In this document: positions 1-64,000 of the stretch, in pieces
How positions within the stretch are numbered: the first letter of the stretch is position 1
How the letters are laid out: each line of letters begins with the position of its first letter
NCBI GenBank assembly: GCA_956465555.1
Contig: OY101119.1
Coordinates: 620,001-684,000, forward strand
Origin: Nitzschia sp. pyKryTriq1
Taxonomy: Eukaryota > Bacillariophyta > Bacillariophyceae > Bacillariales > Bacillariaceae
Direction: 5' to 3'
DNA: 64,000 nt
Notes under the pieces: generated by a model
The model's input: the letters and a program-made list of their open reading frames with translations, nothing else
Told to the model about the DNA's origin: nothing
Databases searched by the model: none
Position numbers and translations under genes: made by a program

Positions 1-536
1 CGGGTTCGCTCCACTTTCTCGCGTTCTTTCCGTTGTTCCCGAGCTAGTTTTTCCAACTGCTTTCGGCGATCAGTCTCACGCTTCTTGTGGGCCCGCTCTT
101 GCTCTCGGCGCTCCCGGGACTCCTCCTTCGTCTCCTCCAAAGTGAAAGAAGAAGCCCTAGAAGAAGATACCTTAACGGTGGAATGGGATCGTTTTCTTGA
201 CGCGAGTCTCTGGGAGATGTCCATGGCCATCAAAGTAGAGGCGACAGGGCGGGACGTGGCAAAAGTTGGCTTGGATCGCTTCAACAAATCATCGTCGTCA
301 TCTGACGAATCATCTGACGACAAGTCCTTCATCAGTCTCGAGTAGGCAGCATGTGTCGATGTTCTGTTTCTAGCTTCCATCTCGGCGTCAGAAGATTGTG
401 AGCTCGCCAGTGACTTTGGTGATGGCACTTTTTGAGGCGACATAATTTCAAGTGAACCCTGCGAATCATCGTCGTTTTCATCGCTGTCGACCGAGTAGCA
501 TTTACGTGCCAACTTCGGGGGAGCCTTGTCTGCCAT
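1..536 (-). CDS. Partial charged protein, C-terminal part beyond left edge
   Basis: An open frame starts at an ATG (536-534) and runs without a stop to the edge of the window, so at least 178 residues are present. The N-terminal part is acidic and Ser-rich (DSDENDDD, SSDDSSDDDDD clusters). It is followed by a Lys/Arg/Glu-rich helix (ERREQERAHKKRETDRRKQ...) typical of a long charged coiled coil. No catalytic domain is visible because the gene is cut. An acidic Ser-rich head followed by such a helix also occurs in EME1-like nuclease partners and many nuclear scaffold proteins, but nothing here decides between them. Frame integrity and the low-complexity transition support a real gene. Confidence 0.65.
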   Translation of the reverse strand, partial: MADKAPPKLARKCYSVDSDENDDDSQGSLEIMSPQKVPSPKSLASSQSSDAEMEARNRTSTHAAYSRLMKDLSSDDSSDDDDDLLKRSKPTFATSRPVASTLMAMDISQRLASRKRSHSTVKVSSSRASSFTLEETKEESRERREQERAHKKRETDRRKQLEKLAREQRKEREKVERT

Positions 537-1873
537 AGCAGTGGCAAGGTTTCTCGAGGGGATGGGTAAGGTGCGAGAAGACTGTTGGAGTGACTGGTGC
601 ACTGCTGTACAAATATTCCCTTGCTTTTGATAAAGTACTCGTACTATGTATTAATACTGTGTGCTGTGTAAGGCAGGGATCAATGTTGAATGTTGTATGG
701 TGTACTGTGTGGGTACCGGTATGTCATGTGTCATTGTCGAGAACTCGCAACTCGCAAAAACCTCTTCTAAAACGAAGACGGTTGCTCGTTGCTCGTTGCT
801 CGTTCCGCACGCGTTGCGAGTTGCACCGGGCGGGGGACTGTTCTCTCTACTAATGGGGGTAATCAATCTGTCGTGTGTTTTTCATAGCGAATCACATAAC
901 CCCTTTGTGATACTTGCGTCTACTACCTACTACTGTACCTACTACTGGACACTGACTGCGCCATCACCCCCACGCACAGCCCACAGGTGTAAAAATGCCG
1001 CCGACCCAGCATGGCACAGGTGCTGGTGGTACCCGGTAGCTCTATCCGCTCGAGACAGACTAATCACTCTACCGGTACATACTACTGGTTGTACCTAGCT
1101 ACGGAGACGACCTCTAATATCGATATTTCCTGCTAGTAGTATGAAGACAAGAAGTTGTTCTAGACGCACATGCATGGGACAAATGACAGGAAAGATCGCA
1201 TGATGGAAGGACGGGACTGTTCTCGGCACCTCCAAAGCGATATTGCGATGGCATCTCGAGCGTCGCGAGCGAGCCGCCAAGAACCAATCTTGCCTGCAAT
1301 CTTGTTGATCTTGCTTGATTGGGAGCTTTTGGCGGCATCAGCGCAACAACTACTCGTACTGAAACACTGCGAAGAGAAGTGGAGATGACGATGTCAGACG
1401 CTTTTATTATGGTGTCCCGTATGGTACGAGTATAAGATTTATTGGATTTAACGTTTCTGGATTGCCGGTGTCTGTTGACTTCTGAACGGAAACTTTTCGC
1501 GGCATGGTCCATGGATTTTGCATAAGCCTTCAGAAGCCCTAGGGCAATAACAATGTGCCAAAATAGTCCATTACTTAGGCGTTCGCGTCGTGGCTTGCGA
1601 CGTTTCTTTAGTTTTATGCGTTCTGTGTGTAAAGTTCGACGTCTTCAGACCCACGATCAACGAGGCTATTCCAAGATCATCGTGGTGCGTGGATGAAGTC
1701 TGTGGAACGAGGCCGCGGGTCTTGGGCGAAATGACTTGCAAATTTCGCGGCAATTAATATATGTATTGAATATTTATAGTTTGCCCGCGGAATAACATTC
1801 TTTTCCCAACGATCGATGACGCCCAAACTCGCACAAAAATTTCGAAAACCATCTCAATGATCAACGAAAACGT
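537..1873. other. Intergenic stretch without a supported gene
   Basis: No frame looks protein-like; short overlapping open frames occur on both strands. It holds a 7-bp triplicate (GTTGCTC x3, about 781-803), CTACTA/TACTAC-rich patches near 920-950 and scattered GTACCGG motifs (about 712-722, 1029-1036, 1072-1078). Confidence 0.5.
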
Positions 1874-2611
1874 ATGCACCAAAACATTGCACACTCAACC
1901 ATGAAACCGTCAAAAACCGAAACGAAACCTACGAATACCACGATAAGTTTCCACGGAAATATGCTCCTTCACAGCCACGAAGGAGAAAGTAGGAGCTCCA
2001 GCTCTTCGAGCCCGACTTTCGCGAGAGAAGCGTGCACGAAACCTCTTTCACAAGACAAACATCACATTATTTTCGGCATTCCCTCCGGTCCCACCGCGTC
2101 ACTGCGAAGTCTCGATGCTTTGACCATGGACTTTTCATTATCATCGCACAACTCCAATCACTCGGCTGCTGAAAAGATGAATACTTCCTTCAGCTCAGTT
2201 GGGCTCCCCAGCGAATACCCGGTACACAGAAAGAACACCAGCTTCAGCAGTGTCACCGTTGAAGAGGAGCTTCAGGACTTTGAGCTCTTTAACGATGAGA
2301 TCAATGTGGCAAGTGAAGGCCTAAATAGCTCGTGCTCTTCAATGACCGACCAACCTCCCCTCGAGTCCCGAGCACCGACTTCACCTTCGTCTTGTGGCTC
2401 TGACAAGAACTTGAAGAAAGATACGAAAAGGCGACAACATCACCGGAGAAATCGAACAGAGGTTGGCGCTCTGGATAATCTTGTCGCGATCGCGAAACCA
2501 TCCAGGGGTCACAGACGACGAAATAATGCTGCCCTAGGGGCACGGGATTTTCACGAATCGGTGCTGACGGAGCTTTTCGAAGACGTTTCGCTGAATGAAT
2601 TCCGATATTGA
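1874..2611 (+). CDS. Hypothetical Ser-rich protein (245 aa)
   Basis: A single-exon ATG frame of 245 residues with no recognised domain. It is rich in Ser, Thr and Asn with a basic stretch (KKDTKRRQHHRRNR, about residues 179-192; HRRRN near 213). A motif N-T-S-F-S-S-V appears twice (near residues 104 and 121), with a related N-S-S-C-S-S-M near 151. The C-terminus ends in an acidic amphipathic segment (ESVLTELFEDVSLNEF). Composition suggests a disordered, possibly nuclear regulatory protein; that is inference only. The coding strand is favoured because the codons give a coherent repeat pattern, whereas antisense frames are short. Confidence 0.55.
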   Translation: MHQNIAHSTMKPSKTETKPTNTTISFHGNMLLHSHEGESRSSSSSSPTFAREACTKPLSQDKHHIIFGIPSGPTASLRSLDALTMDFSLSSHNSNHSAAEKMNTSFSSVGLPSEYPVHRKNTSFSSVTVEEELQDFELFNDEINVASEGLNSSCSSMTDQPPLESRAPTSPSSCGSDKNLKKDTKRRQHHRRNRTEVGALDNLVAIAKPSRGHRRRNNAALGARDFHESVLTELFEDVSLNEFRY

Positions 2612-4631
2612 ATGACACCTCTTTTAAAACCCCTCCGGTTTTGAACGAGAAATACATGTTATTACATACTCTAGAATAAGTGGAAACTCTACTAAATCTA
2701 CGAAATCCATACGTCTACGTCAACAACAGAACTAGTGCGCCCTTCTCTGGTTGACTACTCCGGACAGCTAGATCTCTACTAGTAGTCGCAGTTGAGTCAG
2801 CAAGTAAAGAACTCGCTGGCAAGCTGCTTGTTGTACTCTAGTTCTTGTTGTAGCTGTCTCAGGAAAGAAACCCCCATTCCAAGGCTACAATAATCTTGCA
2901 ACATAACGCAGAAGATACTGACTATGGTTCTTCTTGTTCGAGCAATCGTGGTACGTGGTAACCAGTGTCAACAACGGGTCAACGAGTTCGCGTCTTAAGA
3001 TGGGACTTGGTGTGGGCTAGCTAGTAGAAGGAAATATCTTGCTTGTTCCTTCTCGATGAATAATCCTTGCAGAGGAGAGTTTATCGCCCACCCTTCATGA
3101 TTCACTTATGGAATTGGTCAAAGAAAAATTGCCTTCCCTCGATGCGAGGTCAGTGTTCGAAGTTCGACGTGTTTTCCCTGTATGTTCTTATTTTGACACG
3201 ATCCTGCTTCTTGTAGTATTATGGTAATGACATGGCGCAAGAGAAGTGATCCTCGGATGATCATTCATCGAGAAGACACTCTGGTTGCTTTCTAGCTAGT
3301 AGGGAAGCAATAGTTATCTGTAGTCTGCTAGTAGAGAGTAATCAAAATCTCATTTTTTGTTGTGAGGTCGGTGCTTGTGGCTCGATTGTTATGGCCGATC
3401 AAGTGGCTGAACGGCTACGACGATGGGAGCTTACTACTCGTACCAGTACTCTCTCTCTCTCTACTCTAGCTACTACTAACTAACTAACTCACTGATTATG
3501 ATAGATCCTTAAGAACCTGTCTAGTAGAGCAGGTTCTGCTATTCTTCCTCGAAACTCGAAAGCTTTGAACTTCGCCTGCTGTCAGAGGCCCCCAGCGGCG
3601 CTCGGAACTACCGGTACCGGTACGGATACTGCTTCCAGCACGCGTGGTGGGTAAGTTGTGATTATGGCGCACGAAATAACACGAAATATCACTTGTGGTA
3701 CTCAAATCGTCGTAGAAGCTACTCGGGTTCGCATCACGGTAAAAGCACGACGAAATAACTGGTGTCTCTACAGTACTACCACCTTAACCCACAGTGAAAT
3801 TAGTCAATAAAACCCGAATCATCCCTGACGCCTGACGCCGCTAGCCACAGCCTAGTCTACATAGAACTCACTGATTTCTCTTCAAGGATTATTGTTAGCA
3901 TTGGGATTGTCCGATCGGCCCCCCACCGTTTGTATAGACAGTTTGTACTGCAGTATCATATTCCGTATTCAAGGTTGTCTGTTTTGTCGTTTTTCCATTT
4001 GCAGCACCATCCTCCACATCAAAGGTGGGGCCACTCGGGGTAACGGCGCCGCCCTCTACTGCAGTGACATTGCTGCCACGCAAAGGGGAACCGTTGGAGT
4101 CATAAAAGGTCTCAGAAGACATGGTAAGAGCAATAAAAGCACAGTTAAAGCAAGAAAAGATATTAATCGTCAGGAGATGTAAAGAGTGAGTCTATCATTC
4201 TTACTCTACTGATCCTCCGAGGGCCCAAGTGGATGAGGTTGTGATGCTCCGGACTCTCACAGTCTGTCAGTCGACCGTCTCCGGTCGAGCCAGTCGAGCC
4301 TGACACTTGTAGCGGTACCGGTACGGGTACACCGGTACAAGTACCCTGTACGAATGACAAAAGGGCAGGTGGATTTGTTTCTCTGCGCTGGCCAATCGCG
4401 AACAGGCGAAGATATGAACTATGGTTGGCTATTCTTCGCTGTTTGGCTTTTGAAGATATGGATGTTGGATGGTCGGTGGTCCGCGTTGGGCGGGGGGGCA
4501 TCGGAAGCCGAAGCCTGCAACAACCAGCACCTCTTGAGCGTTGTTGATAATATGTGGATTTGGGGTACCGAGTGGCAATATCTCATTCGATAAAGTTCCT
4601 ACTCTAGCAGTTTGGATCAATAGCCGGGAGC
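2612..4631. other. Long intergenic stretch, repeat fragments only
   Basis: No convincing gene. Contents include a CT/TACT-rich tract (about 3440-3490, with TAACTAACTAAC), GTACCGGTACC-type palindromes near 3610-3625 and 4312-4350, and a diverged fragment of the 353-bp element found at 33.2-34.0 kb (about 3785-3885). Confidence 0.5.
3785..3885 (+). repeat. Diverged fragment of the 33-34 kb repeat family
   Basis: The segment shares ordered blocks with the end of the 353-bp repeat at 33242-33594: CCCACAGT, AAATTAGTC, CCCGAATC, a CTGA/GCCGCTAGCCAC block, GCCTAG, and AACTCAC before a GATTT. Blocks are colinear with small indels, so this looks like an older dispersed copy of the same element. Confidence 0.55.
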
Positions 4632-6074
4632 ATGAGGCTTTGCTGTAGAGGTGTTTCGCTGTTATTATGGCTTCAATCCATAGCCACTCTACAACGGCAT
4701 GCGAATGCACAGGCAACATTTGCGAACGTGACCTTGAGATCCAAAGATGGGGATCTTTCTGCAGTAATATACCTGCCGCAAGGCATAAAGCCAAAGGAGC
4801 CCACATATTATCTAGCAAGTCGCTTCGACCACGCCTCGATGATTGGTAACATCAAACGGAGAACCCGAGACCCTGAAACTGGAAAATTTACTACACACGT
4901 GATGTACGGCACCGAGCAGTGGCGGGTGCCTCATGACCCGTACTGGCCTGAAAGTGGAGTGGGGCTGGCGTCCGAGTTTGGTGTCGGTGATGATGGGGCC
5001 TTTTGTAACTACAGATGCGGGTGGTTTCAGGTCAACGAGGTAACCAACGGCGTTTTAGGATACCAGGAGGCCAAGAACGGCGAATCCTTTTTGAAAATTG
5101 GAGTGGGCGAGCTAATCAAAGGATCCTGCCCCACATGCGATAGTACAGATGACTTCAAGTTTAACAGTCCGTATGTATTTGCGAAACGTCCAGTTTGGAC
5201 ACTAGAAGAACACCAAGGATCCAATTCAATTGCTTTGAGCCAGGAAGCCGTTTTGAACCAATACGGTTATCAGCTTCGGAAGGAAATCCGACTCAACAAT
5301 GATGAGCTGTTGGTGAAGACATATCTGACCAATATCGGACGTGTGCCTTTCGCTACGGCTTGGTATTCACATCACTTTTTCACTTGTGATAACTATCCAG
5401 TCGGCAAGGGAGTCGGTGTAGACTTGGATCTTGCGGCAACTCAGGGACACTACGAAGAACCTGGGACATGGTTCTGGTCCACTCCGATTGAGAACTATGC
5501 CCCTGTTACACCCCGAGATGGTTTTGTTTCGGTAGACATGACCCGAGGGGTGGAGCGAAACGTCCGCATCAAAGCTGAGTTTTCTAAAGATGAGCAATCG
5601 CACGGCGCCTTTACGTTGCATGGATGTGAGACATTGATTCGAGAAACTATCCCTGAGGTAGGAACGGAAGGAGGAGTTTCAATGTACGCCTATAACCTGT
5701 ACATCGAATCGGGGACATTCTCGCCTGAACCACAAATATACATGCATTTGTGGCCCGGGCAGTCGATATCTTGGACACAGCAGCTGGAATTCGACGACTA
5801 CGATGAATCCATTGACCGGTCAGACATGAGAGATTTTTTCAAGGCGGACATCGTAGACTCCCCAAAAGCATTGTCCTTATGGCGAAGAGTCGATCGTTCG
5901 TTTATGGTGTTTGCTCTCACGGCAGCCTGCCTCGCGTTGTGTATACAAGTAGCGTGGAAACGAAGACAAGACGGACCGGACTACTCGCCAATACCAGATC
6001 ACGACACCATCATAGATACGCCAGTCAAGGCTTCTCGAGCTGACATCTCACCGACGAAGCTGTCTTATGTTTGA
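4632..6074 (+). CDS. Membrane-anchored galactose-mutarotase-like protein
   Basis: A 480-residue protein with a cleavable signal peptide (residues 1-27, LLLWL core, ANA-Q cleavage-like site). A large extracytoplasmic domain of the aldose-epimerase-like beta-sandwich type follows (about 30-420), then a single C-terminal transmembrane segment (about 434-453, VFALTAACLALCIQVAW) and a short cytoplasmic tail. Features of the family are a Y-x-x-S/A-x-F-D-H-A block near residue 60, the EFG block near 118 and the YSHHFF motif near 245. Secreted proteins of this kind occur in marine microbes and algae, but their substrate is not known, so sugar binding or epimerisation is inference. It converges with the proteasome-like gene downstream. 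Confidence 0.7.
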   Translation: MRLCCRGVSLLLWLQSIATLQRHANAQATFANVTLRSKDGDLSAVIYLPQGIKPKEPTYYLASRFDHASMIGNIKRRTRDPETGKFTTHVMYGTEQWRVPHDPYWPESGVGLASEFGVGDDGAFCNYRCGWFQVNEVTNGVLGYQEAKNGESFLKIGVGELIKGSCPTCDSTDDFKFNSPYVFAKRPVWTLEEHQGSNSIALSQEAVLNQYGYQLRKEIRLNNDELLVKTYLTNIGRVPFATAWYSHHFFTCDNYPVGKGVGVDLDLAATQGHYEEPGTWFWSTPIENYAPVTPRDGFVSVDMTRGVERNVRIKAEFSKDEQSHGAFTLHGCETLIRETIPEVGTEGGVSMYAYNLYIESGTFSPEPQIYMHLWPGQSISWTQQLEFDDYDESIDRSDMRDFFKADIVDSPKALSLWRRVDRSFMVFALTAACLALCIQVAWKRRQDGPDYSPIPDHDTIIDTPVKASRADISPTKLSYV

Positions 6075-6463
6075 GCTGCCCACCTTGTGAAACATCTCTA
6101 GAATCAAAAATAGGCAACGATGCCTCTGCCGTGCATACGTAAATATTAAAACGGGAGTTCGTCGGCTGAGTGAGAATTTATTGCTCCACGCGCGGTCTAG
6201 CATAGAAAATCTGAACAGGGGGCCAATAGTTGACCACCGGTCGAATGTCCTCATTCCTATCCTAGAGGTTGACACCGCTGGAATCTTACCTAGAAGGAAA
6301 AGTGTAGGATGCGAGGTGACGCATTCGACTTTGGAAAGAAGATTGGAATTGGCCGGTGGTTGTTTGTAGGTACTTGCCCGCCAGATTCGCAGCAATATCC
6401 AGCTGTTGGCGATGCCCACGCAAAAAGACTATTTCAATCCGCAGCCCGCATAAAACGTTATTG
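6075..6463. other. Convergent intergenic spacer
   Basis: The gap lies between the 3' ends of the mutarotase-like and proteasome-like genes. No gene or repeat is visible; it is presumably the two 3' UTRs. Confidence 0.5.
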
Positions 6464-7315
6464 CTAGCTAGAATTACCTCGGATCTTGGATACGGAGTCT
6501 TTGTCTATTTGGAGATAACAGGTAGCTTGCATTCCACCACGTTTGCTTCGCCGTGGCTCAAACGTCCAGACATCCACCGTCTTGGGGTCGTCTAGTTTTC
6601 CCAGTACGCATTTTGCCATCTTGGATGCCATTCGCGACAATGCCCCAGGTTCCTCACTCGAGAATGCACGCCCAGTTATGATCGATCCAATCTCTTTTGC
6701 CACTGCGTCGCATCCCTTGCCAGCCGCGCAGTGACTAGTACAAGGCTCGACAACACCACCTGGATCTGTTTGGAAGATTTTCGGCACGCCGACTTCTTTT
6801 TCGTCGTCGCCAACAGGATCGACCCCCAACACCAAGGCAGTGCATCCTAGCGGTCGTATCCCACCAGCTCTTGTCAGATAGTGTTGAAATTGTCCTGCCA
6901 TTCGAGCGACTTGTTCTATAGTGGGAGCTTCTCCGTAGTCCATGCGATGCCGCTGACAAGTCGTTCGCAAATGACTTGCAAGGATCCGCGCATCCCCAGA
7001 CAGACCAGTAGTTACCAGCCAAATGTGATTATCGATTCGGTGTACTTTACCAAACGAGGAGTTTTGAATCACCAGACAAATACCAGCGTTGGTTGCAGAC
7101 GCCGCGATGGAGGATCCTCGCCTGGAAGCCTCCATTCCGTATTCCACTTGAGATAAACGGCCTTCTGGAGAAAAGTCAGTGATGACCCGATCATAAGTTT
7201 CCTTTTCGCGTGTAATGACTATCCGGCGTCTAGAATGTGCAGCATAGGAGGCTCTGGCCAGTAGCAGAAGGAGGAGCCATCCTATCCGAGGGCTGCAGGC
7301 GCTTGACAAGTTCAT
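6464..7315 (-). CDS. Divergent 20S proteasome alpha-type subunit with signal peptide
   Basis: A 283-residue single-exon protein. Residues about 41-63 carry the alpha-subunit signature (YDRVITDFSPEGRL-QVEY-MEA). Later family blocks are also present: a TGL-GDAR block, the GQF-YLTRAGGIRPLGCTALVLGVD block, and the acidic/Gly segment preceding an AAGKG turn. Unusually it starts with a clear signal peptide (residues 1-26, WLLLLLLARASYA core and cleavage-like site) followed by a short basic stretch before the alpha signature. Cytosolic and nuclear alpha subunits have no such leader. The sequence is also more divergent than housekeeping alpha subunits. ER or periplastidial targeting is inferred, as the residue after the predicted cleavage site is not Phe. 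It could instead be a duplicated alpha subunit with a new role. Confidence 0.8.
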   Translation of the reverse strand: MNLSSACSPRIGWLLLLLLARASYAAHSRRRIVITREKETYDRVITDFSPEGRLSQVEYGMEASRRGSSIAASATNAGICLVIQNSSFGKVHRIDNHIWLVTTGLSGDARILASHLRTTCQRHRMDYGEAPTIEQVARMAGQFQHYLTRAGGIRPLGCTALVLGVDPVGDDEKEVGVPKIFQTDPGGVVEPCTSHCAAGKGCDAVAKEIGSIITGRAFSSEEPGALSRMASKMAKCVLGKLDDPKTVDVWTFEPRRSKRGGMQATCYLQIDKDSVSKIRGNSS

Positions 7316-8128
7316 GGGACGCGATACACGGTTTCGGCGAATGATTCCTGGAATCTCCTCGTTTCAAACACGAAAGCGTCAAAAGTCTCCAATCTTACAA
7401 TCGTCTCCTAGTATAGACTCTATCAATACTTCCTTGTGCAACTGCAGCAATCTAGTTCTGGCTTGGTGCAAAAGTAAATGATCCATCCAACCACATCCAA
7501 TGTCCTTCACGGTCGATCATCGAGCTGCTTTCGCTTTGCAGCAAGTATGCACAGCAGCAAGCATGCAGCAGAGCAGGCGCGCAGGCAGCCGCTACTAACT
7601 ATACAGAATCGACTCGCTGGACTGTTTCAAACGAAGCGGGCCTTTGCACGACGATTTTCGATCGAGGGCCTGCTTCAAGCTCTTCCCATTCTTCATTATA
7701 ATGCATCATGAAGTATCTGGCGGCAATGTAGAAGGCATGCCTACCTACCTATAGCTCTAGCTAGGAGGGGATGGTTGGAGCCTACAATATGACATCTGCG
7801 AGTATAGGCGGCCAGCCGACCTCTTCTTCCTCGCACCCTGCTAAATTTGTTGAACCTATGTACTCGTCCTACAAGCAAAACAACGTTCCGGACGCAAAGA
7901 CTTTTCTTCTGGCATTCGCACTATTCTCGCCCAAAAGGCAGATCGATTAATTACTGTATTATTTTATGTTCCAACCTGGTCAATGAAAACGTCAACTCCA
8001 CTTCAACATTAATGTACCATGCGTTCTATGCTAGAGCCACTACAAGAGAATCTACATATAGCACTTAGGGATAGCAGCGTCGCGTCGTAAGAAAGGTAGC
8101 AACGTTGATAGAGCGGACACGGCAATCA
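7316..8128. other. Intergenic stretch, nothing supported
   Basis: This region separates the starts of the proteasome-like gene and the end of the next minus-strand gene. A 77-codon frame at 7478-7711 has no recognisable features, and nothing else is seen. Confidence 0.45.
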
Positions 8129-9430
8129 TCACAGAGAAGCATCTGCAGCGAGTTTTTCCGTTGCGTTGGTCCCTTCATCCGACAACGAAGAAACCGCGTT
8201 CGAAAGGATAGCTCGATTCGAGTCGGTGCTCTCTACAGGAGCCGCTGTGGACTCAGCACACTTTGGATCCTCTCCAAGGTACTCTGTTTGGTCCATCTCA
8301 GAGATTGTTTCTGTTTCACTTTGTACAGTTTGATCGGCATCGGGTACCGAGCCCATTTCAGATGCTTCCTTGGATCGTTTCAATACAGGCAATAGATGGC
8401 GAGTAAGGTACGCGCCCGTTGATTGCTTCAATTGGTCGAAAAAGTCAGGTTGTTTTGGTTTGCAATACTGTTTGATAAGGTCCTCCTGCCGCTTTTCTTC
8501 TGCTGCATTCATAATACCGGTAGGGATAGGTTTATCGCTTGCCTCTTGGATCTTCTCATCCTCATCCTCGTCTTCGGCACTTCTACTTCCCTCAATTCCT
8601 TCAAGACCCTGAATCATCTTCTCTCGAGTCGCTACCCAGTGAGTTTTCACCGTATTTATCATCTTATCGTTCATCTCTCGGGCACCATCGAATTCGGTCC
8701 CCAAGAGCGCCAATCCAGAACTGGCGACCACAGCTCCAAACGGCGTAGGCAGAGGAATCATGATAAGACCCACGCCCATTATGGTTCCACCTACAGCCGC
8801 GACAGCCCCCTTGCGAAGCATCTTCATTGGATCCATTGCTTCCTTTGAGCTCTCTTCTACAGCATTTTGCTGTTCCAGTCGCCGTACTTCTTGCATGTCA
8901 CTTATCGAGACTTGAACGCCCCCCTCTTCTGGTGAAGGCAGTGGCTCTTCTTCTAAATCGCATCTGGGGATCTGTTCAGCAGGAGATGCAGATGTGGTAT
9001 CTTCTGCTGCGATTACTGGTAGTATTGACGCTTCGCCTTCCGAAACTGGCACAACAACGAGGTTCCAGTCTTCCAACATTTCCTCGCTGTTGCTTGGAGT
9101 TTTGGCGATTTCAGGAGAACAAGTAGTAGCTTCCCCGCTGCTACGAGTACTTGTCGGAGAGCATTCGTCTTTCACGGCGTCAAGGCTCTCGAGAGCCACA
9201 TGGAGCTGCTCTTCTTCGTCGTCAGATACAACGCTTCGTTCATTCGAGGCGTTCGTGATATCAGGAGAAAGAGGTGCTGATAAGACTCCTCCCAGTTTGG
9301 CCTTCACCAAGGCAGCAGTCAGCTCGTTTTCCTTTTTCAGAGTATTTGTGGCGGTGGTGCTGCTCAAATCAATGCACTTTTCACTCGGCATCTCAGCAGA
9401 AATTACTAATTGGTTGTTTGTAGTATTCAT
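8129..9430 (-). CDS. Hypothetical protein with one hydrophobic Gly/Pro hairpin, paralogue A
   Basis: A 433-residue protein starting at the ATG 9430-9428. The longer upstream frame has no earlier ATG, and this start aligns with that of the paralogue at 12043-13329. The N-terminal half is acidic and disordered, with a conserved SPEIAKTPSNSEE motif. The middle holds a basic lead (DPMKMLRKGAVAAVGG) into a hydrophobic hairpin (GLIMIPLPTPFGAVVASSGLALLGTEFDGA). This resembles the PGPGW-type small transmembrane family, in which a Gly-rich helix, a PLP turn and a second helix ending in EF occur. The C-terminal half is charged and contains FFDQLKQSTGAYLTRHLLPVLKRSKE. Membrane location is likely; the function is unknown. 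Confidence 0.7.
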   Translation of the reverse strand: MNTTNNQLVISAEMPSEKCIDLSSTTATNTLKKENELTAALVKAKLGGVLSAPLSPDITNASNERSVVSDDEEEQLHVALESLDAVKDECSPTSTRSSGEATTCSPEIAKTPSNSEEMLEDWNLVVVPVSEGEASILPVIAAEDTTSASPAEQIPRCDLEEEPLPSPEEGGVQVSISDMQEVRRLEQQNAVEESSKEAMDPMKMLRKGAVAAVGGTIMGVGLIMIPLPTPFGAVVASSGLALLGTEFDGAREMNDKMINTVKTHWVATREKMIQGLEGIEGSRSAEDEDEDEKIQEASDKPIPTGIMNAAEEKRQEDLIKQYCKPKQPDFFDQLKQSTGAYLTRHLLPVLKRSKEASEMGSVPDADQTVQSETETISEMDQTEYLGEDPKCAESTAAPVESTDSNRAILSNAVSSLSDEGTNATEKLAADASL

Positions 9431-10346
9431 TTTGTTGCTCTGGCTACAATACTGCTGGAGCGTAGCAGCAACACTTAGAAGTAAATAGTTCCAAGGGATA
9501 TTTGACTTCTGTTTGAATAATAGTGACAATGAAAGAAACCTGGGTTTGAAGCGTTTGTGCTTTTAGCAAGACTCGTGCTTGCTATTTTGTTCGTGAGACA
9601 ATTATTTTTGCTTCGCGGAGTATTTACAGTAGACTACTACTAGACTATCATACTGTACGAGTACAGCATCATTAAGTACAGTACCAGTACCAGATACACA
9701 GTACTTGTACCTGGTGCAAGTACCTCTACGGTACGTACCGTACCGTACAGTTTGTACCAAACCCGACGCGCCCAACGGCCGGTTGAAGCCACGCGAGGTC
9801 GTGTCAGATAGAGCTCGTTATTGAGATGATTGCCACGCGGGCCGAAAAGTGTCACGAAGGAGTCGAATGGAAGAACAGCATGCAGCTACTGTAGCACGAC
9901 TGTACCGGTAGGAAAGAAGTTGTTGGTAGAAGTGTGCCATCCAGTAGTATGCCAGTAGCTGTACCTGTACAGTACCAGCTCTACCGGTAGATGTATTGTA
10001 CAGTACAACTACAGGACTGTACCGGCATCGGCACCTGATATTAATACTTCTTGTACTGTACTCCTCCTACGGTATCGACGAGGAGTGTTACTAGTTACTA
10101 GGCTTTCAACGATGACAATTCAACAGTGCTACCAAGAGAAAGGCAAGGCTATCAATTCGGTACATCCATGCTTTCAATCCAAGCGCCAATATCACGAATA
10201 CTGTTGGAACAAATTCCTATTCCAATTTCTTTAGTATACTCTAGAGAGTACTAGTAGGAGCTACTAGTAGTAGTAGATACAGGCAGCAGCACCAGGAGCA
10301 CTTCGTCCTCGTCCTAGTACAACTGCTCTAGAGACAAGGCTTCCCG
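9431..10346. repeat. GTAC-rich palindromic intergenic island
   Basis: No gene is supported. Between about 9650 and 10080 the sequence is dense in GTAC, GGTACC and ACCGGT palindromes (for example the run around 9728-9750 and the stretch 9961-10025). TAGTAG/CTACTA runs follow near 10250-10275. The many self-complementary 4-10-mers could form hairpins. Confidence 0.55.
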
Positions 10347-10850
10347 TTAAGGGAGTCTACGCCCCAAATACTTTGGCAGCTCGTCGTTGATATCCATCGT
10401 TCTATCGGCATAGTACATATGATGCGTTGGCGCAAACGTAGCAGCATGTGCCCGTCGTTCGTCTACATCTCCGTCCCCGTCCTCCTCCTCGTCGACTTGC
10501 TTCCCTTTTCGAAATAAAATACTCTGAGGGACAGCCACCATCTTTCCATTGCTCAATGACCCATACACGGGACTTCCACAATCTTTACAGCGCAGTCGTT
10601 TTACTTGTTTCGATGTCACGATAGCCCATAATTCTGATTCTGGGGTATTACATATCATGGTCTGCCGTGTATGCAACGACTGGATGGAAAAAGGTGCCCC
10701 GGTCAATGAACGGCAGACGCTACAATGGCATATGGAACAAGCCCTTGGTGGACCCGTAACAGTCACGGATACTTTGCCACAGTGACAAGTGCCTTGCCGC
10801 GTCAACGCTGAAGAAGAAGATGATGATGGTGATGCTTCTTGGGCGCTCAT
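10347..10850 (-). CDS. GFA/CENP-V-type zinc-binding protein
   Basis: A 167-residue protein; the start is the ATG 10850-10848 (M-S-A-Q), the first ATG of the frame. After a Ser-rich leader, zinc-ligand motifs of the glutathione-dependent formaldehyde-activating (GFA) fold appear in order: C-H-C-G-K-V (about residues 22-27), C-S-I-C-H-C-S-V-C-R (about 37-46) and C-K-D-C-G-S-P-V-Y (about 89-97). Length and cysteine spacing fit the family, which binds two zinc ions. Members range from glutathione-S-hydroxymethyl transferase-like enzymes to CENP-V-like proteins, so the substrate is not predictable. An acidic insertion (DEEEDGDGDVDE) in the C-terminal third is unusual. It lies between the two copies of a duplicated gene. 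Confidence 0.85.
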   Translation of the reverse strand: MSAQEASPSSSSSSALTRQGTCHCGKVSVTVTGPPRACSICHCSVCRSLTGAPFSIQSLHTRQTMICNTPESELWAIVTSKQVKRLRCKDCGSPVYGSLSNGKMVAVPQSILFRKGKQVDEEEDGDGDVDERRAHAATFAPTHHMYYADRTMDINDELPKYLGRRLP

Positions 10851-11775
10851 GACAGACAACAACACTACAGTACTGCAAGTCGTCTCGGGACAATTCTTCC
10901 AGCAAATAAGTTCGTTTGAAACACCAATAGGTCAGTTACGAGTGAAACTGCTATGCGTTGTGTTATCCATATGACGACGACGACATCCTCCTCCGTGGCC
11001 CGCCATGGTCGACTTTAGTTTGGCCATTTGGTATCTTCGCTCATCTTCGCTCTGATGGTTGTTGGCATTGTTCGGTTTTGTGGCTCATATCCTGTTCCAT
11101 GATGATGGACGCAGCTAAAAAAAAGATCCAACTTCGACCTCTAGAAATTGGTATGGAAGAACGACTATGATAGTAGTTCTCAGAGTACTACTAATAGTGC
11201 CGGTGATAAATTCAAATGTGACATTCTTCACGGGTCATCACTTTGCGGGACCGACAACATCGATCTAGTAAAGCATTCACCATGTGGGGCGTTGTTGACG
11301 AGTACTGCCATGGGAAGTCTAACAGATCGGGCCGTCTACTTTGGTCCGAAAGCCCAATGGCGTCAATTACGGGATCGTGGTTGTATAACTGATCCAGTTT
11401 GTTTTCAGGAAGTGCCGCTGACCGTTGAGCGTGACTTTCGCTTTGCCAAGCAAGGAACTGAGCAACAGAGCTATTTTTGCATTGCCATGTCCACCGGTAT
11501 TTGCCGACCATCTTTGATATCAGACAAGAACAGCAACAACAAGTCCTCGTGCACTACGGAAATATTTCAGGCGATTTCAGAAATCGGTCTTGCTAAATTA
11601 TGTCCTCAATTTCAGGTATCGGTGCCGCCATGATGATTTGCAACAGTACACGTACAAGTCAAGAAGACTGCCTGTGAGGCTAGAGGGCGCCCGCTACATA
11701 TACATCAGTGTTGCGATGCACAGGCAACATGACGCATCCTTGAAGTAACGTGGGAGCGCTGGCTTGGTTTCCACA

Positions 11776-11806
<31 letters not shown>

Positions 11807-12042
11807 CTGTCTGTCTCTCTTGTGGGTCTTTTAGTCGAGAGGTGAATTCTACCGGATGCACTTACTCTATCTTTGGGACTCGAGAAAACATGTTTTCTGT
11901 GAACAATTTATTAAATTTTCACTTTAACATCAATACATTATAGCATAGCAGCGCACCTCGGCATAACCGCATCGTGCGACAGTGAGAGTACAGTTGTTGC
12001 GAGGTAGGATAAGTAACGGCGACAAATAAAGCACGAGAATCA
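10851..12042. other. Intergenic stretch with microsatellite
   Basis: No supported gene. A 161-codon frame at 11148-11633 lacks an ATG until its middle and shows no family features. It contains the TC/TG microsatellite at 11776-11820. Confidence 0.45.
11776..11820. repeat. (TC)n/(TG)n microsatellite
   Basis: About eleven TC dinucleotides pass into GTGTGTGT and then TCTG/TCTC units. Confidence 0.9.
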
Positions 12043-13329
12043 TTACATAGACACAGCAGCAGCGGGGGGTTTCGTAGAGTCGGTTCCTTCATCATCATCT
12101 GACAACGAAGACACTGATTTCGCAAGGATAGCTCGTTTCGGTTTGTTGCTCGCTACCGGAGCTTCGGCGGCCTCAATGCACTTTTGTTCCTCTCCAAGGT
12201 ATTCCGTTTGGTCTATCTCGGAGAGAGTATCGGTTTCACTCTGCACAGTGATATCAGCATCAGGCACCGAGCCCATGTCCGATTCTTCCTTGGATCGCTT
12301 CAATATCGGTAATAAATGGCGAGAGAGGTACGCGCCCGTCGATTGTTTCAGTTGCTTGAAAAGATCAGGTTTGTTTGCCTTGCTACGTTGCTTGGCGAGT
12401 TCCTCCTGTCGTTTTTGTTCTGCTAGGTTCATAATAGGGAGGGGCTCGTTGTTTGTAGGGCTTACCCCCGGAACCTGTGAAGCCTCGTTTTCCGCCCCCT
12501 CTGCTGTACCTTCTATGACAGTTGGCCTCTTCCCCTCCATTTCCTCAATACCCTGAATCATCTTCTCTCGGGTCGTTTGCCAGTGCGTTTTCGCAGTAAT
12601 AATCATCTTATCGTTCATCTCTCGGGCACCATCGAATTCGGTTCCCAAGACCGCCATACCGGAACTGGCAACTACAGCTCCAAAAGGGGTGATAGGGAGA
12701 GGAATCATGATAAGCCCAGCAACAACCATGGTTCCACCGACGGCCGCAACAGCCCCCTTGCGAAGCATCTTCATTGGATCTATCACTTCTGACGAGCTCT
12801 GCTCTGCGGCATTCTCCTGTTCCAGTCTCCGTAATTCTTGCATGTCACTTATCGAGACTTGATTGCTTTCGTCTGGTTCGTCCGAGTTCTGTTTAGCAGG
12901 GGCGATGGTTGAAGAATCTTCTCTTGTCGCTGGTATTATTGACGCCTCGCCTTCCAAAGCTGGCAAGGGCATATGGATCCAATCTTCCGACACCTCCTCG
13001 GCGTTGCTTGGAGTTTTGGCGATTTCAGGAGAACTAGTAGTACGGGTAGCCTCCCCGTTTGCGGGCGGAGAAAGTTCGTCTGCCATGTCATCGCTGCTCT
13101 CAAACGAAACGACCGTCTCTTCACCATCAGAGATGGTGTTATCCTCTGTAGAGGCGGTAGTGATAGTCGGAGAAAGAGGCGCCAATAAGACGCTCAGTTT
13201 CTTCTCCACCAAGGCAGCCAGATCGTTGTCCTGTGTAACAACAGTGTCAGCAGTATTTTTGCCCATGTCGATGCACTTTTCACCTGCCATACCAGTTGAA
13301 ATTATTATTTCGTTGTTTGTAGACTTCAT
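12043..13329 (-). CDS. Hypothetical protein with one hydrophobic Gly/Pro hairpin, paralogue B
   Basis: A 428-residue paralogue of the product of 8129-9430, starting at the ATG 13329-13327. The two share the order of blocks: an N-terminal GEKCIDM-like motif, the SPEIAKTPSNAEE motif, VSISDMQELRRLEQ, the DPMKMLRKGAVAAVGG lead, the hydrophobic hairpin with IPLP and TEFDGAREMNDKMI, and the LKQSTGAYLSRHLLPILKRSKEES block. The GAREMNDKMI hairpin and the charged C-terminus are the most conserved, while the acidic linkers have diverged in length and sequence. Same strand and about 2.6 kb apart, so this is a local duplication with the GFA gene between the copies. The function is unknown; membrane association is likely. 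Confidence 0.7.
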   Translation of the reverse strand: MKSTNNEIIISTGMAGEKCIDMGKNTADTVVTQDNDLAALVEKKLSVLLAPLSPTITTASTEDNTISDGEETVVSFESSDDMADELSPPANGEATRTTSSPEIAKTPSNAEEVSEDWIHMPLPALEGEASIIPATREDSSTIAPAKQNSDEPDESNQVSISDMQELRRLEQENAAEQSSSEVIDPMKMLRKGAVAAVGGTMVVAGLIMIPLPITPFGAVVASSGMAVLGTEFDGAREMNDKMIITAKTHWQTTREKMIQGIEEMEGKRPTVIEGTAEGAENEASQVPGVSPTNNEPLPIMNLAEQKRQEELAKQRSKANKPDLFKQLKQSTGAYLSRHLLPILKRSKEESDMGSVPDADITVQSETDTLSEIDQTEYLGEEQKCIEAAEAPVASNKPKRAILAKSVSSLSDDDEGTDSTKPPAAAVSM

Positions 13330-14112
13330 GATGATAGACTTGTTGTATAGCAAAAATCAAAAGTCTTTACTCGTAGAATTGGAATGGAGATGGATGGGGT
13401 TGAATAATGAAGTGTTGAAACTTCTCCTTGCCTTGCTCCTTCCTCGATAATCGACGATGATGCAAAACTCGCGCCGACAGAAGATGACAAAACAGCAGAT
13501 CGAGCGCATCGCTCATTTTTTGTCGTGCTTGTTTTGTCGGAGTGACGTACCGGTATGGATATCCCGCCAAAAAATAATGGTACAAATCCTACGGAGAGGC
13601 GTTTCTGCGATATCGCGAAAATAATGGGGGACAACGGCCGTCGGAGTTTTATGTGTTTGGTACCCCCGCCCAGCGTGGTGGCGTGGGACGCAAGCAAGAT
13701 GACGACGTTAGGGTAGCAGCAGGCAGGGAGATGTTTACGGACGTACCTATGATGTCTGCACGAGGTCGGTAGGAGCGAGCTCGTCACTCCCTCCGCCGCC
13801 CACTACTAATTCGTGAGAGTGTAATTTCGCGCCATAAAAAGCGTAGCGGGCGGAGGCCAGACATCATTTTTATGCTCGGTGTGGATCTTGTGGATTGTGG
13901 ATGGTCATCATCCTCATCTGCATGCCTCTCTCTCCCCTGTCTCCTGTCTCGTTTGTTTGATACACTCTGTACCGGTACCAGGTACTTGTAGAAGCTACAT
14001 TCGTACCGGTCCTACAGACAGTTCGTAGACCTACTCGTACGGTACCAGGTACCTCCCGCCATGTCCCCTCCTGCCTCCAACCCCCATTGCTCTTCCAAAA
14101 AAGTAGTCTGGT
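13330..14112. other. Divergent intergenic region
   Basis: The gap lies between the start of paralogue B (minus) and the start of the ZRANB3-like gene (plus), so it holds two promoters. GTACCGGTACC-like motifs occur at about 13970-14055. No gene is supported. Confidence 0.5.
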
Positions 14113-17100
14113 ATGAGCTTGAAACAGCCACCAGACTCGCGTGCGTCATCATCGCAACAGAGGTCCTGTGAAATTCCGAACAATGATGATGATTCGGACC
14201 TCGATCGGATTTTGCGGCAGCTTCGCCCCTTTCAGCGTCAGGCTTATCAGTTTGCGACGAGGGGGTCGAACGGCGTGGCTTCTTCAAATGAGAAACGGGC
14301 AGTCGCGAAAAAGGCAGATGCACATTCAAGTTCACAAGAAGAATCGCTGCTCGGGGACGGGCGTTTGCTCCTGTGCGATGAAATGGGCCTCGGAAAGAGC
14401 GTCACGTCTCTGGCTATCATGATGCACTACCGTCAAGAATGGCCGCTCTTGATTCTTTGCCCCGCCTCGTTACGTCATACCTGGCCAGCAGAAATTGAAA
14501 AATTCCTCCCTCAACTTTCGCCTTCGGCGATATACGTCGTCCAAGGCTTCGATGATGCTGATTTCTTTGACAATTCTGCCAAGCGAAGCAAGATCCAAAT
14601 TGTCGTGGCTACCTATAGTTTACTGCAAAACCGATCGGCGGCAGCTCGAGTGCTAAAGCAGTTCAAGTTCAAATGCGTCATAGCGGACGAATCTCATAAT
14701 CTCAAGCAAAAGAATAGTCAACGCGCGCAATTGGCCTTGCCCCTTTTGGAGACAGCGAAGCGACTGGTATTGTTAAGTGGAACACCAGCCCTGGCTAGAC
14801 CGGTGGAGCTTTGGGCGCAAGTGTACGCTATCGCTCCTGATTTGTTTGGGGCTTACTCGGTGTTTACCAAACACTACTGCAATGCCAGGCATAGTAGATT
14901 CGGATGGGACGTTAGTGGTCTGAGCAATGCAGACGAGCTGCATTCAAAACTCAAGAAAATCATGATTCGACGACTCAAAGCTGACGTATTAGACGAACTC
15001 CCTCCGAAGCAGCGCAGTGTGGTTCCTGTTCCAATTTCAAAATCAAACCGCAAAGAATGCGAAAATCTTATCCAAGAATTATCGGAGACGAGGGAATCCG
15101 TGAAAGATTTGGTCGGCGAGGAAGCCAATGGTGCTAACTTTGAAGCTCGACGACTTTTAATGCAAGCATATCAGGCGAGTGGCGTTGCCAAGGCTGAAGG
15201 AGTATGCGAATACCTCTTAGAGTGGCTGCGAGGCAGCGGGACGCAGAAGGTGCTAGTATTTGCTCACCACAAAGCGGTGCTGGATAGTATAGAAGTGGCT
15301 GTTGCTAAGGAATTGAAGGGCGCTGGGCATATTCGAATAGACGGTACGTTTTTTTTTTTGGGAAACCACGCACTGCAAGCATCGGAGGGGATAAACACTG
15401 ATGTCCAATATTTTCCTTTGTCACCAGGTACTGTCAATTCTCATGAGCGAGCCGTGCGAGTCAAGAAATTCCAAACATCCAAAAATGTACGAGTTGCGAT
15501 CTTGAGTATGACAGCAGCAGGGGTAGGACTTACATTGACAGCAGCTTCTAGTGTAATGTTCGCCGAGTTACACTGGACTCCAGGCGTCTTGGCGCAGGCA
15601 GAAGATCGATGCCATCGAATTGGTCAACGCAATGCAGTTAACGTCATGTATTTGGTGTGCGAAGATCGCAAAGTTAGTGTTGATATGCAACTCTGGGAGA
15701 TGCTGGGGCGTAAAGTCAATAATTTGGGACGCGTGGTTGACGGAGAACGCAACACAAGTTTAGAGGCAAAACGCGCTGAAGAGGGGGGCTCGACTCAAAG
15801 TAGGGGCATTCAATCTGTTCAGGACGAGTTGCTGTCTTTCTTTGCGGACACGACCAACCAAAAAGGGAAGACGAAGTCGCACAAACCCCCCGCAAAGGGT
15901 ACCATTTTGAGCTTCTTTGTCAAACAGAAGTCAGGAAGTGCGGACGATACCTCTGCCGCTTCAGCAAGCATACCAACTAGTACACCCAAGACTCTCACAT
16001 CCAAATGTATACCGACTAGTAACAGAGTGCAATGGGATTGCAAAACTTGCACTTTTATCAACTCGAGGGATGTGCCCTCAACTGGGAAAGTGCTCTGCGA
16101 GATGTGTGGCGCACCGTTTCACGGAAGCCGAGGTGACAGGAATGATGCTCTTGTGACACAGGAGTCCAATCTCGTAACTCCTCGCAGCGGCCAGCGAGAT
16201 AAATCTCCAACTTCCACGACTATGCGATCGTCCTTGCATTGTAAGCATGAAAGCGAAATCATCGTGATAGATGATGAAGATTGCGATGGTCAAATGTGTC
16301 AAGTAAACTCGGCAACAACTTTATCGTCGAAGGCTTTCTCGCGTGCAAGAGGTGATGTAATCGTCCTCGATGACGTTCTTAAGCGAGCAGCGTCTCCTGA
16401 ACAGGCTCCTTCGAGCAAGAGAGTCAAAAGGGGACTAGTATCTTCCATAGTGCCTCACCGCTCGAGCAACGATGAAATCAAGGAGGAAAGTGAACAAGTC
16501 TTGCTCTGCTTCAGCGTTTCCAAAAACAGTGGTCGCTTTATGATTCATTACGTGGATACTGAGGAGGCTTCCTTGGTAACCTTTGACTTGGAAGAGATAC
16601 TCACAACCGAGACGGTGGATCGTATGCTGGAATCGAAGTTGAATCGCAAGGCTGAATTACAATCGTCCTCACCCCTGTGCTTTGACGACTCTGCCACAGG
16701 CAAAGGTAAGTCTTCTTCCAGATATCGGATCAATTGAAGTGCCAGATGTCATCTCAATCATCATGCATTTGGTTAATGCCCATTAGTGGTGGAGGCTCTT
16801 GATGGTAGAAGACTGGGATTACACAACAACAAGCAGAATCTCATTGCAGAGATCAAGTCGTTTGTTTCTCAGTATGTTGCACTCCGTGAGGTCGAGAAGA
16901 AGAGACTCAAAGAGAGCGGTGAAGTGTTTTCAAGGATTCGCTTGCGGCAACAACTGCTTCGATGGAGCCAAGGGGCTTCATCTGGCGTGAGCAGCACGGA
17001 ACGCTATGCTGGGGGCGCGAAGGAACATGCTCGGCAGAGATTGGAAGATGGACTTGCAACTGCGACTGACATGGCAGTACTTGAAGGTCGCCTTTGCGCT

Positions 17101-17634
17101 TTCTGCGCCGGCAAGCTCTCAGCCGCCAGTCTCAATGCGGGCGTAATTTCAACCTACTGCTCCAAGGAGTGTGCGGAAGAGGGGCGGCTGAAACGTGGTG
17201 GAATGTACGCATCAACTAGAGTCAGAGAGCAACTCTTTGCTCTGGAGGGAGGTGTCTGCCGGCTATGCAGGGTGGATGCTCATGCTTTGTACACACGCAT
17301 CGCGTCGCTTGCCCCTGCTGAGAGATTGAATGCATTGTGCAATGCCAACTGGAAACTGCCAAAATCTAGCAAGGGTCTTGAGCATTTATTACATGACCCA
17401 AAGGAAGGAGATTTCTGGCAAGCTGACCACATTACTGCCGTGGCCGAAGGTGGCGGTGGATGTTCTCTCGAAAATCTTCGCACGCTTTGTGGGCCTTGCC
17501 ATGCTCAAGAAACGGAGAAACTGCGAAGACGCCTAAAGCTCGCTGGACCCACCAGCAGTCAAGGTGACGTTGCTACGCGGCAGACAGATATCCGAAGTAT
17601 GTTTGAGCGAGAAGGCGCCCCCAGTTCAAAGTGA
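14113..17634 (+). CDS. ZRANB3: ZRANB3-type SNF2 DNA translocase with HNH nuclease domain
   Basis: Three exons: 14113-15343, 15428-16705 and 16787-17634 (about 1118 aa). The intron 15344-15427 is 84 nt with no in-frame stop; removing it restores the family block IRIDG-TVNSHERAVRVKKFQ. The intron 16706-16786 joins codons in phase 1. Domains in order: SNF2 ATPase with Walker A (DEMGLGKS, about residue 88), DESH (about 191) and SGTP; helicase C with motifs V/VI (TAAGVGLTLTAAS, EDRCHRIGQ); a PIP box QDELLSFF (about 541); a similar KGTILSFF; an NZF finger W-x-C-x2-C...C-x2-C (about 612-638); and an HNH core (ADHITAV, ENLRTLCGPCH). Near the end QTDIRSMF reads as a further PIP box. The family remodels stalled forks with PCNA and polyubiquitin. 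All key motifs are present. Confidence 0.9.
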
Positions 17635-18248
17635 ATATAAGTACTAGAGCAGAGGATCTCTAGGACTTGTGTTCGGTAGCAGCACCTTCAGATAGAAGAA
17701 GTACCAGTACCACTAGCTTGCAAGTAAATGCAAGTACTCCTGCTCATAGTGTAGCAACTCAATTGTGTTCGGTAGATAAAAGTACCCGTACAACTAGCAA
17801 GGAGTAAATAATCCTGCTAGTAGACTAGTGTACCGTAGTCACTCAACCTTATGCTGCTGTTCAAGCCGTTCGGCTATGCTTTTTTGTAATAAAATAAATA
17901 GAGCATCATAGATCATTCGTACCGGTAGTGATACTCCTTCTCTAGTAGTTCTCACCGTCGTCAAAGCACGTGCTTTTTGTGGGGTGCTGTGCTTACTGAT
18001 TTTAAGGCTTGAATCCTTCGACTAACTTTTCCTACATAGCACATGTGACAGTTTGGTCATGAAAACAAGATGAAAAGTACTGGCATCATCATCATCGTAT
18101 CGATCATCCATCCTCTGACGGCAACAACAACCAATACATACGGTATTGTGCATGACACCGGCTTTCATCACTGTACAAGTAGCCATTAGAAAAAGCAGTT
18201 AAGAGTAATCGAAAACCCGTTTCAAAAGTTCCGGTCCTCGACAACAGC
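17635..18248. other. Intergenic stretch with diverged direct repeat
   Basis: The gap lies between ZRANB3 and the methyltransferase gene. It contains two imperfect direct repeats (17667-17846, listed separately) and an AT-rich patch near 17881-17900. No gene is seen. Confidence 0.5.
17667..17846 (+). repeat. Diverged tandem direct repeat, two units
   Basis: Unit 1 (17667-17762) and unit 2 (17763-17846) both begin TTGTGTTCGGTAG. They share in order AAGTACC, GTAC-ACTAGC, AGTAAAT, TCCTGCT, TAGTGTA and ACTCAA, with small indels. Confidence 0.65.
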
Positions 18249-19064
18249 ATGGTCGATCTTTCAACGATCGTGACTACGAGTTTAGTGTTTTTGGGCACGG
18301 TGTCACTGATGCTGCCGACCGCGAGCTGGGTTTCGGCGCTCTCGAGACCGGTCCGGAACGCTATTCGTCGCCAGCCTATCGGACGTATCACTTCTCTCGA
18401 TCGCTCGAAATTGGACACTGCCGTCGATACCAATTTTTACCGCGAAGCTAACCTCGTGACGCATACCGATGATGCATTTATCGAACGGCTTGCTGAAGTT
18501 TACAAGGAATATATCCCGAATACCGGCACACCAGCAGTGGTATTGGACATCATGTCCTCTCATGTGTCTCACCTACCACCCGACTTGTCACTGGAACGCC
18601 TCGATGTGCATGGGATGAATGCTCGGGAGTTGGAGCAAAATCCGGTGCGGGCAGCAACTGGTGGCGCTGCCTGGGTGAGAGACTTGAACGACAATCCTAG
18701 TTTCATTGGACACTGTGACACAAATGGAAGATATGATGCAGTCTTGTGTTGCGTTGGAGCTCAGTATTTAGAAGAACCCGAAGCTGTATTTGCGGAAGTG
18801 GCTCGTCTCCTAAAACCTGGAACCGGTAAGGTGATTGTCAGCTTTACGAATCGTTTCTTTTATCAAAAGGCCCTTCAAGGATGGATTAATCGGGGCATGA
18901 AGGAGCGAGCTCGACTGGTCCAAGACTATCTGCGTGCTGCTGGAGGTTTTGAACATATTGAGGTTTTGGGGGATGGTACGAGTGTTTGGAAACAATTGCA
19001 AAGTCTGGGTGGCCTTAGCGAGGATCCCTTCGTAGCTGTTGTGGCGACACGCTCGACAGAGTAA
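18249..19064 (+). CDS. SAM-dependent methyltransferase-like protein with hydrophobic N-terminus
   Basis: A 271-residue protein. Residues about 5-30 are hydrophobic (TTSLVFLGTVSLMLPTASWVSAL), a signal or membrane anchor. The rest has the class I methyltransferase type-11 pattern: motif I as AVVLDIMSSHVSHLP (about 96-110), an acidic second strand LERLDVHGMN, the post-II segment RYDAVLCCVGAQYLEEPEAVFAEVARLLKPGTGKVIVSF (about 161-199) and a C-terminal strand FVAVVATR. Motif I replaces the usual D-x-G-x-G with DIMSSHVSH, a variant I associate with methyltransferase-like proteins of photosynthetic organisms. The substrate is unknown. The leader suggests secretory or plastid targeting (inference). 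Confidence 0.75.
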   Translation: MVDLSTIVTTSLVFLGTVSLMLPTASWVSALSRPVRNAIRRQPIGRITSLDRSKLDTAVDTNFYREANLVTHTDDAFIERLAEVYKEYIPNTGTPAVVLDIMSSHVSHLPPDLSLERLDVHGMNARELEQNPVRAATGGAAWVRDLNDNPSFIGHCDTNGRYDAVLCCVGAQYLEEPEAVFAEVARLLKPGTGKVIVSFTNRFFYQKALQGWINRGMKERARLVQDYLRAAGGFEHIEVLGDGTSVWKQLQSLGGLSEDPFVAVVATRSTE

Positions 19065-19243
19065 ATACTACTGAAGGCTACGAGAAACCAAGCCGTGCTC
19101 TAGTATGAGCTCGACTTTTGCCAAGTAGGGCCTCGCATAAATCGAAATGGGGATTAGAGGGAGTATACAAAATGCTATGGTTTTTTTCGATAATGAGACT
19201 GTCCTCTTATTTACGACAAAGTGCAGGCTTTTCACCAGCCAGC

Positions 19244-20107
19244 TTACAAAATTTCCTCATTTTCATCATTGCTGGAACATGAGGTCTCATCATCAGCAAG
19301 ATCCTTGACCCCCTCAACCGACCCTTGTTCGATGGCAAAATCCCGGCGGTCCAAAACAATCGCGAGCTGATGATCACGCTCCAACTTTTCGCTGCGACGA
19401 CGGAGGAAAGAAATCTGCACCAGCATGATCAATGGCCAGATGGCTGTTCCAGCAATGAAACCAATGCTGCTGACTCCCATTTCGCAGTTGGCGGGAATAT
19501 CTTCGTGGATGATGGCATAAGTCCCTTCCAAATCGGAATGGCAATCATTATGGTGATCATCTTCATCGGAACTCATGCTGGCATCCTCCTCGGCAAAGCC
19601 AAGTTGCACGTAGCTGGGTCCACAGAGGTTCGACTTTGACAGAAGCGCGAAAGGAACAACCATGAGGATGGTCAAGACCATCATCAACGGGACGTAGATC
19701 CCGGCCAGTGAAGCGGTAAGCCTCGAAAGTACCAGCAAGGGCTCCATATTTTTCCACCAACGATTGTAGATCGCAATCACAATGGGTAGGATCAAGAAGA
19801 GACACATCAACCCATCCAACGCATGAAAGAGGATGTGGGCGGCGAAGTGTTGACTACCGAGTGCTTCCTCCTGTTCGTCGGAGAAACGGATATCCTCTTC
19901 CTCGGCAGTTTCGTTGTACAAAATGCTGAAGTGACGAATTCCAAATCCAACCTCGGTGACGTTCATGCTGAGGTCATCTTCATTAGATGGAAGCTGCCTG
20001 TACAAGGAGTCCGAGGCATGTAGAACTGCGCCTAGAAAAATGGGCCCCATCAGAATAGTTGCATGAGCCAGTGCCTCAAAAACGGCTTTGATAGAAATAA
20101 CAGGCAT
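19244..20107 (-). CDS. Four-TM membrane protein of unknown function
   Basis: A 287-residue protein starting at the ATG 20107-20105 (M-P-V-I-S), the first ATG of the frame. Four hydrophobic segments: about residues 9-30 (ALAHATILMGPIFLGAVL), 88-112 (ILFHALDGLMCLFLILPIVIAI), 126-152 (SLAGIYVPLMMVLTILMVVPFALL) and 210-232 (IGFIAGTAIWPLIMLVQISFL). The loop between the first two carries acidic residues and possible N-glycosylation sites (NVT, NET). Another loop is Asp/His/Ser-rich, and the cytosolic tail is acidic and Ser-rich. No family is recognised. Its 5' end faces the tRNA locus about 0.3 kb away. Confidence 0.65.
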   Translation of the reverse strand: MPVISIKAVFEALAHATILMGPIFLGAVLHASDSLYRQLPSNEDDLSMNVTEVGFGIRHFSILYNETAEEEDIRFSDEQEEALGSQHFAAHILFHALDGLMCLFLILPIVIAIYNRWWKNMEPLLVLSRLTASLAGIYVPLMMVLTILMVVPFALLSKSNLCGPSYVQLGFAEEDASMSSDEDDHHNDCHSDLEGTYAIIHEDIPANCEMGVSSIGFIAGTAIWPLIMLVQISFLRRRSEKLERDHQLAIVLDRRDFAIEQGSVEGVKDLADDETSCSSNDENEEIL

Positions 20108-20387
20108 AGTTTCAGTTGTGTTTCCGCTGTGCTTTCTTGATTGTCGTGCGTGTATAAAGAAAAAATTGTGAGATTTGAGACGAGCGAGCCATGGATCTTT
20201 CTGTGCCCAGATGTCGCAAGCGGGAGTCAAATCTTCATCTCGCTCTGCAACAACGTTCACGGTGTATGTATTCTACTCAAGGTAATAAAACATCCAGTTG
20301 GTACGAATTTCCTGGAACAAAAGCACCCACTCGTGCCTTGCTTTACCGCTTTGGGCAGTCCTTCGAGTCGAAAATTGGGTAAAATGC

Positions 20388-20392
20388 AAAAA
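20388..20392 (-). terminator. RNA polymerase III T5 terminator
   Basis: Five consecutive T residues on the minus strand start 5 nt after the end of the 5'-half segment of the permuted tRNA (after the trailer CTTCC). This is the usual minimal Pol III stop and fixes the direction of transcription. Confidence 0.75.
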
Positions 20393-20397
20393 GGAAG

Positions 20398-20475
20398 CTG
20401 CAATCGAACGCTCTACCTCTGAGCTATGCGTGCGTAGAAAGCACGCAACGTGAATCGAACACGTGACCATTCGAA
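20398..20475 (-). tRNA. Circularly permuted tRNA-Cys(GCA)
   Basis: On the minus strand the 3' half comes first: T38, TCGAA (20474-20470), variable TGGTC, T arm ACGTG-TTCGATT-CACGT (20464-20448), 3' acceptor TGCGTGC (20447-20441) and U73 (20440). A 6-nt linker TTCTAC follows, then the 5' half: acceptor GCACGCA (20433-20427), TA, D arm GCTC-AGAGGTA-GAGC, G26, TTCGA (20408-20404), TT, anticodon GCA (20401-20399) and G37. When swapped, acceptor 7/7, D 4/4, anticodon 5/5 and T 5/5 pairs are perfect, giving a 72-nt cloverleaf. GCA and U73 are both tRNA-Cys identity elements. Leader AAGC (20483-20480) can pair with trailer GCTT (20398-20395) beside the junction, as a bulge-helix-bulge needs. No T arm or matching 3' acceptor follows the 5' half, so an ordinary tRNA reading fails. 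Confidence 0.88.
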
Positions 20476-20505
20476 TAATGCTTGGTTGTTCGAATGTCGA
20501 ATCAA

Positions 20506-20519
20506 ATGTATATAATATT
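20506..20519 (-). promoter_or_regulatory. TATA-like element upstream of the permuted tRNA
   Basis: An AT-rich TATTATATACAT run on the minus strand lies about 30 nt upstream of the first tRNA nucleotide, followed by CAA-containing sequence (ACAACCAAGC). Upstream TATA and CAA motifs are common at plant and algal tRNA genes. The internal A-box-like (D arm) and B-box-like (T arm) elements are in reversed order here. Confidence 0.45.
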
Positions 20520-20728
20520 GTTTTAGTTTAATTCTCGCTCCCAACAACTTTTGGACTTTGGACCTCGAACAGAGGCAGGCGGGGGAGGCGGCGGAAAAGA
20601 GGAACCAAGAAAAAAGGTCTTCTTTTCTCATTTCGTTACGTTGGCAAGTCGCAAGTCCTTCTCGCACTCCAAGGATCATCATCGATCAAGCATAAAGCAG
20701 AACATCGCAGAAGAAACAAAAGAAGAAA

Positions 20729-21466
20729 ATGACATTCAAGGTTGTTACCGAAGAAAGTGGGGTTCCTGATACGATGGTGGACGGTAAGCCGACCTTGGTG
20801 TACTGGAACATTGTTGGGTTGGCGCTCCCTATCCGGCTGGCCTTTGTCTATGCCGGTGTCGATTTTGTTGACATTCGAATCGAGGCAGGTGACCCGTCAG
20901 GCGATAACTTCAACAAAGCTTATCCTCCCGCCAAAGCGGGTAAGCTATCCAAGATCATGAGCTTTCCAAATCTTCCCTATCTCCTAGACAGCGACGTTGC
21001 GATTGCCCAGACCAATACGATTCTTCATTTCGTTGCTCGCAAGTATGGTTTCGTTTCGGCACAAGAGCACATGACCGATTACTATTGTGACCAGTTGACG
21101 GACATCGAGTCTGAGATGGTACGACTCATGTACGGCAAGAGTGTAGATGCTGTTGTGCACTGGTACACGACGAGTGCCCCAGTCTTTCTTGCCAAGTTCT
21201 CAGAGATATTGAAGAGTGGAGGGAAAGGTTTTTTGACTGGTGACGCCCCGCGAATCGATGATTTCAAGCTCTACTCAGTCCTGCATAAATTGTGTGTTCT
21301 TCAAGGAGATTTAGGATCTGACGAGACAAAGTCCATCGTCACTGACGATTTGCTTGAGTACATGAAACGTGTTGAGGAGCTTCCAAAAATCAAGGAGTAT
21401 CTTGCAAGCCCGGATAACCTTCCCAAGCCCATCAACAATCCAATCGCAAACTGGATTGGAAAGTAA
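20729..21466 (+). CDS. Glutathione S-transferase
   Basis: A 245-residue single-exon protein with the cytosolic GST layout. A thioredoxin-like N-terminal domain (about residues 24-110) has the strand-helix LVYWNIVGLALPIRLAF, whose Tyr is the likely glutathione-activating residue, and the cis-Pro block FPNLPYLLDSDVAIAQTNTILHFVARKYG, in which AQTNTI stands for the usual QS-x-x-I glutathione-binding motif. An all-helical C-terminal domain follows (about 120-230) with the GDAPRIDDFKLYSVL segment matching the family's conserved N-capping block. Overall it resembles the mu/sigma side of the family. A 20-residue extension precedes the fold. Conjugation or isomerase activity is likely but the substrate is unknown. 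Confidence 0.9.
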   Translation: MTFKVVTEESGVPDTMVDGKPTLVYWNIVGLALPIRLAFVYAGVDFVDIRIEAGDPSGDNFNKAYPPAKAGKLSKIMSFPNLPYLLDSDVAIAQTNTILHFVARKYGFVSAQEHMTDYYCDQLTDIESEMVRLMYGKSVDAVVHWYTTSAPVFLAKFSEILKSGGKGFLTGDAPRIDDFKLYSVLHKLCVLQGDLGSDETKSIVTDDLLEYMKRVEELPKIKEYLASPDNLPKPINNPIANWIGK

Positions 21467-21696
21467 TAATCGTAGGTGCGAGTGTCACTATTATCCTAGC
21501 TAGACATCTCACAAATAATAATCCTCGGCACACTGTGTAAATAAATGCGACGTATGCGAAAGCAAAACTAGTGCTCGAGGTTCTCTTTTTACTTTGATAC
21601 AACGCTATCATCGTGGACATAAATTACTCAAGACGAACCCCGCACGCAAATCGCTTAGCAAAATATGACGGACTGCACCCAAGCCAACCTTTAAGA

Positions 21697-23099
21697 TCAT
21701 CTTAATGGTGCTTTGTGGAGATATTTCCCACTCGTGTCGAGAGCAGGCCAACCCTTCCATTGCGGAGCGATCCCACGGACATCGTCGATATCCTTAATCC
21801 CAGCAAGGAAGGCACCGATATGATCAAGCTCTCTGTCCCTTGGGTCGTCAATAAACGAGGAGCAGTCAATCGCGTTCTCGGGGTGGAACGTGTAAGAACT
21901 GGGGGAGTTATCAATGATAATAGTGTCCTTCAGGTCGCGGTCCAACAGACTCAGGTCCTTAACATAGTTTCCTTCGTAGTAGACGCATGATTCGCGGAAC
22001 AGTCTGGTTCGAATAACTCTCTTCGGGTCTAGCAAATCCAGGAGCGGATCGGCATATTTGTTCAAGCTGGCAGTGTAAATGACAATCTCATAGTGTTTCG
22101 CCATTTCAACCAGGAATTCATCAACGCCGGGGCGTTTAGCAACATATACGAAATGTACAACATCTTCAATCTGTAAGCGAAGCAGTAGTGTGAGAAATGG
22201 AGCGCGATAAAAACAGTAGCGTCGGCCATCAAAATAAGTACACATACCTGAACAGGAATAACAAAATCAGCGTTTGGAACTGCACGGAAACTGGAGTGCA
22301 CCAAAGTCTCATCTAGATCTAGAACAAGGCACTTCTTCCCATGATCGTCAGGGTGGAGATCTCCCAGGAGCTTCGGGCGATCGTCGGAATCCTGCGTAAT
22401 TTGCCCTGTGCCTGTTAGCGATCTAGTAGGTTTTCCCTCTTCCATAAAACAACAGCACATCATACGAAGAGACTCAAAAAGCGCGTCGCAGGGATCGTCG
22501 GAAGAGTAGCGTCCACCCTTATCGCTATCATCGTCGCTGTCATCGTCAGTCAACCGACCGCGTTTGTCGACGTGGAGCTTGGGCCTACGGCCGCTGGGAT
22601 GGCTCTTTCTTGCTCCGTTAATTGCATCAGCTGATCGCGGCGTCGTTGCGTTACCATTAGCATCCGTTTGGGTGATGAAATCGGGCATTCCGTGGCTAGA
22701 AGACAGTCTAGCGGTTTGGGCAGTCGGAGTGTTTTTCACACCCGGGGATCTCAAGTCTCTGGAACCTCGAACGCCCTTGGGAGTTCTGGAATGGGTGGAC
22801 TGTCGATCCTCGTCATGGTATCCCGCCTGGACTGTTAATCTCTTGCTCCGTTGCTTTCCATCGTCGTCCATCGCTCTAGAAGGTCGCCTTCCCTCGGGGT
22901 GAACTCGGTCCCTGCGGGATGACCGAGTCGAACGACGTTGTTTGGAGTCAACGCTTTTGTGCTCTTCTCCAGAATCAACGTAGGATATCTTCAATTGCCT
23001 TTGACTTTTGGACGAGCGGCTGGAAGCCTTTGTCCCTAAAAATGGAAAGGAAATCGTGATGAGTACGGGTATGTGAAGAAGTCGGCAACTCTCGAACAT
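21697..23099 (-). CDS. FCP1/SCP-type (NLI-interacting factor-like) phosphatase
   Basis: Two coding exons are joined by a 77-nt intron (22171-22247, phase 0), reading [20 protein letters not shown] across the junction. The C-terminal ~200 residues are the HAD-type CTD phosphatase domain: [17 protein letters not shown] (catalytic DLDET), [23 protein letters not shown], a Lys/Arg-rich middle and the motif [20 protein letters not shown]. The N-terminal part is long, basic and Ser-rich (RS-type), as in regulatory versions. The 5' end is uncertain: the frame reaches an ATG at 23099, but a pyrimidine-rich tract ending TTTTTAG just before GGACAAAGG (acceptor at 23036) suggests a further intron with an upstream exon (donor near 23242) that has no clear ATG. 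The next internal ATG is at 22871. Its targets would be Ser phosphosites; which ones is unknown. Confidence 0.85.
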
Positions 23100-24970
23100 A
23101 AAGTAATGATGAATGATGATGTTACGAGTACAGCAGGCAGTGAAAGGAACGAGGGGAAGCCGCGGCAGCAGGCCACGAGAGGAAAGAGACCCACCACCGA
23201 CCACAGCACCGACCGTGTTGGAAATTTTCCTGAATTACATACGGGCTTTCAAACAACTGAGACACTCCGACGACAAAATGGAAGGAGATGCACTATATAG
23301 AAAAATCGCCCTACGGAATATCCCTAAGTACTCTAGCTTCCGTTGAAACAGGCATTTCGCCAAGTCCCAACAAAAACAAGATGAACCAAAGCGAAAACGC
23401 AACGACGATGTTCCCAAGCCTGAGCGCCATTGTCGTTATCATTTTTATCTTTGAAATTGAGCGTAACCATAGGAAAATAGCAGCTCGCATCATCGACGCA
23501 TGATCGTAGAGGTAAAAGCTAGTTTCTGCCCACTTCAGACGGCTGATTCCGCAGAAATTCAACTTGGGAAGTCGTTCCGTGTCCGAAGCATTAACGACGA
23601 TGAATCAAAATCCTATCTCACCTGCCATGGTCCTTGACCTGCAACGAATTGAAACTCTAAAGCAACTTTGAAGACAACAAAGAGCAACGTGTTTCGTTGT
23701 CTCCTTGTCGATCAAAAGATGAAACCGTCCCAGCACAACAAAGGGAGATCGGTACGAAATGTGGAGGCAACCTTTCCTCTCTCCATGAAGTCCCAAAAAG
23801 CACGACGGCCAAAATTTCCTAGCCTTGGGCTCGTTGGGTCCGTTTAGGGCTATGTTATATCCATGATGTTGGGTTTATTAGAGTGTCTCAACGTTCGACT
23901 GCTCGCAAATCATCTAAGTAGTATTTTGATACATAAGGAATCATAAACTTATACGATGACGAATTTTCTTAATCTATATTCAACGCATACACATGGAAAA
24001 ATCTCCAACACATGTTCCGTTCGAATTCTCAACGGCCCATTCAGATATTCCCGCCACTTTCAAATGGCGCGCGCACGGCGGTCGACAAATCTCCGAAATC
24101 ATCCGGCTTCACGTTTTATCAACAAGAACATCAACAATCATCATCCATCAATGATCGCAACGATCACCACGACCTTGTTCGGTCGAGGGCGACGACGTCA
24201 AATCTAAAATGCCGTAGCAATGTGCGGATTGACGAGAGTATGCAACTACAAGTAGAGCATCGATATGGAGCCTGTTATGAGAATGGAAGAGAGCTGCACT
24301 GGATTGAAGAGACGGAAAAATCAAGGCACCTTGCAGTGTCTTGCGCAACGATCCGAGGACTAATTGTCCCAGCACAAGCTATTACGATTGGCCATGCCAC
24401 ACAGGCAAGTGATCATATTATGTACATTATCAAAGAAGCGGGGCTCGATCAACGGCAGAATCAGTTCGTATAGATAAACAAGGCGTCCCCTATCTTATTT
24501 CGGCTTGAACGTAGTTCTTTCTCGATTTATTCACCAGTAGACATGACATTCGTTGATATGACTCGACAAAACGGAGGACAACGGCTCCTTCTTGGACGGA
24601 GCCTTACTACTAGAGGTCGATTATTTCTTGCTTTAGTACGTACGTCGCAAAACATACTATCGCTCGATCGCGAGAGCACGACAGAAATGGAATACATGCA
24701 AAACAAGTACATACAAGTAGTGGATCGGCAGTCAGAAACGACAATCGAGAGTAGTAGATCGTTCGAATTTTTGGAACAAGTAGCGGTAAAAACACAATTT
24801 TCGTGGTCTTGTTCAATACTGTTGTTACAAGAATTGGAGTTGTCAGGCCCTGTCACCAGACTTTTTATAAGTTTTCATATTTTCTTAACTTCGTCCTTCA
24901 CCGCTCACTCCTCGTTGACTTGCACAGATAATATAAAATCACGCTCTCCTCTGAGGCACTGTTGTCTTCT
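23100..24970. other. Gene-poor stretch, uncertain small frames
   Basis: It may include a 5' non-coding exon of the phosphatase (donor near 23242). A 153-codon ATG frame at 24012-24473 and a 143-codon frame at 24543-24974 have no recognisable features and are not called. No repeat was noticed. Confidence 0.4.
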
Positions 24971-25222
24971 CTAAAGTTGTTCGTTGTGGATGTTGATTCC
25001 CAGCCAGTTACTCTTGAGGTTCGTGTCCGGGGCTTTGTCCATTCCGAGGACCCACTCGGTGAGCTTTGACTTGCCCCCGGCCGGAACGTAGCGGCTTGTG
25101 TGGGTATGGGTGTCCATTCCTTCGTCTTGGCACTCGCAGAAGTCTTCCTTCTTCAAATCGCGCTCATGATCCTTCTTGGTCACAGGATAGTATCGGCTGG
25201 TGGTGTTGTGGTGCTTCGTCAT
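24971..25222 (-). CDS. Small hypothetical protein (83 aa)
   Basis: An 83-residue ATG frame of polar composition with a repeated motif TSRY-Y/V-P (near residues 8-13 and 42-47), Cys at about residues 29 and 31, and an ending SNWLGINIHNEQL. The composition is more protein-like than other short frames in the region. There is no family or targeting signal. It could be a real small gene or chance; there is no homology evidence. Confidence 0.4.
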   Translation of the reverse strand: MTKHHNTTSRYYPVTKKDHERDLKKEDFCECQDEGMDTHTHTSRYVPAGGKSKLTEWVLGMDKAPDTNLKSNWLGINIHNEQL

Positions 25223-26310
25223 TATGTTTCACTGTTTGATAGTTGCTCTTGCGATTGGTGATAGGGTCTCTTTGTCGTCGTTTTGGGATTTGTGGCTTTG
25301 GCGACACTTGTTTTTGTCAACGAATGAATGAACGAGAACCTCATTATGTTTTTGCCTGTTCGTACAATACGAGTAGACACGAAGACGAATACGAGTAGAC
25401 ACGAAGACGAAGACTGAAAATAATGATGGCAAAGAATGACACCGGTGTCAAGTTTTGTGGAAGTACAGTAGTACTCCCGGTCGTACTGTAAGAGCGATGG
25501 CGGGACGGAGATGAGAACACAAGCGAACCCGATCCCAAACTCCGAACTCTGTCATCTTTTGATAGATACGCAAAACGCAAATGCAACTTTTTGAAAATGT
25601 TGAAAATGCGCCAGCTTGTACCGTGCTTCGTCCGTTCGTATGTACGCAAGGAAGCTGAACGACCGCCCGGCAAAATGCTTTATCAAGGATCACATTTTAA
25701 CGCGCATGAAATTCAAGGATCCTTGAAGATGCTTCCCGAACAACCTCGTCGCCAGATGGTGCGCTCCAACAAAAATATTCTAGTACCAACGAGAGTTCCA
25801 TTTATTGGATAGAAATCGGGCCGAATGTGTACAGCTCTACGTGTTTTGGTACTTATGGTTGTTGTCGCCTCGTCGAAGCGATACACACAATGATGTTATT
25901 CTCTCACTGGTCCATCTCTGTCGGCATAATTACTTCTACCGGTATCGAAGAATTCTTCAACGGTGCGGGGGCTTATTCTTGCTTGGTGGTGCAAGACGAC
26001 TGCGGCGGCGGCTCCATAAATACGAGTATTCTACACGACCGAAGCCTGCCCATGCAGCTTTTTTGTCATGTCTCTGTGAAAGATACGGTTCTCATGAGCT
26101 TTTCGCCTTGCAGCTACGTTGTAGCGGCATCTGTTGCTGAGATGATTTGTTGATGCGACAACATCAGTGATCAGTGACCGATGATTCAATTTGTTTCATA
26201 ATTTTGGCTTTTTGAAAGTTTTGATGGAGACAAAAACACAAACGAGTGATTGCAGGACGCGAGAGATAGCCTTCTGTCGAGGAAAGCAAACAGAGATTCG
26301 AAACACCAAA
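25223..26310. other. Intergenic stretch with 22-bp tandem repeat
   Basis: No supported gene; a frame at 25827-26153 has no family features. It contains the 22-bp tandem repeat at 25369-25412. Confidence 0.4.
25369..25412 (+). repeat. 22-bp tandem repeat, two units
   Basis: The unit ACGAGTAGACACGAAGACGA plus two bases occurs twice in a row with one mismatch. Confidence 0.85.
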
Positions 26311-29300
26311 ATGACATCCTCCATCCGCCAAAGCTTTGTGGCGCTTGCCGCTGCTGTCGTGTCAACGTGTCGGTTTGGCACAGTCAACGGCGAGCTTTTC
26401 CTGGGTACGTTGGCGACCCGTGCCCATCAGGTCACCGGTGATGTTTACCTTCTCGGCGAGAGGGTCCTGGAAATCCGAGGATTCACGTACGATGGAACAG
26501 CTCCAGCGGCCTACTTTTGGGTCGACACAAATCCTACCCCGTCCAACGGCGGACGAGTTCTTTCGGATGGTTCTCCCTCCAGCGGGTGTGCTGTTGAGGT
26601 TGGAGATCCCGAGCTCCCTGGTCTGAATTCCGTGACTCAGCGTGTTGAATTCCCGGATGGTCTAAGCATAAACGACTTTTTGGGTGGCTCTCTTTCTGTT
26701 TGGTGCGAGGCTTTTGCTGCCAATTTTGGTAGCCTTGTAATTCCAGCCAGCCTAGCTGGAATTCCTACAGATGAACCAGCGCTAGAATGTAGTGAAGAAG
26801 GTCCTGCCGTTGAAACCCCTAGTGATGGCGCCCCTTCTGATGGTAGTGCTGCATCCATTGCCCAAACACCTGAAGGATACAACTGCGAACCCTTGAGTGA
26901 AGATTACCAAGTTCGTTGGAAGGTGAATGGGGATAACCTTGATATTGAGTTGCTTGGAAAGATTCCCGATGACTCCTACATGGCTTTTGGTGTTTCGGGT
27001 CTCCCTGACCGCACATTCATGATTGGCGCCGATGTTGTTGTAGCGGTAAGTATTGTATCCAGAGAATGCTGCTGCCTCAAATGAAAGAACATTCCTGACG
27101 TTGTAATGTGTGCATTTATTTCCTAATGAAAAACTCTTTTTGTTTTGCCAGGACATGCCTTCGGATGGTGTCAATGCCCGGGCGCGAGACTTCTTCCTAG
27201 ATGCACGAGCCCAGTGTAACGGTTCGTCGGGCGTCTGCTCGGACTCTGGATCTGGTTTTACCGACGATGTTTCTGATGTGTCGGGAGAAACTGACCTGGG
27301 CCTGACTCTTGTCCGCTACAGTCGCCCACTTGTTCCTCGTGACCTCGCTTCTAGCAGTCCTGGTAGCCAATCAGCGGTGGACCAAAGCATCTCAGTTGCT
27401 GCCGGCGTTGAAACATTCATCGCATGGGCGCTTGGCCCTATCGAACCTGCCACTGGGAACCCCTTTTTTCACGTCCTTGGCTTCGCCGGTCGGGACGGTG
27501 GGCCTCCTCCTATCATTGAATTTGGACGATCCGTCGTCGATAACTGCCAAGCCCTCGCTGATGGGGTTGGGACTGACCCACCCACTGGTGGCCCACCAAC
27601 TCCTTTCGTCCGGCCCTTTGTCGGCGATGGTGAAACGACATTTGACGTCCACATTGGCCCTTCTGGTGGCCCCCGTGGCTACACTGCCATTACTGACGGA
27701 TTGGTTAGTTGGGGGATCGCATGGTGGATTAATGGGTATTTGATCCCAGAGCTTGTGCTGCGCCGTGGCACCACGTACACTTTTCGCGTGAATGGTGGAA
27801 ATGACCCTGCTGACGACGCAAACTATCACCCATTTTATCTGACAACGTCAAAGGTAGGAGGATATTTCCAGCTGAGTCCTGAGGATCGCCTGAACGAAAT
27901 TCCTTTGGCTGGAATAACCATTACCGAGACGGACCCATGGAATGATGGTGTGCTTGACTTTGATGTCATGGGACTTGCTCCAATTTGTCGCTACGAAACA
28001 ACCGAGGCTTCTGCCGGGGCTGAACTATCCAGTTTTGAAGAATATGCTGCAACTGTTGACATGAGCTGTGCGGAGGGTGAATGGATGAATGCAGGCATTA
28101 TTGAATTCACGCCAGATCAATGGACTCCCGATGCAATTTATTACCACTGTGTCACCCACTTCAATTTGGGTTTCAAAATTCGAGTAATTGATGAAGATGC
28201 CCCAGCGGTTACTGCCCCACCCACTACCCCACCCACTGCCCCACCCACTGCCCCGCCCACTGCCCCACCCACCGCTGCGCCTACCAATGCCTCTAGGGCG
28301 CCTACGAACGATGAAGTCAATGTCGAACTAAACCAAGTCGGTGTTCCACCCATTGCCCAAACTCCTGAAGGATACAACTGCGAACCCTTGAGTGACGAGT
28401 ACCAAGTTCGTTGGAAGGTGAATGGAGATAACCTTGATATTGAGTTGCTTGGAAAGATTCCCGATGACGCGTACATGGCGTTTGGTGTCTCGGGTCTCCC
28501 CGACCGCACATTCATGATTGGTGCTGACGTTGTTGTGACGGTAAGTACACACTTGCATCAAGACACGAATGCTGCAACTCAAATCGAAAACCTTTCCTGT
28601 CCATCTGGGCATCTTACTATTTTTCATTCCTGACACTAACCGTTTTTGTTTCATACTAGGACATACAAGCTGATGGTGGTGATGCCCGGGCGCGAGACTT
28701 CTTCATGGATGCAAGAGCCCCGTGCGGTGTGGCGGGTGTGTGCCCTGACTCTGGATCTGGTTTTACTGATGACACCAGCGGTGTGTCGGGAGAGAAAGGT
28801 TTTGGCCTGACTCTTGTCCGTTACAGTCGCCCGCTTGTTCCCAGTGACCTCGCTTCAAGCAGCCCTGGCAGCCAGTCAGCGGTGGATCAAAGCATCTCAG
28901 TTGCTGCCGGTGTTGAAACATTCATCGCATGGGCGCTTGGCCCTATCGACTCTTCTTCTGGGAACCCTTTGTTCCATTCCTTTGGCTTCGCCAGTACGCA
29001 ATCTCCTCCTATCATTGAATTTGGACGATCCGTCGTCGATAATTGTCAACCCCTCGCTGATGGGGTTGGGACTGACGCACCCACTGTTAGTCCGCCCACT
29101 GCACCCACCGAGGAAGTAGATGTCAGTGATTTTGAGTTTGTTGCTTTGGAGGGCCAGATTGCGGACGCGCAATTTCAATTCAGGTTCAACCAGGCGGATC
29201 CCCGGGCTGAAGGTCAAGATACGATTTCCATCGTATATGAGGTCCCAGCGCTTGCCTGGGCTGGATGGGCTATCAGCAGCAATGGATTTATGGTTGGCAG

Positions 29301-30222
29301 CGAGGCTGTCGTTGGACTTCCCGAGACGGGTGAAGTTCTCAAATACACCCTTGAAGCTCAAGCTGTCTCAGGTGTGCTACCCAGACCAGAGAATCAGCAG
29401 ACGTTGATCGATGCTAGTATTCGTCAAGTTGGAGGATCGACTATCTTGAGTTTCACCAAGATTCTTGAAGAGCCAGGTGAAATCCCGATCAAAATAGATG
29501 GAGACAATGCCTTTTTGAGCTCGTGGGGATTTACAAATACTCTGGGCGTCCACGCTGCCCGAGGCTCATATCTCTTGTCCGGGGAGGCTCTTCAAGTCAG
29601 AAACGTAAACTTGTGGAAAGCGCATGGGTGGCTTGCCGCCATTGCTTGGGGTGCTTTGAGCCCTTTGGCAATCGCATCCAGTATCTTGCGACGATTCTTC
29701 CCCGGAGAGGGTATATGGTTTCAAGTCCATAGGGGCCTCAATTTGCTTGTTGTTGCTTTCACCATTGCCGCCTTTTTTATTGCTGTGGCTGCCATGAATC
29801 AAGACACCCCGGCTGGTGCAGATCCGAACCACTTTGAGAAGTCTCTTTCCAACGGACATCGTACTATTGGATTGGCCATCTTCATTCTAGCTCTTTTGCA
29901 AGCCCTTGGAGGTATTTTGCGCCCTCATCCCCCGCATGCTCTGCAACTTTCGGATGAAGAAATGAGTAACCCCATGCCCAACCCCGACAAGCAGCAAAAG
30001 AGTTCCATCCGTTTTGTGTGGGAGATTGCCCACAAAGGTATGGGTCTCGGTATTCTAGCTCTGTGTTGGTATCAAGTGCAGTTGGGTATCAAGCAATTCA
30101 GTAGAATCTTCGAAGGAGGCGATACTGGTGCCATGTTGCCGGCCTTCTGGGGTGTGGCAGGAACTCTCGGAGCCATGATTTTGGTGGGGTATGTCCTCAA
30201 AGTTGTCTCTCCCCAAAAGTAG
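26311..30222 (+). CDS. DM13-DOMON-cupredoxin-DOMON-DOMON-cytochrome b561 protein
   Basis: Three phase-0 exons (26311-27045, 27152-28540, 28660-30222) encode about 1228 residues. After a signal peptide (1-27) comes a DM13-like domain (28-149: LEIRGFTYDGTAPAAYFWVD, LPDGLSINDF-like and SVWC blocks). A DOMON domain (about 191-376) is split by intron 1. A cupredoxin-like domain (about 400-590) has His in NYHPFYL and Cys/His in YHCVTHFNLGF. A Pro/Thr-rich linker (APPT repeats) precedes a second DOMON (about 653-836) split by intron 2, then a third, more divergent DOMON (about 855-1000). The C-terminus is a cytochrome b561 core whose helices carry His in KAHGW, VHRGLN, GHRTIG and AHKGMG. Extracellular redox domains on a transmembrane electron carrier suggest a surface ferric or cupric reductase; this is inference. 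Confidence 0.88.
26858..29090 (+). repeat. Intragenic duplication of a DOMON exon pair with its intron
   Basis: Segment 26858-27580 (end of exon 1, intron 1, start of exon 2) is repeated at about 28349-29090 (end of exon 2, intron 2, start of exon 3). Coding parts are close to identical and intron positions are identical, while the introns themselves (106 and 119 nt) have diverged. Confidence 0.85.
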
Positions 30223-30455
30223 ATATTGTATAATTTTGATTTGAAATGAATACGCAAACCAAACTGTTGCCGAACCCGATAAGATCAATAAATTTCGAAA
30301 AGCTCGGCTTATTAATTTTTAACTGTTCAATTTCTTCATTGTTCTTGTTTCCAACTAGTTTTTTATCAGTTGTAGTTTGTCCAGCTCTCTCTCTCTCTCT
30401 CTCTCTCTAATGTCATTCATTGCGCTGAGCTCCTTGGAGGGTCCAAGTGGTTCCC
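30223..30455. other. Convergent spacer with (CT)12 microsatellite
   Basis: The spacer lies between the 3' ends of the DOMON/b561 gene and SEC23. A perfect (CT)12 run occupies 30385-30408. Confidence 0.8.
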
Positions 30456-32990
30456 CTACGGTTGTACGGCGAGCTTCATCACTGTATCAGCACACATAAA
30501 AAGGGAAGAAGGTTGTTGTGAGGGATTATCTTGTTGCACATTCCTCGAATGATGATTCGTTGAACACAAATAATGGTACTTACAATGTTCCATAAAGACA
30601 CGGAGAGACACATCATCGGTGTTGACTTGGGTGCCACCGCCTCCATCCAAATTGGAATTGTGCGTCTGGCTGGGATTCAGTTTGGCCATTAGGAAACGAG
30701 CTTCGGACTTGTGCTGATCGCACACAATGTATCTTGGGACAGGGAAGCGGGCGTCCATAATCAACTGAGCATCGGACTGGGGCGCCTCCAGCAATGCTCG
30801 GAAGGCTGCGTGTTCTTCTTGTTCATGATATCCTTGTTCCCGCCACGCGGCGATGGTTTCTCCGTGAAAGACCACGACATGAAAGAAGGTGTCGAGCAAC
30901 AAAATCGTATCAGGGCGGACACTTTCCGAATCCAACAGTGCGGCTTGAGGTGGACCATTGAAGGAATACGACAACAAAGTAGGTTGAATCATAATCAACG
31001 AGTTGGTGGTATTCTCTCTTGCCAAAACGTAGCGATAGTAGGCCGCCTCGTCGGGACTGCTGTTGAAAAGCTGCAGAAACTGGGACCGACGAAGATGGAA
31101 CATGAATTGCGGATAGAGAGAGAATTCCGCTGATAGTCGGAAGGAACTGGGATCATCCACACGATATTCCGCAAACTTGGCGCACAATCGGATCAAACTA
31201 CGATCCACCCACCGTAGAACATCGGCAACTTCATCCGTTTCTGTCTGATGTACAGCCATACGGGCCGACAAGACAGCCGCAGCTTCTTGATCAAAAGAAG
31301 AGCGGACTGGCGATTGATGGGCATCAAAGTTGGCGGGGGCACCCTCCTTTGGTGGGGCGGGTGGATTGTACCATGGACCGCACAAAGTCGTAGCCCGCAA
31401 CCGAGTCCGGCCACTCGAATGCTGATATTTGGTGAGGAATTGGATGTAGCGACGTTTATTCTCACTGAGAGGAGTATTGCCCGGGTTAGTGACATCAAAG
31501 TATATGGCGATCGTTGTATTTGGATCAGCTCCTCCTATTCCCCAAGCACTTGTACCACCTTTGCCGACTTCCAGCTCAGACACGTTGGGTCCGTGCTTGT
31601 TCAAGGAGGTGACCGGACCAATGGCACCAGAGACTTTGAATTCACGAGAAGTAAAAACTTCAAGGCTGGTTCCAAAGGCCATGGTCATTTTGCCTCCGTC
31701 TTCCGGAATATCGTCGGGGAAGCGTTCAAAGACACGACGCAGTGATTCTTTAAAAACGGATTGTCCAAAGGAGTCTCCCAAGACCATGAGCCCACCTGTG
31801 GCTTCCACGAGACGACTCATCTCCAACAATCCGACTTGATCCAAGGAACACGCAAAGACATCCACCACATGGTACGCTGCAGTAGCGGCTGGAGCTGGCG
31901 GCTGTTTTTTCCCCTTCTTTTTGGGGTCCACTGGTGTGTGGGCATTCGGATTCGCAAGATTGGCATAGAATTCACAGGCGGGAGCAAAGAGTGGCTCGGC
32001 CTTTTTCGCAAGGTCTGCGTGCGATCTCATATCCTCCTCCTTGAGACGAGAGACGACATTACCAGGGCCAGAGGTACAAGGTCCACTGGCAAACAACATG
32101 ACACGGGCTCCCCGACGAGGAATAGCCAAATGCAAGAGCGAAGTGGCAACACTAAGTGCACAACCCGTCGCTCGGGCCGGACGTTTGTCATTCGGAACCG
32201 GCCAGGGGTCCTTGCGCAAGTCTTCTAGAATACCTTCTACCACAAAGCTGCACTCACTGACAGGCAACAAGAATCGCTGGAGGACTTCTTGGCCCGGACC
32301 ACCCATTTGCGGGGCCTGTCCTTGCTGACCGTGTTGGATCTGATGTCCTGTGCATCCCAAGAGTTCCCCAACACGGCCAGGCGCATACTCCCGGTTGCCT
32401 CTCAAAATGTAGGATTTGCTGATCGACTCGCTAGACAAATCATAGACCGAGACATTGGTTCCAAAGGTGATGAGGCCCACGCGCGAATCCGGCGGCATGA
32501 GATTCAAAGCCTGCGTGAGAGAGTCTGCCAACTCGGCGAGCTCTTCCTTGGCATTGCTGCACGTATCAATCACAAAGACAAAGCAGGGCGGGCCTTGATC
32601 GGGGACCGTCTGCAACTCGTACTCGCAGGTGGTGTATTGAGGAATCAGCTCGGCGGGCAGGTTTGTTTCCGTGATCGCTTCGGCGTAGTGGGGCGGGAAA
32701 TGGTTGCGAGTCAAACAAAAGGGACACGTCCAGAGTTTGCTGCGAAAGTCGACTTGACAGTACGGGTTCAAAACGGCGTGGCAAGTCGCACTGCTACAAC
32801 GAACGGGATCATACGGCAGAGCCTGAGGAGGAGCACAGTTGGGCGGCAGCTTGCGGAGAGGAGTGTACAAGGCGCCGATGGGGGCGACGCAGCGGGTGGC
32901 TTCCAATCGGGAGGAAGGCCAACAGTGAAAGCTCAGGCGAGTGCCCGACATTTCCTCGAGTTGGGTGACATCCCAAGCACCTTCTTGCAT
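30456..32990 (-). CDS. SEC23: COPII coat GTPase-activating subunit SEC23
   Basis: About 810 residues after removing a 102-nt intron (30482-30583, phase 1) that has no in-frame stop. Splicing restores the family C-terminus VFMEHLMKLAVQP. Blocks in order: [10 protein letters not shown] near the start, a zinc finger ([28 protein letters not shown]), a vWA-like trunk domain ([41 protein letters not shown]), a beta-sandwich, a helical domain with [22 protein letters not shown], and a gelsolin-like domain ending in [25 protein letters not shown]23 activates SAR1 in COPII vesicle formation at ER exit sites. Pro/Lys-rich insertions in the trunk ([14 protein letters not shown]) look lineage-specific. 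The start is the ATG at 32990, just upstream of the conserved blocks. Confidence 0.95.
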
Positions 32991-33241
32991 CTTGCAAAGT
33001 CAACTCAATGTTCAAAGATGAAATATAAAGCAGTAAGTACAGCAACGATACCAATCGGGATGGCTACAATAACATCAACGGGCAGGCATCAGGCATTGGA
33101 GGACATGCATGGGATGCGATGCCATGGTCCATGCGATCGTCTGTTCTCATCACACGGTAAACAAAGCCGAAGCACCGCTGGCTCGTCCGTCGTCATCATC
33201 GGCATGCATGCGACGACGCCCCGGTGTCTCGAGCCGTTGGG

Positions 33242-33594
33242 GTGTTCGAATAACTACATCGAACGTCCACGGAACGACGGACGGACGCGACCAGCGTTCG
33301 CAATTACGCACGATCACGCACGACGCACGTTTCGATCACGACCCAGAGATTCATTCTAAGACCCTCTGAGACAGTCTATGATCCTCCAAGAAACTATAAG
33401 AAGCCCGCAGACTTCTATCGATATACATGTCAACGATTCAAGAAAAGTAGAAATGAACAAAAGTTCATTTCATCAGTTAGAGCAAGAGCTCATTAATTTA
33501 AGATAGCGCACTTCGTTATCCCACAGTCAAATTAGTCCTTTAGCCCGAATCCCTGAGCCGCTAGCCACTGCCTAGAACTCACGGATTTTAACAT
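33242..33594 (+). repeat. 353-bp repeat element, copy 1
   Basis: Identical to 33636-33988 as far as read (offset 394 bp). It begins GTGTTCGAATAACTACATCG and ends ACGGATTTTAACAT. Near its middle it holds a perfect hairpin: GAAATGAAC, loop AAAA, GTTCATTTC (33450-33471). No coding frame spans it. Confidence 0.85.
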
Positions 33595-33635
33595 GAACGG
33601 ATGGTAATCAACTCACTGCCTACTCGCGAGAGGGA

Positions 33636-33988
33636 GTGTTCGAATAACTACATCGAACGTCCACGGAACGACGGACGGACGCGACCAGCGTTCGCAATTA
33701 CGCACGATCACGCACGACGCACGTTTCGATCACGACCCAGAGATTCATTCTAAGACCCTCTGAGACAGTCTATGATCCTCCAAGAAACTATAAGAAGCCC
33801 GCAGACTTCTATCGATATACATGTCAACGATTCAAGAAAAGTAGAAATGAACAAAAGTTCATTTCATCAGTTAGAGCAAGAGCTCATTAATTTAAGATAG
33901 CGCACTTCGTTATCCCACAGTCAAATTAGTCCTTTAGCCCGAATCCCTGAGCCGCTAGCCACTGCCTAGAACTCACGGATTTTAACAT
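33636..33988 (+). repeat. 353-bp repeat element, copy 2
   Basis: Second identical copy, 41 bp after copy 1, with the same internal hairpin (33844-33865). Identity of the copies points to a recent duplication or insertion. An older, diverged relative of its 3' part is at about 3785-3885. Confidence 0.85.
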
Positions 33989-34500
33989 TGGGGTCATTCA
34001 TTTGGCGTGTTCCTCGTGTGGATGAGGAGGAGAAGAAGACGACGAGGCGCAGTCTTCGTGCGCTCTGGCCTTGCTCTGGCCGTCGATCGTTTATTCGAAT
34101 TAGTCCTCCAGGGTGAAAAAATCTAAATCTGCGACATGAAGATACTTGTACGTAGTAGTCTCTATAGCTACCGAGTAGTAGAGAGAGGTCCTTCTAAATG
34201 TTCATTGTCAACATATAACAGTAATTTATAGTTACACTTCCTACAGTACATTTTGTTTTCATCGACTAGTCCATGCGTGATCTAGTTGATGTTGTCGAGC
34301 GAGACTGACGACTCACTCATGCCTCAAAATATTCTACCGAAGTAAAACGACGAATATGCTTCGACCAAAGCCTACTCCTCATCGATCATGTTGTAATAAC
34401 AGAAAGTGATTCGATTTCCATCTCATGGGTCTTTTGGCTCTGTCCCTTGTGCTACCGTCCGGATCGGACACCGACAGCCATGTCAACCACCACTGCTTTG

Positions 34501-35151
34501 TTATAGCTCACCATCGCCCCCACCACTGCTGGCCACTGCTGCTGACGCTGGTTTTAACGTTAGTGTCGGCGTCAAATTGACCGCTTCCATATCCGATGCC
34601 CACCCTGCTGTCAAGGCTACATATTCCAAAAGGGGATGCAATTGCGTGTCGATTTGTAAAACGACATGTTCGTCATGCCGTCTCGAAAAGGCCCGGGATC
34701 CATCGCACATGACACCCCGATCAATAAATTCTACCGCCTCGGCTGCTGCATCGGCAGTACTCGTTTTCACTTCCACGACAAATTGAACATCTTCCTTTGC
34801 CAATGCAGGTGGAACGTGTAGTCGAACCCGTAACGTCAAGGGATTTCCTGGATGGGCTGGTGGCAGTTGCACCGTCTTGTCGTCGTCGCCGTCGTCGTCG
34901 ACCGGTGCCGATAACCAGTCATCGCCAAATCCATAGGGCTGCACTTCAATTCGAACTTGGTGTTTGGAATCGTTGGCAGGGACAACCTTTTGCCACATGA
35001 TAACCTCACTGGGGTCCAACTCGACAAAACATTTCAACCAAGAGGCATAACAGAAGGATGGTCGTACGGCAAAAGTTAACAAAAGCACAGAAACCATCAT
35101 CAACCACGACGAGGCCTTTATCCAAATTGGGGAAGCTGTAAATATCGACAT
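34501..35151 (-). CDS. Secreted or membrane-anchored hypothetical protein (216 aa)
   Basis: An ATG frame of 216 residues with a hydrophobic segment at about residues 15-34 (SWLMMVSVLLLTFAVRPSFCYA) that can serve as signal peptide or anchor. The remainder is probably a beta-rich extracytoplasmic domain (LDPSEVIMWQKVVPANDSKHQVRIEVQPYGFGDDWLSAPV, NPLTLRVRLHVPPALAKEDVQFVVEVKTS) with an acidic insert (DDDGDDD). No family was recognised. It is divergent from the next plus-strand gene. Confidence 0.6.
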   Translation of the reverse strand: MSIFTASPIWIKASSWLMMVSVLLLTFAVRPSFCYASWLKCFVELDPSEVIMWQKVVPANDSKHQVRIEVQPYGFGDDWLSAPVDDDGDDDKTVQLPPAHPGNPLTLRVRLHVPPALAKEDVQFVVEVKTSTADAAAEAVEFIDRGVMCDGSRAFSRRHDEHVVLQIDTQLHPLLEYVALTAGWASDMEAVNLTPTLTLKPASAAVASSGGGDGEL

Positions 35152-35663
35152 GATAGTTGGTTGGTGGGGAGGAATATCGTTGTAATAAACTAATGTGTGC
35201 TATGACGAGGTACCAGGTACTGGATCACGGGATCAAACAAACACAAGTTTTTGTGGTCGTTGTTCCGATATGTCTCTTCTTCGTTGTGGTGGTTCGTGCA
35301 AGGAGTCGTCTCCTTGGTTCGCGTCGCGGTTCGCATTGGTCAATCAGCCTTTTCGCTACTACGTGTAGTAGCATGACGACAGAAAAAATTTAAATAACGG
35401 CTCGCGCCCGCCCGGCGCTTTCAGGCGCTTTCAATTATTTCGAATGCTCTCGAAAACAACCGACCAATCAATCCAAACCGCACGCACAGCAACACGACCA
35501 GCCCAACGTGTGCACGTCGCATCCCCATCGCCCCACAGCGGTCGATCGTCATCCAGTTTTTATTTTATTGCTGTTTGCGTTGTCCACCGACCATTGCTTC
35601 TTGACCCTTGGACTCTCATTTGCATTGACCTACCCCGTCTATCCATAAAAACACACAAGCAAC
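35152..35663. other. Divergent promoter region
   Basis: The gap lies between two divergent genes for secretory-pathway proteins. Nothing distinctive is seen beyond an AT-rich patch at about 35380-35400 and a TCCATAAAAAC motif 15-25 nt before the next ATG. Confidence 0.45.
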
Positions 35664-37430
35664 ATGAGAAATCCCTCCGTTAACGTGGTAGGTTTCCTAC
35701 TGCTTTCCCTGCTGAACCACAGTCAAGCGGGCTTGTTCGGTGGCATCATCGACAAAATCAACAACAACAACAACAACAACAACAAGAGACTCACTTCTAA
35801 ACCCCGCCGTCGATTGACCGATGAACCACTGGAACATGTCGATGTTGATGCGGCAACTGGAACAGTCAAAGGCGAAGTCCAAGATCCCAAGGATACTTCG
35901 TGTGATGGACAGCTAGCTCAAGCTTTGGTTGCCGCCAATGACGCGGAGATGCAAGCCAAGACCGAACGCGACGAAGCACTGAAGGAAAAGGTGGCCGCAC
36001 TTGAGAAAATTGTGGAATTGGAGTCCAAAGTGGAATCGTTGGAAGGCAATATGGGGGATCTGCAGTCCAGACAAGAGGCGGAAATCAAAGCTTTGAAGGC
36101 TCGTTTGGCAGAGGCCGCAGCGGAAACTGTGGCGGCCGTTTCGGCGGCGGAAAAAGTCAAGGACGATGTCATTGCCAAACTAAAGGCGCAATTGGGTGCG
36201 GCCAAAGGTGATGTAGAAAAGCAAATGGAAGCGCAATTGGAGGAAATGAAAGTCAAGATGGAACGACAGCAAAAGGAAGCCGAAGAGTTATTGGAGGCCA
36301 CCAGGCAAGAGGCGAAGCGTGTCTTGGTCGAAAAAGTGACATCTGTGAAGGAACAAATGAAAGAAGCGGAGAGTCAAGCCAAGGCTGCTATTTCCAAGAA
36401 GGATAGCATCATCAAGGATATCAAGGCGCAGAATGAACGTTTCTCCAAGTACAATGAAGAAATGGTGACGGCGAAACAGGATTTCGAAAAGGTAGGTGCA
36501 CTGAATACTCATATAGTAGTATGAAATCCATCGTGGCGACGTCGTGACGATGAGAATTCACAAACTAACGCTTAATATTTTCTCTCTCTACAGGAACTCG
36601 AAAATTGGAGAAATGTTTTTGCAAAGCGTAGCTACTGCAACATGACTTATATCGGTGAAGACATGTACGAGACGACTTTGACTGCCTACAGTAGAGCGGC
36701 TGAAGTTGCCAGTGCTGGTGCTTCCAAAGCCGTAGAGGCTGCGACCGTGGCCGCCCAACAGTTGAATGTCCACAGTCGAAAGTTGGCCAAGGAAGCTTCG
36801 GTTCACGCTCAATACGGGTACAAGAAGGCGATTGAAATCTACGGTGAGCAGTACAACGAACACTGGCCCAAGATCAAGCCTCACTATGACGAACATGTGG
36901 CCCCGCTCGTCGGCAAAGTTAATCAGTGGAAGTCCAAGGAAGTCGATCCCAAGCTGGAATCACTCAAGAAGGAGTACGTCAAAATCAAGACCAATGAAAT
37001 CGATCCTCGTCTCAAGGTTCTCAACACAGAACGCAAGAAGCTTTTTGCCAAGATGGTGGAACTGTACAGCACCTACTGCAGCGAAAGTTACAAGTTCTCC
37101 CGTCAAATGGCAAAGAAACATGACTTTATGGAGCAATTCCAGCAAGTTGGTCCCTACGTGAAAGACTCGTGCGACCACGCCGAACGTTCCGTCACATTGT
37201 TGCTTCAAGGAATGCTGGTTTTGTTTCTGCTTCCCTTTACGGGCCGCATCTTGCGTCTGGCATGGGGTCTCGTACGGTTGGCCTTGAATGTTTTCTTGAC
37301 TGTCACTTTGCTCCGGTTCATCCTTCCCCGAGGGTCCTCAAAAGGCAAGGAACAACCTGTCCCGTACAAGTCAAAGTCCAACGCTAGATTCTCTGCAAAC
37401 ACGAAGAAGGGATCGCAACGCACGCAATAA
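35664..37430 (+). CDS. Signal-peptide coiled-coil membrane protein
   Basis: Two exons (35664-36491 and 36594-37430) with a phase-0 intron of 102 nt encode about 554 residues. A signal peptide (1-22, FLLLSLLNHSQA) is followed by a poly-Asn run (about 33-40) and a long lumenal or extracellular coiled coil (about 85-275, heptad-rich in Ala/Glu/Lys). An amphipathic Lys/Tyr-rich region follows (about 280-460, containing HWPKIKPHYDEHVAPLVGKVNQWKSKEVDPKLESLKKEY), then a hydrophobic region (about 487-530, MLVLFLLPFTGRILRLAWGLVRLALNVFLTVTLLRFIL) and a basic tail. The topology suggests an ER or endomembrane (or outer plastid membrane) structural protein. The helix-rich middle resembles apolipoprotein-like amphipathic repeats only in composition. 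No family was recognised. Confidence 0.8.
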
Positions 37431-38615
37431 AAAAGAGGATGATGATTCGCCGATGATATATTGTGGGGGGACGAAGAAAAGTGGGCTCTTGCAAGTTTTC
37501 GTGTGTTACTTAATAGTGAGTGACTGAATCAATCAATCCATCTTGATCGCTTGGCCCTCGTTTTTTCATTTTGGAATTAAATCAATCAATAGCTAGACGA
37601 ATTAAACTGGTAAAACATTATACGAACGATTGTGTTTGCAGGTTTGCAGGTACCGTACCTGGTACCGGTACGTATGATTGATGGTACAGTATTCGTAATA
37701 TGAGACCATTTTATTACGGGTACAATATACTCTCTACTACCCGACTACAAGTACAAGTAGTGTACTTTCAACTACCGTAAACCTGAACTTTGTGACAATA
37801 AAGGTCATTCGAGTCAGTTCGGCGATCCCCAAATGGTTCCCCGGAGATCCCAAGGGTCCCTTCTCTCGTCCCATCTTCAAGTCATGCGCTACAATCACGA
37901 ACACTGATCCATCGGACCCGAATCCGTCCGTATAAGTCCGTCAAGGAATGGCATCTACATTTCTACAAACTACATATGAAGAAAATGAACTCTACGAAAG
38001 ATAACTTGTTGTACTGCACCGTCTCGTCGAGGAGAGATTTTACGGTGAAATAGGCCGGGGGCTTTTTTTGCATTATGAAAGTGGAGATGCGCGGATCAAA
38101 AAAGATATGTCCTCCACGGGGTAGCACTTGATCGACCCTTTTGAAGTGATCACCACACTGCCACCTCTAAGAGGGTCAAACTGGCTCCGGAAGTTGATGT
38201 ATGGCCATACCCAGACCGGGTATTTGACAATTTCGGGAAGGGCCCAGTACTGGTACCGTAATGTAGTAAATACACTTTATTGTCTGTACTTGGTACGTCG
38301 ATCGCTGACACGTTGTTGAACAGCAACGTTGGACTTTGGACTCCTTTTGGTCTAGCCGCCGTACGTTTCCAACAATTGGTGGTTGGTGCAAGGTTGGTGG
38401 GACCGGCGCGCCCGTTTGAAAACGGTAAAAATTGATGAGACAGATAGATGAAAGCAGATGAGAGATTAGATGGGCGGGACCCCTTTTCTTGTTCACATCA
38501 TACTGTAATTCATAATCTCTACGAAGTATCAGACCCAAACCCATCACTCGATCAGCATACGAAAGTGCTTGCTAGACGGACATACAGCACAGTACAAGTA
38601 CTGTCTGTGCGCAGG
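37431..38615. other. Intergenic stretch with GTAC motifs
   Basis: No supported gene. GTACCGTACCTGGTACCGGTACG-type sequence lies at about 37648-37671, with more GTAC motifs near 38246-38295. Confidence 0.45.
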
Positions 38616-40586
38616 ATGACGCTCTACACGCAAATGGCTCGGTTCCTCGAGGAGTACCACGAGGTGCAGTGGATGGTTGCCATGATTGTCTCGTGGGTGC
38701 TTTGGAAACCGGCTCGATCAACCATCAATCAATGGAGAATGCACCGCCGTCGACAGAAATATCCGCAGTTGGTGGTCTGTCGTCGAGTAGATGACAAAAA
38801 GTCCACCTATGACAGCAGCAACAGCAACAGCAAGCGAAAACAAGCGGCAGCAATCGTCCACTTGATTCTTTCTGGCCTCGGAGCGGTGGTCATGGCGATA
38901 CTCGCGTTTCTGATAGTTTTGCCTCTCAGAGGGATTCATTTCTTTCTCGGAATGGTCCAGAATTGCATCATGCACTTTGAGAAGGAACGACAACCAGCTT
39001 TCGCGTCGTCGCCCCCTCCATCTTCTTCTACTACTGCAACTAACATGCAAAGTCCGACAACCAGTCAAACCATTAGCAGCAGCAACCAAGCAAGATCGGC
39101 GTCTCCTCCCCCTTCGGTTCTTCGCAAGACTCGGTTGTCGTCGTCGAGTTCCTCTCTTCACAATAATTATAATTCGAGTAGTACGAGTAGGGTCGAATTT
39201 GCAGAGCATTCAAATGGAAATGTCCGAACCGAGAGACGATACTACAATCCCGATGTGCAACCGAATCGCTCCATCCAAAAACCGCCCAGAAGAAGACCAA
39301 CAGCCAGCAGCGAGACGACGTCACCAATCTCTCAGCAGCAGCAGTCGTCGTCTTCAATGCCGGGACCCCATCCTACACCTCCGCAACAACAAGTCAATGT
39401 ACACACGCCACGAGTCGTCCGTACCACTCCCCGCCGACCCAATGGCTACACATACACTCTGGATGCACAGCAGCAGCAGCCGTTGGCTGTCTCAAATTAC
39501 TCGTACCCGGTGGCGGAATATCGTTCTGTCAATACAACACCTAGACGACCAAGAGCTATTATACAGGCGCCATTGTCGGAGCAAATGCGAAAGCGACGTT
39601 TAGAAGAAGGAGGAACACTCACTATCAGCAGCAACAGCAACACTCCTTCCAATAAGCGTTCGAGTCTTGGTTTTGGTGGTGGAAGAGTAGGACTCGGAGG
39701 CACCCGGCCTCGAATCATTTCGACACGACGTGCAGTGATCAACAAGCGAGAACGGGAAGAACGAGAGGATCGTATTCTCAAGGATTTGAATACCAAGCGA
39801 ATCAAGAAAAAGCCCGAAGAAAAGACGGTGAACTTGAAAACGTACGATGATGCGACGACGACCACCACCACCACCAAGTCAACAGCAACTCCTTCGTTCT
39901 CCACAGGATCGTCCACTCCATCATTCTCGGTGGAAGAAGCTTCTTCAAATAATAGTGCTCCATCAACAACCACGACCTTTCAATTCGGAAATGCTCCGGT
40001 GCCTTCCACAGCAGCAGATTCAAGTACTGCTAGTACCAAAGCTCCTACCATTTCATTTGGAACCACTGCACCAGCATCGAATGGTGGGGGAGATGATGGA
40101 ACGACGAAACCACCTGGTTTTTCTTTTGGAGGAGTAACGCCGGCACCGGCCACTACGGAGTCGTCAACGAAGGATGTTCATGCAGCGGCGGCACCTTCCT
40201 TTTCCTTTGGTGGGACAGCCCCGACACCCGCTCCAGCAGCTCCTACTACTGGAGAAGGCTTTTCGTTTGGTGGCGGAACTTCGTCCACTACACCAGCAGC
40301 TCCTGCACCCGCCGCGGTTTTGCCCTCCTTTGGTGGGGCGCCTGCTGCTGCTGCTCCTTCACCGGTACCAACCTTTGGTGGTGGAGCTCCAGTACCTCCA
40401 CCATCGTTTAGTGCTGCTGACAAGGCAGCAGCAGCACCACCACCACCACTAATTCCACAGTTTGGAGCTCCGGTCGCTCTTTCCGCGGGCGGGGCAGGTG
40501 GATTCGCTGCTGGTACTGCTTCTAGTGCTGCGGGTGGAGCGAGTGCTCGTCGACGGGCCAAGACAAGAACGGCTCGTCGCCGATAG
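38616..40586 (+). CDS. Membrane-anchored FG-repeat nucleoporin (POM121-like layout)
   Basis: A 656-residue protein from the ATG at 38616; the upstream frame extension is not family-like. It has a short hydrophobic segment (about 19-30), a strong transmembrane segment (about 78-103, AAAIVHLILSGLGAVVMAILAFLIVLPL), a basic Ser/Pro/Gln-rich linker, and the segment VINKREREEREDRILKDLNTKRIKKKPEE (about 375-405). After about residue 425 come FG-type repeats (FQFGN, ISFGT, FSFGG several times, PSFGG, PTFGG). It ends in a basic tail (ASARRRAKTRTARRR). A membrane anchor plus C-terminal FG repeats plus basic end is the layout of pore-membrane nucleoporins such as POM121. Homology to POM121 is not shown; it may be convergent. 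It converges with a second FG-nucleoporin gene. Confidence 0.8.
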   Translation: MTLYTQMARFLEEYHEVQWMVAMIVSWVLWKPARSTINQWRMHRRRQKYPQLVVCRRVDDKKSTYDSSNSNSKRKQAAAIVHLILSGLGAVVMAILAFLIVLPLRGIHFFLGMVQNCIMHFEKERQPAFASSPPPSSSTTATNMQSPTTSQTISSSNQARSASPPPSVLRKTRLSSSSSSLHNNYNSSSTSRVEFAEHSNGNVRTERRYYNPDVQPNRSIQKPPRRRPTASSETTSPISQQQQSSSSMPGPHPTPPQQQVNVHTPRVVRTTPRRPNGYTYTLDAQQQQPLAVSNYSYPVAEYRSVNTTPRRPRAIIQAPLSEQMRKRRLEEGGTLTISSNSNTPSNKRSSLGFGGGRVGLGGTRPRIISTRRAVINKREREEREDRILKDLNTKRIKKKPEEKTVNLKTYDDATTTTTTTKSTATPSFSTGSSTPSFSVEEASSNNSAPSTTTTFQFGNAPVPSTAADSSTASTKAPTISFGTTAPASNGGGDDGTTKPPGFSFGGVTPAPATTESSTKDVHAAAAPSFSFGGTAPTPAPAAPTTGEGFSFGGGTSSTTPAAPAPAAVLPSFGGAPAAAAPSPVPTFGGGAPVPPPSFSAADKAAAAPPPPLIPQFGAPVALSAGGAGGFAAGTASSAAGGASARRRAKTRTARRR

Positions 40587-40979
40587 ATGACTTGACAATC
40601 TAGCTATATCGAGTATCACGAATGATACTGCTGTTGTGGTTGTTGCACTAACAATGGTCTAGCACGATTCAGCTATGTACTCTAATAAAATAATGTTTTT
40701 GTTTGAACGCTTACTCCTCTTCGATGATGGCTTGCTACGAACTCTGATACTCGTAGGGTCCCGAGTAGATACATTTCCATGAGGCTACTGGGAATTGTAG
40801 AGTTATCTGCTGCTACTTTCCAGTGATTTCGTACGTAAGAGTACCCTACTACCCTCTCTCTCTACTGAAGAGAGCTAGGTTGAGAAATACGGCGCGGGCT
40901 ATTGAGAAAATCAATTAGTAGCAAATCATTAGTACGTCTACACGCACGCGGAAAATAGCCACTCCATCGCCAACGCCTA
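40587..40979. other. Convergent spacer between two FG-nucleoporin genes
   Basis: A 393-bp 3'-3' gap. CTCTCTCTACT near 40850-40865 and TACTAC runs are the only visible features. Confidence 0.5.
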
Positions 40980-43900
40980 CTAGGCCGGTTTCGGCCGCCG
41001 TGCCTTGAGAATTCGTCGTCGTCCCGGGGTTCTTGATGCGCCACCCCCGCCCGTTCCCAGGCTGAATTGGGGTGCATCACCACCCGCGGGTAGTCCGCCA
41101 AATCCGCCGCCACCTCCACCTCCAAAGCCACCAGGAGCAGGCGGCGCGCCGAAACCGCCCGGAGCCGGAGGAGGAGGTGCTGGAGCTCCAAAGCCACCAC
41201 CAAAGCCGCCGGGGGCAGGTGACGGTGCTCCTCCAAACGGCGCACCAAAGGAAGCTGGTGCCGGTGCCGGAGGAGCCCCTCCGAATCCTCCACCGCCGAA
41301 ACCTCCACCTGGAGTCCCTCCGAATGGATCAGAAGCCGGTGTAGATCCAAACGCTGGGGGCGCTGAAGCAGCAGGCGTCGAACCAAATGGTGCGGAAGGT
41401 GGGGCTCCGAAGGATCCCGGGCCGCTTGCTGGTGTAGAACCAAAACCAGCTGGAGTTGGCGCGGCGCCGAAGGTAGGTGCGCCAGCTGCTGGCCCAGATC
41501 CAAACGACGCACCAGGTGTTGGACCCGATCCGAAAGTAGGTGCAGCGGCTGCCGGAGTAGATCCGAACGCCGGTCCTGTGTCACCTGAGGAACCACCGCC
41601 ACCGAAAGAGAAGCCGGATGCTGGAGCTGGTGCCGCAGGAGCAGAACCGAAAGGATTGGCGTTGGAAGGGGCGGGTGTAGGCGCGGAACCCCCAAATGCT
41701 GGTGGTGCCCCAGCTCCTTGAGAGTTTCCAAACAGTGGTGCTGACGCGGGAGGGTTGGGCGCCGAAGAACTGTCTCCATCTGGTGCGCTTCCAAACTTGA
41801 ACGCTGATGCCGACGACGATGACGATGGGGCTCCACCGAAGGAGAAACCTCCAGTAGCCGGAGCAGGAGCCGGGACTGGAGCACTAGCTCCAAAAATTGG
41901 CACAGGCGCTTCTTTTGACGGTTGCGAACCGAAAGTTGTTGGAGCTGGTGCCGGGGCAGACCCACCGAAGGAAAATGCTGGCGTGGATGCAGGTGCGGAC
42001 GACGCGTTGCCGCCAAACGCTGGAGCCGAGGAGGAGTCTCCATCGTCCCTTCCGCGTCGTCTTTTGCTGCGGTCGTCGTCCGGTGATTCCTTGCTCGGAA
42101 TACTGCCTAAAGCGGGAAGTGCCTTGGTTCCACTCACAGAAGAAGGCTGTTCTCCGAACTTGAACGTTGGTGCTCGTGCAGGCTCCGTCGCGGGTGCAGG
42201 AGTGCTTCCAAAGTTGAAGCTCGACGACACACTTGATGATCCATTGGCCCCAAACGAAAATGTGGGTTTGCTCGATGAATCGGTGTTGAGGTCTGAAGCC
42301 TTGTTGGCTGAGCTTGGCATGTTAGAGTTTCCACCGTTTTCAGGACGTGTCCGTTTGCTCATAGGCTCAGTTGCTGGTATAGGCAGGTCCGGCGCTTTAA
42401 GTGGAGGAGTGGACGAAGAAGGAAAGACAAACGTTGACTTCGGAGCGTCCTCGCTCTTCTTTTCGTCACCCGACACATTGAACTTGAAGGGCTTCTTTTC
42501 TTCATTTGTTGGAGCTGGGGTTGGTGTAGATACAAACGAAAAACCCAGAGGCTTGGTTGCTTCCTTTCCTTCTTCCGTGGACGCACCACCAGCAGGGGTG
42601 CTTCCGAATGAAAAGCCTCCTTTGCTCGTGGAGTTGGAATCTTTAGCAGGCGCCGGTGCAGCAGCGGGTGGCGCTGCTGGGGTGGCACCAAACTTGAACC
42701 CTCCACCAACGTCGCCAGTGCTTGCAGAAGAAGGGGCCCCACCAAAACTAAATCCTCCTCCACTGGGAGTGCTGGCCGATGACGAGTTCCCTCCTGCGAA
42801 CGAGAAACCTCCGGTCATGGGGGGAGATGCAGAAGGAGCTGGAGCGTTTCCGAAGGAGAAGCCACCTGTCGAAGAAGCAGGAGCAGCCACTGTGTCCCCA
42901 AAGGAGAACCCTCCTGTTCCAATTGAGGCTTGCGAAGTACCCCCGGCGCCGCCGCTATTTTTAGAGGCCTTATCTTCATGGCCTGGACGAGAAGCCTCGC
43001 AGCAAGCGCACTTATACACGTCTTGTTCATTTGACGCCAGGCATGTTCCGCACTTCCATTTAGCCTTTTGACTAGCAAAGAGATTTCCCCATGTTCCGGT
43101 AACGGCCGTCGCACGGGTGCCATCGTTAGGAGTCGCACTGGTGTAATCGTTAGGAGTTGCATTGTCGGTATTCTGGGGCTTCGCTGACGCCTTCGCTTCC
43201 ACCTTCTGCTTTTCGTAGAACTCCTGCAGTGTGCTGAGTTTTGCTGCGTCCACGTTTCCTGTTTCTAATGAAATGCGGGTCGCTCCCTGGAATCTCGGCG
43301 TCCGTGTCGCTACGGGTGGTCCTAGTGGCTCGGCTTCGTTGGGTTCTTCAAAAGTGTATCGTCCCATTTCTAGTTGCATTTTGACAACCGATCTTGTAGT
43401 CAGATATGTTTGTGCGGAGGATGAGAGCGACGTAGCTGGACTCTGCGTCGGAACAGCCGGTCCTGATTCAGCATAGGCAGACGGCTTGAATGGCGTCGCC
43501 TTCTTCCTCGTAAAGTCGCCCGCGGGTCGGACTGGAGTCATCATCTCGCTTTCTATGGGTTTCGAGTCCATTGCATCCGCACCGAACATGACTTGCTTCC
43601 GTCTCTTGGTTGCAGGCTCTACTGGAGATGAGGCCTCCTCTTCTTGATCCGCTCTGATGGAAGCATCCTTCGAGGTGGGATCAGGAGGCACTAGTCGACT
43701 TCCACCGCGTTGCGAACTTCCCAGCAGCCGCTTCCCCGCTCTAAAACTAGTGTAGTTGCTGCGAGCCTCCAACTGTCTGCTGGAAGGTTGAAAAAGGTTC
43801 TGAGAATGTTGCAGGGCGTTCACAGCATTGTCCGTGTTAAAAGGTCCCGTCTTGCGTCTCTTGGCACCCAGCAGAAGAGTACTTGGCTTGTATCTTCTTG

Positions 43901-44354
43901 TCTTCCTCGAAATACTGCGTCTTCCAGCAGGCGGGGCAGGTTTCAAGTTCCCGACGGAAAATTGAACATTCAAAGTGGAAACGCCGTTCATCGTCGGTGC
44001 CGACGGCGACTTCCAAGGCGATTTGAAAGCTAATGACGCGGCTACTAGCTTGGCCGCTGGTGGCGATCCAGAGGGACCGTTCGTATCCAACAGGTCAATA
44101 TCCGAAGCAGTGGTGGTGTGGCTGTTGCTGTTGTTGGTGGTTGTCATGCCATAATCATGCTCCGAGGGGGAAGTCAAGGAGATATCCATTTGCCGGTGAC
44201 TGTTTCGGGGCGAACGCGTGACAGACGTCGTAGGAACTGTACTGGAATCTACGGCGCGCGACGGCTTTTTGGAGCTGAAAAGGCCAAACAACGCCGCTGT
44301 AAAACCGGGCGTCTTGGCTGGCTGGTTTGTCCTTCCTGGCGGCGTTGTCGACAT
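40980..44354 (-). CDS. FG-repeat nucleoporin with RanBP2-type zinc finger (Nup153-like)
   Basis: A 1124-residue protein from the ATG at 44354 (M-S-T-T-P-P-G). An N-terminal amphipathic segment (TPGFTAALFGLFSSKKP, about 15-31) resembles the membrane-binding helix of Nup153/Nup1-type basket nucleoporins. A basic Ser-rich linker follows, then a single RanBP2-type zinc finger (WKCGTCLASNEQDVYKCACC, about 431-455), then about 650 residues of FG repeats (FSFGG/FSFGS, FKFG, later PAFGGS/FGAPP/GGFGG), and a basic C-terminus (GRRRILKARRPKPA). Layout and order match the Nup153 family on the nuclear face of the pore, where the finger binds Ran and the FG repeats bind transport receptors. It is called by architecture only. 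The plus-strand frames over this gene are G/C-biased shadows. Confidence 0.85.
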   Translation of the reverse strand: MSTTPPGRTNQPAKTPGFTAALFGLFSSKKPSRAVDSSTVPTTSVTRSPRNSHRQMDISLTSPSEHDYGMTTTNNSNSHTTTASDIDLLDTNGPSGSPPAAKLVAASLAFKSPWKSPSAPTMNGVSTLNVQFSVGNLKPAPPAGRRSISRKTRRYKPSTLLLGAKRRKTGPFNTDNAVNALQHSQNLFQPSSRQLEARSNYTSFRAGKRLLGSSQRGGSRLVPPDPTSKDASIRADQEEEASSPVEPATKRRKQVMFGADAMDSKPIESEMMTPVRPAGDFTRKKATPFKPSAYAESGPAVPTQSPATSLSSSAQTYLTTRSVVKMQLEMGRYTFEEPNEAEPLGPPVATRTPRFQGATRISLETGNVDAAKLSTLQEFYEKQKVEAKASAKPQNTDNATPNDYTSATPNDGTRATAVTGTWGNLFASQKAKWKCGTCLASNEQDVYKCACCEASRPGHEDKASKNSGGAGGTSQASIGTGGFSFGDTVAAPASSTGGFSFGNAPAPSASPPMTGGFSFAGGNSSSASTPSGGGFSFGGAPSSASTGDVGGGFKFGATPAAPPAAAPAPAKDSNSTSKGGFSFGSTPAGGASTEEGKEATKPLGFSFVSTPTPAPTNEEKKPFKFNVSGDEKKSEDAPKSTFVFPSSSTPPLKAPDLPIPATEPMSKRTRPENGGNSNMPSSANKASDLNTDSSSKPTFSFGANGSSSVSSSFNFGSTPAPATEPARAPTFKFGEQPSSVSGTKALPALGSIPSKESPDDDRSKRRRGRDDGDSSSAPAFGGNASSAPASTPAFSFGGSAPAPAPTTFGSQPSKEAPVPIFGASAPVPAPAPATGGFSFGGAPSSSSSASAFKFGSAPDGDSSSAPNPPASAPLFGNSQGAGAPPAFGGSAPTPAPSNANPFGSAPAAPAPASGFSFGGGGSSGDTGPAFGSTPAAAAPTFGSGPTPGASFGSGPAAGAPTFGAAPTPAGFGSTPASGPGSFGAPPSAPFGSTPAASAPPAFGSTPASDPFGGTPGGGFGGGGFGGAPPAPAPASFGAPFGGAPSPAPGGFGGGFGAPAPPPPAPGGFGAPPAPGGFGGGGGGGFGGLPAGGDAPQFSLGTGGGGASRTPGRRRILKARRPKPA

Positions 44355-45092
44355 GTTGCAATCTAATGGGGTGGCGTGCAAAGAAGTATGAAAGGAAGGA
44401 AGACAACAGCCGTCCTGGTTGTGGCAATTTCCTCCGATCGGATAGATGGGTTGGGTGTGACGATGATGGTGAGGGGACGCAATAATGCGATGCTGGCGCA
44501 TGCATGTCCGGCTGTTTTTTTTAATTTTTTCGTGGAGGCGCGCTTTCGCCATGCTTTTGGATTTGCATCCATCCAAGCAAACCGCGCGCGAACGTGATGC
44601 AACTCGATGGTGGGTCGGACGGACCGACAAGCAGAGAGCTCCTTTGCTTGTCGCGCGGCCGGCAGCAAGACGTTGCGCGGGTGGTGCGTGCGTGCGTGCG
44701 TGCGTCCTCGTACAGTACAGTACCAGTTTTACTGGTATTCCGACAACAAAAACGACCCAATCTTACGTACTTTCGACACACACAATCAACCCCTTCAGAC
44801 TGTCCAGCCCCTTTCGTACCAACATGGTTCCAATCACTGAAAATAAACGAAGTCATCGCCGTTGTTGTTTTAACACTCGCTGTCTGAACCCAGGAGGATT
44901 GGCCGAGAGACTTTCTTCGGACCAGCAGGATACGTTTTGTGTACGATAGTAGCACAACAACAAGAACATCCTTTGTCCTTTGGACCACTTCGTGCTCGAC
45001 TCTCTGATTTACTACAAGACGCGTTTTCGCTACCGCTGCCCCCCCTACTGCACGGCACACTACACGCGGTTTTCATACCCTTGATTCTCCAC
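44355..45092. other. Intergenic region upstream of the Nup153-like gene
   Basis: No gene is supported. It includes a (TGCG)5 run at 44685-44704 followed by GTACAGTACAGTACC. The right end abuts the 5' LTR. Confidence 0.5.
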
Positions 45093-45485
45093 TGCAATAC
45101 ACACGGTCTACGCGACTCGTACGACCATAGTCTGCCCGTCGTCGGTAGATAATGTCCTGAAGGATCTTCCACGCTAGTGCGCGCCGTGCATGCGCAGACG
45201 CCCTAGCCACGACCAGTCGATGACGTGGTCGGCCCGTAATGACTCGGGTGCGTGTGAGACGCGCGACGTACGACTGGCCCCCGTCCGTTGCTAAGACTCA
45301 ACAGAAACTACAAGTCTATGTACTAGACTGCAACTGCCAAACAGGCACCGAAAATAGCTCATCACATAAAATGAGATTCAAACCACATGAAATAGATTCA
45401 TCTGGTCAACCATGTGAAAGTCATGCAAGATTAATATTTCGCCAAGTCAGCGCAATATCTTTTCTCAACAATTGATTTTGAAACA
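45093..45485 (+). repeat. 5' LTR of a deleted Ty3/gypsy element
   Basis: A 393-bp sequence starting TGCAATACAC and ending TGAAACA (TG...CA), identical to 46165-46557 as far as read. Identity continues 4 bp further (AGTA) in both copies, so the exact 3' boundary is uncertain. Identical LTRs suggest a recent insertion. It is followed directly by integrase sequence instead of a primer-binding site. Confidence 0.85.
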
Positions 45486-45489
45486 AGTA

Positions 45490-46143
45490 CCAGGCACGAA
45501 ACGCGCAGACGTCGTAGCCAACATCGTAGAACAAGCGTGGCTCACGCGCTACCCGTGGCCTCAAGAAGTCACCTTCGACCGAGGCACGGAATTTATGGCA
45601 GAATTCTCCGAAATGCTCGTAAACGACTACGGCATTAAAAAGAAGCCAATAACAAAAAGGAATCCACAGGCGAACGCCATAGTGGAACGAGTGCACCAAA
45701 CCATAGGAAATATGATCCGCACATTTCAAGTCCAAGACATGGACGATGAAGACCCTCTAGCAGGAATCCTCAACGCAGTAGCCTTCGCAGTAAGAGCTAC
45801 CGTCCACACCACAACTCAAGCAACCCCAATGCAACTCGTGTTCGGACGAGACGCTATTATGAACATCCAATTCGAAGCAAATTGGAAACTGATCAAGGAT
45901 CGAAAACAGAAACTTATCAAACAAAACAACGCACGAGAGAACTCGAAGCGAATTCCCCATAACTACCAAGTCGGGGACGAAATCCTCATAAAACAGGATC
46001 AAAACACAAAATTCGGAACGGACCCATACAAAGGTCCATACGTTATTACGGAAGTTCGAAACAATGGAACCGTTCGCGTTCGCGAAGGCATAATTGAAGA
46101 TACTTATAACATACGAATGATAACCCCTTACAAACGCTCGTAG
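45490..46143 (+). pseudogene. Ty3/gypsy integrase remnant (3' end of pol)
   Basis: A continuous frame without its own ATG, reading on from LTR sequence. It keeps the second Asp (TFDRGTEF) and the Glu 35 residues later (NAIVERVHQ) of the D,D35E core, but the first Asp and the zinc-binding N-terminus are deleted. The C-terminal region has the GPY/F-type module (TDPYKGPYVITEV) typical of Ty3/gypsy integrases, and the frame ends just upstream of the polypurine tract. Deletion of the rest of pol makes it non-autonomous. The internal 5' junction falls at KQVPGTKRAD and may have used microhomology with the LTR end. Confidence 0.85.
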
Positions 46144-46164
46144 ATCCCAGAACATGGGGGCGAG

Positions 46165-46557
46165 TGCAATACACACGGTCTACGCGACTCGTACGACCAT
46201 AGTCTGCCCGTCGTCGGTAGATAATGTCCTGAAGGATCTTCCACGCTAGTGCGCGCCGTGCATGCGCAGACGCCCTAGCCACGACCAGTCGATGACGTGG
46301 TCGGCCCGTAATGACTCGGGTGCGTGTGAGACGCGCGACGTACGACTGGCCCCCGTCCGTTGCTAAGACTCAACAGAAACTACAAGTCTATGTACTAGAC
46401 TGCAACTGCCAAACAGGCACCGAAAATAGCTCATCACATAAAATGAGATTCAAACCACATGAAATAGATTCATCTGGTCAACCATGTGAAAGTCATGCAA
46501 GATTAATATTTCGCCAAGTCAGCGCAATATCTTTTCTCAACAATTGATTTTGAAACA
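46165..46557 (+). repeat. 3' LTR of the deleted Ty3/gypsy element
   Basis: Identical copy of the 5' LTR (offset 1072 bp), directly after the polypurine tract GGGGGCGAG. Confidence 0.85.
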
Positions 46558-47380
46558 AGTAGTTCCAAAATAACCATTCATTTCTAGCTTATAATTTACA
46601 CTTTCAATCATTCTTGTCGACTACCTCGTGCATAGGGCACCACTTTACTTTACTTTCCGCATGATATAAGCCCTACCTTGCTTCAACAACATAGTACGAA
46701 AATGGAGATTCAGACAAATCTCATGTAGACTCTGGTGCACTTTCTACGTAGATTGTAGAACTGAAAATACAAAGATCTCATCGACCGACATCTTACAAGC
46801 AAACCAAAAGCAAATAGTTTAAAGCTCACAATATTAGAAAGCAATCGATAGCAACCTAGTTTTGCTTTATTAGAACCGGTACTGTACTAGCTTGCTCGTA
46901 GGGTCGCCATTCGCCATGCCGGCCATGCGCGCGGCGGGCGGCGGGCGGGCGCGCGGTGCGTGCCGTGCTGGATAGGCAGGGTATGATTATATAAATAGGT
47001 ACGTACATAGTAGTCAAAGTTGCATTTTTGGGTACATATATTCGAAATCCTTCCACTGACGTCACAAACAATGGGTCGCCATAGCAACTCTCAATGTACA
47101 ACCTTCAGATACGAAGATAATATAGAGATAACAATTATGGATATCGCGCCTGCACATCAAGCACACGGAAAACGTCTCACCCCATCACATCTTTTTGCCA
47201 ACGTTCACATAATTTCACATGAAACAAACAAGAAAAGCTTTCCCACATCGCATCTTCGGCTTTTTCTTTCATCGCCAGACTGCACCACACAACATACCGG
47301 TACTCGCGTCATCCTTTCCATTATTACAGTGTTTGACCAAGAAACATCCATCTGCATCACTTCTTCAATTGATCGCAGCA
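46558..47380. other. Intergenic region with GC-rich patch
   Basis: No supported gene. A sharply GC-rich block (GCGGCGGGC units, about 46920-46965) interrupts otherwise AT-rich DNA upstream of the next gene. Confidence 0.45.
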
Positions 47381-50300
47381 ATGGGAAGTGAAACATCCAA
47401 AATCGAAGCCCCCGAGGAGTTCGGGCAGACGGGAAATCAGTTCCAGATCATCTCACCCGTTTCGGACCTGTCTTGTCCTTCTGACATTCATCGGATCCAT
47501 CGTCTTCGTTCTCAAGAACATCGCAATCCTCTTCCAGGAATCTCGGATCCGAGCCGTCGAATCTCCAAAACTGTGACCAAGTCCCTTCATCAGAAGAAAC
47601 ACCACTCGTCCTCGGGCGGTGAGGGTGTTCCGCCACCCAGTCAATTCTACTTCCCCACCAAGGAAACGGAACGAGCGGTCGAGCGGGCAGAGCGTCGCAG
47701 TCTTCAGAGCGAGGAGAAGGAAAATGAACGCCCAAAGAAGATCATTCAGAAGACCAAGAAAATGATCAAGAAGACCCAACAGGTTATGAGTGGATGTTTT
47801 GCGGAGGATCATGCCACACAACTCGAAGCAGCACAGCGATTGGAAGAAACCAAGCATTACCCCACTCTTGGTATTGCTCGCAAGGTAATCCCCAAGACTA
47901 GCAAGCATGTGAGCGAGTATGATGCCAGACCTTTGTACAGCAACAATGAGCAACGAAGAAACAAGTCGCTGTCAAACTCCACAGCAAAGGCACCAGAGGA
48001 CGACTCGCGACCACTCCTCGAGAGTGCCAAGAAGTCCGCTTCTTTCACGCTTGCCCAAGCTGCTTTGCACCAAGCTGAGGACTACTTTACTCGGTTGAGT
48101 ACCGGCAGCGTGGAAGAGTCCCCTTATGTCCAAAACAAGAAGTTTCACAATGTTCGGTCGACCCTTGGCAAGGATGAGCCCGACTCTCCTGTTAGTGGCC
48201 TCTCTCTGGAAGAAAAGAAGGACGATGCTTCTGTCGGATCCAGCCTGGCCGAAAGTGACGTCAAGCGCAATCGCCACTCGATTTCCTCTACCCGGTCTGA
48301 TCTCGAGCATGGACTCCTCTCGCCCACCAACAGCGTCTTGGAGTACCAAAAAGCGATTGGCACCGTTGCCGAGACCCCCGGCTATTATCCTGAGGATTGT
48401 GACGATTATTCTGATCCCGTCTTCTCTGACGATGTAAACGAGGAGGCGCAAGTACAAGAACCTGCCCAAGCCTCAAATGGTCTTGCAACAATCGTTGAAA
48501 AAGGAGATGATGAATCCAGTGCTTTTTCCGACCTCCGAGCGAAGGAAAACAATACCCTCTCTGCTTTCCGTCCTCGGAATTCCTCAATCGCTCTTACTAC
48601 CTACGATTCCTCGGGCCGCAAGGTTAGCAAGCTGGAGTCCCTCTTTCGGCCAGTCCTTCCGACACTCTCGGCTGATGATGCTCAGACAGCTGGGAGCTAC
48701 GACAGGTTTGAAATCAAAGTCACGGAATCTGCTCCAAGTGTCATGGAAACTACCGATTATCGAGCTATGGCATTGAAACAGGCTTCACCCGAGGGTCAAA
48801 ACATGACCGCCTTGGAGAGAAAGCTTGGTGGGTACAGTCCCTCTATGCTCTCCATTGATTCTCAGGTCAGTGCTTCGCCAGCTATGACCAAGGACACGGT
48901 TTCGGTTCAAGCTCGTGATAATGGAGAGTTTTTGTTCGCGCCAGACGGCAAGGAGTCGAAGCTCCTTTTGAAGCTCAAGGCCAAAGCTGATCGTGAGAGT
49001 GACAAGTACTCGATCAACACCACTGGGGCTCGCAGTCGACTCTCGAATCGCGTGGGGTCCAAGGCTGTGACCATCCCCGAAAAGGGATCCTGGGCTATGG
49101 ATGATCAGTCACAGTATTCCAAGGACAGTAGCCGACGTGTTCGATTCTCCTTGTTGGATGCCGTTTCCGCGTCGGTCGGTTTGGCACCAAAGGAATCTAT
49201 CGACGTTCCCACGATCGAGAGCAGCATGTCCGATCTCACGGACACTCTTGGGTGCCGTTTGAGTCACTCCGGCATCAATAAAGAGGTCGCTTCTCTTGAG
49301 ACAGTTCAACTTACTCCCCCCGAAACCGAGATTGAAGAAAATAGCCGTTCTGGACAATGGGGCTACAAGAATGACAGAGTCACTCCCTATCGTGAGGGAA
49401 TGGAATCGAAAAAGGCCTCCAATTCTCCATATCTTCGATACCAGTCGGCAAAGACGAAATTTGAGTCGGATGCCTTTGTCGAAGTGCCTGCAATCCAAAA
49501 CAAGGTTTCGGATTTGACTGATGCTACCCGCTCCAGCATTGAAAGCGCCAAGTCTTCTCCGGAAGCCGTCCAGGAAGAGGAAGAATCTGAGTCTCCCGAG
49601 CAAGTCAACTGGTCGTACAGCGTCAAGGATGGTAATCTCACCGCCGTCACACCTCACTTCGGCAAGGGCGCCAAGAATACCACCAAGTCGCCCCACATTC
49701 GATTTGAGAACGCGAAGAATAAGTTCAATGGCAACCCCACGCAGAGCACTGCCTTGGTAAGAAAGGAGACCGCAGTGGTCAAGAAGGAAACTGCCATTGT
49801 CAAAAAGGAGACGACCTTTGTCAAGAAGAACGTTCCGTACAAGAGCCCCAGAAGCTCACGAGCCATGCCTGTCAAGGTTTCTCGACCGTTGAAATATGGT
49901 GGTAGCGTAGCCAGCAAAATTGAAGAACTCAACCAAAGAGTTGTCGAAGCTAAGATCGATCGAAAGAATCATCGTTGGACCAAGAGCAATCCTCGAAAGT
50001 ACGGAGTAATCGATTCAAATGCAGTGCGTACACGTGCCATTGTCCAATATAAGACGAATGTTGTCGGTCTTGACAAAATCAATTACATGTCGGCAGCCAA
50101 GTTCAACTCTATCCCTATCGATGACGATTCCTCTGTTGAATCATCTGTTGCCGACAGCCACAAGAGCAAGAAATCGGTCACTTTCGCTGAACCAGCTCCA
50201 CTGCTCAAGCTTACATCTGGCCCGCAGAATAATGAGGAGCACGACGATGACGATGCTAGCAAGTTCAGCACCGATGAACTGAGCAAGCTCACAGCAGATT

Positions 50301-50755
50301 CAACTTCTGTCGCCACTTTGCGTCAGGCTCAGTACAACATGCCGCACGGCTATTCCATGCCCAAAAACTTCTCTCAAGCTTCTCGGGTCAGCGAAGGGAC
50401 CTATTCCACGGCGTCGTCTGGATTCACCAATGTCAAGAAACAAGTCTTCAGGGGCTCTGTATCAACTTCGGTATCCTCCCGTCGCTCGATTTCTTCTCAC
50501 GACGAGAGTACCACCATGTCGGCTATCTTGGACAAGGAGAACTCCACCAATCTTCATTTCCGAGCCAACGCCAACACGGTCAAACCCACCGAACAGAGCA
50601 TTGTTGTCAAGCCTGTCCAATACCAATCAAACGCCCAGAGCACTCCAGGGCAAGCACAGAAGTGGCGAACCTTGGCAGCCGCTGCACACTTGCGAGACTC
50701 CCAGAAGAAACAGTTCCCCAACAACGGACGCAAGGGCCTTGCAGTGAAGAACTGA
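47381..50755 (+). CDS. Large disordered protein with N-myristoylation-type start
   Basis: A 1124-residue protein from the ATG at 47381. The N-terminus M-G-S-E-T-S-K fits the N-myristoylation consensus (Gly2, Ser6), which supports this start over the longer frame. Composition is Ser/Glu/Lys/Asp-rich and mostly disordered. Internal repeats are visible: an octad-like K-K-E-T-A-x-V block repeated four times (about 790-810), and a duplicated unit (SPYLRYQSAKTKFES and SPHIRFENAKNKFNG, each preceded by WGY or WSY). Motifs VSDLTD and MSDLTD recur near residues 615 and 707. No enzymatic domain is seen. Membrane-tethered scaffolding is a guess from the lipid-anchor signal. The gene converges with the 1741-residue gene downstream. 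Confidence 0.8.
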   Translation: MGSETSKIEAPEEFGQTGNQFQIISPVSDLSCPSDIHRIHRLRSQEHRNPLPGISDPSRRISKTVTKSLHQKKHHSSSGGEGVPPPSQFYFPTKETERAVERAERRSLQSEEKENERPKKIIQKTKKMIKKTQQVMSGCFAEDHATQLEAAQRLEETKHYPTLGIARKVIPKTSKHVSEYDARPLYSNNEQRRNKSLSNSTAKAPEDDSRPLLESAKKSASFTLAQAALHQAEDYFTRLSTGSVEESPYVQNKKFHNVRSTLGKDEPDSPVSGLSLEEKKDDASVGSSLAESDVKRNRHSISSTRSDLEHGLLSPTNSVLEYQKAIGTVAETPGYYPEDCDDYSDPVFSDDVNEEAQVQEPAQASNGLATIVEKGDDESSAFSDLRAKENNTLSAFRPRNSSIALTTYDSSGRKVSKLESLFRPVLPTLSADDAQTAGSYDRFEIKVTESAPSVMETTDYRAMALKQASPEGQNMTALERKLGGYSPSMLSIDSQVSASPAMTKDTVSVQARDNGEFLFAPDGKESKLLLKLKAKADRESDKYSINTTGARSRLSNRVGSKAVTIPEKGSWAMDDQSQYSKDSSRRVRFSLLDAVSASVGLAPKESIDVPTIESSMSDLTDTLGCRLSHSGINKEVASLETVQLTPPETEIEENSRSGQWGYKNDRVTPYREGMESKKASNSPYLRYQSAKTKFESDAFVEVPAIQNKVSDLTDATRSSIESAKSSPEAVQEEEESESPEQVNWSYSVKDGNLTAVTPHFGKGAKNTTKSPHIRFENAKNKFNGNPTQSTALVRKETAVVKKETAIVKKETTFVKKNVPYKSPRSSRAMPVKVSRPLKYGGSVASKIEELNQRVVEAKIDRKNHRWTKSNPRKYGVIDSNAVRTRAIVQYKTNVVGLDKINYMSAAKFNSIPIDDDSSVESSVADSHKSKKSVTFAEPAPLLKLTSGPQNNEEHDDDDASKFSTDELSKLTADSTSVATLRQAQYNMPHGYSMPKNFSQASRVSEGTYSTASSGFTNVKKQVFRGSVSTSVSSRRSISSHDESTTMSAILDKENSTNLHFRANANTVKPTEQSIVVKPVQYQSNAQSTPGQAQKWRTLAAAAHLRDSQKKQFPNNGRKGLAVKN

Positions 50756-50911
50756 AACAATATTTCCATCCCATAGTCCTGCCATATTTATACGTCCATG
50801 TCAATGGTTGAAAGGGCGCCACTAGTTTGAGCAGCCCCAAAATTGAATAGACATTCAACCATTATTATAGAAAGATCAATTTCCAACAAAAACAAGTTCA
50901 ACGCTAAAGAA

Positions 50912-53900
50912 TTACTGAAGTCCTTCAATGGCGAGTAGAGCAGCAATTCGATCGAAGTCTTCTTCACCCCCGTCTCCAGTCATGTCACCAGCACTGGGGA
51001 TTGACGAGTCGTCCGCCTTCTTATCGCTGCCTTTATCACCCATGAACGACGATTTAGATGGTGGTCGTCGAGTCGTACGAGTACCAGAATCACGTTGCCA
51101 CGGTCTTTCAGCTTCCAATTCATCATCCACGAGCTGGTTGTTTAACAGAAGAAATCTGGGATTTTTGCCCATCGGACTGCCACTATTCTGGTCAGGGTGG
51201 GAAGCTGGAAGCGGGCATTCTGGAACCGCGCTTGTATTCGGGCTGTCTGGTACTACAGAGAAACGCCCGAGATAATTCACAGAAGAGGATCCTCCGCGTC
51301 GTCCCTTATTCGTCGACACGGGCTTGCGGGGCGAGGATTCGTGTGCAGAGAAGGGGGAGGAAATTTTTGACATCGGAGAAAAGAGGTACTCGTGACCACT
51401 TTGTCGTACTTGTACCTTGGCCGAAGTGGGCGACCCATCAACTGTATTTTTCTTCATGTTACTCTCCGTCAGGAGACCCAGTAGCCGGGAATCGCGATCT
51501 TCATCGTCGAACTTCTCTGCATGCAAAGGAAGTATGTTCCTACTCTTTGACCCGACGTCCTTGCTCGATCCTTCCCCAAGGGCACTCAAGAGCCGTAGGT
51601 TGTGCTCCTCTTCATTGAACTTCTCGTCGCCAAGGCCGAAACCTCGGCGATTGCCGTTTCCGTTCTTAGCAGAAGAATTATTTGTGTCCTGTGATATTAA
51701 CATGATACTGTTGAAAATTTCCATGTCGTCGAGCACCTGTTCACCCCTCAACCCAACGCCAATTTTCCGCGGTTGCCGAGTGTCACCTTCTTTCAACTTC
51801 ACAGTGCGAGACGCGTCAATACCTGCAAAAGTAGTCTCTTCGTCGACCTTTTCTCCGAACAGAGAGCTAAAAAACGATTTTGCCTTTTTGGTACTAACTG
51901 ACGTCGTGCTAGGGGCCACTATTGTCGAAAATTCATCTTGGACTTTCTCAGGTAGAAGATTGCCAAGAAATGATACCGGTAACCGACTGGAAGCTGACTT
52001 GTTGGGTGTTGCTGAGGGCAAGGTTGACATTTGGTCCATCATAGCATTGCTGCAATTATTGGAACTATAATTTTGTGGGCCGTTCGCGGTATCTGATGGC
52101 TGCCTTTCATTCACGTCCTGCTGCTCGGGCTCTTTGTCTTTCTTCTCATGGTTCTTGTACGTAATCACATCAGGAGGGTCATTTCTGTGGGGGTTATCAT
52201 GTATGTCGGCGACCTGATGCGCATTTGGCGCCAATCTTGTCGATAACCACTGAAAAGGTACAAATTGGATGGTAGAGCCCTTTTCCGGGGGATGCGATTC
52301 TGGGAGAGTTGTATCCATCGATATATTGTCTGGATCTGCCATTCGATATCTGGTCAAATTGAAGTCCCCTTCGCTTTTCACACTTCCAGTTTCTTCTGCT
52401 AGTCCAGCTGTGAGCCATTCAAACGCTGATGTTTTCCTTTCTTGTCGTTTTGTCAATATCGGGTTCCTTGTTGAGTAATCCATCGTGTATTCTCGGTGAT
52501 AGTCAAACCGTTTACGACATACATCACAACTGCCATTTATGAGGATTCTGAGTTCGTGGCATTCCATCACAGCTGTGTCACGCTGTTCCATCAACTTCTT
52601 GATCTTCAGTTCGAGGTCTTTTGCACGGTCATCGTCTGGTTTTAGTATCCGTATGTGAGACCCCGTGAAATGATTTCTACGTTCGAGGTCACTATTTTCA
52701 ACCTCAAGCATTTGTACAAGAGCCTGGCTCAATGCCAGTTTCTTCTTGAGATCGAGAATCTCATTTTCGGTGCCAAGGGTGTATTCCTGCGTCGCGTGAA
52801 ACATTGAGGCTAGAGTTTCTCGACGGTCTTCCAGCTTCCTTCGAAGAAGTGTCCGCCGTGATGCTTGCCGAACAATATGCCTATCTTCCGATTGCGTAGT
52901 CATGTCGTCCTGCTCATCTTGACATGCTTGGTCTTCGTCAGCTTTTGGAGGAGAAGTATCAGGAGCAGAGACATCGACTGGGTGATGATTGAATAGGTTG
53001 ATTTCAGGGCGAGTGCCCGATGGATCAGTGACATTTTGTGAACGTTCAGGAAGTTTGACCTTGTCGTGAGATGGCGGTTTCTCTGTTTGTTTCACGTCGC
53101 TCTCTTTCTTTCTCGAAGCAATCCTTTCGTCACCGGGAGAATGGTTGGCATTTCGGGATCGTTCAGCAAGCTGGATTTGATCGTCGTGAGCTGGCTGCTT
53201 CGCTGTTGCCTTAACATCGTTCTCTTCGTTTGTCGAAGCTTTTTCCTCGTCATTAAGAGGGCGATGATTGAATGCCGTTAATTCGGGGCGTGTATCAAAA
53301 GGGCCATTGGGCATTGTTCCTTGACGAGGCACCGCTACAAACGACTCTTCAGTGTGTGGCGTCTCTGACTGGTTCGCATCGCTTCGTTCTTTTCTCGAGA
53401 CCTGCTGCTCTACCATTGGAGATGAAAGCTTTACCACCCTTTCATTACCCTCAGATATGCTTCGATCTTTGGGGGGTTCTGTGTTTTTCTTATTTATGGA
53501 GGGTGGATCAGTTTTTGAAGAATCATGGCGGGAATGCTTCGAAACCCGCTGCCATCCAAAATTCGAATCGTTTCTAATACTTCGAGAATTCTTGGATCCT
53601 TTCCCGTCGCGAGACCTCCGAGGCTTCTTTCCTTGTTTCGAAGAATCTTTCCTCACTTTTTTGGATTCCTCGAAAGGCCTATACGGCGTCTTTTTTTCTG
53701 GACCTTTGCCTGTCTTCTCTCCTTTGGGTTCCTCGTTATCTTCTTGAGAAATGACAGAGGTGTGACTTTTGGTGCGTTTTTCTTCATTTTGTCTATAGGA
53801 GCCTCTTGGATTTGAATGAGAATGCACAGGATTGACTCCATGCCACTCATGCTTCTGCTGCGTATCCAACGGTTCCAACTCTTCTGGGTCCTCGATTGGC

Positions 53901-56137
53901 TGATGTGTACCAGGTATTGAAATCCTCTGCTTTAGCACCAGGATCGGTTCTTTTGACTGCGAGTCATCATCCTCGTCCGCGACTGGTGCATCATAGATGG
54001 GATATGCACTCATTGGAGCTACATTTTTCGTTTTGGCTTTGGCTTTCGAGCTTGTTTGCTCGGTGGTAGGGGGTGTCAAGTCATCATATCGTGGCGAAGG
54101 GGATACAACAGTTATGCTTTCTATCTGAAGTTCTGTATGATCTTCATTTTGACGATACAAATTGTGATCATCATGGCTTCTTTTCATTGCACTGTTGATG
54201 TCATGCCACTCCCTTCTTGTTTTTCCGGTCTCTCTGCGTTCCTGACGGTTATCAAAAACCCGTATCTTTTCGAGCGCGCCACTTGCATCAGGTGCATCAA
54301 AAACCATGTCATCCACTAAATCCTGCTGCTTCCTAGTAGATTCTTCCAAGCTCCGTGACAATATAGATTTCCGTTTTGGCCCGCCTTCATCGTCACTTTG
54401 GTCTTCCATGTAATCTTTAGTCGTGTCGAGTCTGGTGGAAAATGCTTTTGCTGTGTCTTCTTCGACTTGGTGCCATTCATCCTTAGTCTTTCTCGTGGCC
54501 TTTCTCTCCTTTTTCGAAAGTACCTTGGTAATTTTGAGTGCCCCGGTAGCATCTGATGTTTCTTGGATTGTAGCTTCAACCTGACGACGTTGTCTTCTTG
54601 CGTTGTCTTCTAGCTTTTGGGTTTCTCGAGATCTTGGCTTTGCTAGCTCTTCACCTACATCCTCTTCTTCCTCGAGAAAGTCTCGGGCCTTGCTCAAATT
54701 CTCGACGTGAGCTTTTGCCGATTCGCCACTGATTCTGTGCCACTCGCTCTTGATTTTCTTAATTTCTTTTTGCTCTTTCTTGGTCATCACTGCAGTATCC
54801 GCTAGTGCTTCGTAGTTCTCTGGCATTCCTTTGACGAGAGCGCGAAGTTGTTCGTCCTGTTTTTTGAGCTCCTCATCCACCTTTTGTGTTTTTCGAGATT
54901 TGGGGAGGAGGAGAATGTCATCGTCATAGGAGGAGTCATCCTCTTCATCAGCGGAAAGTGCTAGAGGCTGCGATGCCTTCTTTTTATACGCCTCGCCGCC
55001 CACGTCGTGCCAATCAGCGCTCGTCGCCACGTCGTCAAAATCCGACGTGTCTACGCTACCATTCGATTCCTCCAATTCTTCCATTGTTTCCATGGACTGA
55101 GCCATGAGAGCCGCCAATTCCTCCTGCTGCTTTTTTGCCAACTCTTGAGCCATGAGCGTCTCTTTTGACAGTGGACGACGCTTTGCTGCGATGGAAGAGA
55201 GGGAATGCTCCGAGTCGTCAATTGTGATCGGTTGTGGTCGTTGCTGCACTGTTGAACCAGCAGCAACAATTGGCATCCAGCTCATTACATCCATCGGTGC
55301 AGGCACTTGATCCAAAGGAAGAGGGGAAATGTCAGGTGGGCCCACCAGCCCGCCGTCGGGAGATGACCGTTTTGGCTTGACATTTCCCCGCTTGGCCCGT
55401 GTTTCTTGCGTCTTTTTGCTCGAAACGCGAGTTATTGCCCCTGAAGACTTATCGTCACTTTCTACCGGAAACCTAGACGTGGAAGCAGGTTGATCTCCAT
55501 CCATGGCCGCAAAAAAATTTCCATCCCCAAACAAGGCTTTCGAAGGATCTGATAAAATAGGAAAATCGTTCGTCGACTGCGCCTGGTTTCCACTTTCGGT
55601 GGGTTGATTTTTTCTGACATTTCTCGTGTCTAATAGCGACAGGGATCGTTTCCCAAAATCAGAGCTCCCTGTTTCAGAGGTAGTAGTACTTCCGGAACTT
55701 TGTCTCAAATCCACCGTGTGCACTACTAGACTATCCGCTTGCTGTTGTAGCTTGGCCTTGTTTGGCAACTCCCCTACTCGATTTGAGTCGCTTCCCTTAC
55801 TCCCCTTTGAGGACCCGGAGCGCCTTGAAAAGCTTGCTAACATACCAAACAGCCCGGGCCCTTCTGACACGGATGGGATGGTCTCTAAATTCTGAACACT
55901 TGTGATCGACACATCGTCTGTGTCTGAAAGTCCATCCTGCTCCAATCCGGCCATGGCCTCGGAAACACTCTTGCCTTCAAAAATGGGTTTTACGGGTCTT
56001 CCAAACTTCCTGGCGTTGAGATTGATACCCCGAGTCTTCTGTTGCGCTTTGTCCGCTGATCCTTCTTCTTTATGTTGCATTCGAATGATTTCGGCGATGT
56101 CGTCCGAGCCAATGGCTCCTGCAGTGCCAGTAGGCAT
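50912..56137 (-). CDS. Giant coiled-coil/disordered protein with E-W-H repeats (1741 aa)
   Basis: A single exon of 1741 residues from the ATG at 56137. The N-terminal ~350 residues are acidic and Ser-rich. At about residues 370-670 a unit of roughly 85-95 residues is repeated about three times. Each unit has a basic R-x-T-Q-K-type lead, a K/R-rich run (KKEQKEIKKIKS, KKERKATRKTKD, NRQERRETGKTR) and E-W-H-x-I/V (EWHRIS, EWHQVE, EWHDIN). Outlying relatives are DWHDVGGEAYKKK before and EWHGVN after. A coiled coil lies at about 1130-1230 (NEILDLKKKLALSQALVQMLEVENSDLERR), followed by C-D-V-C-R-K-R-F. The tail is disordered, with DDMEIFNSIMLIS and several EKFD/EE segments. No known family. Cytoskeletal or scaffold roles are speculative. 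Confidence 0.85.
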   Translation of the reverse strand: MPTGTAGAIGSDDIAEIIRMQHKEEGSADKAQQKTRGINLNARKFGRPVKPIFEGKSVSEAMAGLEQDGLSDTDDVSITSVQNLETIPSVSEGPGLFGMLASFSRRSGSSKGSKGSDSNRVGELPNKAKLQQQADSLVVHTVDLRQSSGSTTTSETGSSDFGKRSLSLLDTRNVRKNQPTESGNQAQSTNDFPILSDPSKALFGDGNFFAAMDGDQPASTSRFPVESDDKSSGAITRVSSKKTQETRAKRGNVKPKRSSPDGGLVGPPDISPLPLDQVPAPMDVMSWMPIVAAGSTVQQRPQPITIDDSEHSLSSIAAKRRPLSKETLMAQELAKKQQEELAALMAQSMETMEELEESNGSVDTSDFDDVATSADWHDVGGEAYKKKASQPLALSADEEDDSSYDDDILLLPKSRKTQKVDEELKKQDEQLRALVKGMPENYEALADTAVMTKKEQKEIKKIKSEWHRISGESAKAHVENLSKARDFLEEEEDVGEELAKPRSRETQKLEDNARRQRRQVEATIQETSDATGALKITKVLSKKERKATRKTKDEWHQVEEDTAKAFSTRLDTTKDYMEDQSDDEGGPKRKSILSRSLEESTRKQQDLVDDMVFDAPDASGALEKIRVFDNRQERRETGKTRREWHDINSAMKRSHDDHNLYRQNEDHTELQIESITVVSPSPRYDDLTPPTTEQTSSKAKAKTKNVAPMSAYPIYDAPVADEDDDSQSKEPILVLKQRISIPGTHQPIEDPEELEPLDTQQKHEWHGVNPVHSHSNPRGSYRQNEEKRTKSHTSVISQEDNEEPKGEKTGKGPEKKTPYRPFEESKKVRKDSSKQGKKPRRSRDGKGSKNSRSIRNDSNFGWQRVSKHSRHDSSKTDPPSINKKNTEPPKDRSISEGNERVVKLSSPMVEQQVSRKERSDANQSETPHTEESFVAVPRQGTMPNGPFDTRPELTAFNHRPLNDEEKASTNEENDVKATAKQPAHDDQIQLAERSRNANHSPGDERIASRKKESDVKQTEKPPSHDKVKLPERSQNVTDPSGTRPEINLFNHHPVDVSAPDTSPPKADEDQACQDEQDDMTTQSEDRHIVRQASRRTLLRRKLEDRRETLASMFHATQEYTLGTENEILDLKKKLALSQALVQMLEVENSDLERRNHFTGSHIRILKPDDDRAKDLELKIKKLMEQRDTAVMECHELRILINGSCDVCRKRFDYHREYTMDYSTRNPILTKRQERKTSAFEWLTAGLAEETGSVKSEGDFNLTRYRMADPDNISMDTTLPESHPPEKGSTIQFVPFQWLSTRLAPNAHQVADIHDNPHRNDPPDVITYKNHEKKDKEPEQQDVNERQPSDTANGPQNYSSNNCSNAMMDQMSTLPSATPNKSASSRLPVSFLGNLLPEKVQDEFSTIVAPSTTSVSTKKAKSFFSSLFGEKVDEETTFAGIDASRTVKLKEGDTRQPRKIGVGLRGEQVLDDMEIFNSIMLISQDTNNSSAKNGNGNRRGFGLGDEKFNEEEHNLRLLSALGEGSSKDVGSKSRNILPLHAEKFDDEDRDSRLLGLLTESNMKKNTVDGSPTSAKVQVRQSGHEYLFSPMSKISSPFSAHESSPRKPVSTNKGRRGGSSSVNYLGRFSVVPDSPNTSAVPECPLPASHPDQNSGSPMGKNPRFLLLNNQLVDDELEAERPWQRDSGTRTTRRPPSKSSFMGDKGSDKKADDSSIPSAGDMTGDGGEEDFDRIAALLAIEGLQ

Positions 56138-56702
56138 GATGGCGACGCGCTGGCTTCTTCAATAGCTATTCTGAATGAATGAGTGAAAATCGTAGCCTGA
56201 GTTATCGTACCGCTCTCATTGTACAAGACTTTGGAAGTTAGAGTTTGTATGGCCTGCTTTCAGTATGGAAGGAGCTGACTTGTACTATTGTTAAAAGTAT
56301 CAAGCAGCCATCTCTTTGATTGAAAGAACAGTTGTCGTTGTTGTTCTTCCTGCTCGAGATGGATGGAAATACCGGTACATATGGGTCCGAAGTCCAAAGG
56401 TCATCGCGCGAGGATTGAAGGATGACGGATGACCTACCAGGATAGTAGTCTACTGAGTCGTCGATGGGCTAAACTTTTAGATTTCCCGCCAAATTTCGAC
56501 GCAAGCGCGCGTAGCACCTCACACAGGGGATACCGGTTCTGTACATATGATACTGTACTGTTCTCCTCCTATCTGCAGACTTGGAATGCCCTCTATTGGT
56601 ACTACTACGTTGTAATAATTCGATTTGACCAAGGAGCTCTGTGTTTTTTTATAAAAAGTCACGGACATAGTGGCCCTGGCTTACGCATCGCCACAAAATA
56701 AA
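56138..56702. other. Divergent promoter region
   Basis: The gap lies between the giant-protein gene (minus) and the multi-TM gene (plus). A TTTTTTTATAAAAAGT run at about 56643-56658 lies 45 bp upstream of the first ATG and could be a TATA box. No gene is seen. Confidence 0.45.
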
Positions 56703-59080
56703 ATGCAAGGCGAAAAGTTGGATACTCCAGATTTTATACGAGTTTCCTTTACGGGCCGTGAGAATATGGCGACCGAGGGTGTCGCTCCTCCCCCCATCAT
56801 GTCTGCTCCCCGTCACATCGATTTTGATCGGGTGGATACTCGTTCGACATATTCAGCCTTGAGTTCATGCGTGAAACTTCTGCGAGAAGCGGGTCGCCGA
56901 CAGTCCGATTTTGTGTCTCGCGCCGAACTGGCAATGCTGATTCAGGAATTCGAGTACCGAAAAGTCGACTTGTCCAATGTCATGGGGTTTCCCTACGCGG
57001 CTGAAGATTTGGGGGATTGTATCCTCCTACTGGCACGTCTTCAGAATCGAATGGCAATGCGTGGAATCCAGTACTCCTCTTGTACGCTACGAGAAATAAT
57101 GGAAGACACGCTCTTGGACCGAAGCAATAAGAATCATCGATATGATGTTGGGGAATGGATTGAAGTTCGTGGGCCGAGTATGAAATATCGTCTGGAAAGG
57201 ATTATAGAGGTTATTCGAACGAGTGATGCTGGTGAGGGAAATCAGTTCATTTACGAAACATCGGTCGATCACAAATTGACAGAAGAACAGATTCGGTGGC
57301 CTAGGGAGTCACTGCGCAGGATCTTTGGAATGGCACCCTGGGTGTGGCGCCAATGGGCTTGCTTGAAATTGGAAAACAAACTTCGGTTTCAGGAGGGGAA
57401 GCCCGACGATTTTGAATTGTTGGACATTAAGGCGTATGCTATTGAACTGTGGGAACTGTGGACAGCAGATGAGCGGAACAGAGACTTTCGGGAACTTTAC
57501 GACCGGGTGGGTATGTCTGGCCGGAATGAGCTTGTCAACCACATCATGGCACCTTTCGATTTGATGCACCAGGTTGTGACTGACTGCGATGGTCGATGGG
57601 ACCTGCAAGATGCGGAGGCTTCAATGTTCACCTACCTTTCCCTGCTGGGTACTGGCTTTGGCGACGCTTTCATTGTATTTTTTCTTCAGGTTTCGATACC
57701 TATTGTTCTCTTCTTTTTCTACACGAGTCCTGCACGCGAAGATGACGACATTGCCGCGGGTACCAGAGAAATGCTCTTCGCCGTACTGATATTCTATGCG
57801 TTCAAGCTGAACCGAGGTAAGTGGGAACATAGTCTGGACATGCAAACCATGGCCCAAAATCTTAACAAACTATCTCTATCACTATAGACATGTGGACAAA
57901 CTTCAACCACGTCGTAGGGATATCGGAAAATATCTGCTCGCGAATCCGAAGCTTACGCAGAATCACCTGGGACGAAGGGAATGATAGTTTCCTGCAAGGA
58001 ATCGGTTACACTGTGGATTTATTTATGAATACTGGATACATTTGTCTTCTCCATCTGTTCAACATTTGGATCCTATACAATGTCTCAGATCCTTTCGAAT
58101 TATTGGGTTCCGTTATCTTCTTTGAATTCCTCTTTAACCTGGACGAAGAAATAGCTCGTACTTCCTGGTGGGACGGTAGCAAGCGACTTTTGAAGGCCGG
58201 CATCATCAGTACCATAATGCAGAACACTATCAGACGAAGCATACTGCTCGATTCTGAAACATACTTACGAAAGATGGCTTTCACTCTTACGAAAGACGAA
58301 TTGGAGGTGGTGAGGCATAGATTTGATGAATCAGGACTTCCAAAGGATCGAGATTTTCTACATGGTGTCGAAAACGAAGAAGGGCACCTGCTCACAGTTG
58401 CAGAGCGCGTAGATCGACTGCGAAGCATCGAAAGTAAAGCCACACTTCCCGACGAGTACACTGATCGCCAAAGGCCTGGAAATGTTTATTCTTTTTTCTT
58501 CAACTCGCCAGGCTTGCTTTTCGAAAGACACGAAGATCTGAGAGCTTGGTCGCAGTGGGAAATACTGTAAGTCGTCGAAAAGTATCCGGACTGATATTCC
58601 TAGCTGGAATGCCCATCTGTTCTTACCATCGTTTCTCCATGTATGCCAATCATCTCTCGCTGCAGTCTCTTCTCGTTCCCTACCCCTAATTTCGTTCCTC
58701 CGGACTTCATCCCGGGAAGTAAGCTTATGTTGTCTGACACTCTTGCCGATCAAACACCGATGAAGAACAAACGACTTTTCGCCCCTGGAAAGAGTAAACG
58801 AGAGCTTTTCTTCCAACACACAATGGAGGTCCTTACATGCAGATACAATTACCAAAACTTTCAGAGCGGGACAGAGAAAGACACGAATTGGTTTCTATTG
58901 ACACGAACCTTGCACGCGATTGCTCTCTGGTTCTCCTACCTGCTGCAGCTCAGCTTTCCATTCTTTTCGATCGCTGCGGTAGCGCTCGTCTTTACCGACT
59001 GGTTCTGCACTCTACATCTTGGAGAATGCAATTTCGCGGAGCCAGCCATCCCATCACGAGGACTAGATTCCAGTTTGTGA
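56703..59080 (+). CDS. Multi-TM protein of unknown function, three exons
   Basis: Three exons (56703-57816, 57888-58566, 58666-59080) with introns of 71 nt (phase 1) and 99 nt (phase 2) give about 735 residues, or 714 from the next ATG at 56766. Splicing reads FKLNRDMWTNFNHVVG and EILLFSFPTPNFVPP across the junctions. The N-terminal ~320 residues are soluble and Trp/Arg/Glu-rich (GEWIEVRGPSMKYRLERIIEVIR, APWVWRQWACLKLENKLRF). At least five hydrophobic segments follow (FIVFFLQVSIPIVLFFFY, MLFAVLIFYAFKL, ICLLHLFNIWILYNV with LGSVIFFEFLFNL, ALWFSYLLQLSFPFFSIAAVALVF). No family or motif was recognised. Topology suggests a channel, transporter or signalling receptor. Confidence 0.7.
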
Positions 59081-59160
59081 GATCACACCATTATCTCAAA
59101 CCTAGAATCTTCAGTGATTTCGCTTCCTTACATAACAGCATAACATCGTGAAAAGTGACT

Positions 59161-60090
59161 CTAGCTAGTCTGGTGATTCTTTGAAGCCTCTGCTTTTATC
59201 AAATGTTTCCTCACTTGTCCATTCAGGGCAAAAGTCAAGCCCCAGAGCGAACACATGTAGATGGAACGCTGCTTCACGCCCGCATATAGAGTCAGGGGAC
59301 CCTCACTCTTGACAATGGTACTCAAACAATCCAGAGCAGATTTATAGGGCACTTTCATGCTAGACGCCTGTGTCATCATCCTAGTTTTCACGACGTCGGC
59401 GGGGTTGGTGAGAAGACCTGCCACTAAGGCGCTTGATATACCAACGACTAAATTTTCGGCCAAAGACAGCTCTTCCCCCTCCCTCTTTGTTGCTTTCAGT
59501 CGTCGATTCTTAAGTAGGTCCATCGTCATAAACGTGGTCATGACAAAAGGAACATTTCGAGCCACGGTTGGCTTCCAGGAATTGTAGAATCCAAGCACAC
59601 CCTCTGTCGAGTAGATGGTGCACACTGCTTCTCGAAATGAGGAATACACACCAGTAATTAGTCGTTGCTTTATCACCTCCTGTGGAACGGAAACGACGCA
59701 AGACGATACAGCACCGGCAGCAGAGGCCAAGAGTGGGCCGACGCTGTGTCGACACCCCTCGTACACAGCAAATTGGATGCTTCCCATGAATAAGGCAAAT
59801 GTACTTGTTGTCGCGCATCCTCGGACCAAGGCCGACACGCCGACGTCGGCCAGGGTCCTGCCGTCTCGAGTCTGTGCAAGTGTTCTCAAAGCATCCATTG
59901 GATATAATGTCATTTGTGCGAAGCTTCGACCGAGACCACCTGCAATGAGCTGTTTGAAAACCATACCGTCTTTCCCGGTGGAACGTTGCTGTGTAGGCAA
60001 AACGCCTTTCTGAAAGCCATCGTATCTCCCGTGGACGAGCGGCGGGTACGACAATAGAGAGAACAGCAGCAGAAATATGAATGATCTCAT
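59161..60090 (-). CDS. SLC25-type carrier with N-terminal signal peptide (SAM-carrier-like)
   Basis: A 309-residue protein from the ATG at 60090, which is the only ATG before the carrier domain. Residues 1-21 are a clear signal peptide (RSFIFLLLFSLLSYPPLVHG), uncommon in this family. The three carrier repeats are complete, with signatures PMDALRT (repeat 1), PQEVIKQRL (repeat 2) and PADVVKTRM (repeat 3). The second-repeat block PQEVIKQRLITG-YSSFREAV--IYSTEGVLGFYNSWKPTVARNVPF resembles S-adenosylmethionine carriers; subfamily and substrate are inferred. The signal peptide points to the ER or, in a secondary plastid alga, to an envelope membrane rather than the mitochondrial inner membrane. Third-repeat motifs are intact, so the protein is probably functional. 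Confidence 0.85.
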   Translation of the reverse strand: MRSFIFLLLFSLLSYPPLVHGRYDGFQKGVLPTQQRSTGKDGMVFKQLIAGGLGRSFAQMTLYPMDALRTLAQTRDGRTLADVGVSALVRGCATTSTFALFMGSIQFAVYEGCRHSVGPLLASAAGAVSSCVVSVPQEVIKQRLITGVYSSFREAVCTIYSTEGVLGFYNSWKPTVARNVPFVMTTFMTMDLLKNRRLKATKREGEELSLAENLVVGISSALVAGLLTNPADVVKTRMMTQASSMKVPYKSALDCLSTIVKSEGPLTLYAGVKQRSIYMCSLWGLTFALNGQVRKHLIKAEASKNHQTS

Positions 60091-60546
60091 GGCTTCAGAA
60101 GAATTGTGGCCATCGTCGGCAAAGGATAATTTCTCGGTCAACGCATCGAAGACAAAGAATCATCATCATCATCCATCATCAACATCCATCGTTTGGGCGT
60201 GCGCTGTGTGCGGATGATGCGTACTTGTATTATGCACCAAATTGCAGATTGCATACTTGGTACTTGTACCCATCCATTGCTGCTGAAAGACTCTTATTCT
60301 AGTCTACTATGGTGTTTCGGTATATCCACGACTAATACGAGTACTTTTTCTACCGTGTTTTGGTTCCTACTACCGGTAGTACTATAGCCATTTTTCTACT
60401 CGGAAGTAGCTAGATCAACTAATAAAGCATGCAGTGAGCTTTCTACCTGTACAGGTAGTACCGGTACGTACCGTATCTTATTATCCTACTGCTACTCTCT
60501 CTCCCTCTAGAACTACAATAACGCGAGACCACCAGCAGCTCCGAAA
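60091..60546. other. Intergenic stretch between carrier and glycosyltransferase genes
   Basis: No gene is seen. GTACAGGTAGTACCGGTACGTACCG-type sequence at about 60449-60474 belongs to the GTAC-rich class; a (CATCAT) run lies near 60160-60185. Confidence 0.5.
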
Positions 60547-62922
60547 TTACAGACCTGCTTTCAATCTGTGTTCACGGACGCCTTCTCGACAAAAAATCGA
60601 ATCCTTTGTGTGGGAGCAATTCCGTTGTACGATGCCTTCCACCAGCGCTTGTACATTGACAGCCTCCTGCCTAGCGAACTGCCGTCTTCGCGGGCCTTTG
60701 CGATACACTTCTGGTAAACAGTCCCCCCATCTGGCAGATTCATCTGCCCGAGTTCGAATAAAGCAGATATCTTTGCTGGTAATCACTGGATACCCTGCTG
60801 TTTTAATGGCTTGAAACACAGATGAGCTCATGAATCGTTCCGAGTGCATCACATAACCCGGTTGCACGTGGGCCTTGGCACGTTCTTCTATCAGGGAAAA
60901 ACGGCTAGTCGCCCATATTTTGACCCCCTCGACGTTGCCGTAGATCATTCGATCGTTCACGGGATACTGAGCAAATCCAGGCACAACCACAAACCGATTT
61001 TGACTATCAAAGGCGTCTTGACCCAACATCGCCATATCAATCGGTTTGACGAACAATACATCAGAGCGAAACATCCCAACCCGCGAATATTCAACTCCCA
61101 GCTGACGGCCGGTGATTTCCATTAGTTGAAAGGCAGTCTCAATGGAATGCCACTGCTTCACCACATTGTCCAAACTTGCATTGTGCCAAGTTTTCTCCTT
61201 GTACGGGAAATACATGAGACGTCCTCCGTCGTCAGGGTCTGTCTTCGTTTTATATTTGGCAAGGATGGCTCCTCGTTTTTCCTGAAATTCCGCTTCCGTA
61301 TCGTTTACAAATGCAACCGTAGGTATTCGATGGGTCCGTGCCCCATGCGAGGGACCGTATTTGACTTGAACGTCCTTGACCGCCGTTTCCAACAAGTATA
61401 TTTCATACGGATCGATAACTCCACCCGGATTCATTCGTCCCGGTGCTTCTCCATATGCTACAGAGAAGTGTACGTACACATCACAATTATGCCGTGCATT
61501 GGGAATCAGCAAATTTTTTACGATACTCGGTAGAACCATCGTTTTATAGGCACGCGGCAACCCGAAAAAACACATGGCGCATCGCTCTTGCTTGGGATCG
61601 CCTTCGTAAGTAGTCCAAGATTTGGGTTGTAGTTCCCCGACGCCTTCTAGTAGCTGCTGAGAAGTGGCACGGTTAAGATGCTCTTGTTGTGTCGTGGAGA
61701 CTCGAGGTTTGGGAGGATTCTGGTCGAAACCTTCGAGCCATCGGCGGATTTCGTCATCGTCGTCGGTTTGTTGGGAGGCCCATGCCGATTGATTCTTGAA
61801 GCCATATAACAGGGATCGAACTTGATCGTCTATCAGAGTATTGTTTAATGTTTGTCGATAGAAATATTGCTTCAAGCTCCCCAAAGAGTAATCATGAATC
61901 AACAGGAGAGACTGCGATGGATGCACCCCGGGTCCATCCTGTAATGCAGGGCAAAAATTCTGTTGAATTGGTCTATTGAGAGTACTATTTACAGGAACGA
62001 TAATTTCAGTCAAGTCAATTCTTGAGAGGTCCACGATTGTCATGGGGAGCTTGTTGTCCTGATAGTCGTCCTGTGCGAATGTGTGGTAGCGCCAACGAAG
62101 GGTCAAAAAATCACTGCCATGGTAGCCCAAAGGCACGCGTTGTTGGATTTCACTCTCGTTACTCTCCTTGGCCCCAAATCGAATGCGGGGTATTTGCACA
62201 CACGGTGAGGATTGTAAGCTGAAGGAGGCGCCAAGCTGGTTGATCTTTGGTAGGGAATTTGGAAGCATTCTAGCATGTTCGTGAACAAAATGGGCGACGG
62301 ACCCAGGCTGGCTTGGGGGTTGCAAAAGCAAATGATCAGTCAAGTTGTATTCTCGTGCGATTTGATAATTGATGAACACAAATTCGTGCGTATCCATCAA
62401 AAGTGTCCAGTGTTGGCCTTGTTGTTTGAGAGTATGCAAACACTTGTAGTGAAAGAGTCGCTGTCTCGCTCGATGTTGAGCATCGTCGGTGCTGGCCGAA
62501 TAGTTATGTCCACCAGCACCACCTTGGAATACCGCTTGAAACTCCTCTGGGCTGTCATAGTCGCTCTCCTTCCATTCGAGAATGGTCATGTAATCTCGCC
62601 ACCGATCCAACACAAATCGAGGAGAGGTCTGACTATTGGGATCAATAGCAATGATCAAGGTCCTCAAATTCAAAGCATGATAATGATACGCTAGCCACTC
62701 TATCAAATAATGCGAGTCATCCAGGAACAGCACACACGCGGCGAACTCCTCCTGGTCTTTCTCATTGTGTTGCAAAAAGAAGGTAGGGGCCAGAAGATCG
62801 TCCCACGTCAGGACAGTGTTCTGATGAGTGCTCGCAAAGAAAATGGAGTATCCACAAAGCACAAAAATCAAATAGCCTAGTACTATATTCCTTCGTGGTC
62901 TCGAAACGCATATAGGATCCAT
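60547..62922 (-). CDS. Type II membrane protein with two glycosyltransferase-like domains
   Basis: A 791-residue single exon. A signal anchor at about residues 13-32 (IVLGYLIFVLCGYSIFFAS) gives Golgi-type type II topology. The first lumenal domain (about 55-400) resembles GT92/DUF23-like enzymes: CVLFLDDSHYLIEWLAYHYHALNLRTLIIAIDPNSQTSP, then RWRDYMTILEW, and WTLLMDTHEFVFINY where DTHEF stands in the DxD region. The second domain (about 440-760) starts CAMCFFGLPRAYKTMVLPSIVKNLL and contains NCDVYVHFSVAYGE, YFPYKEKTW, WHSIETAFQLME and RVGMFRSDVLFVKPID. It resembles a separate glycosyltransferase-like family common in algae. Fusion of two such domains is notable. The donor sugar is unknown. Sugar chain building on secreted glycans or cell wall polymers is inferred. 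Confidence 0.8.
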   Translation of the reverse strand: MDPICVSRPRRNIVLGYLIFVLCGYSIFFASTHQNTVLTWDDLLAPTFFLQHNEKDQEEFAACVLFLDDSHYLIEWLAYHYHALNLRTLIIAIDPNSQTSPRFVLDRWRDYMTILEWKESDYDSPEEFQAVFQGGAGGHNYSASTDDAQHRARQRLFHYKCLHTLKQQGQHWTLLMDTHEFVFINYQIAREYNLTDHLLLQPPSQPGSVAHFVHEHARMLPNSLPKINQLGASFSLQSSPCVQIPRIRFGAKESNESEIQQRVPLGYHGSDFLTLRWRYHTFAQDDYQDNKLPMTIVDLSRIDLTEIIVPVNSTLNRPIQQNFCPALQDGPGVHPSQSLLLIHDYSLGSLKQYFYRQTLNNTLIDDQVRSLLYGFKNQSAWASQQTDDDDEIRRWLEGFDQNPPKPRVSTTQQEHLNRATSQQLLEGVGELQPKSWTTYEGDPKQERCAMCFFGLPRAYKTMVLPSIVKNLLIPNARHNCDVYVHFSVAYGEAPGRMNPGGVIDPYEIYLLETAVKDVQVKYGPSHGARTHRIPTVAFVNDTEAEFQEKRGAILAKYKTKTDPDDGGRLMYFPYKEKTWHNASLDNVVKQWHSIETAFQLMEITGRQLGVEYSRVGMFRSDVLFVKPIDMAMLGQDAFDSQNRFVVVPGFAQYPVNDRMIYGNVEGVKIWATSRFSLIEERAKAHVQPGYVMHSERFMSSSVFQAIKTAGYPVITSKDICFIRTRADESARWGDCLPEVYRKGPRRRQFARQEAVNVQALVEGIVQRNCSHTKDSIFCREGVREHRLKAGL

Positions 62923-63921
62923 CCTGCCGGGAACAGGGATCTTTTGCTATTGCTGTATAGTACCAGGTATCATGATGTTCATAGGCGACTATTTTGGATT
63001 GTACTTGTACCGGTAGTATCGATCGTTACTTTCTGAACGCGTCCGCGTATTTGTCTTTGGTCTTCTTGACAATGAATAATGATGATAAAAGGCTGCCGGT
63101 ATGGACAATGGATACTGGTACAGCACCGGTATCTGTACTACCAGAAAATACTCGGTAGTAGAGGCAGGATGGAAGCGGCCGTCTTTCCTCCCCGTGCTCT
63201 GGTTATTTTCGAATGTTCTTCTCACCGATTTGCACATGTTTCATGCTACATACGTTATAAACATTCATGAATATAATTTTCGAAAAAGCAATTTTCGATA
63301 AGGTTACTTAAGCGATTTTGGGTATGACATGCGCGCTACGGTATGCTCTTTCACATGAAAGTAAGGTGCGATTTTGATTTTCGGGGCCCGAAAAACCTGC
63401 TCGCTTGGTGTGTGTACCGCACCGGTAGACTGAGTACCTGGTACTGTACTGGGTACAGTACCAGTACTGGGATGCCAAAGGGAATACTGCTGTACCAGGT
63501 AATATGGCCCAAGCCCTATTTCGGGTACCTCTTGTGGGATGTCACTGCTGCCCAAAAAGCGGGGAAGAATTCCGACCCAAAAGAAAATCAGAACTCGGAT
63601 CTTCGCGCGAAAAAGCCGATCCATGTCACTGGTACGAGTACAGCCAGGTGCATACGGTACAGCTGCAAGCAGCTGCGGGCTCATCAGTCTTTCCTCTACC
63701 GTACCGGTACATCATACCGCTACCGTAGCGGTACATACAGTTACCGTAGTACCTGAACCGGTATCGTATGCGCGGCTCTTTTTCATCAGTTGAGTTTTGA
63801 GGTTGTCGGCAATTTTCGCCGTCAACCTGCTGTGGTGAATCTACAGGTACGGTACCTGGTACGGTAGAGAGCAGCTCCACAAATACTACTCGAAGACACA
63901 CAAAAGTAATTGATCTTGATC
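62923..63921. other. GTAC-rich intergenic region
   Basis: No gene is supported; the many frames here are low-complexity shadows of GTAC/ACCGGT palindromes (about 63410-63500 and 63630-63870). A perfect 12-bp stem CTGGTACTGTAC / GTACAGTACCAG with loop TGG lies at 63438-63464. Confidence 0.6.
63438..63464. repeat. Perfect 12-bp inverted repeat
   Basis: CTGGTACTGTAC and its exact reverse complement are separated by TGG. The stem is built of GTAC units, like other hairpins in these islands. Confidence 0.9.
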
Positions 63922-64000
63922 ATGGGAGGTTGTGGATCTAAAGACGCACCGGCAGCAGCGGCAGCAGCCCCTGCTCCGGCACCTGTAAGAATTTCGGATA
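63922..64000 (+). CDS. Partial gene with dual-acylation N-terminus, cut by right edge
   Basis: An ATG at 63922 opens a frame to the end of the window: M-G-G-C-G-S-K-D-A-P followed by an Ala/Pro-rich stretch. Gly2 with Ser6 fits N-myristoylation and Cys4 could be palmitoylated. A donor-like GTAAGAATT begins at 63985 (after A-P-A-P), so the first exon may end there. A short acylated, Ala-rich first exon is typical of membrane-anchored regulatory proteins, but the product cannot be named. Confidence 0.55.
   Translation, partial: MGGCGSKDAPAAAAAAPAPAPVRISD

Follow-up and report, generated by a model that had tools for sequence, protein, structure and literature searches.

A circularly permuted tRNA-Cys(GCA) gene in the nuclear genome of a diatom

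Some tRNA genes of algae and archaea have their halves in reversed order, and the accessible part of the review PMC3978253 tabulates 34 permuted genes from six algae and one archaeon and describes their circular intermediate. Permuted tRNA-Ser genes are known from chlorarachniophyte nucleomorphs, a second nucleomorph included, as given in the available text of PMC4494063. The initial annotation of the locus studied here had listed none from diatoms, and we found no report of a permuted tRNA in a diatom or any other stramenopile in the open-licence literature, as far as its accessible text extends. Its account of known cases is to be supplemented by Auxenochlorella, for which a preprint reports permuted tRNAs in its available part (PMC12633428, preprint), and by the tRNA-Cys(GCA) genes with a 37/38 junction that are tabulated for the prasinophytes Ostreococcus lucimarinus, O. 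tauri and Micromonas pusilla (PMC3978253). In the present study, we describe what is apparently the first permuted tRNA gene in stramenopiles. With high confidence, we regard it as a functional nuclear gene for cytosolic tRNA-Cys(GCA) that is circularly permuted (type II, 37/38). Its mature product can probably arise only if the transcript is closed to a circle and then opened at another point, and it is probably the sole nuclear source of this tRNA.

The gene occupies positions 20475-20398 on the minus strand of the window (the whole stretch of 64,000 nucleotides that was analysed), which is part of contig C5 in an assembly of 40.65 Mb and 20 contigs. Its 3' half (36 nt) comes first, followed by a linker of 6 nt and then by the 5' half, also of 36 nt; all three lie between two divergent open reading frames, 19244-20272 on the minus strand, which has no Pfam match at E 0.001, and 20696-21466 on the plus strand, a glutathione S-transferase. 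The following features are all on the minus strand. A TATA-like motif, TATATA (20509..20514), stands 37-39 nt upstream of the 3' half and is likely an upstream promoter element of RNA polymerase III. The leader AACAACCAAGCATTA (20476..20490) adjoins the 3' half and could pair with the anticodon loop or the trailer. The 3' half (20440..20475; tRNA-Cys positions 38-73) holds the 3' strand of the anticodon stem, the variable loop, the T arm, the 3' strand of the acceptor and the discriminator U73. Judged by sequence, its T loop contains the B-box core GTTCGATTC (20452..20460), named by what we take to be the B-box consensus and placed upstream of the A box. The linker TTCTAC (20434..20439) stands between the acceptor strands, CCA is not encoded, and removal of the linker would follow circularisation. 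Its length of 6 nt is inside the range of 1-74 bp that the available tables give for permuted genes (PMC3978253). The 5' half (20398..20433; positions 1-37) supplies the 5' strand of the acceptor, the D arm, the 5' strand of the anticodon stem, the anticodon GCA (20399..20401, read by script from the coordinates) and G37. Its D arm includes the A box TAGCTCAGAGG (20416..20426), compared with a consensus that is presumably the standard one. The trailer CTTCC (20393..20397) and a T5 run (20388..20392), a likely terminator of RNA polymerase III, complete the locus. The reversed halves around TTCTAC, as they had been annotated, were confirmed both by direct reading and by script. The word ATTCGAA occurs on the minus strand at 20476-20470, across the start of the 3' half, and again at 20495-20489, 19 nt upstream in the leader region; this repeat is perhaps a remnant of an earlier copy, or due to chance.

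After the halves are swapped, the four stems are complete and all 21 pairs (7+4+5+5) are standard, so the mismatch-free cloverleaf claimed in the initial annotation is upheld, and the usual conserved tRNA bases, as generally listed, are in place. The anticodon GCA and U73, both of which are present, are cysteine identity elements. ARAGORN likewise reported tRNA-Cys(gca) once the 78-mer was declared circular, and again for the swapped 72-mer, in agreement with the isotype first assigned; it returned no gene in the linear 78-mer or in the whole window, and Rfam gave nothing at the permuted gene in the window as it stands. For a search aware of permutation, which had been proposed for the whole genome, we built a covariance model from 18 other nuclear type I tRNAs of the genome, after these had been rearranged in silico at 37/38 and given random linkers, and the permuted tRNA-Cys gene was left out of the training set. 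In the window this model had a single match, full length, at 65.8 bits (E 2.2e-19). It was further run on 73 of 82 loci (257,737 bases, partly overlapping, with the gene's own locus included), which together with the window make up its coverage. Among the 164 matches at E up to 10 over these loci, the permuted gene was the top match at 65.8 bits, followed at 35.2 bits by a match that straddles two ordinary tRNA genes standing side by side on contig C19. Most of the other matches come from ordinary tRNA genes, where the model fits one half, and it is therefore the score gap, not the E-value, that sets the permuted gene apart. The fold of the swapped 72-mer reached a z of -2.46, with 4 of 200 shuffles as good, and that of the precursor stood out from its shuffles only to a moderate degree (z -1.82, equalled by 8 of 200). 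In the minimum-energy folds of both forms the acceptor, T and anticodon stems are present, and the D stem is shifted, with 3 bp against the expected 4 bp.

The signals around the gene were compared with those of 36 ordinary nuclear tRNA genes, some of them near-identical copies, of which 30 came from the Rfam search and six from the plant-query and D-arm-plus-anticodon searches described below. A T run of at least 4 is found within 40 nt downstream of every one of the 36, and T5 or longer within 25 nt downstream of 28. Upstream, a TATA between -60 and -20 is present in 16 of the 36, in 14 of these 16 at -29 to -34. By chance, TATA occurs in 5.8% of random 43-bp stretches of the window and T5 in 2.9% of random 25-bp stretches. 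In the permuted gene, TATA lies at -39/-37, a few nucleotides further out than the usual -29 to -34, and T5 lies at +6. Both elements had been pointed out in the initial annotation, and the comparison bears this out; by their sequence and position they resemble the signals of ordinary tRNA genes and appear to be of the same kind. In addition, the A and B boxes are intact and stand in reversed order, an order that is described for permuted genes in the available part of PMC3978253.

The tRNA complement of the genome was surveyed for an ordinary tRNA-Cys gene. Of the 63 matches that the Rfam tRNA search had in the assembly, 30 are nuclear, 21 lie on C19 and 12 on C20; a looser cut-off gave the same result. 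Contig C20 is the plastid (psbA), contig C19 is assigned to the mitochondrion by its size and its set of tRNAs, and each has its own tRNA-Cys. In all, 37 ordinary nuclear tRNA genes for 17 amino acids were found, of which the Rfam search caught 30; the seven beyond it are three for Asp, one each for Glu, His and Trp (the last with an intron), and one Met gene taken as initiator. The swapped 72-mer, searched against the genome, returned only the two halves of the permuted gene. A plant query of nine tRNAs (Cys, Asp, Glu, initiator Met, His, Trp, Pro, Gly and Tyr) picked up five further ordinary nuclear genes, with identities of 78-91%. For Asp, Glu and initiator Met it recovered a gene of the isotype queried and for the other six it did not, yet His and Trp genes exist; its tRNA-Cys had no match in the genome. 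The D-arm pattern TAGCTCARNGGTAGAGC matched three places in the assembly, the permuted gene and two tRNA genes on plastid contig C20. A D-arm-plus-anticodon pattern had 18 matches, fewer than the 23 of its reversed control, which makes most of them chance, and of the 18 loci only L075 and the permuted gene hold a tRNA. ARAGORN read L075 as Gly(tcc); it is read here instead as Trp, with anticodon CCA and an intron, and has an Rfam match. Patterns of other types gave 2 matches against 0 in the control for His, one of the two being a tRNA gene, and 5 against 4 for Gly-GCC. Two of the five Gly-GCC matches, identical to each other and 545 bp apart at C15:797668 and C15:798213, resemble tRNA-Gly(GCC) genes. 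Introns beside the anticodon occur in the ordinary nuclear genes at L041:501-592 and L042:501-593 (both elongator Met), L075:1484-1574 and L040:501-609; for the last of these ARAGORN reports Val(tac) and an intron of 36 nt.

The initial annotation had asked whether an ordinary tRNA-Cys(GCA) gene exists elsewhere. In the nuclear contigs none was found by the Rfam, swapped 72-mer, plant Cys, D-arm or D-arm-plus-anticodon searches, all of which are lossy; elsewhere in the assembly there is the one gene on each organelle contig. Similarly, no nuclear tRNA-Pro or tRNA-Tyr in ordinary form was found by the lossy Rfam and plant-query searches, with the D-arm-plus-anticodon pattern used in addition for Tyr; these genes may have been missed, or may be intron-bearing or permuted. 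As judged from these sequence searches, the permuted gene is probably the only nuclear tRNA-Cys source of the cell. This status is likely rather than proven, because the searches miss genes and did not find Pro and Tyr either. A wider reading, towards which we lean, is that the only nuclear tRNA-Cys gene is permuted and all cytosolic decoding of UGU and UGC would pass through a circular RNA, and that permuted tRNA-Cys genes of stramenopiles and prasinophytes would go back to repeated invention or to transfer from an algal endosymbiont.

The host is a diatom, as had been stated: the matches of the neighbouring protein, the plastid DnaB and D1 all point to this group. It may be a raphid pennate. 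The protein of the neighbouring gene has 44 relatives, most without an organism name, and the named ones are from Epithemia clementina (43%) and Skeletonema marinoi (39%). Its best match (98%) has the source mmetsp, presumably the marine protist transcriptomes. In viral contigs, this protein had no relative and the permuted-Cys pattern had 0 matches. Among the 120 matches listed of 8000 for the plastid DnaB are Nitzschia anatoliensis (75%) and Kryptoperidinium foliaceum (77%), the latter a species with a plastid of diatom origin; one further match of these 120, labelled Cyanobacteriota MAG (84%), is taken as a misnamed plastid. D1 was closest to chain 6jlu_A, which we take to be from Chaetoceros, and a plastid CP47-like query had no match among solved structures at E up to 1e-100. 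Elsewhere in the window, 33242-33988 is a perfect tandem duplication (394-bp unit, 1.9 copies, 100% matches), and 50912-56158 on the minus strand is an open reading frame of 1748 codons, with a strong AT skew of -0.27 over 52001-56000.

The exact point at which the halves are joined has to be weighed against neighbouring positions, since two mutually exclusive registers can be drawn for the structure at the splice site. The helix AAGC/GCTT, which had been proposed as the central helix of a bulge-helix-bulge, does exist: as AAGC/GCUU, with 4 bp between leader and trailer, it is part of the minimum-energy fold. However, it takes up G37, the exon base for a cut at 37/38, and in this it differs from a strict bulge-helix-bulge at that junction. 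Drawn strictly for 37/38, the structure has U33, G34 and C35 paired to the leader, a U32-U mismatch, AG^C and UA^U as its bulges, and two outer pairs. This makes 3 of 4 central and 2 outer pairs, which 3.1% of random-flank trials also reach; 3 of 4 central pairs alone are reached by 20%. The computed energies are -20.8 kcal/mol for the strict model, -23.5 with the ends unpaired and -27.1 for the AAGC/GCUU register. Two elongator tRNA-Met genes, the two scored of the four intron-bearing genes, have 3/4 and 4/4 central pairs in the strict geometry. On these models the splice-site signal is weak, compatible with splicing and no proof of the junction; because the stable helix uses G37 and the strict 37/38 geometry costs energy, the junction is uncertain by one nucleotide. 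Joining at 36/37 or 38/39 would place A37 U38 or G37 C38 in the anticodon loop, not G37 U38, and either would yield a tRNA of 72 nt with 7 nt in its anticodon loop, just as 37/38 does; the pairing of G37 with the leader in the most stable helix also speaks for such a shift. We consider it unlikely, given that 37/38 is the usual eukaryotic splice site, that in the accessible tables of PMC3978253 the prasinophytes have 18 of their 19 permuted genes joined there, and that the strict geometry at 37/38 does reach three of its four central pairs.

Two further explanations concern the locus as a whole. Tandem duplication followed by loss of the outer parts has been proposed as the origin of permuted genes in the available text of PMC3978253, and the same events could have left a rearranged and silent relic, in which tandem tRNA-Cys copies were broken, a 3' part and the next 5' part remained, and a normal gene persists elsewhere. 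The search for such a normal gene does have gaps (Rfam missed 7 of the 37 ordinary genes). Nevertheless, a relic is improbable, for 21 of 21 stem pairs are intact and the conserved bases are in place, the two halves end together at the anticodon loop, a TATA and a T5 accompany them, and no further tRNA-Cys-like sequence was found in the nuclear contigs. Still less credible is that the assembly is wrong and has exchanged the halves of an ordinary gene. The locus was judged from the assembly, but such an error would have to yield the 6-nt linker, the TATA and the T5, with its breaks exactly at the ends of the halves; moreover, the 151-nt locus matches itself only, and the neighbouring gene has diatom relatives. 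For the reading that we prefer, a working permuted gene, the simplest origin would lie in the tandem duplication of a tRNA-Cys gene with an intron, followed by loss of the outer halves, and the leader and trailer would then be remnants of the intron.

By analogy with Cyanidioschyzon and the prasinophytes, we infer a processing pathway for this gene. RNA polymerase III would use the upstream TATA-type promoter, transcribe leader, 3' half, linker, 5' half and trailer, and stop at T5; the signals themselves are seen in the DNA. In the folded precursor, the linker would form the loop that closes the acceptor stem, and both free ends would come to lie at the anticodon loop; the acceptor, T and anticodon stems appear in the computed fold. 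The tRNA splicing endonuclease could then trim leader and trailer, and a ligase of the Trl1 type would join G37 to U38 into a 78-nt circle. From this circle, RNase P and tRNase Z would excise the linker, CCA would be added afterwards, and the product would be charged with cysteine. As judged by domain matches, the genome carries a candidate splicing endonuclease and a candidate Trl1-type ligase. PF01974 (splicing endonuclease) has two matches, one of them over the family cut-off, and PF09511 (Trl1-type RNA ligase) has one, over the cut-off and in a long open frame. In the scanned 876-aa part of this frame the ligase domain alone was seen, and the kinase and phosphodiesterase domains were not detected. 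PF01139 (RtcB) had no match in the genome, and the control search was positive in 9 of 14 genomes. Trl1 homologues are present in diatoms according to the available part of PMC4090602. The elongator tRNA-Met genes of the same diatom are like the permuted gene in splice position, with an intron at 37/38, and differ from it in having their halves in the normal order; presumably the same endonuclease and ligase serve both.

The known permuted tRNA genes, as far as the accessible sources go, belong to red algae, green algae, green-derived nucleomorphs and one archaeon, and a diatom nucleus adds a further major eukaryotic group, in a genome where 37 other nuclear tRNA genes were found in the usual order. 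The finding also indicates that a permuted tRNA-Cys gene can slip past ordinary annotation, since ARAGORN and Rfam were blind to it here. Some diatoms can be transformed, and the permuted arrangement and the ligase are thus open to genetic testing.

Compared with described systems, the gene shares some features with each and differs from each. The permuted tRNAs of Thermofilum pendens also have reversed halves, but they are archaeal, with the junction at 59/60 and CCA encoded, as tabulated in the accessible part of PMC3978253. The permuted tRNA-Ser of Bigelowiella natans is like the diatom gene in its 37/38 junction and its very short linker, 5 bp in the same tables (PMC3978253); the chlorarachniophyte case differs in being of isotype Ser and in belonging to a nucleomorph of green algal descent, not to the host nucleus (available text of PMC4494063). 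The permuted genes of Cyanidioschyzon have an upstream TATA and a downstream T run, as in the diatom, and the pathway with a circular intermediate has been demonstrated there; unlike the diatom gene, they show several junction positions and many ectopic introns, and none of the 11 tabulated is a tRNA-Cys (PMC3978253, accessible part). Homologues of TFC1 and TFC3 were not identified in that alga, by the account in the available part of the same source (PMC3978253). The closest counterparts are the tRNA-Cys genes of the prasinophytes, which by their tabulated features are alike in isotype, anticodon, 37/38 junction, half order and nuclear location. Maruyama et al. 2010 is reportedly the source of these genes. 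The likeness rests on such features, and the linkers are 26, 38 and 12 bp in O. lucimarinus, O. tauri and M. pusilla, respectively, against 6 in the diatom, as the accessible tables give them. With the isotype and most likely the junction common to the diatom and the prasinophytes, a shared or a repeated origin of permuted tRNA-Cys genes becomes testable.
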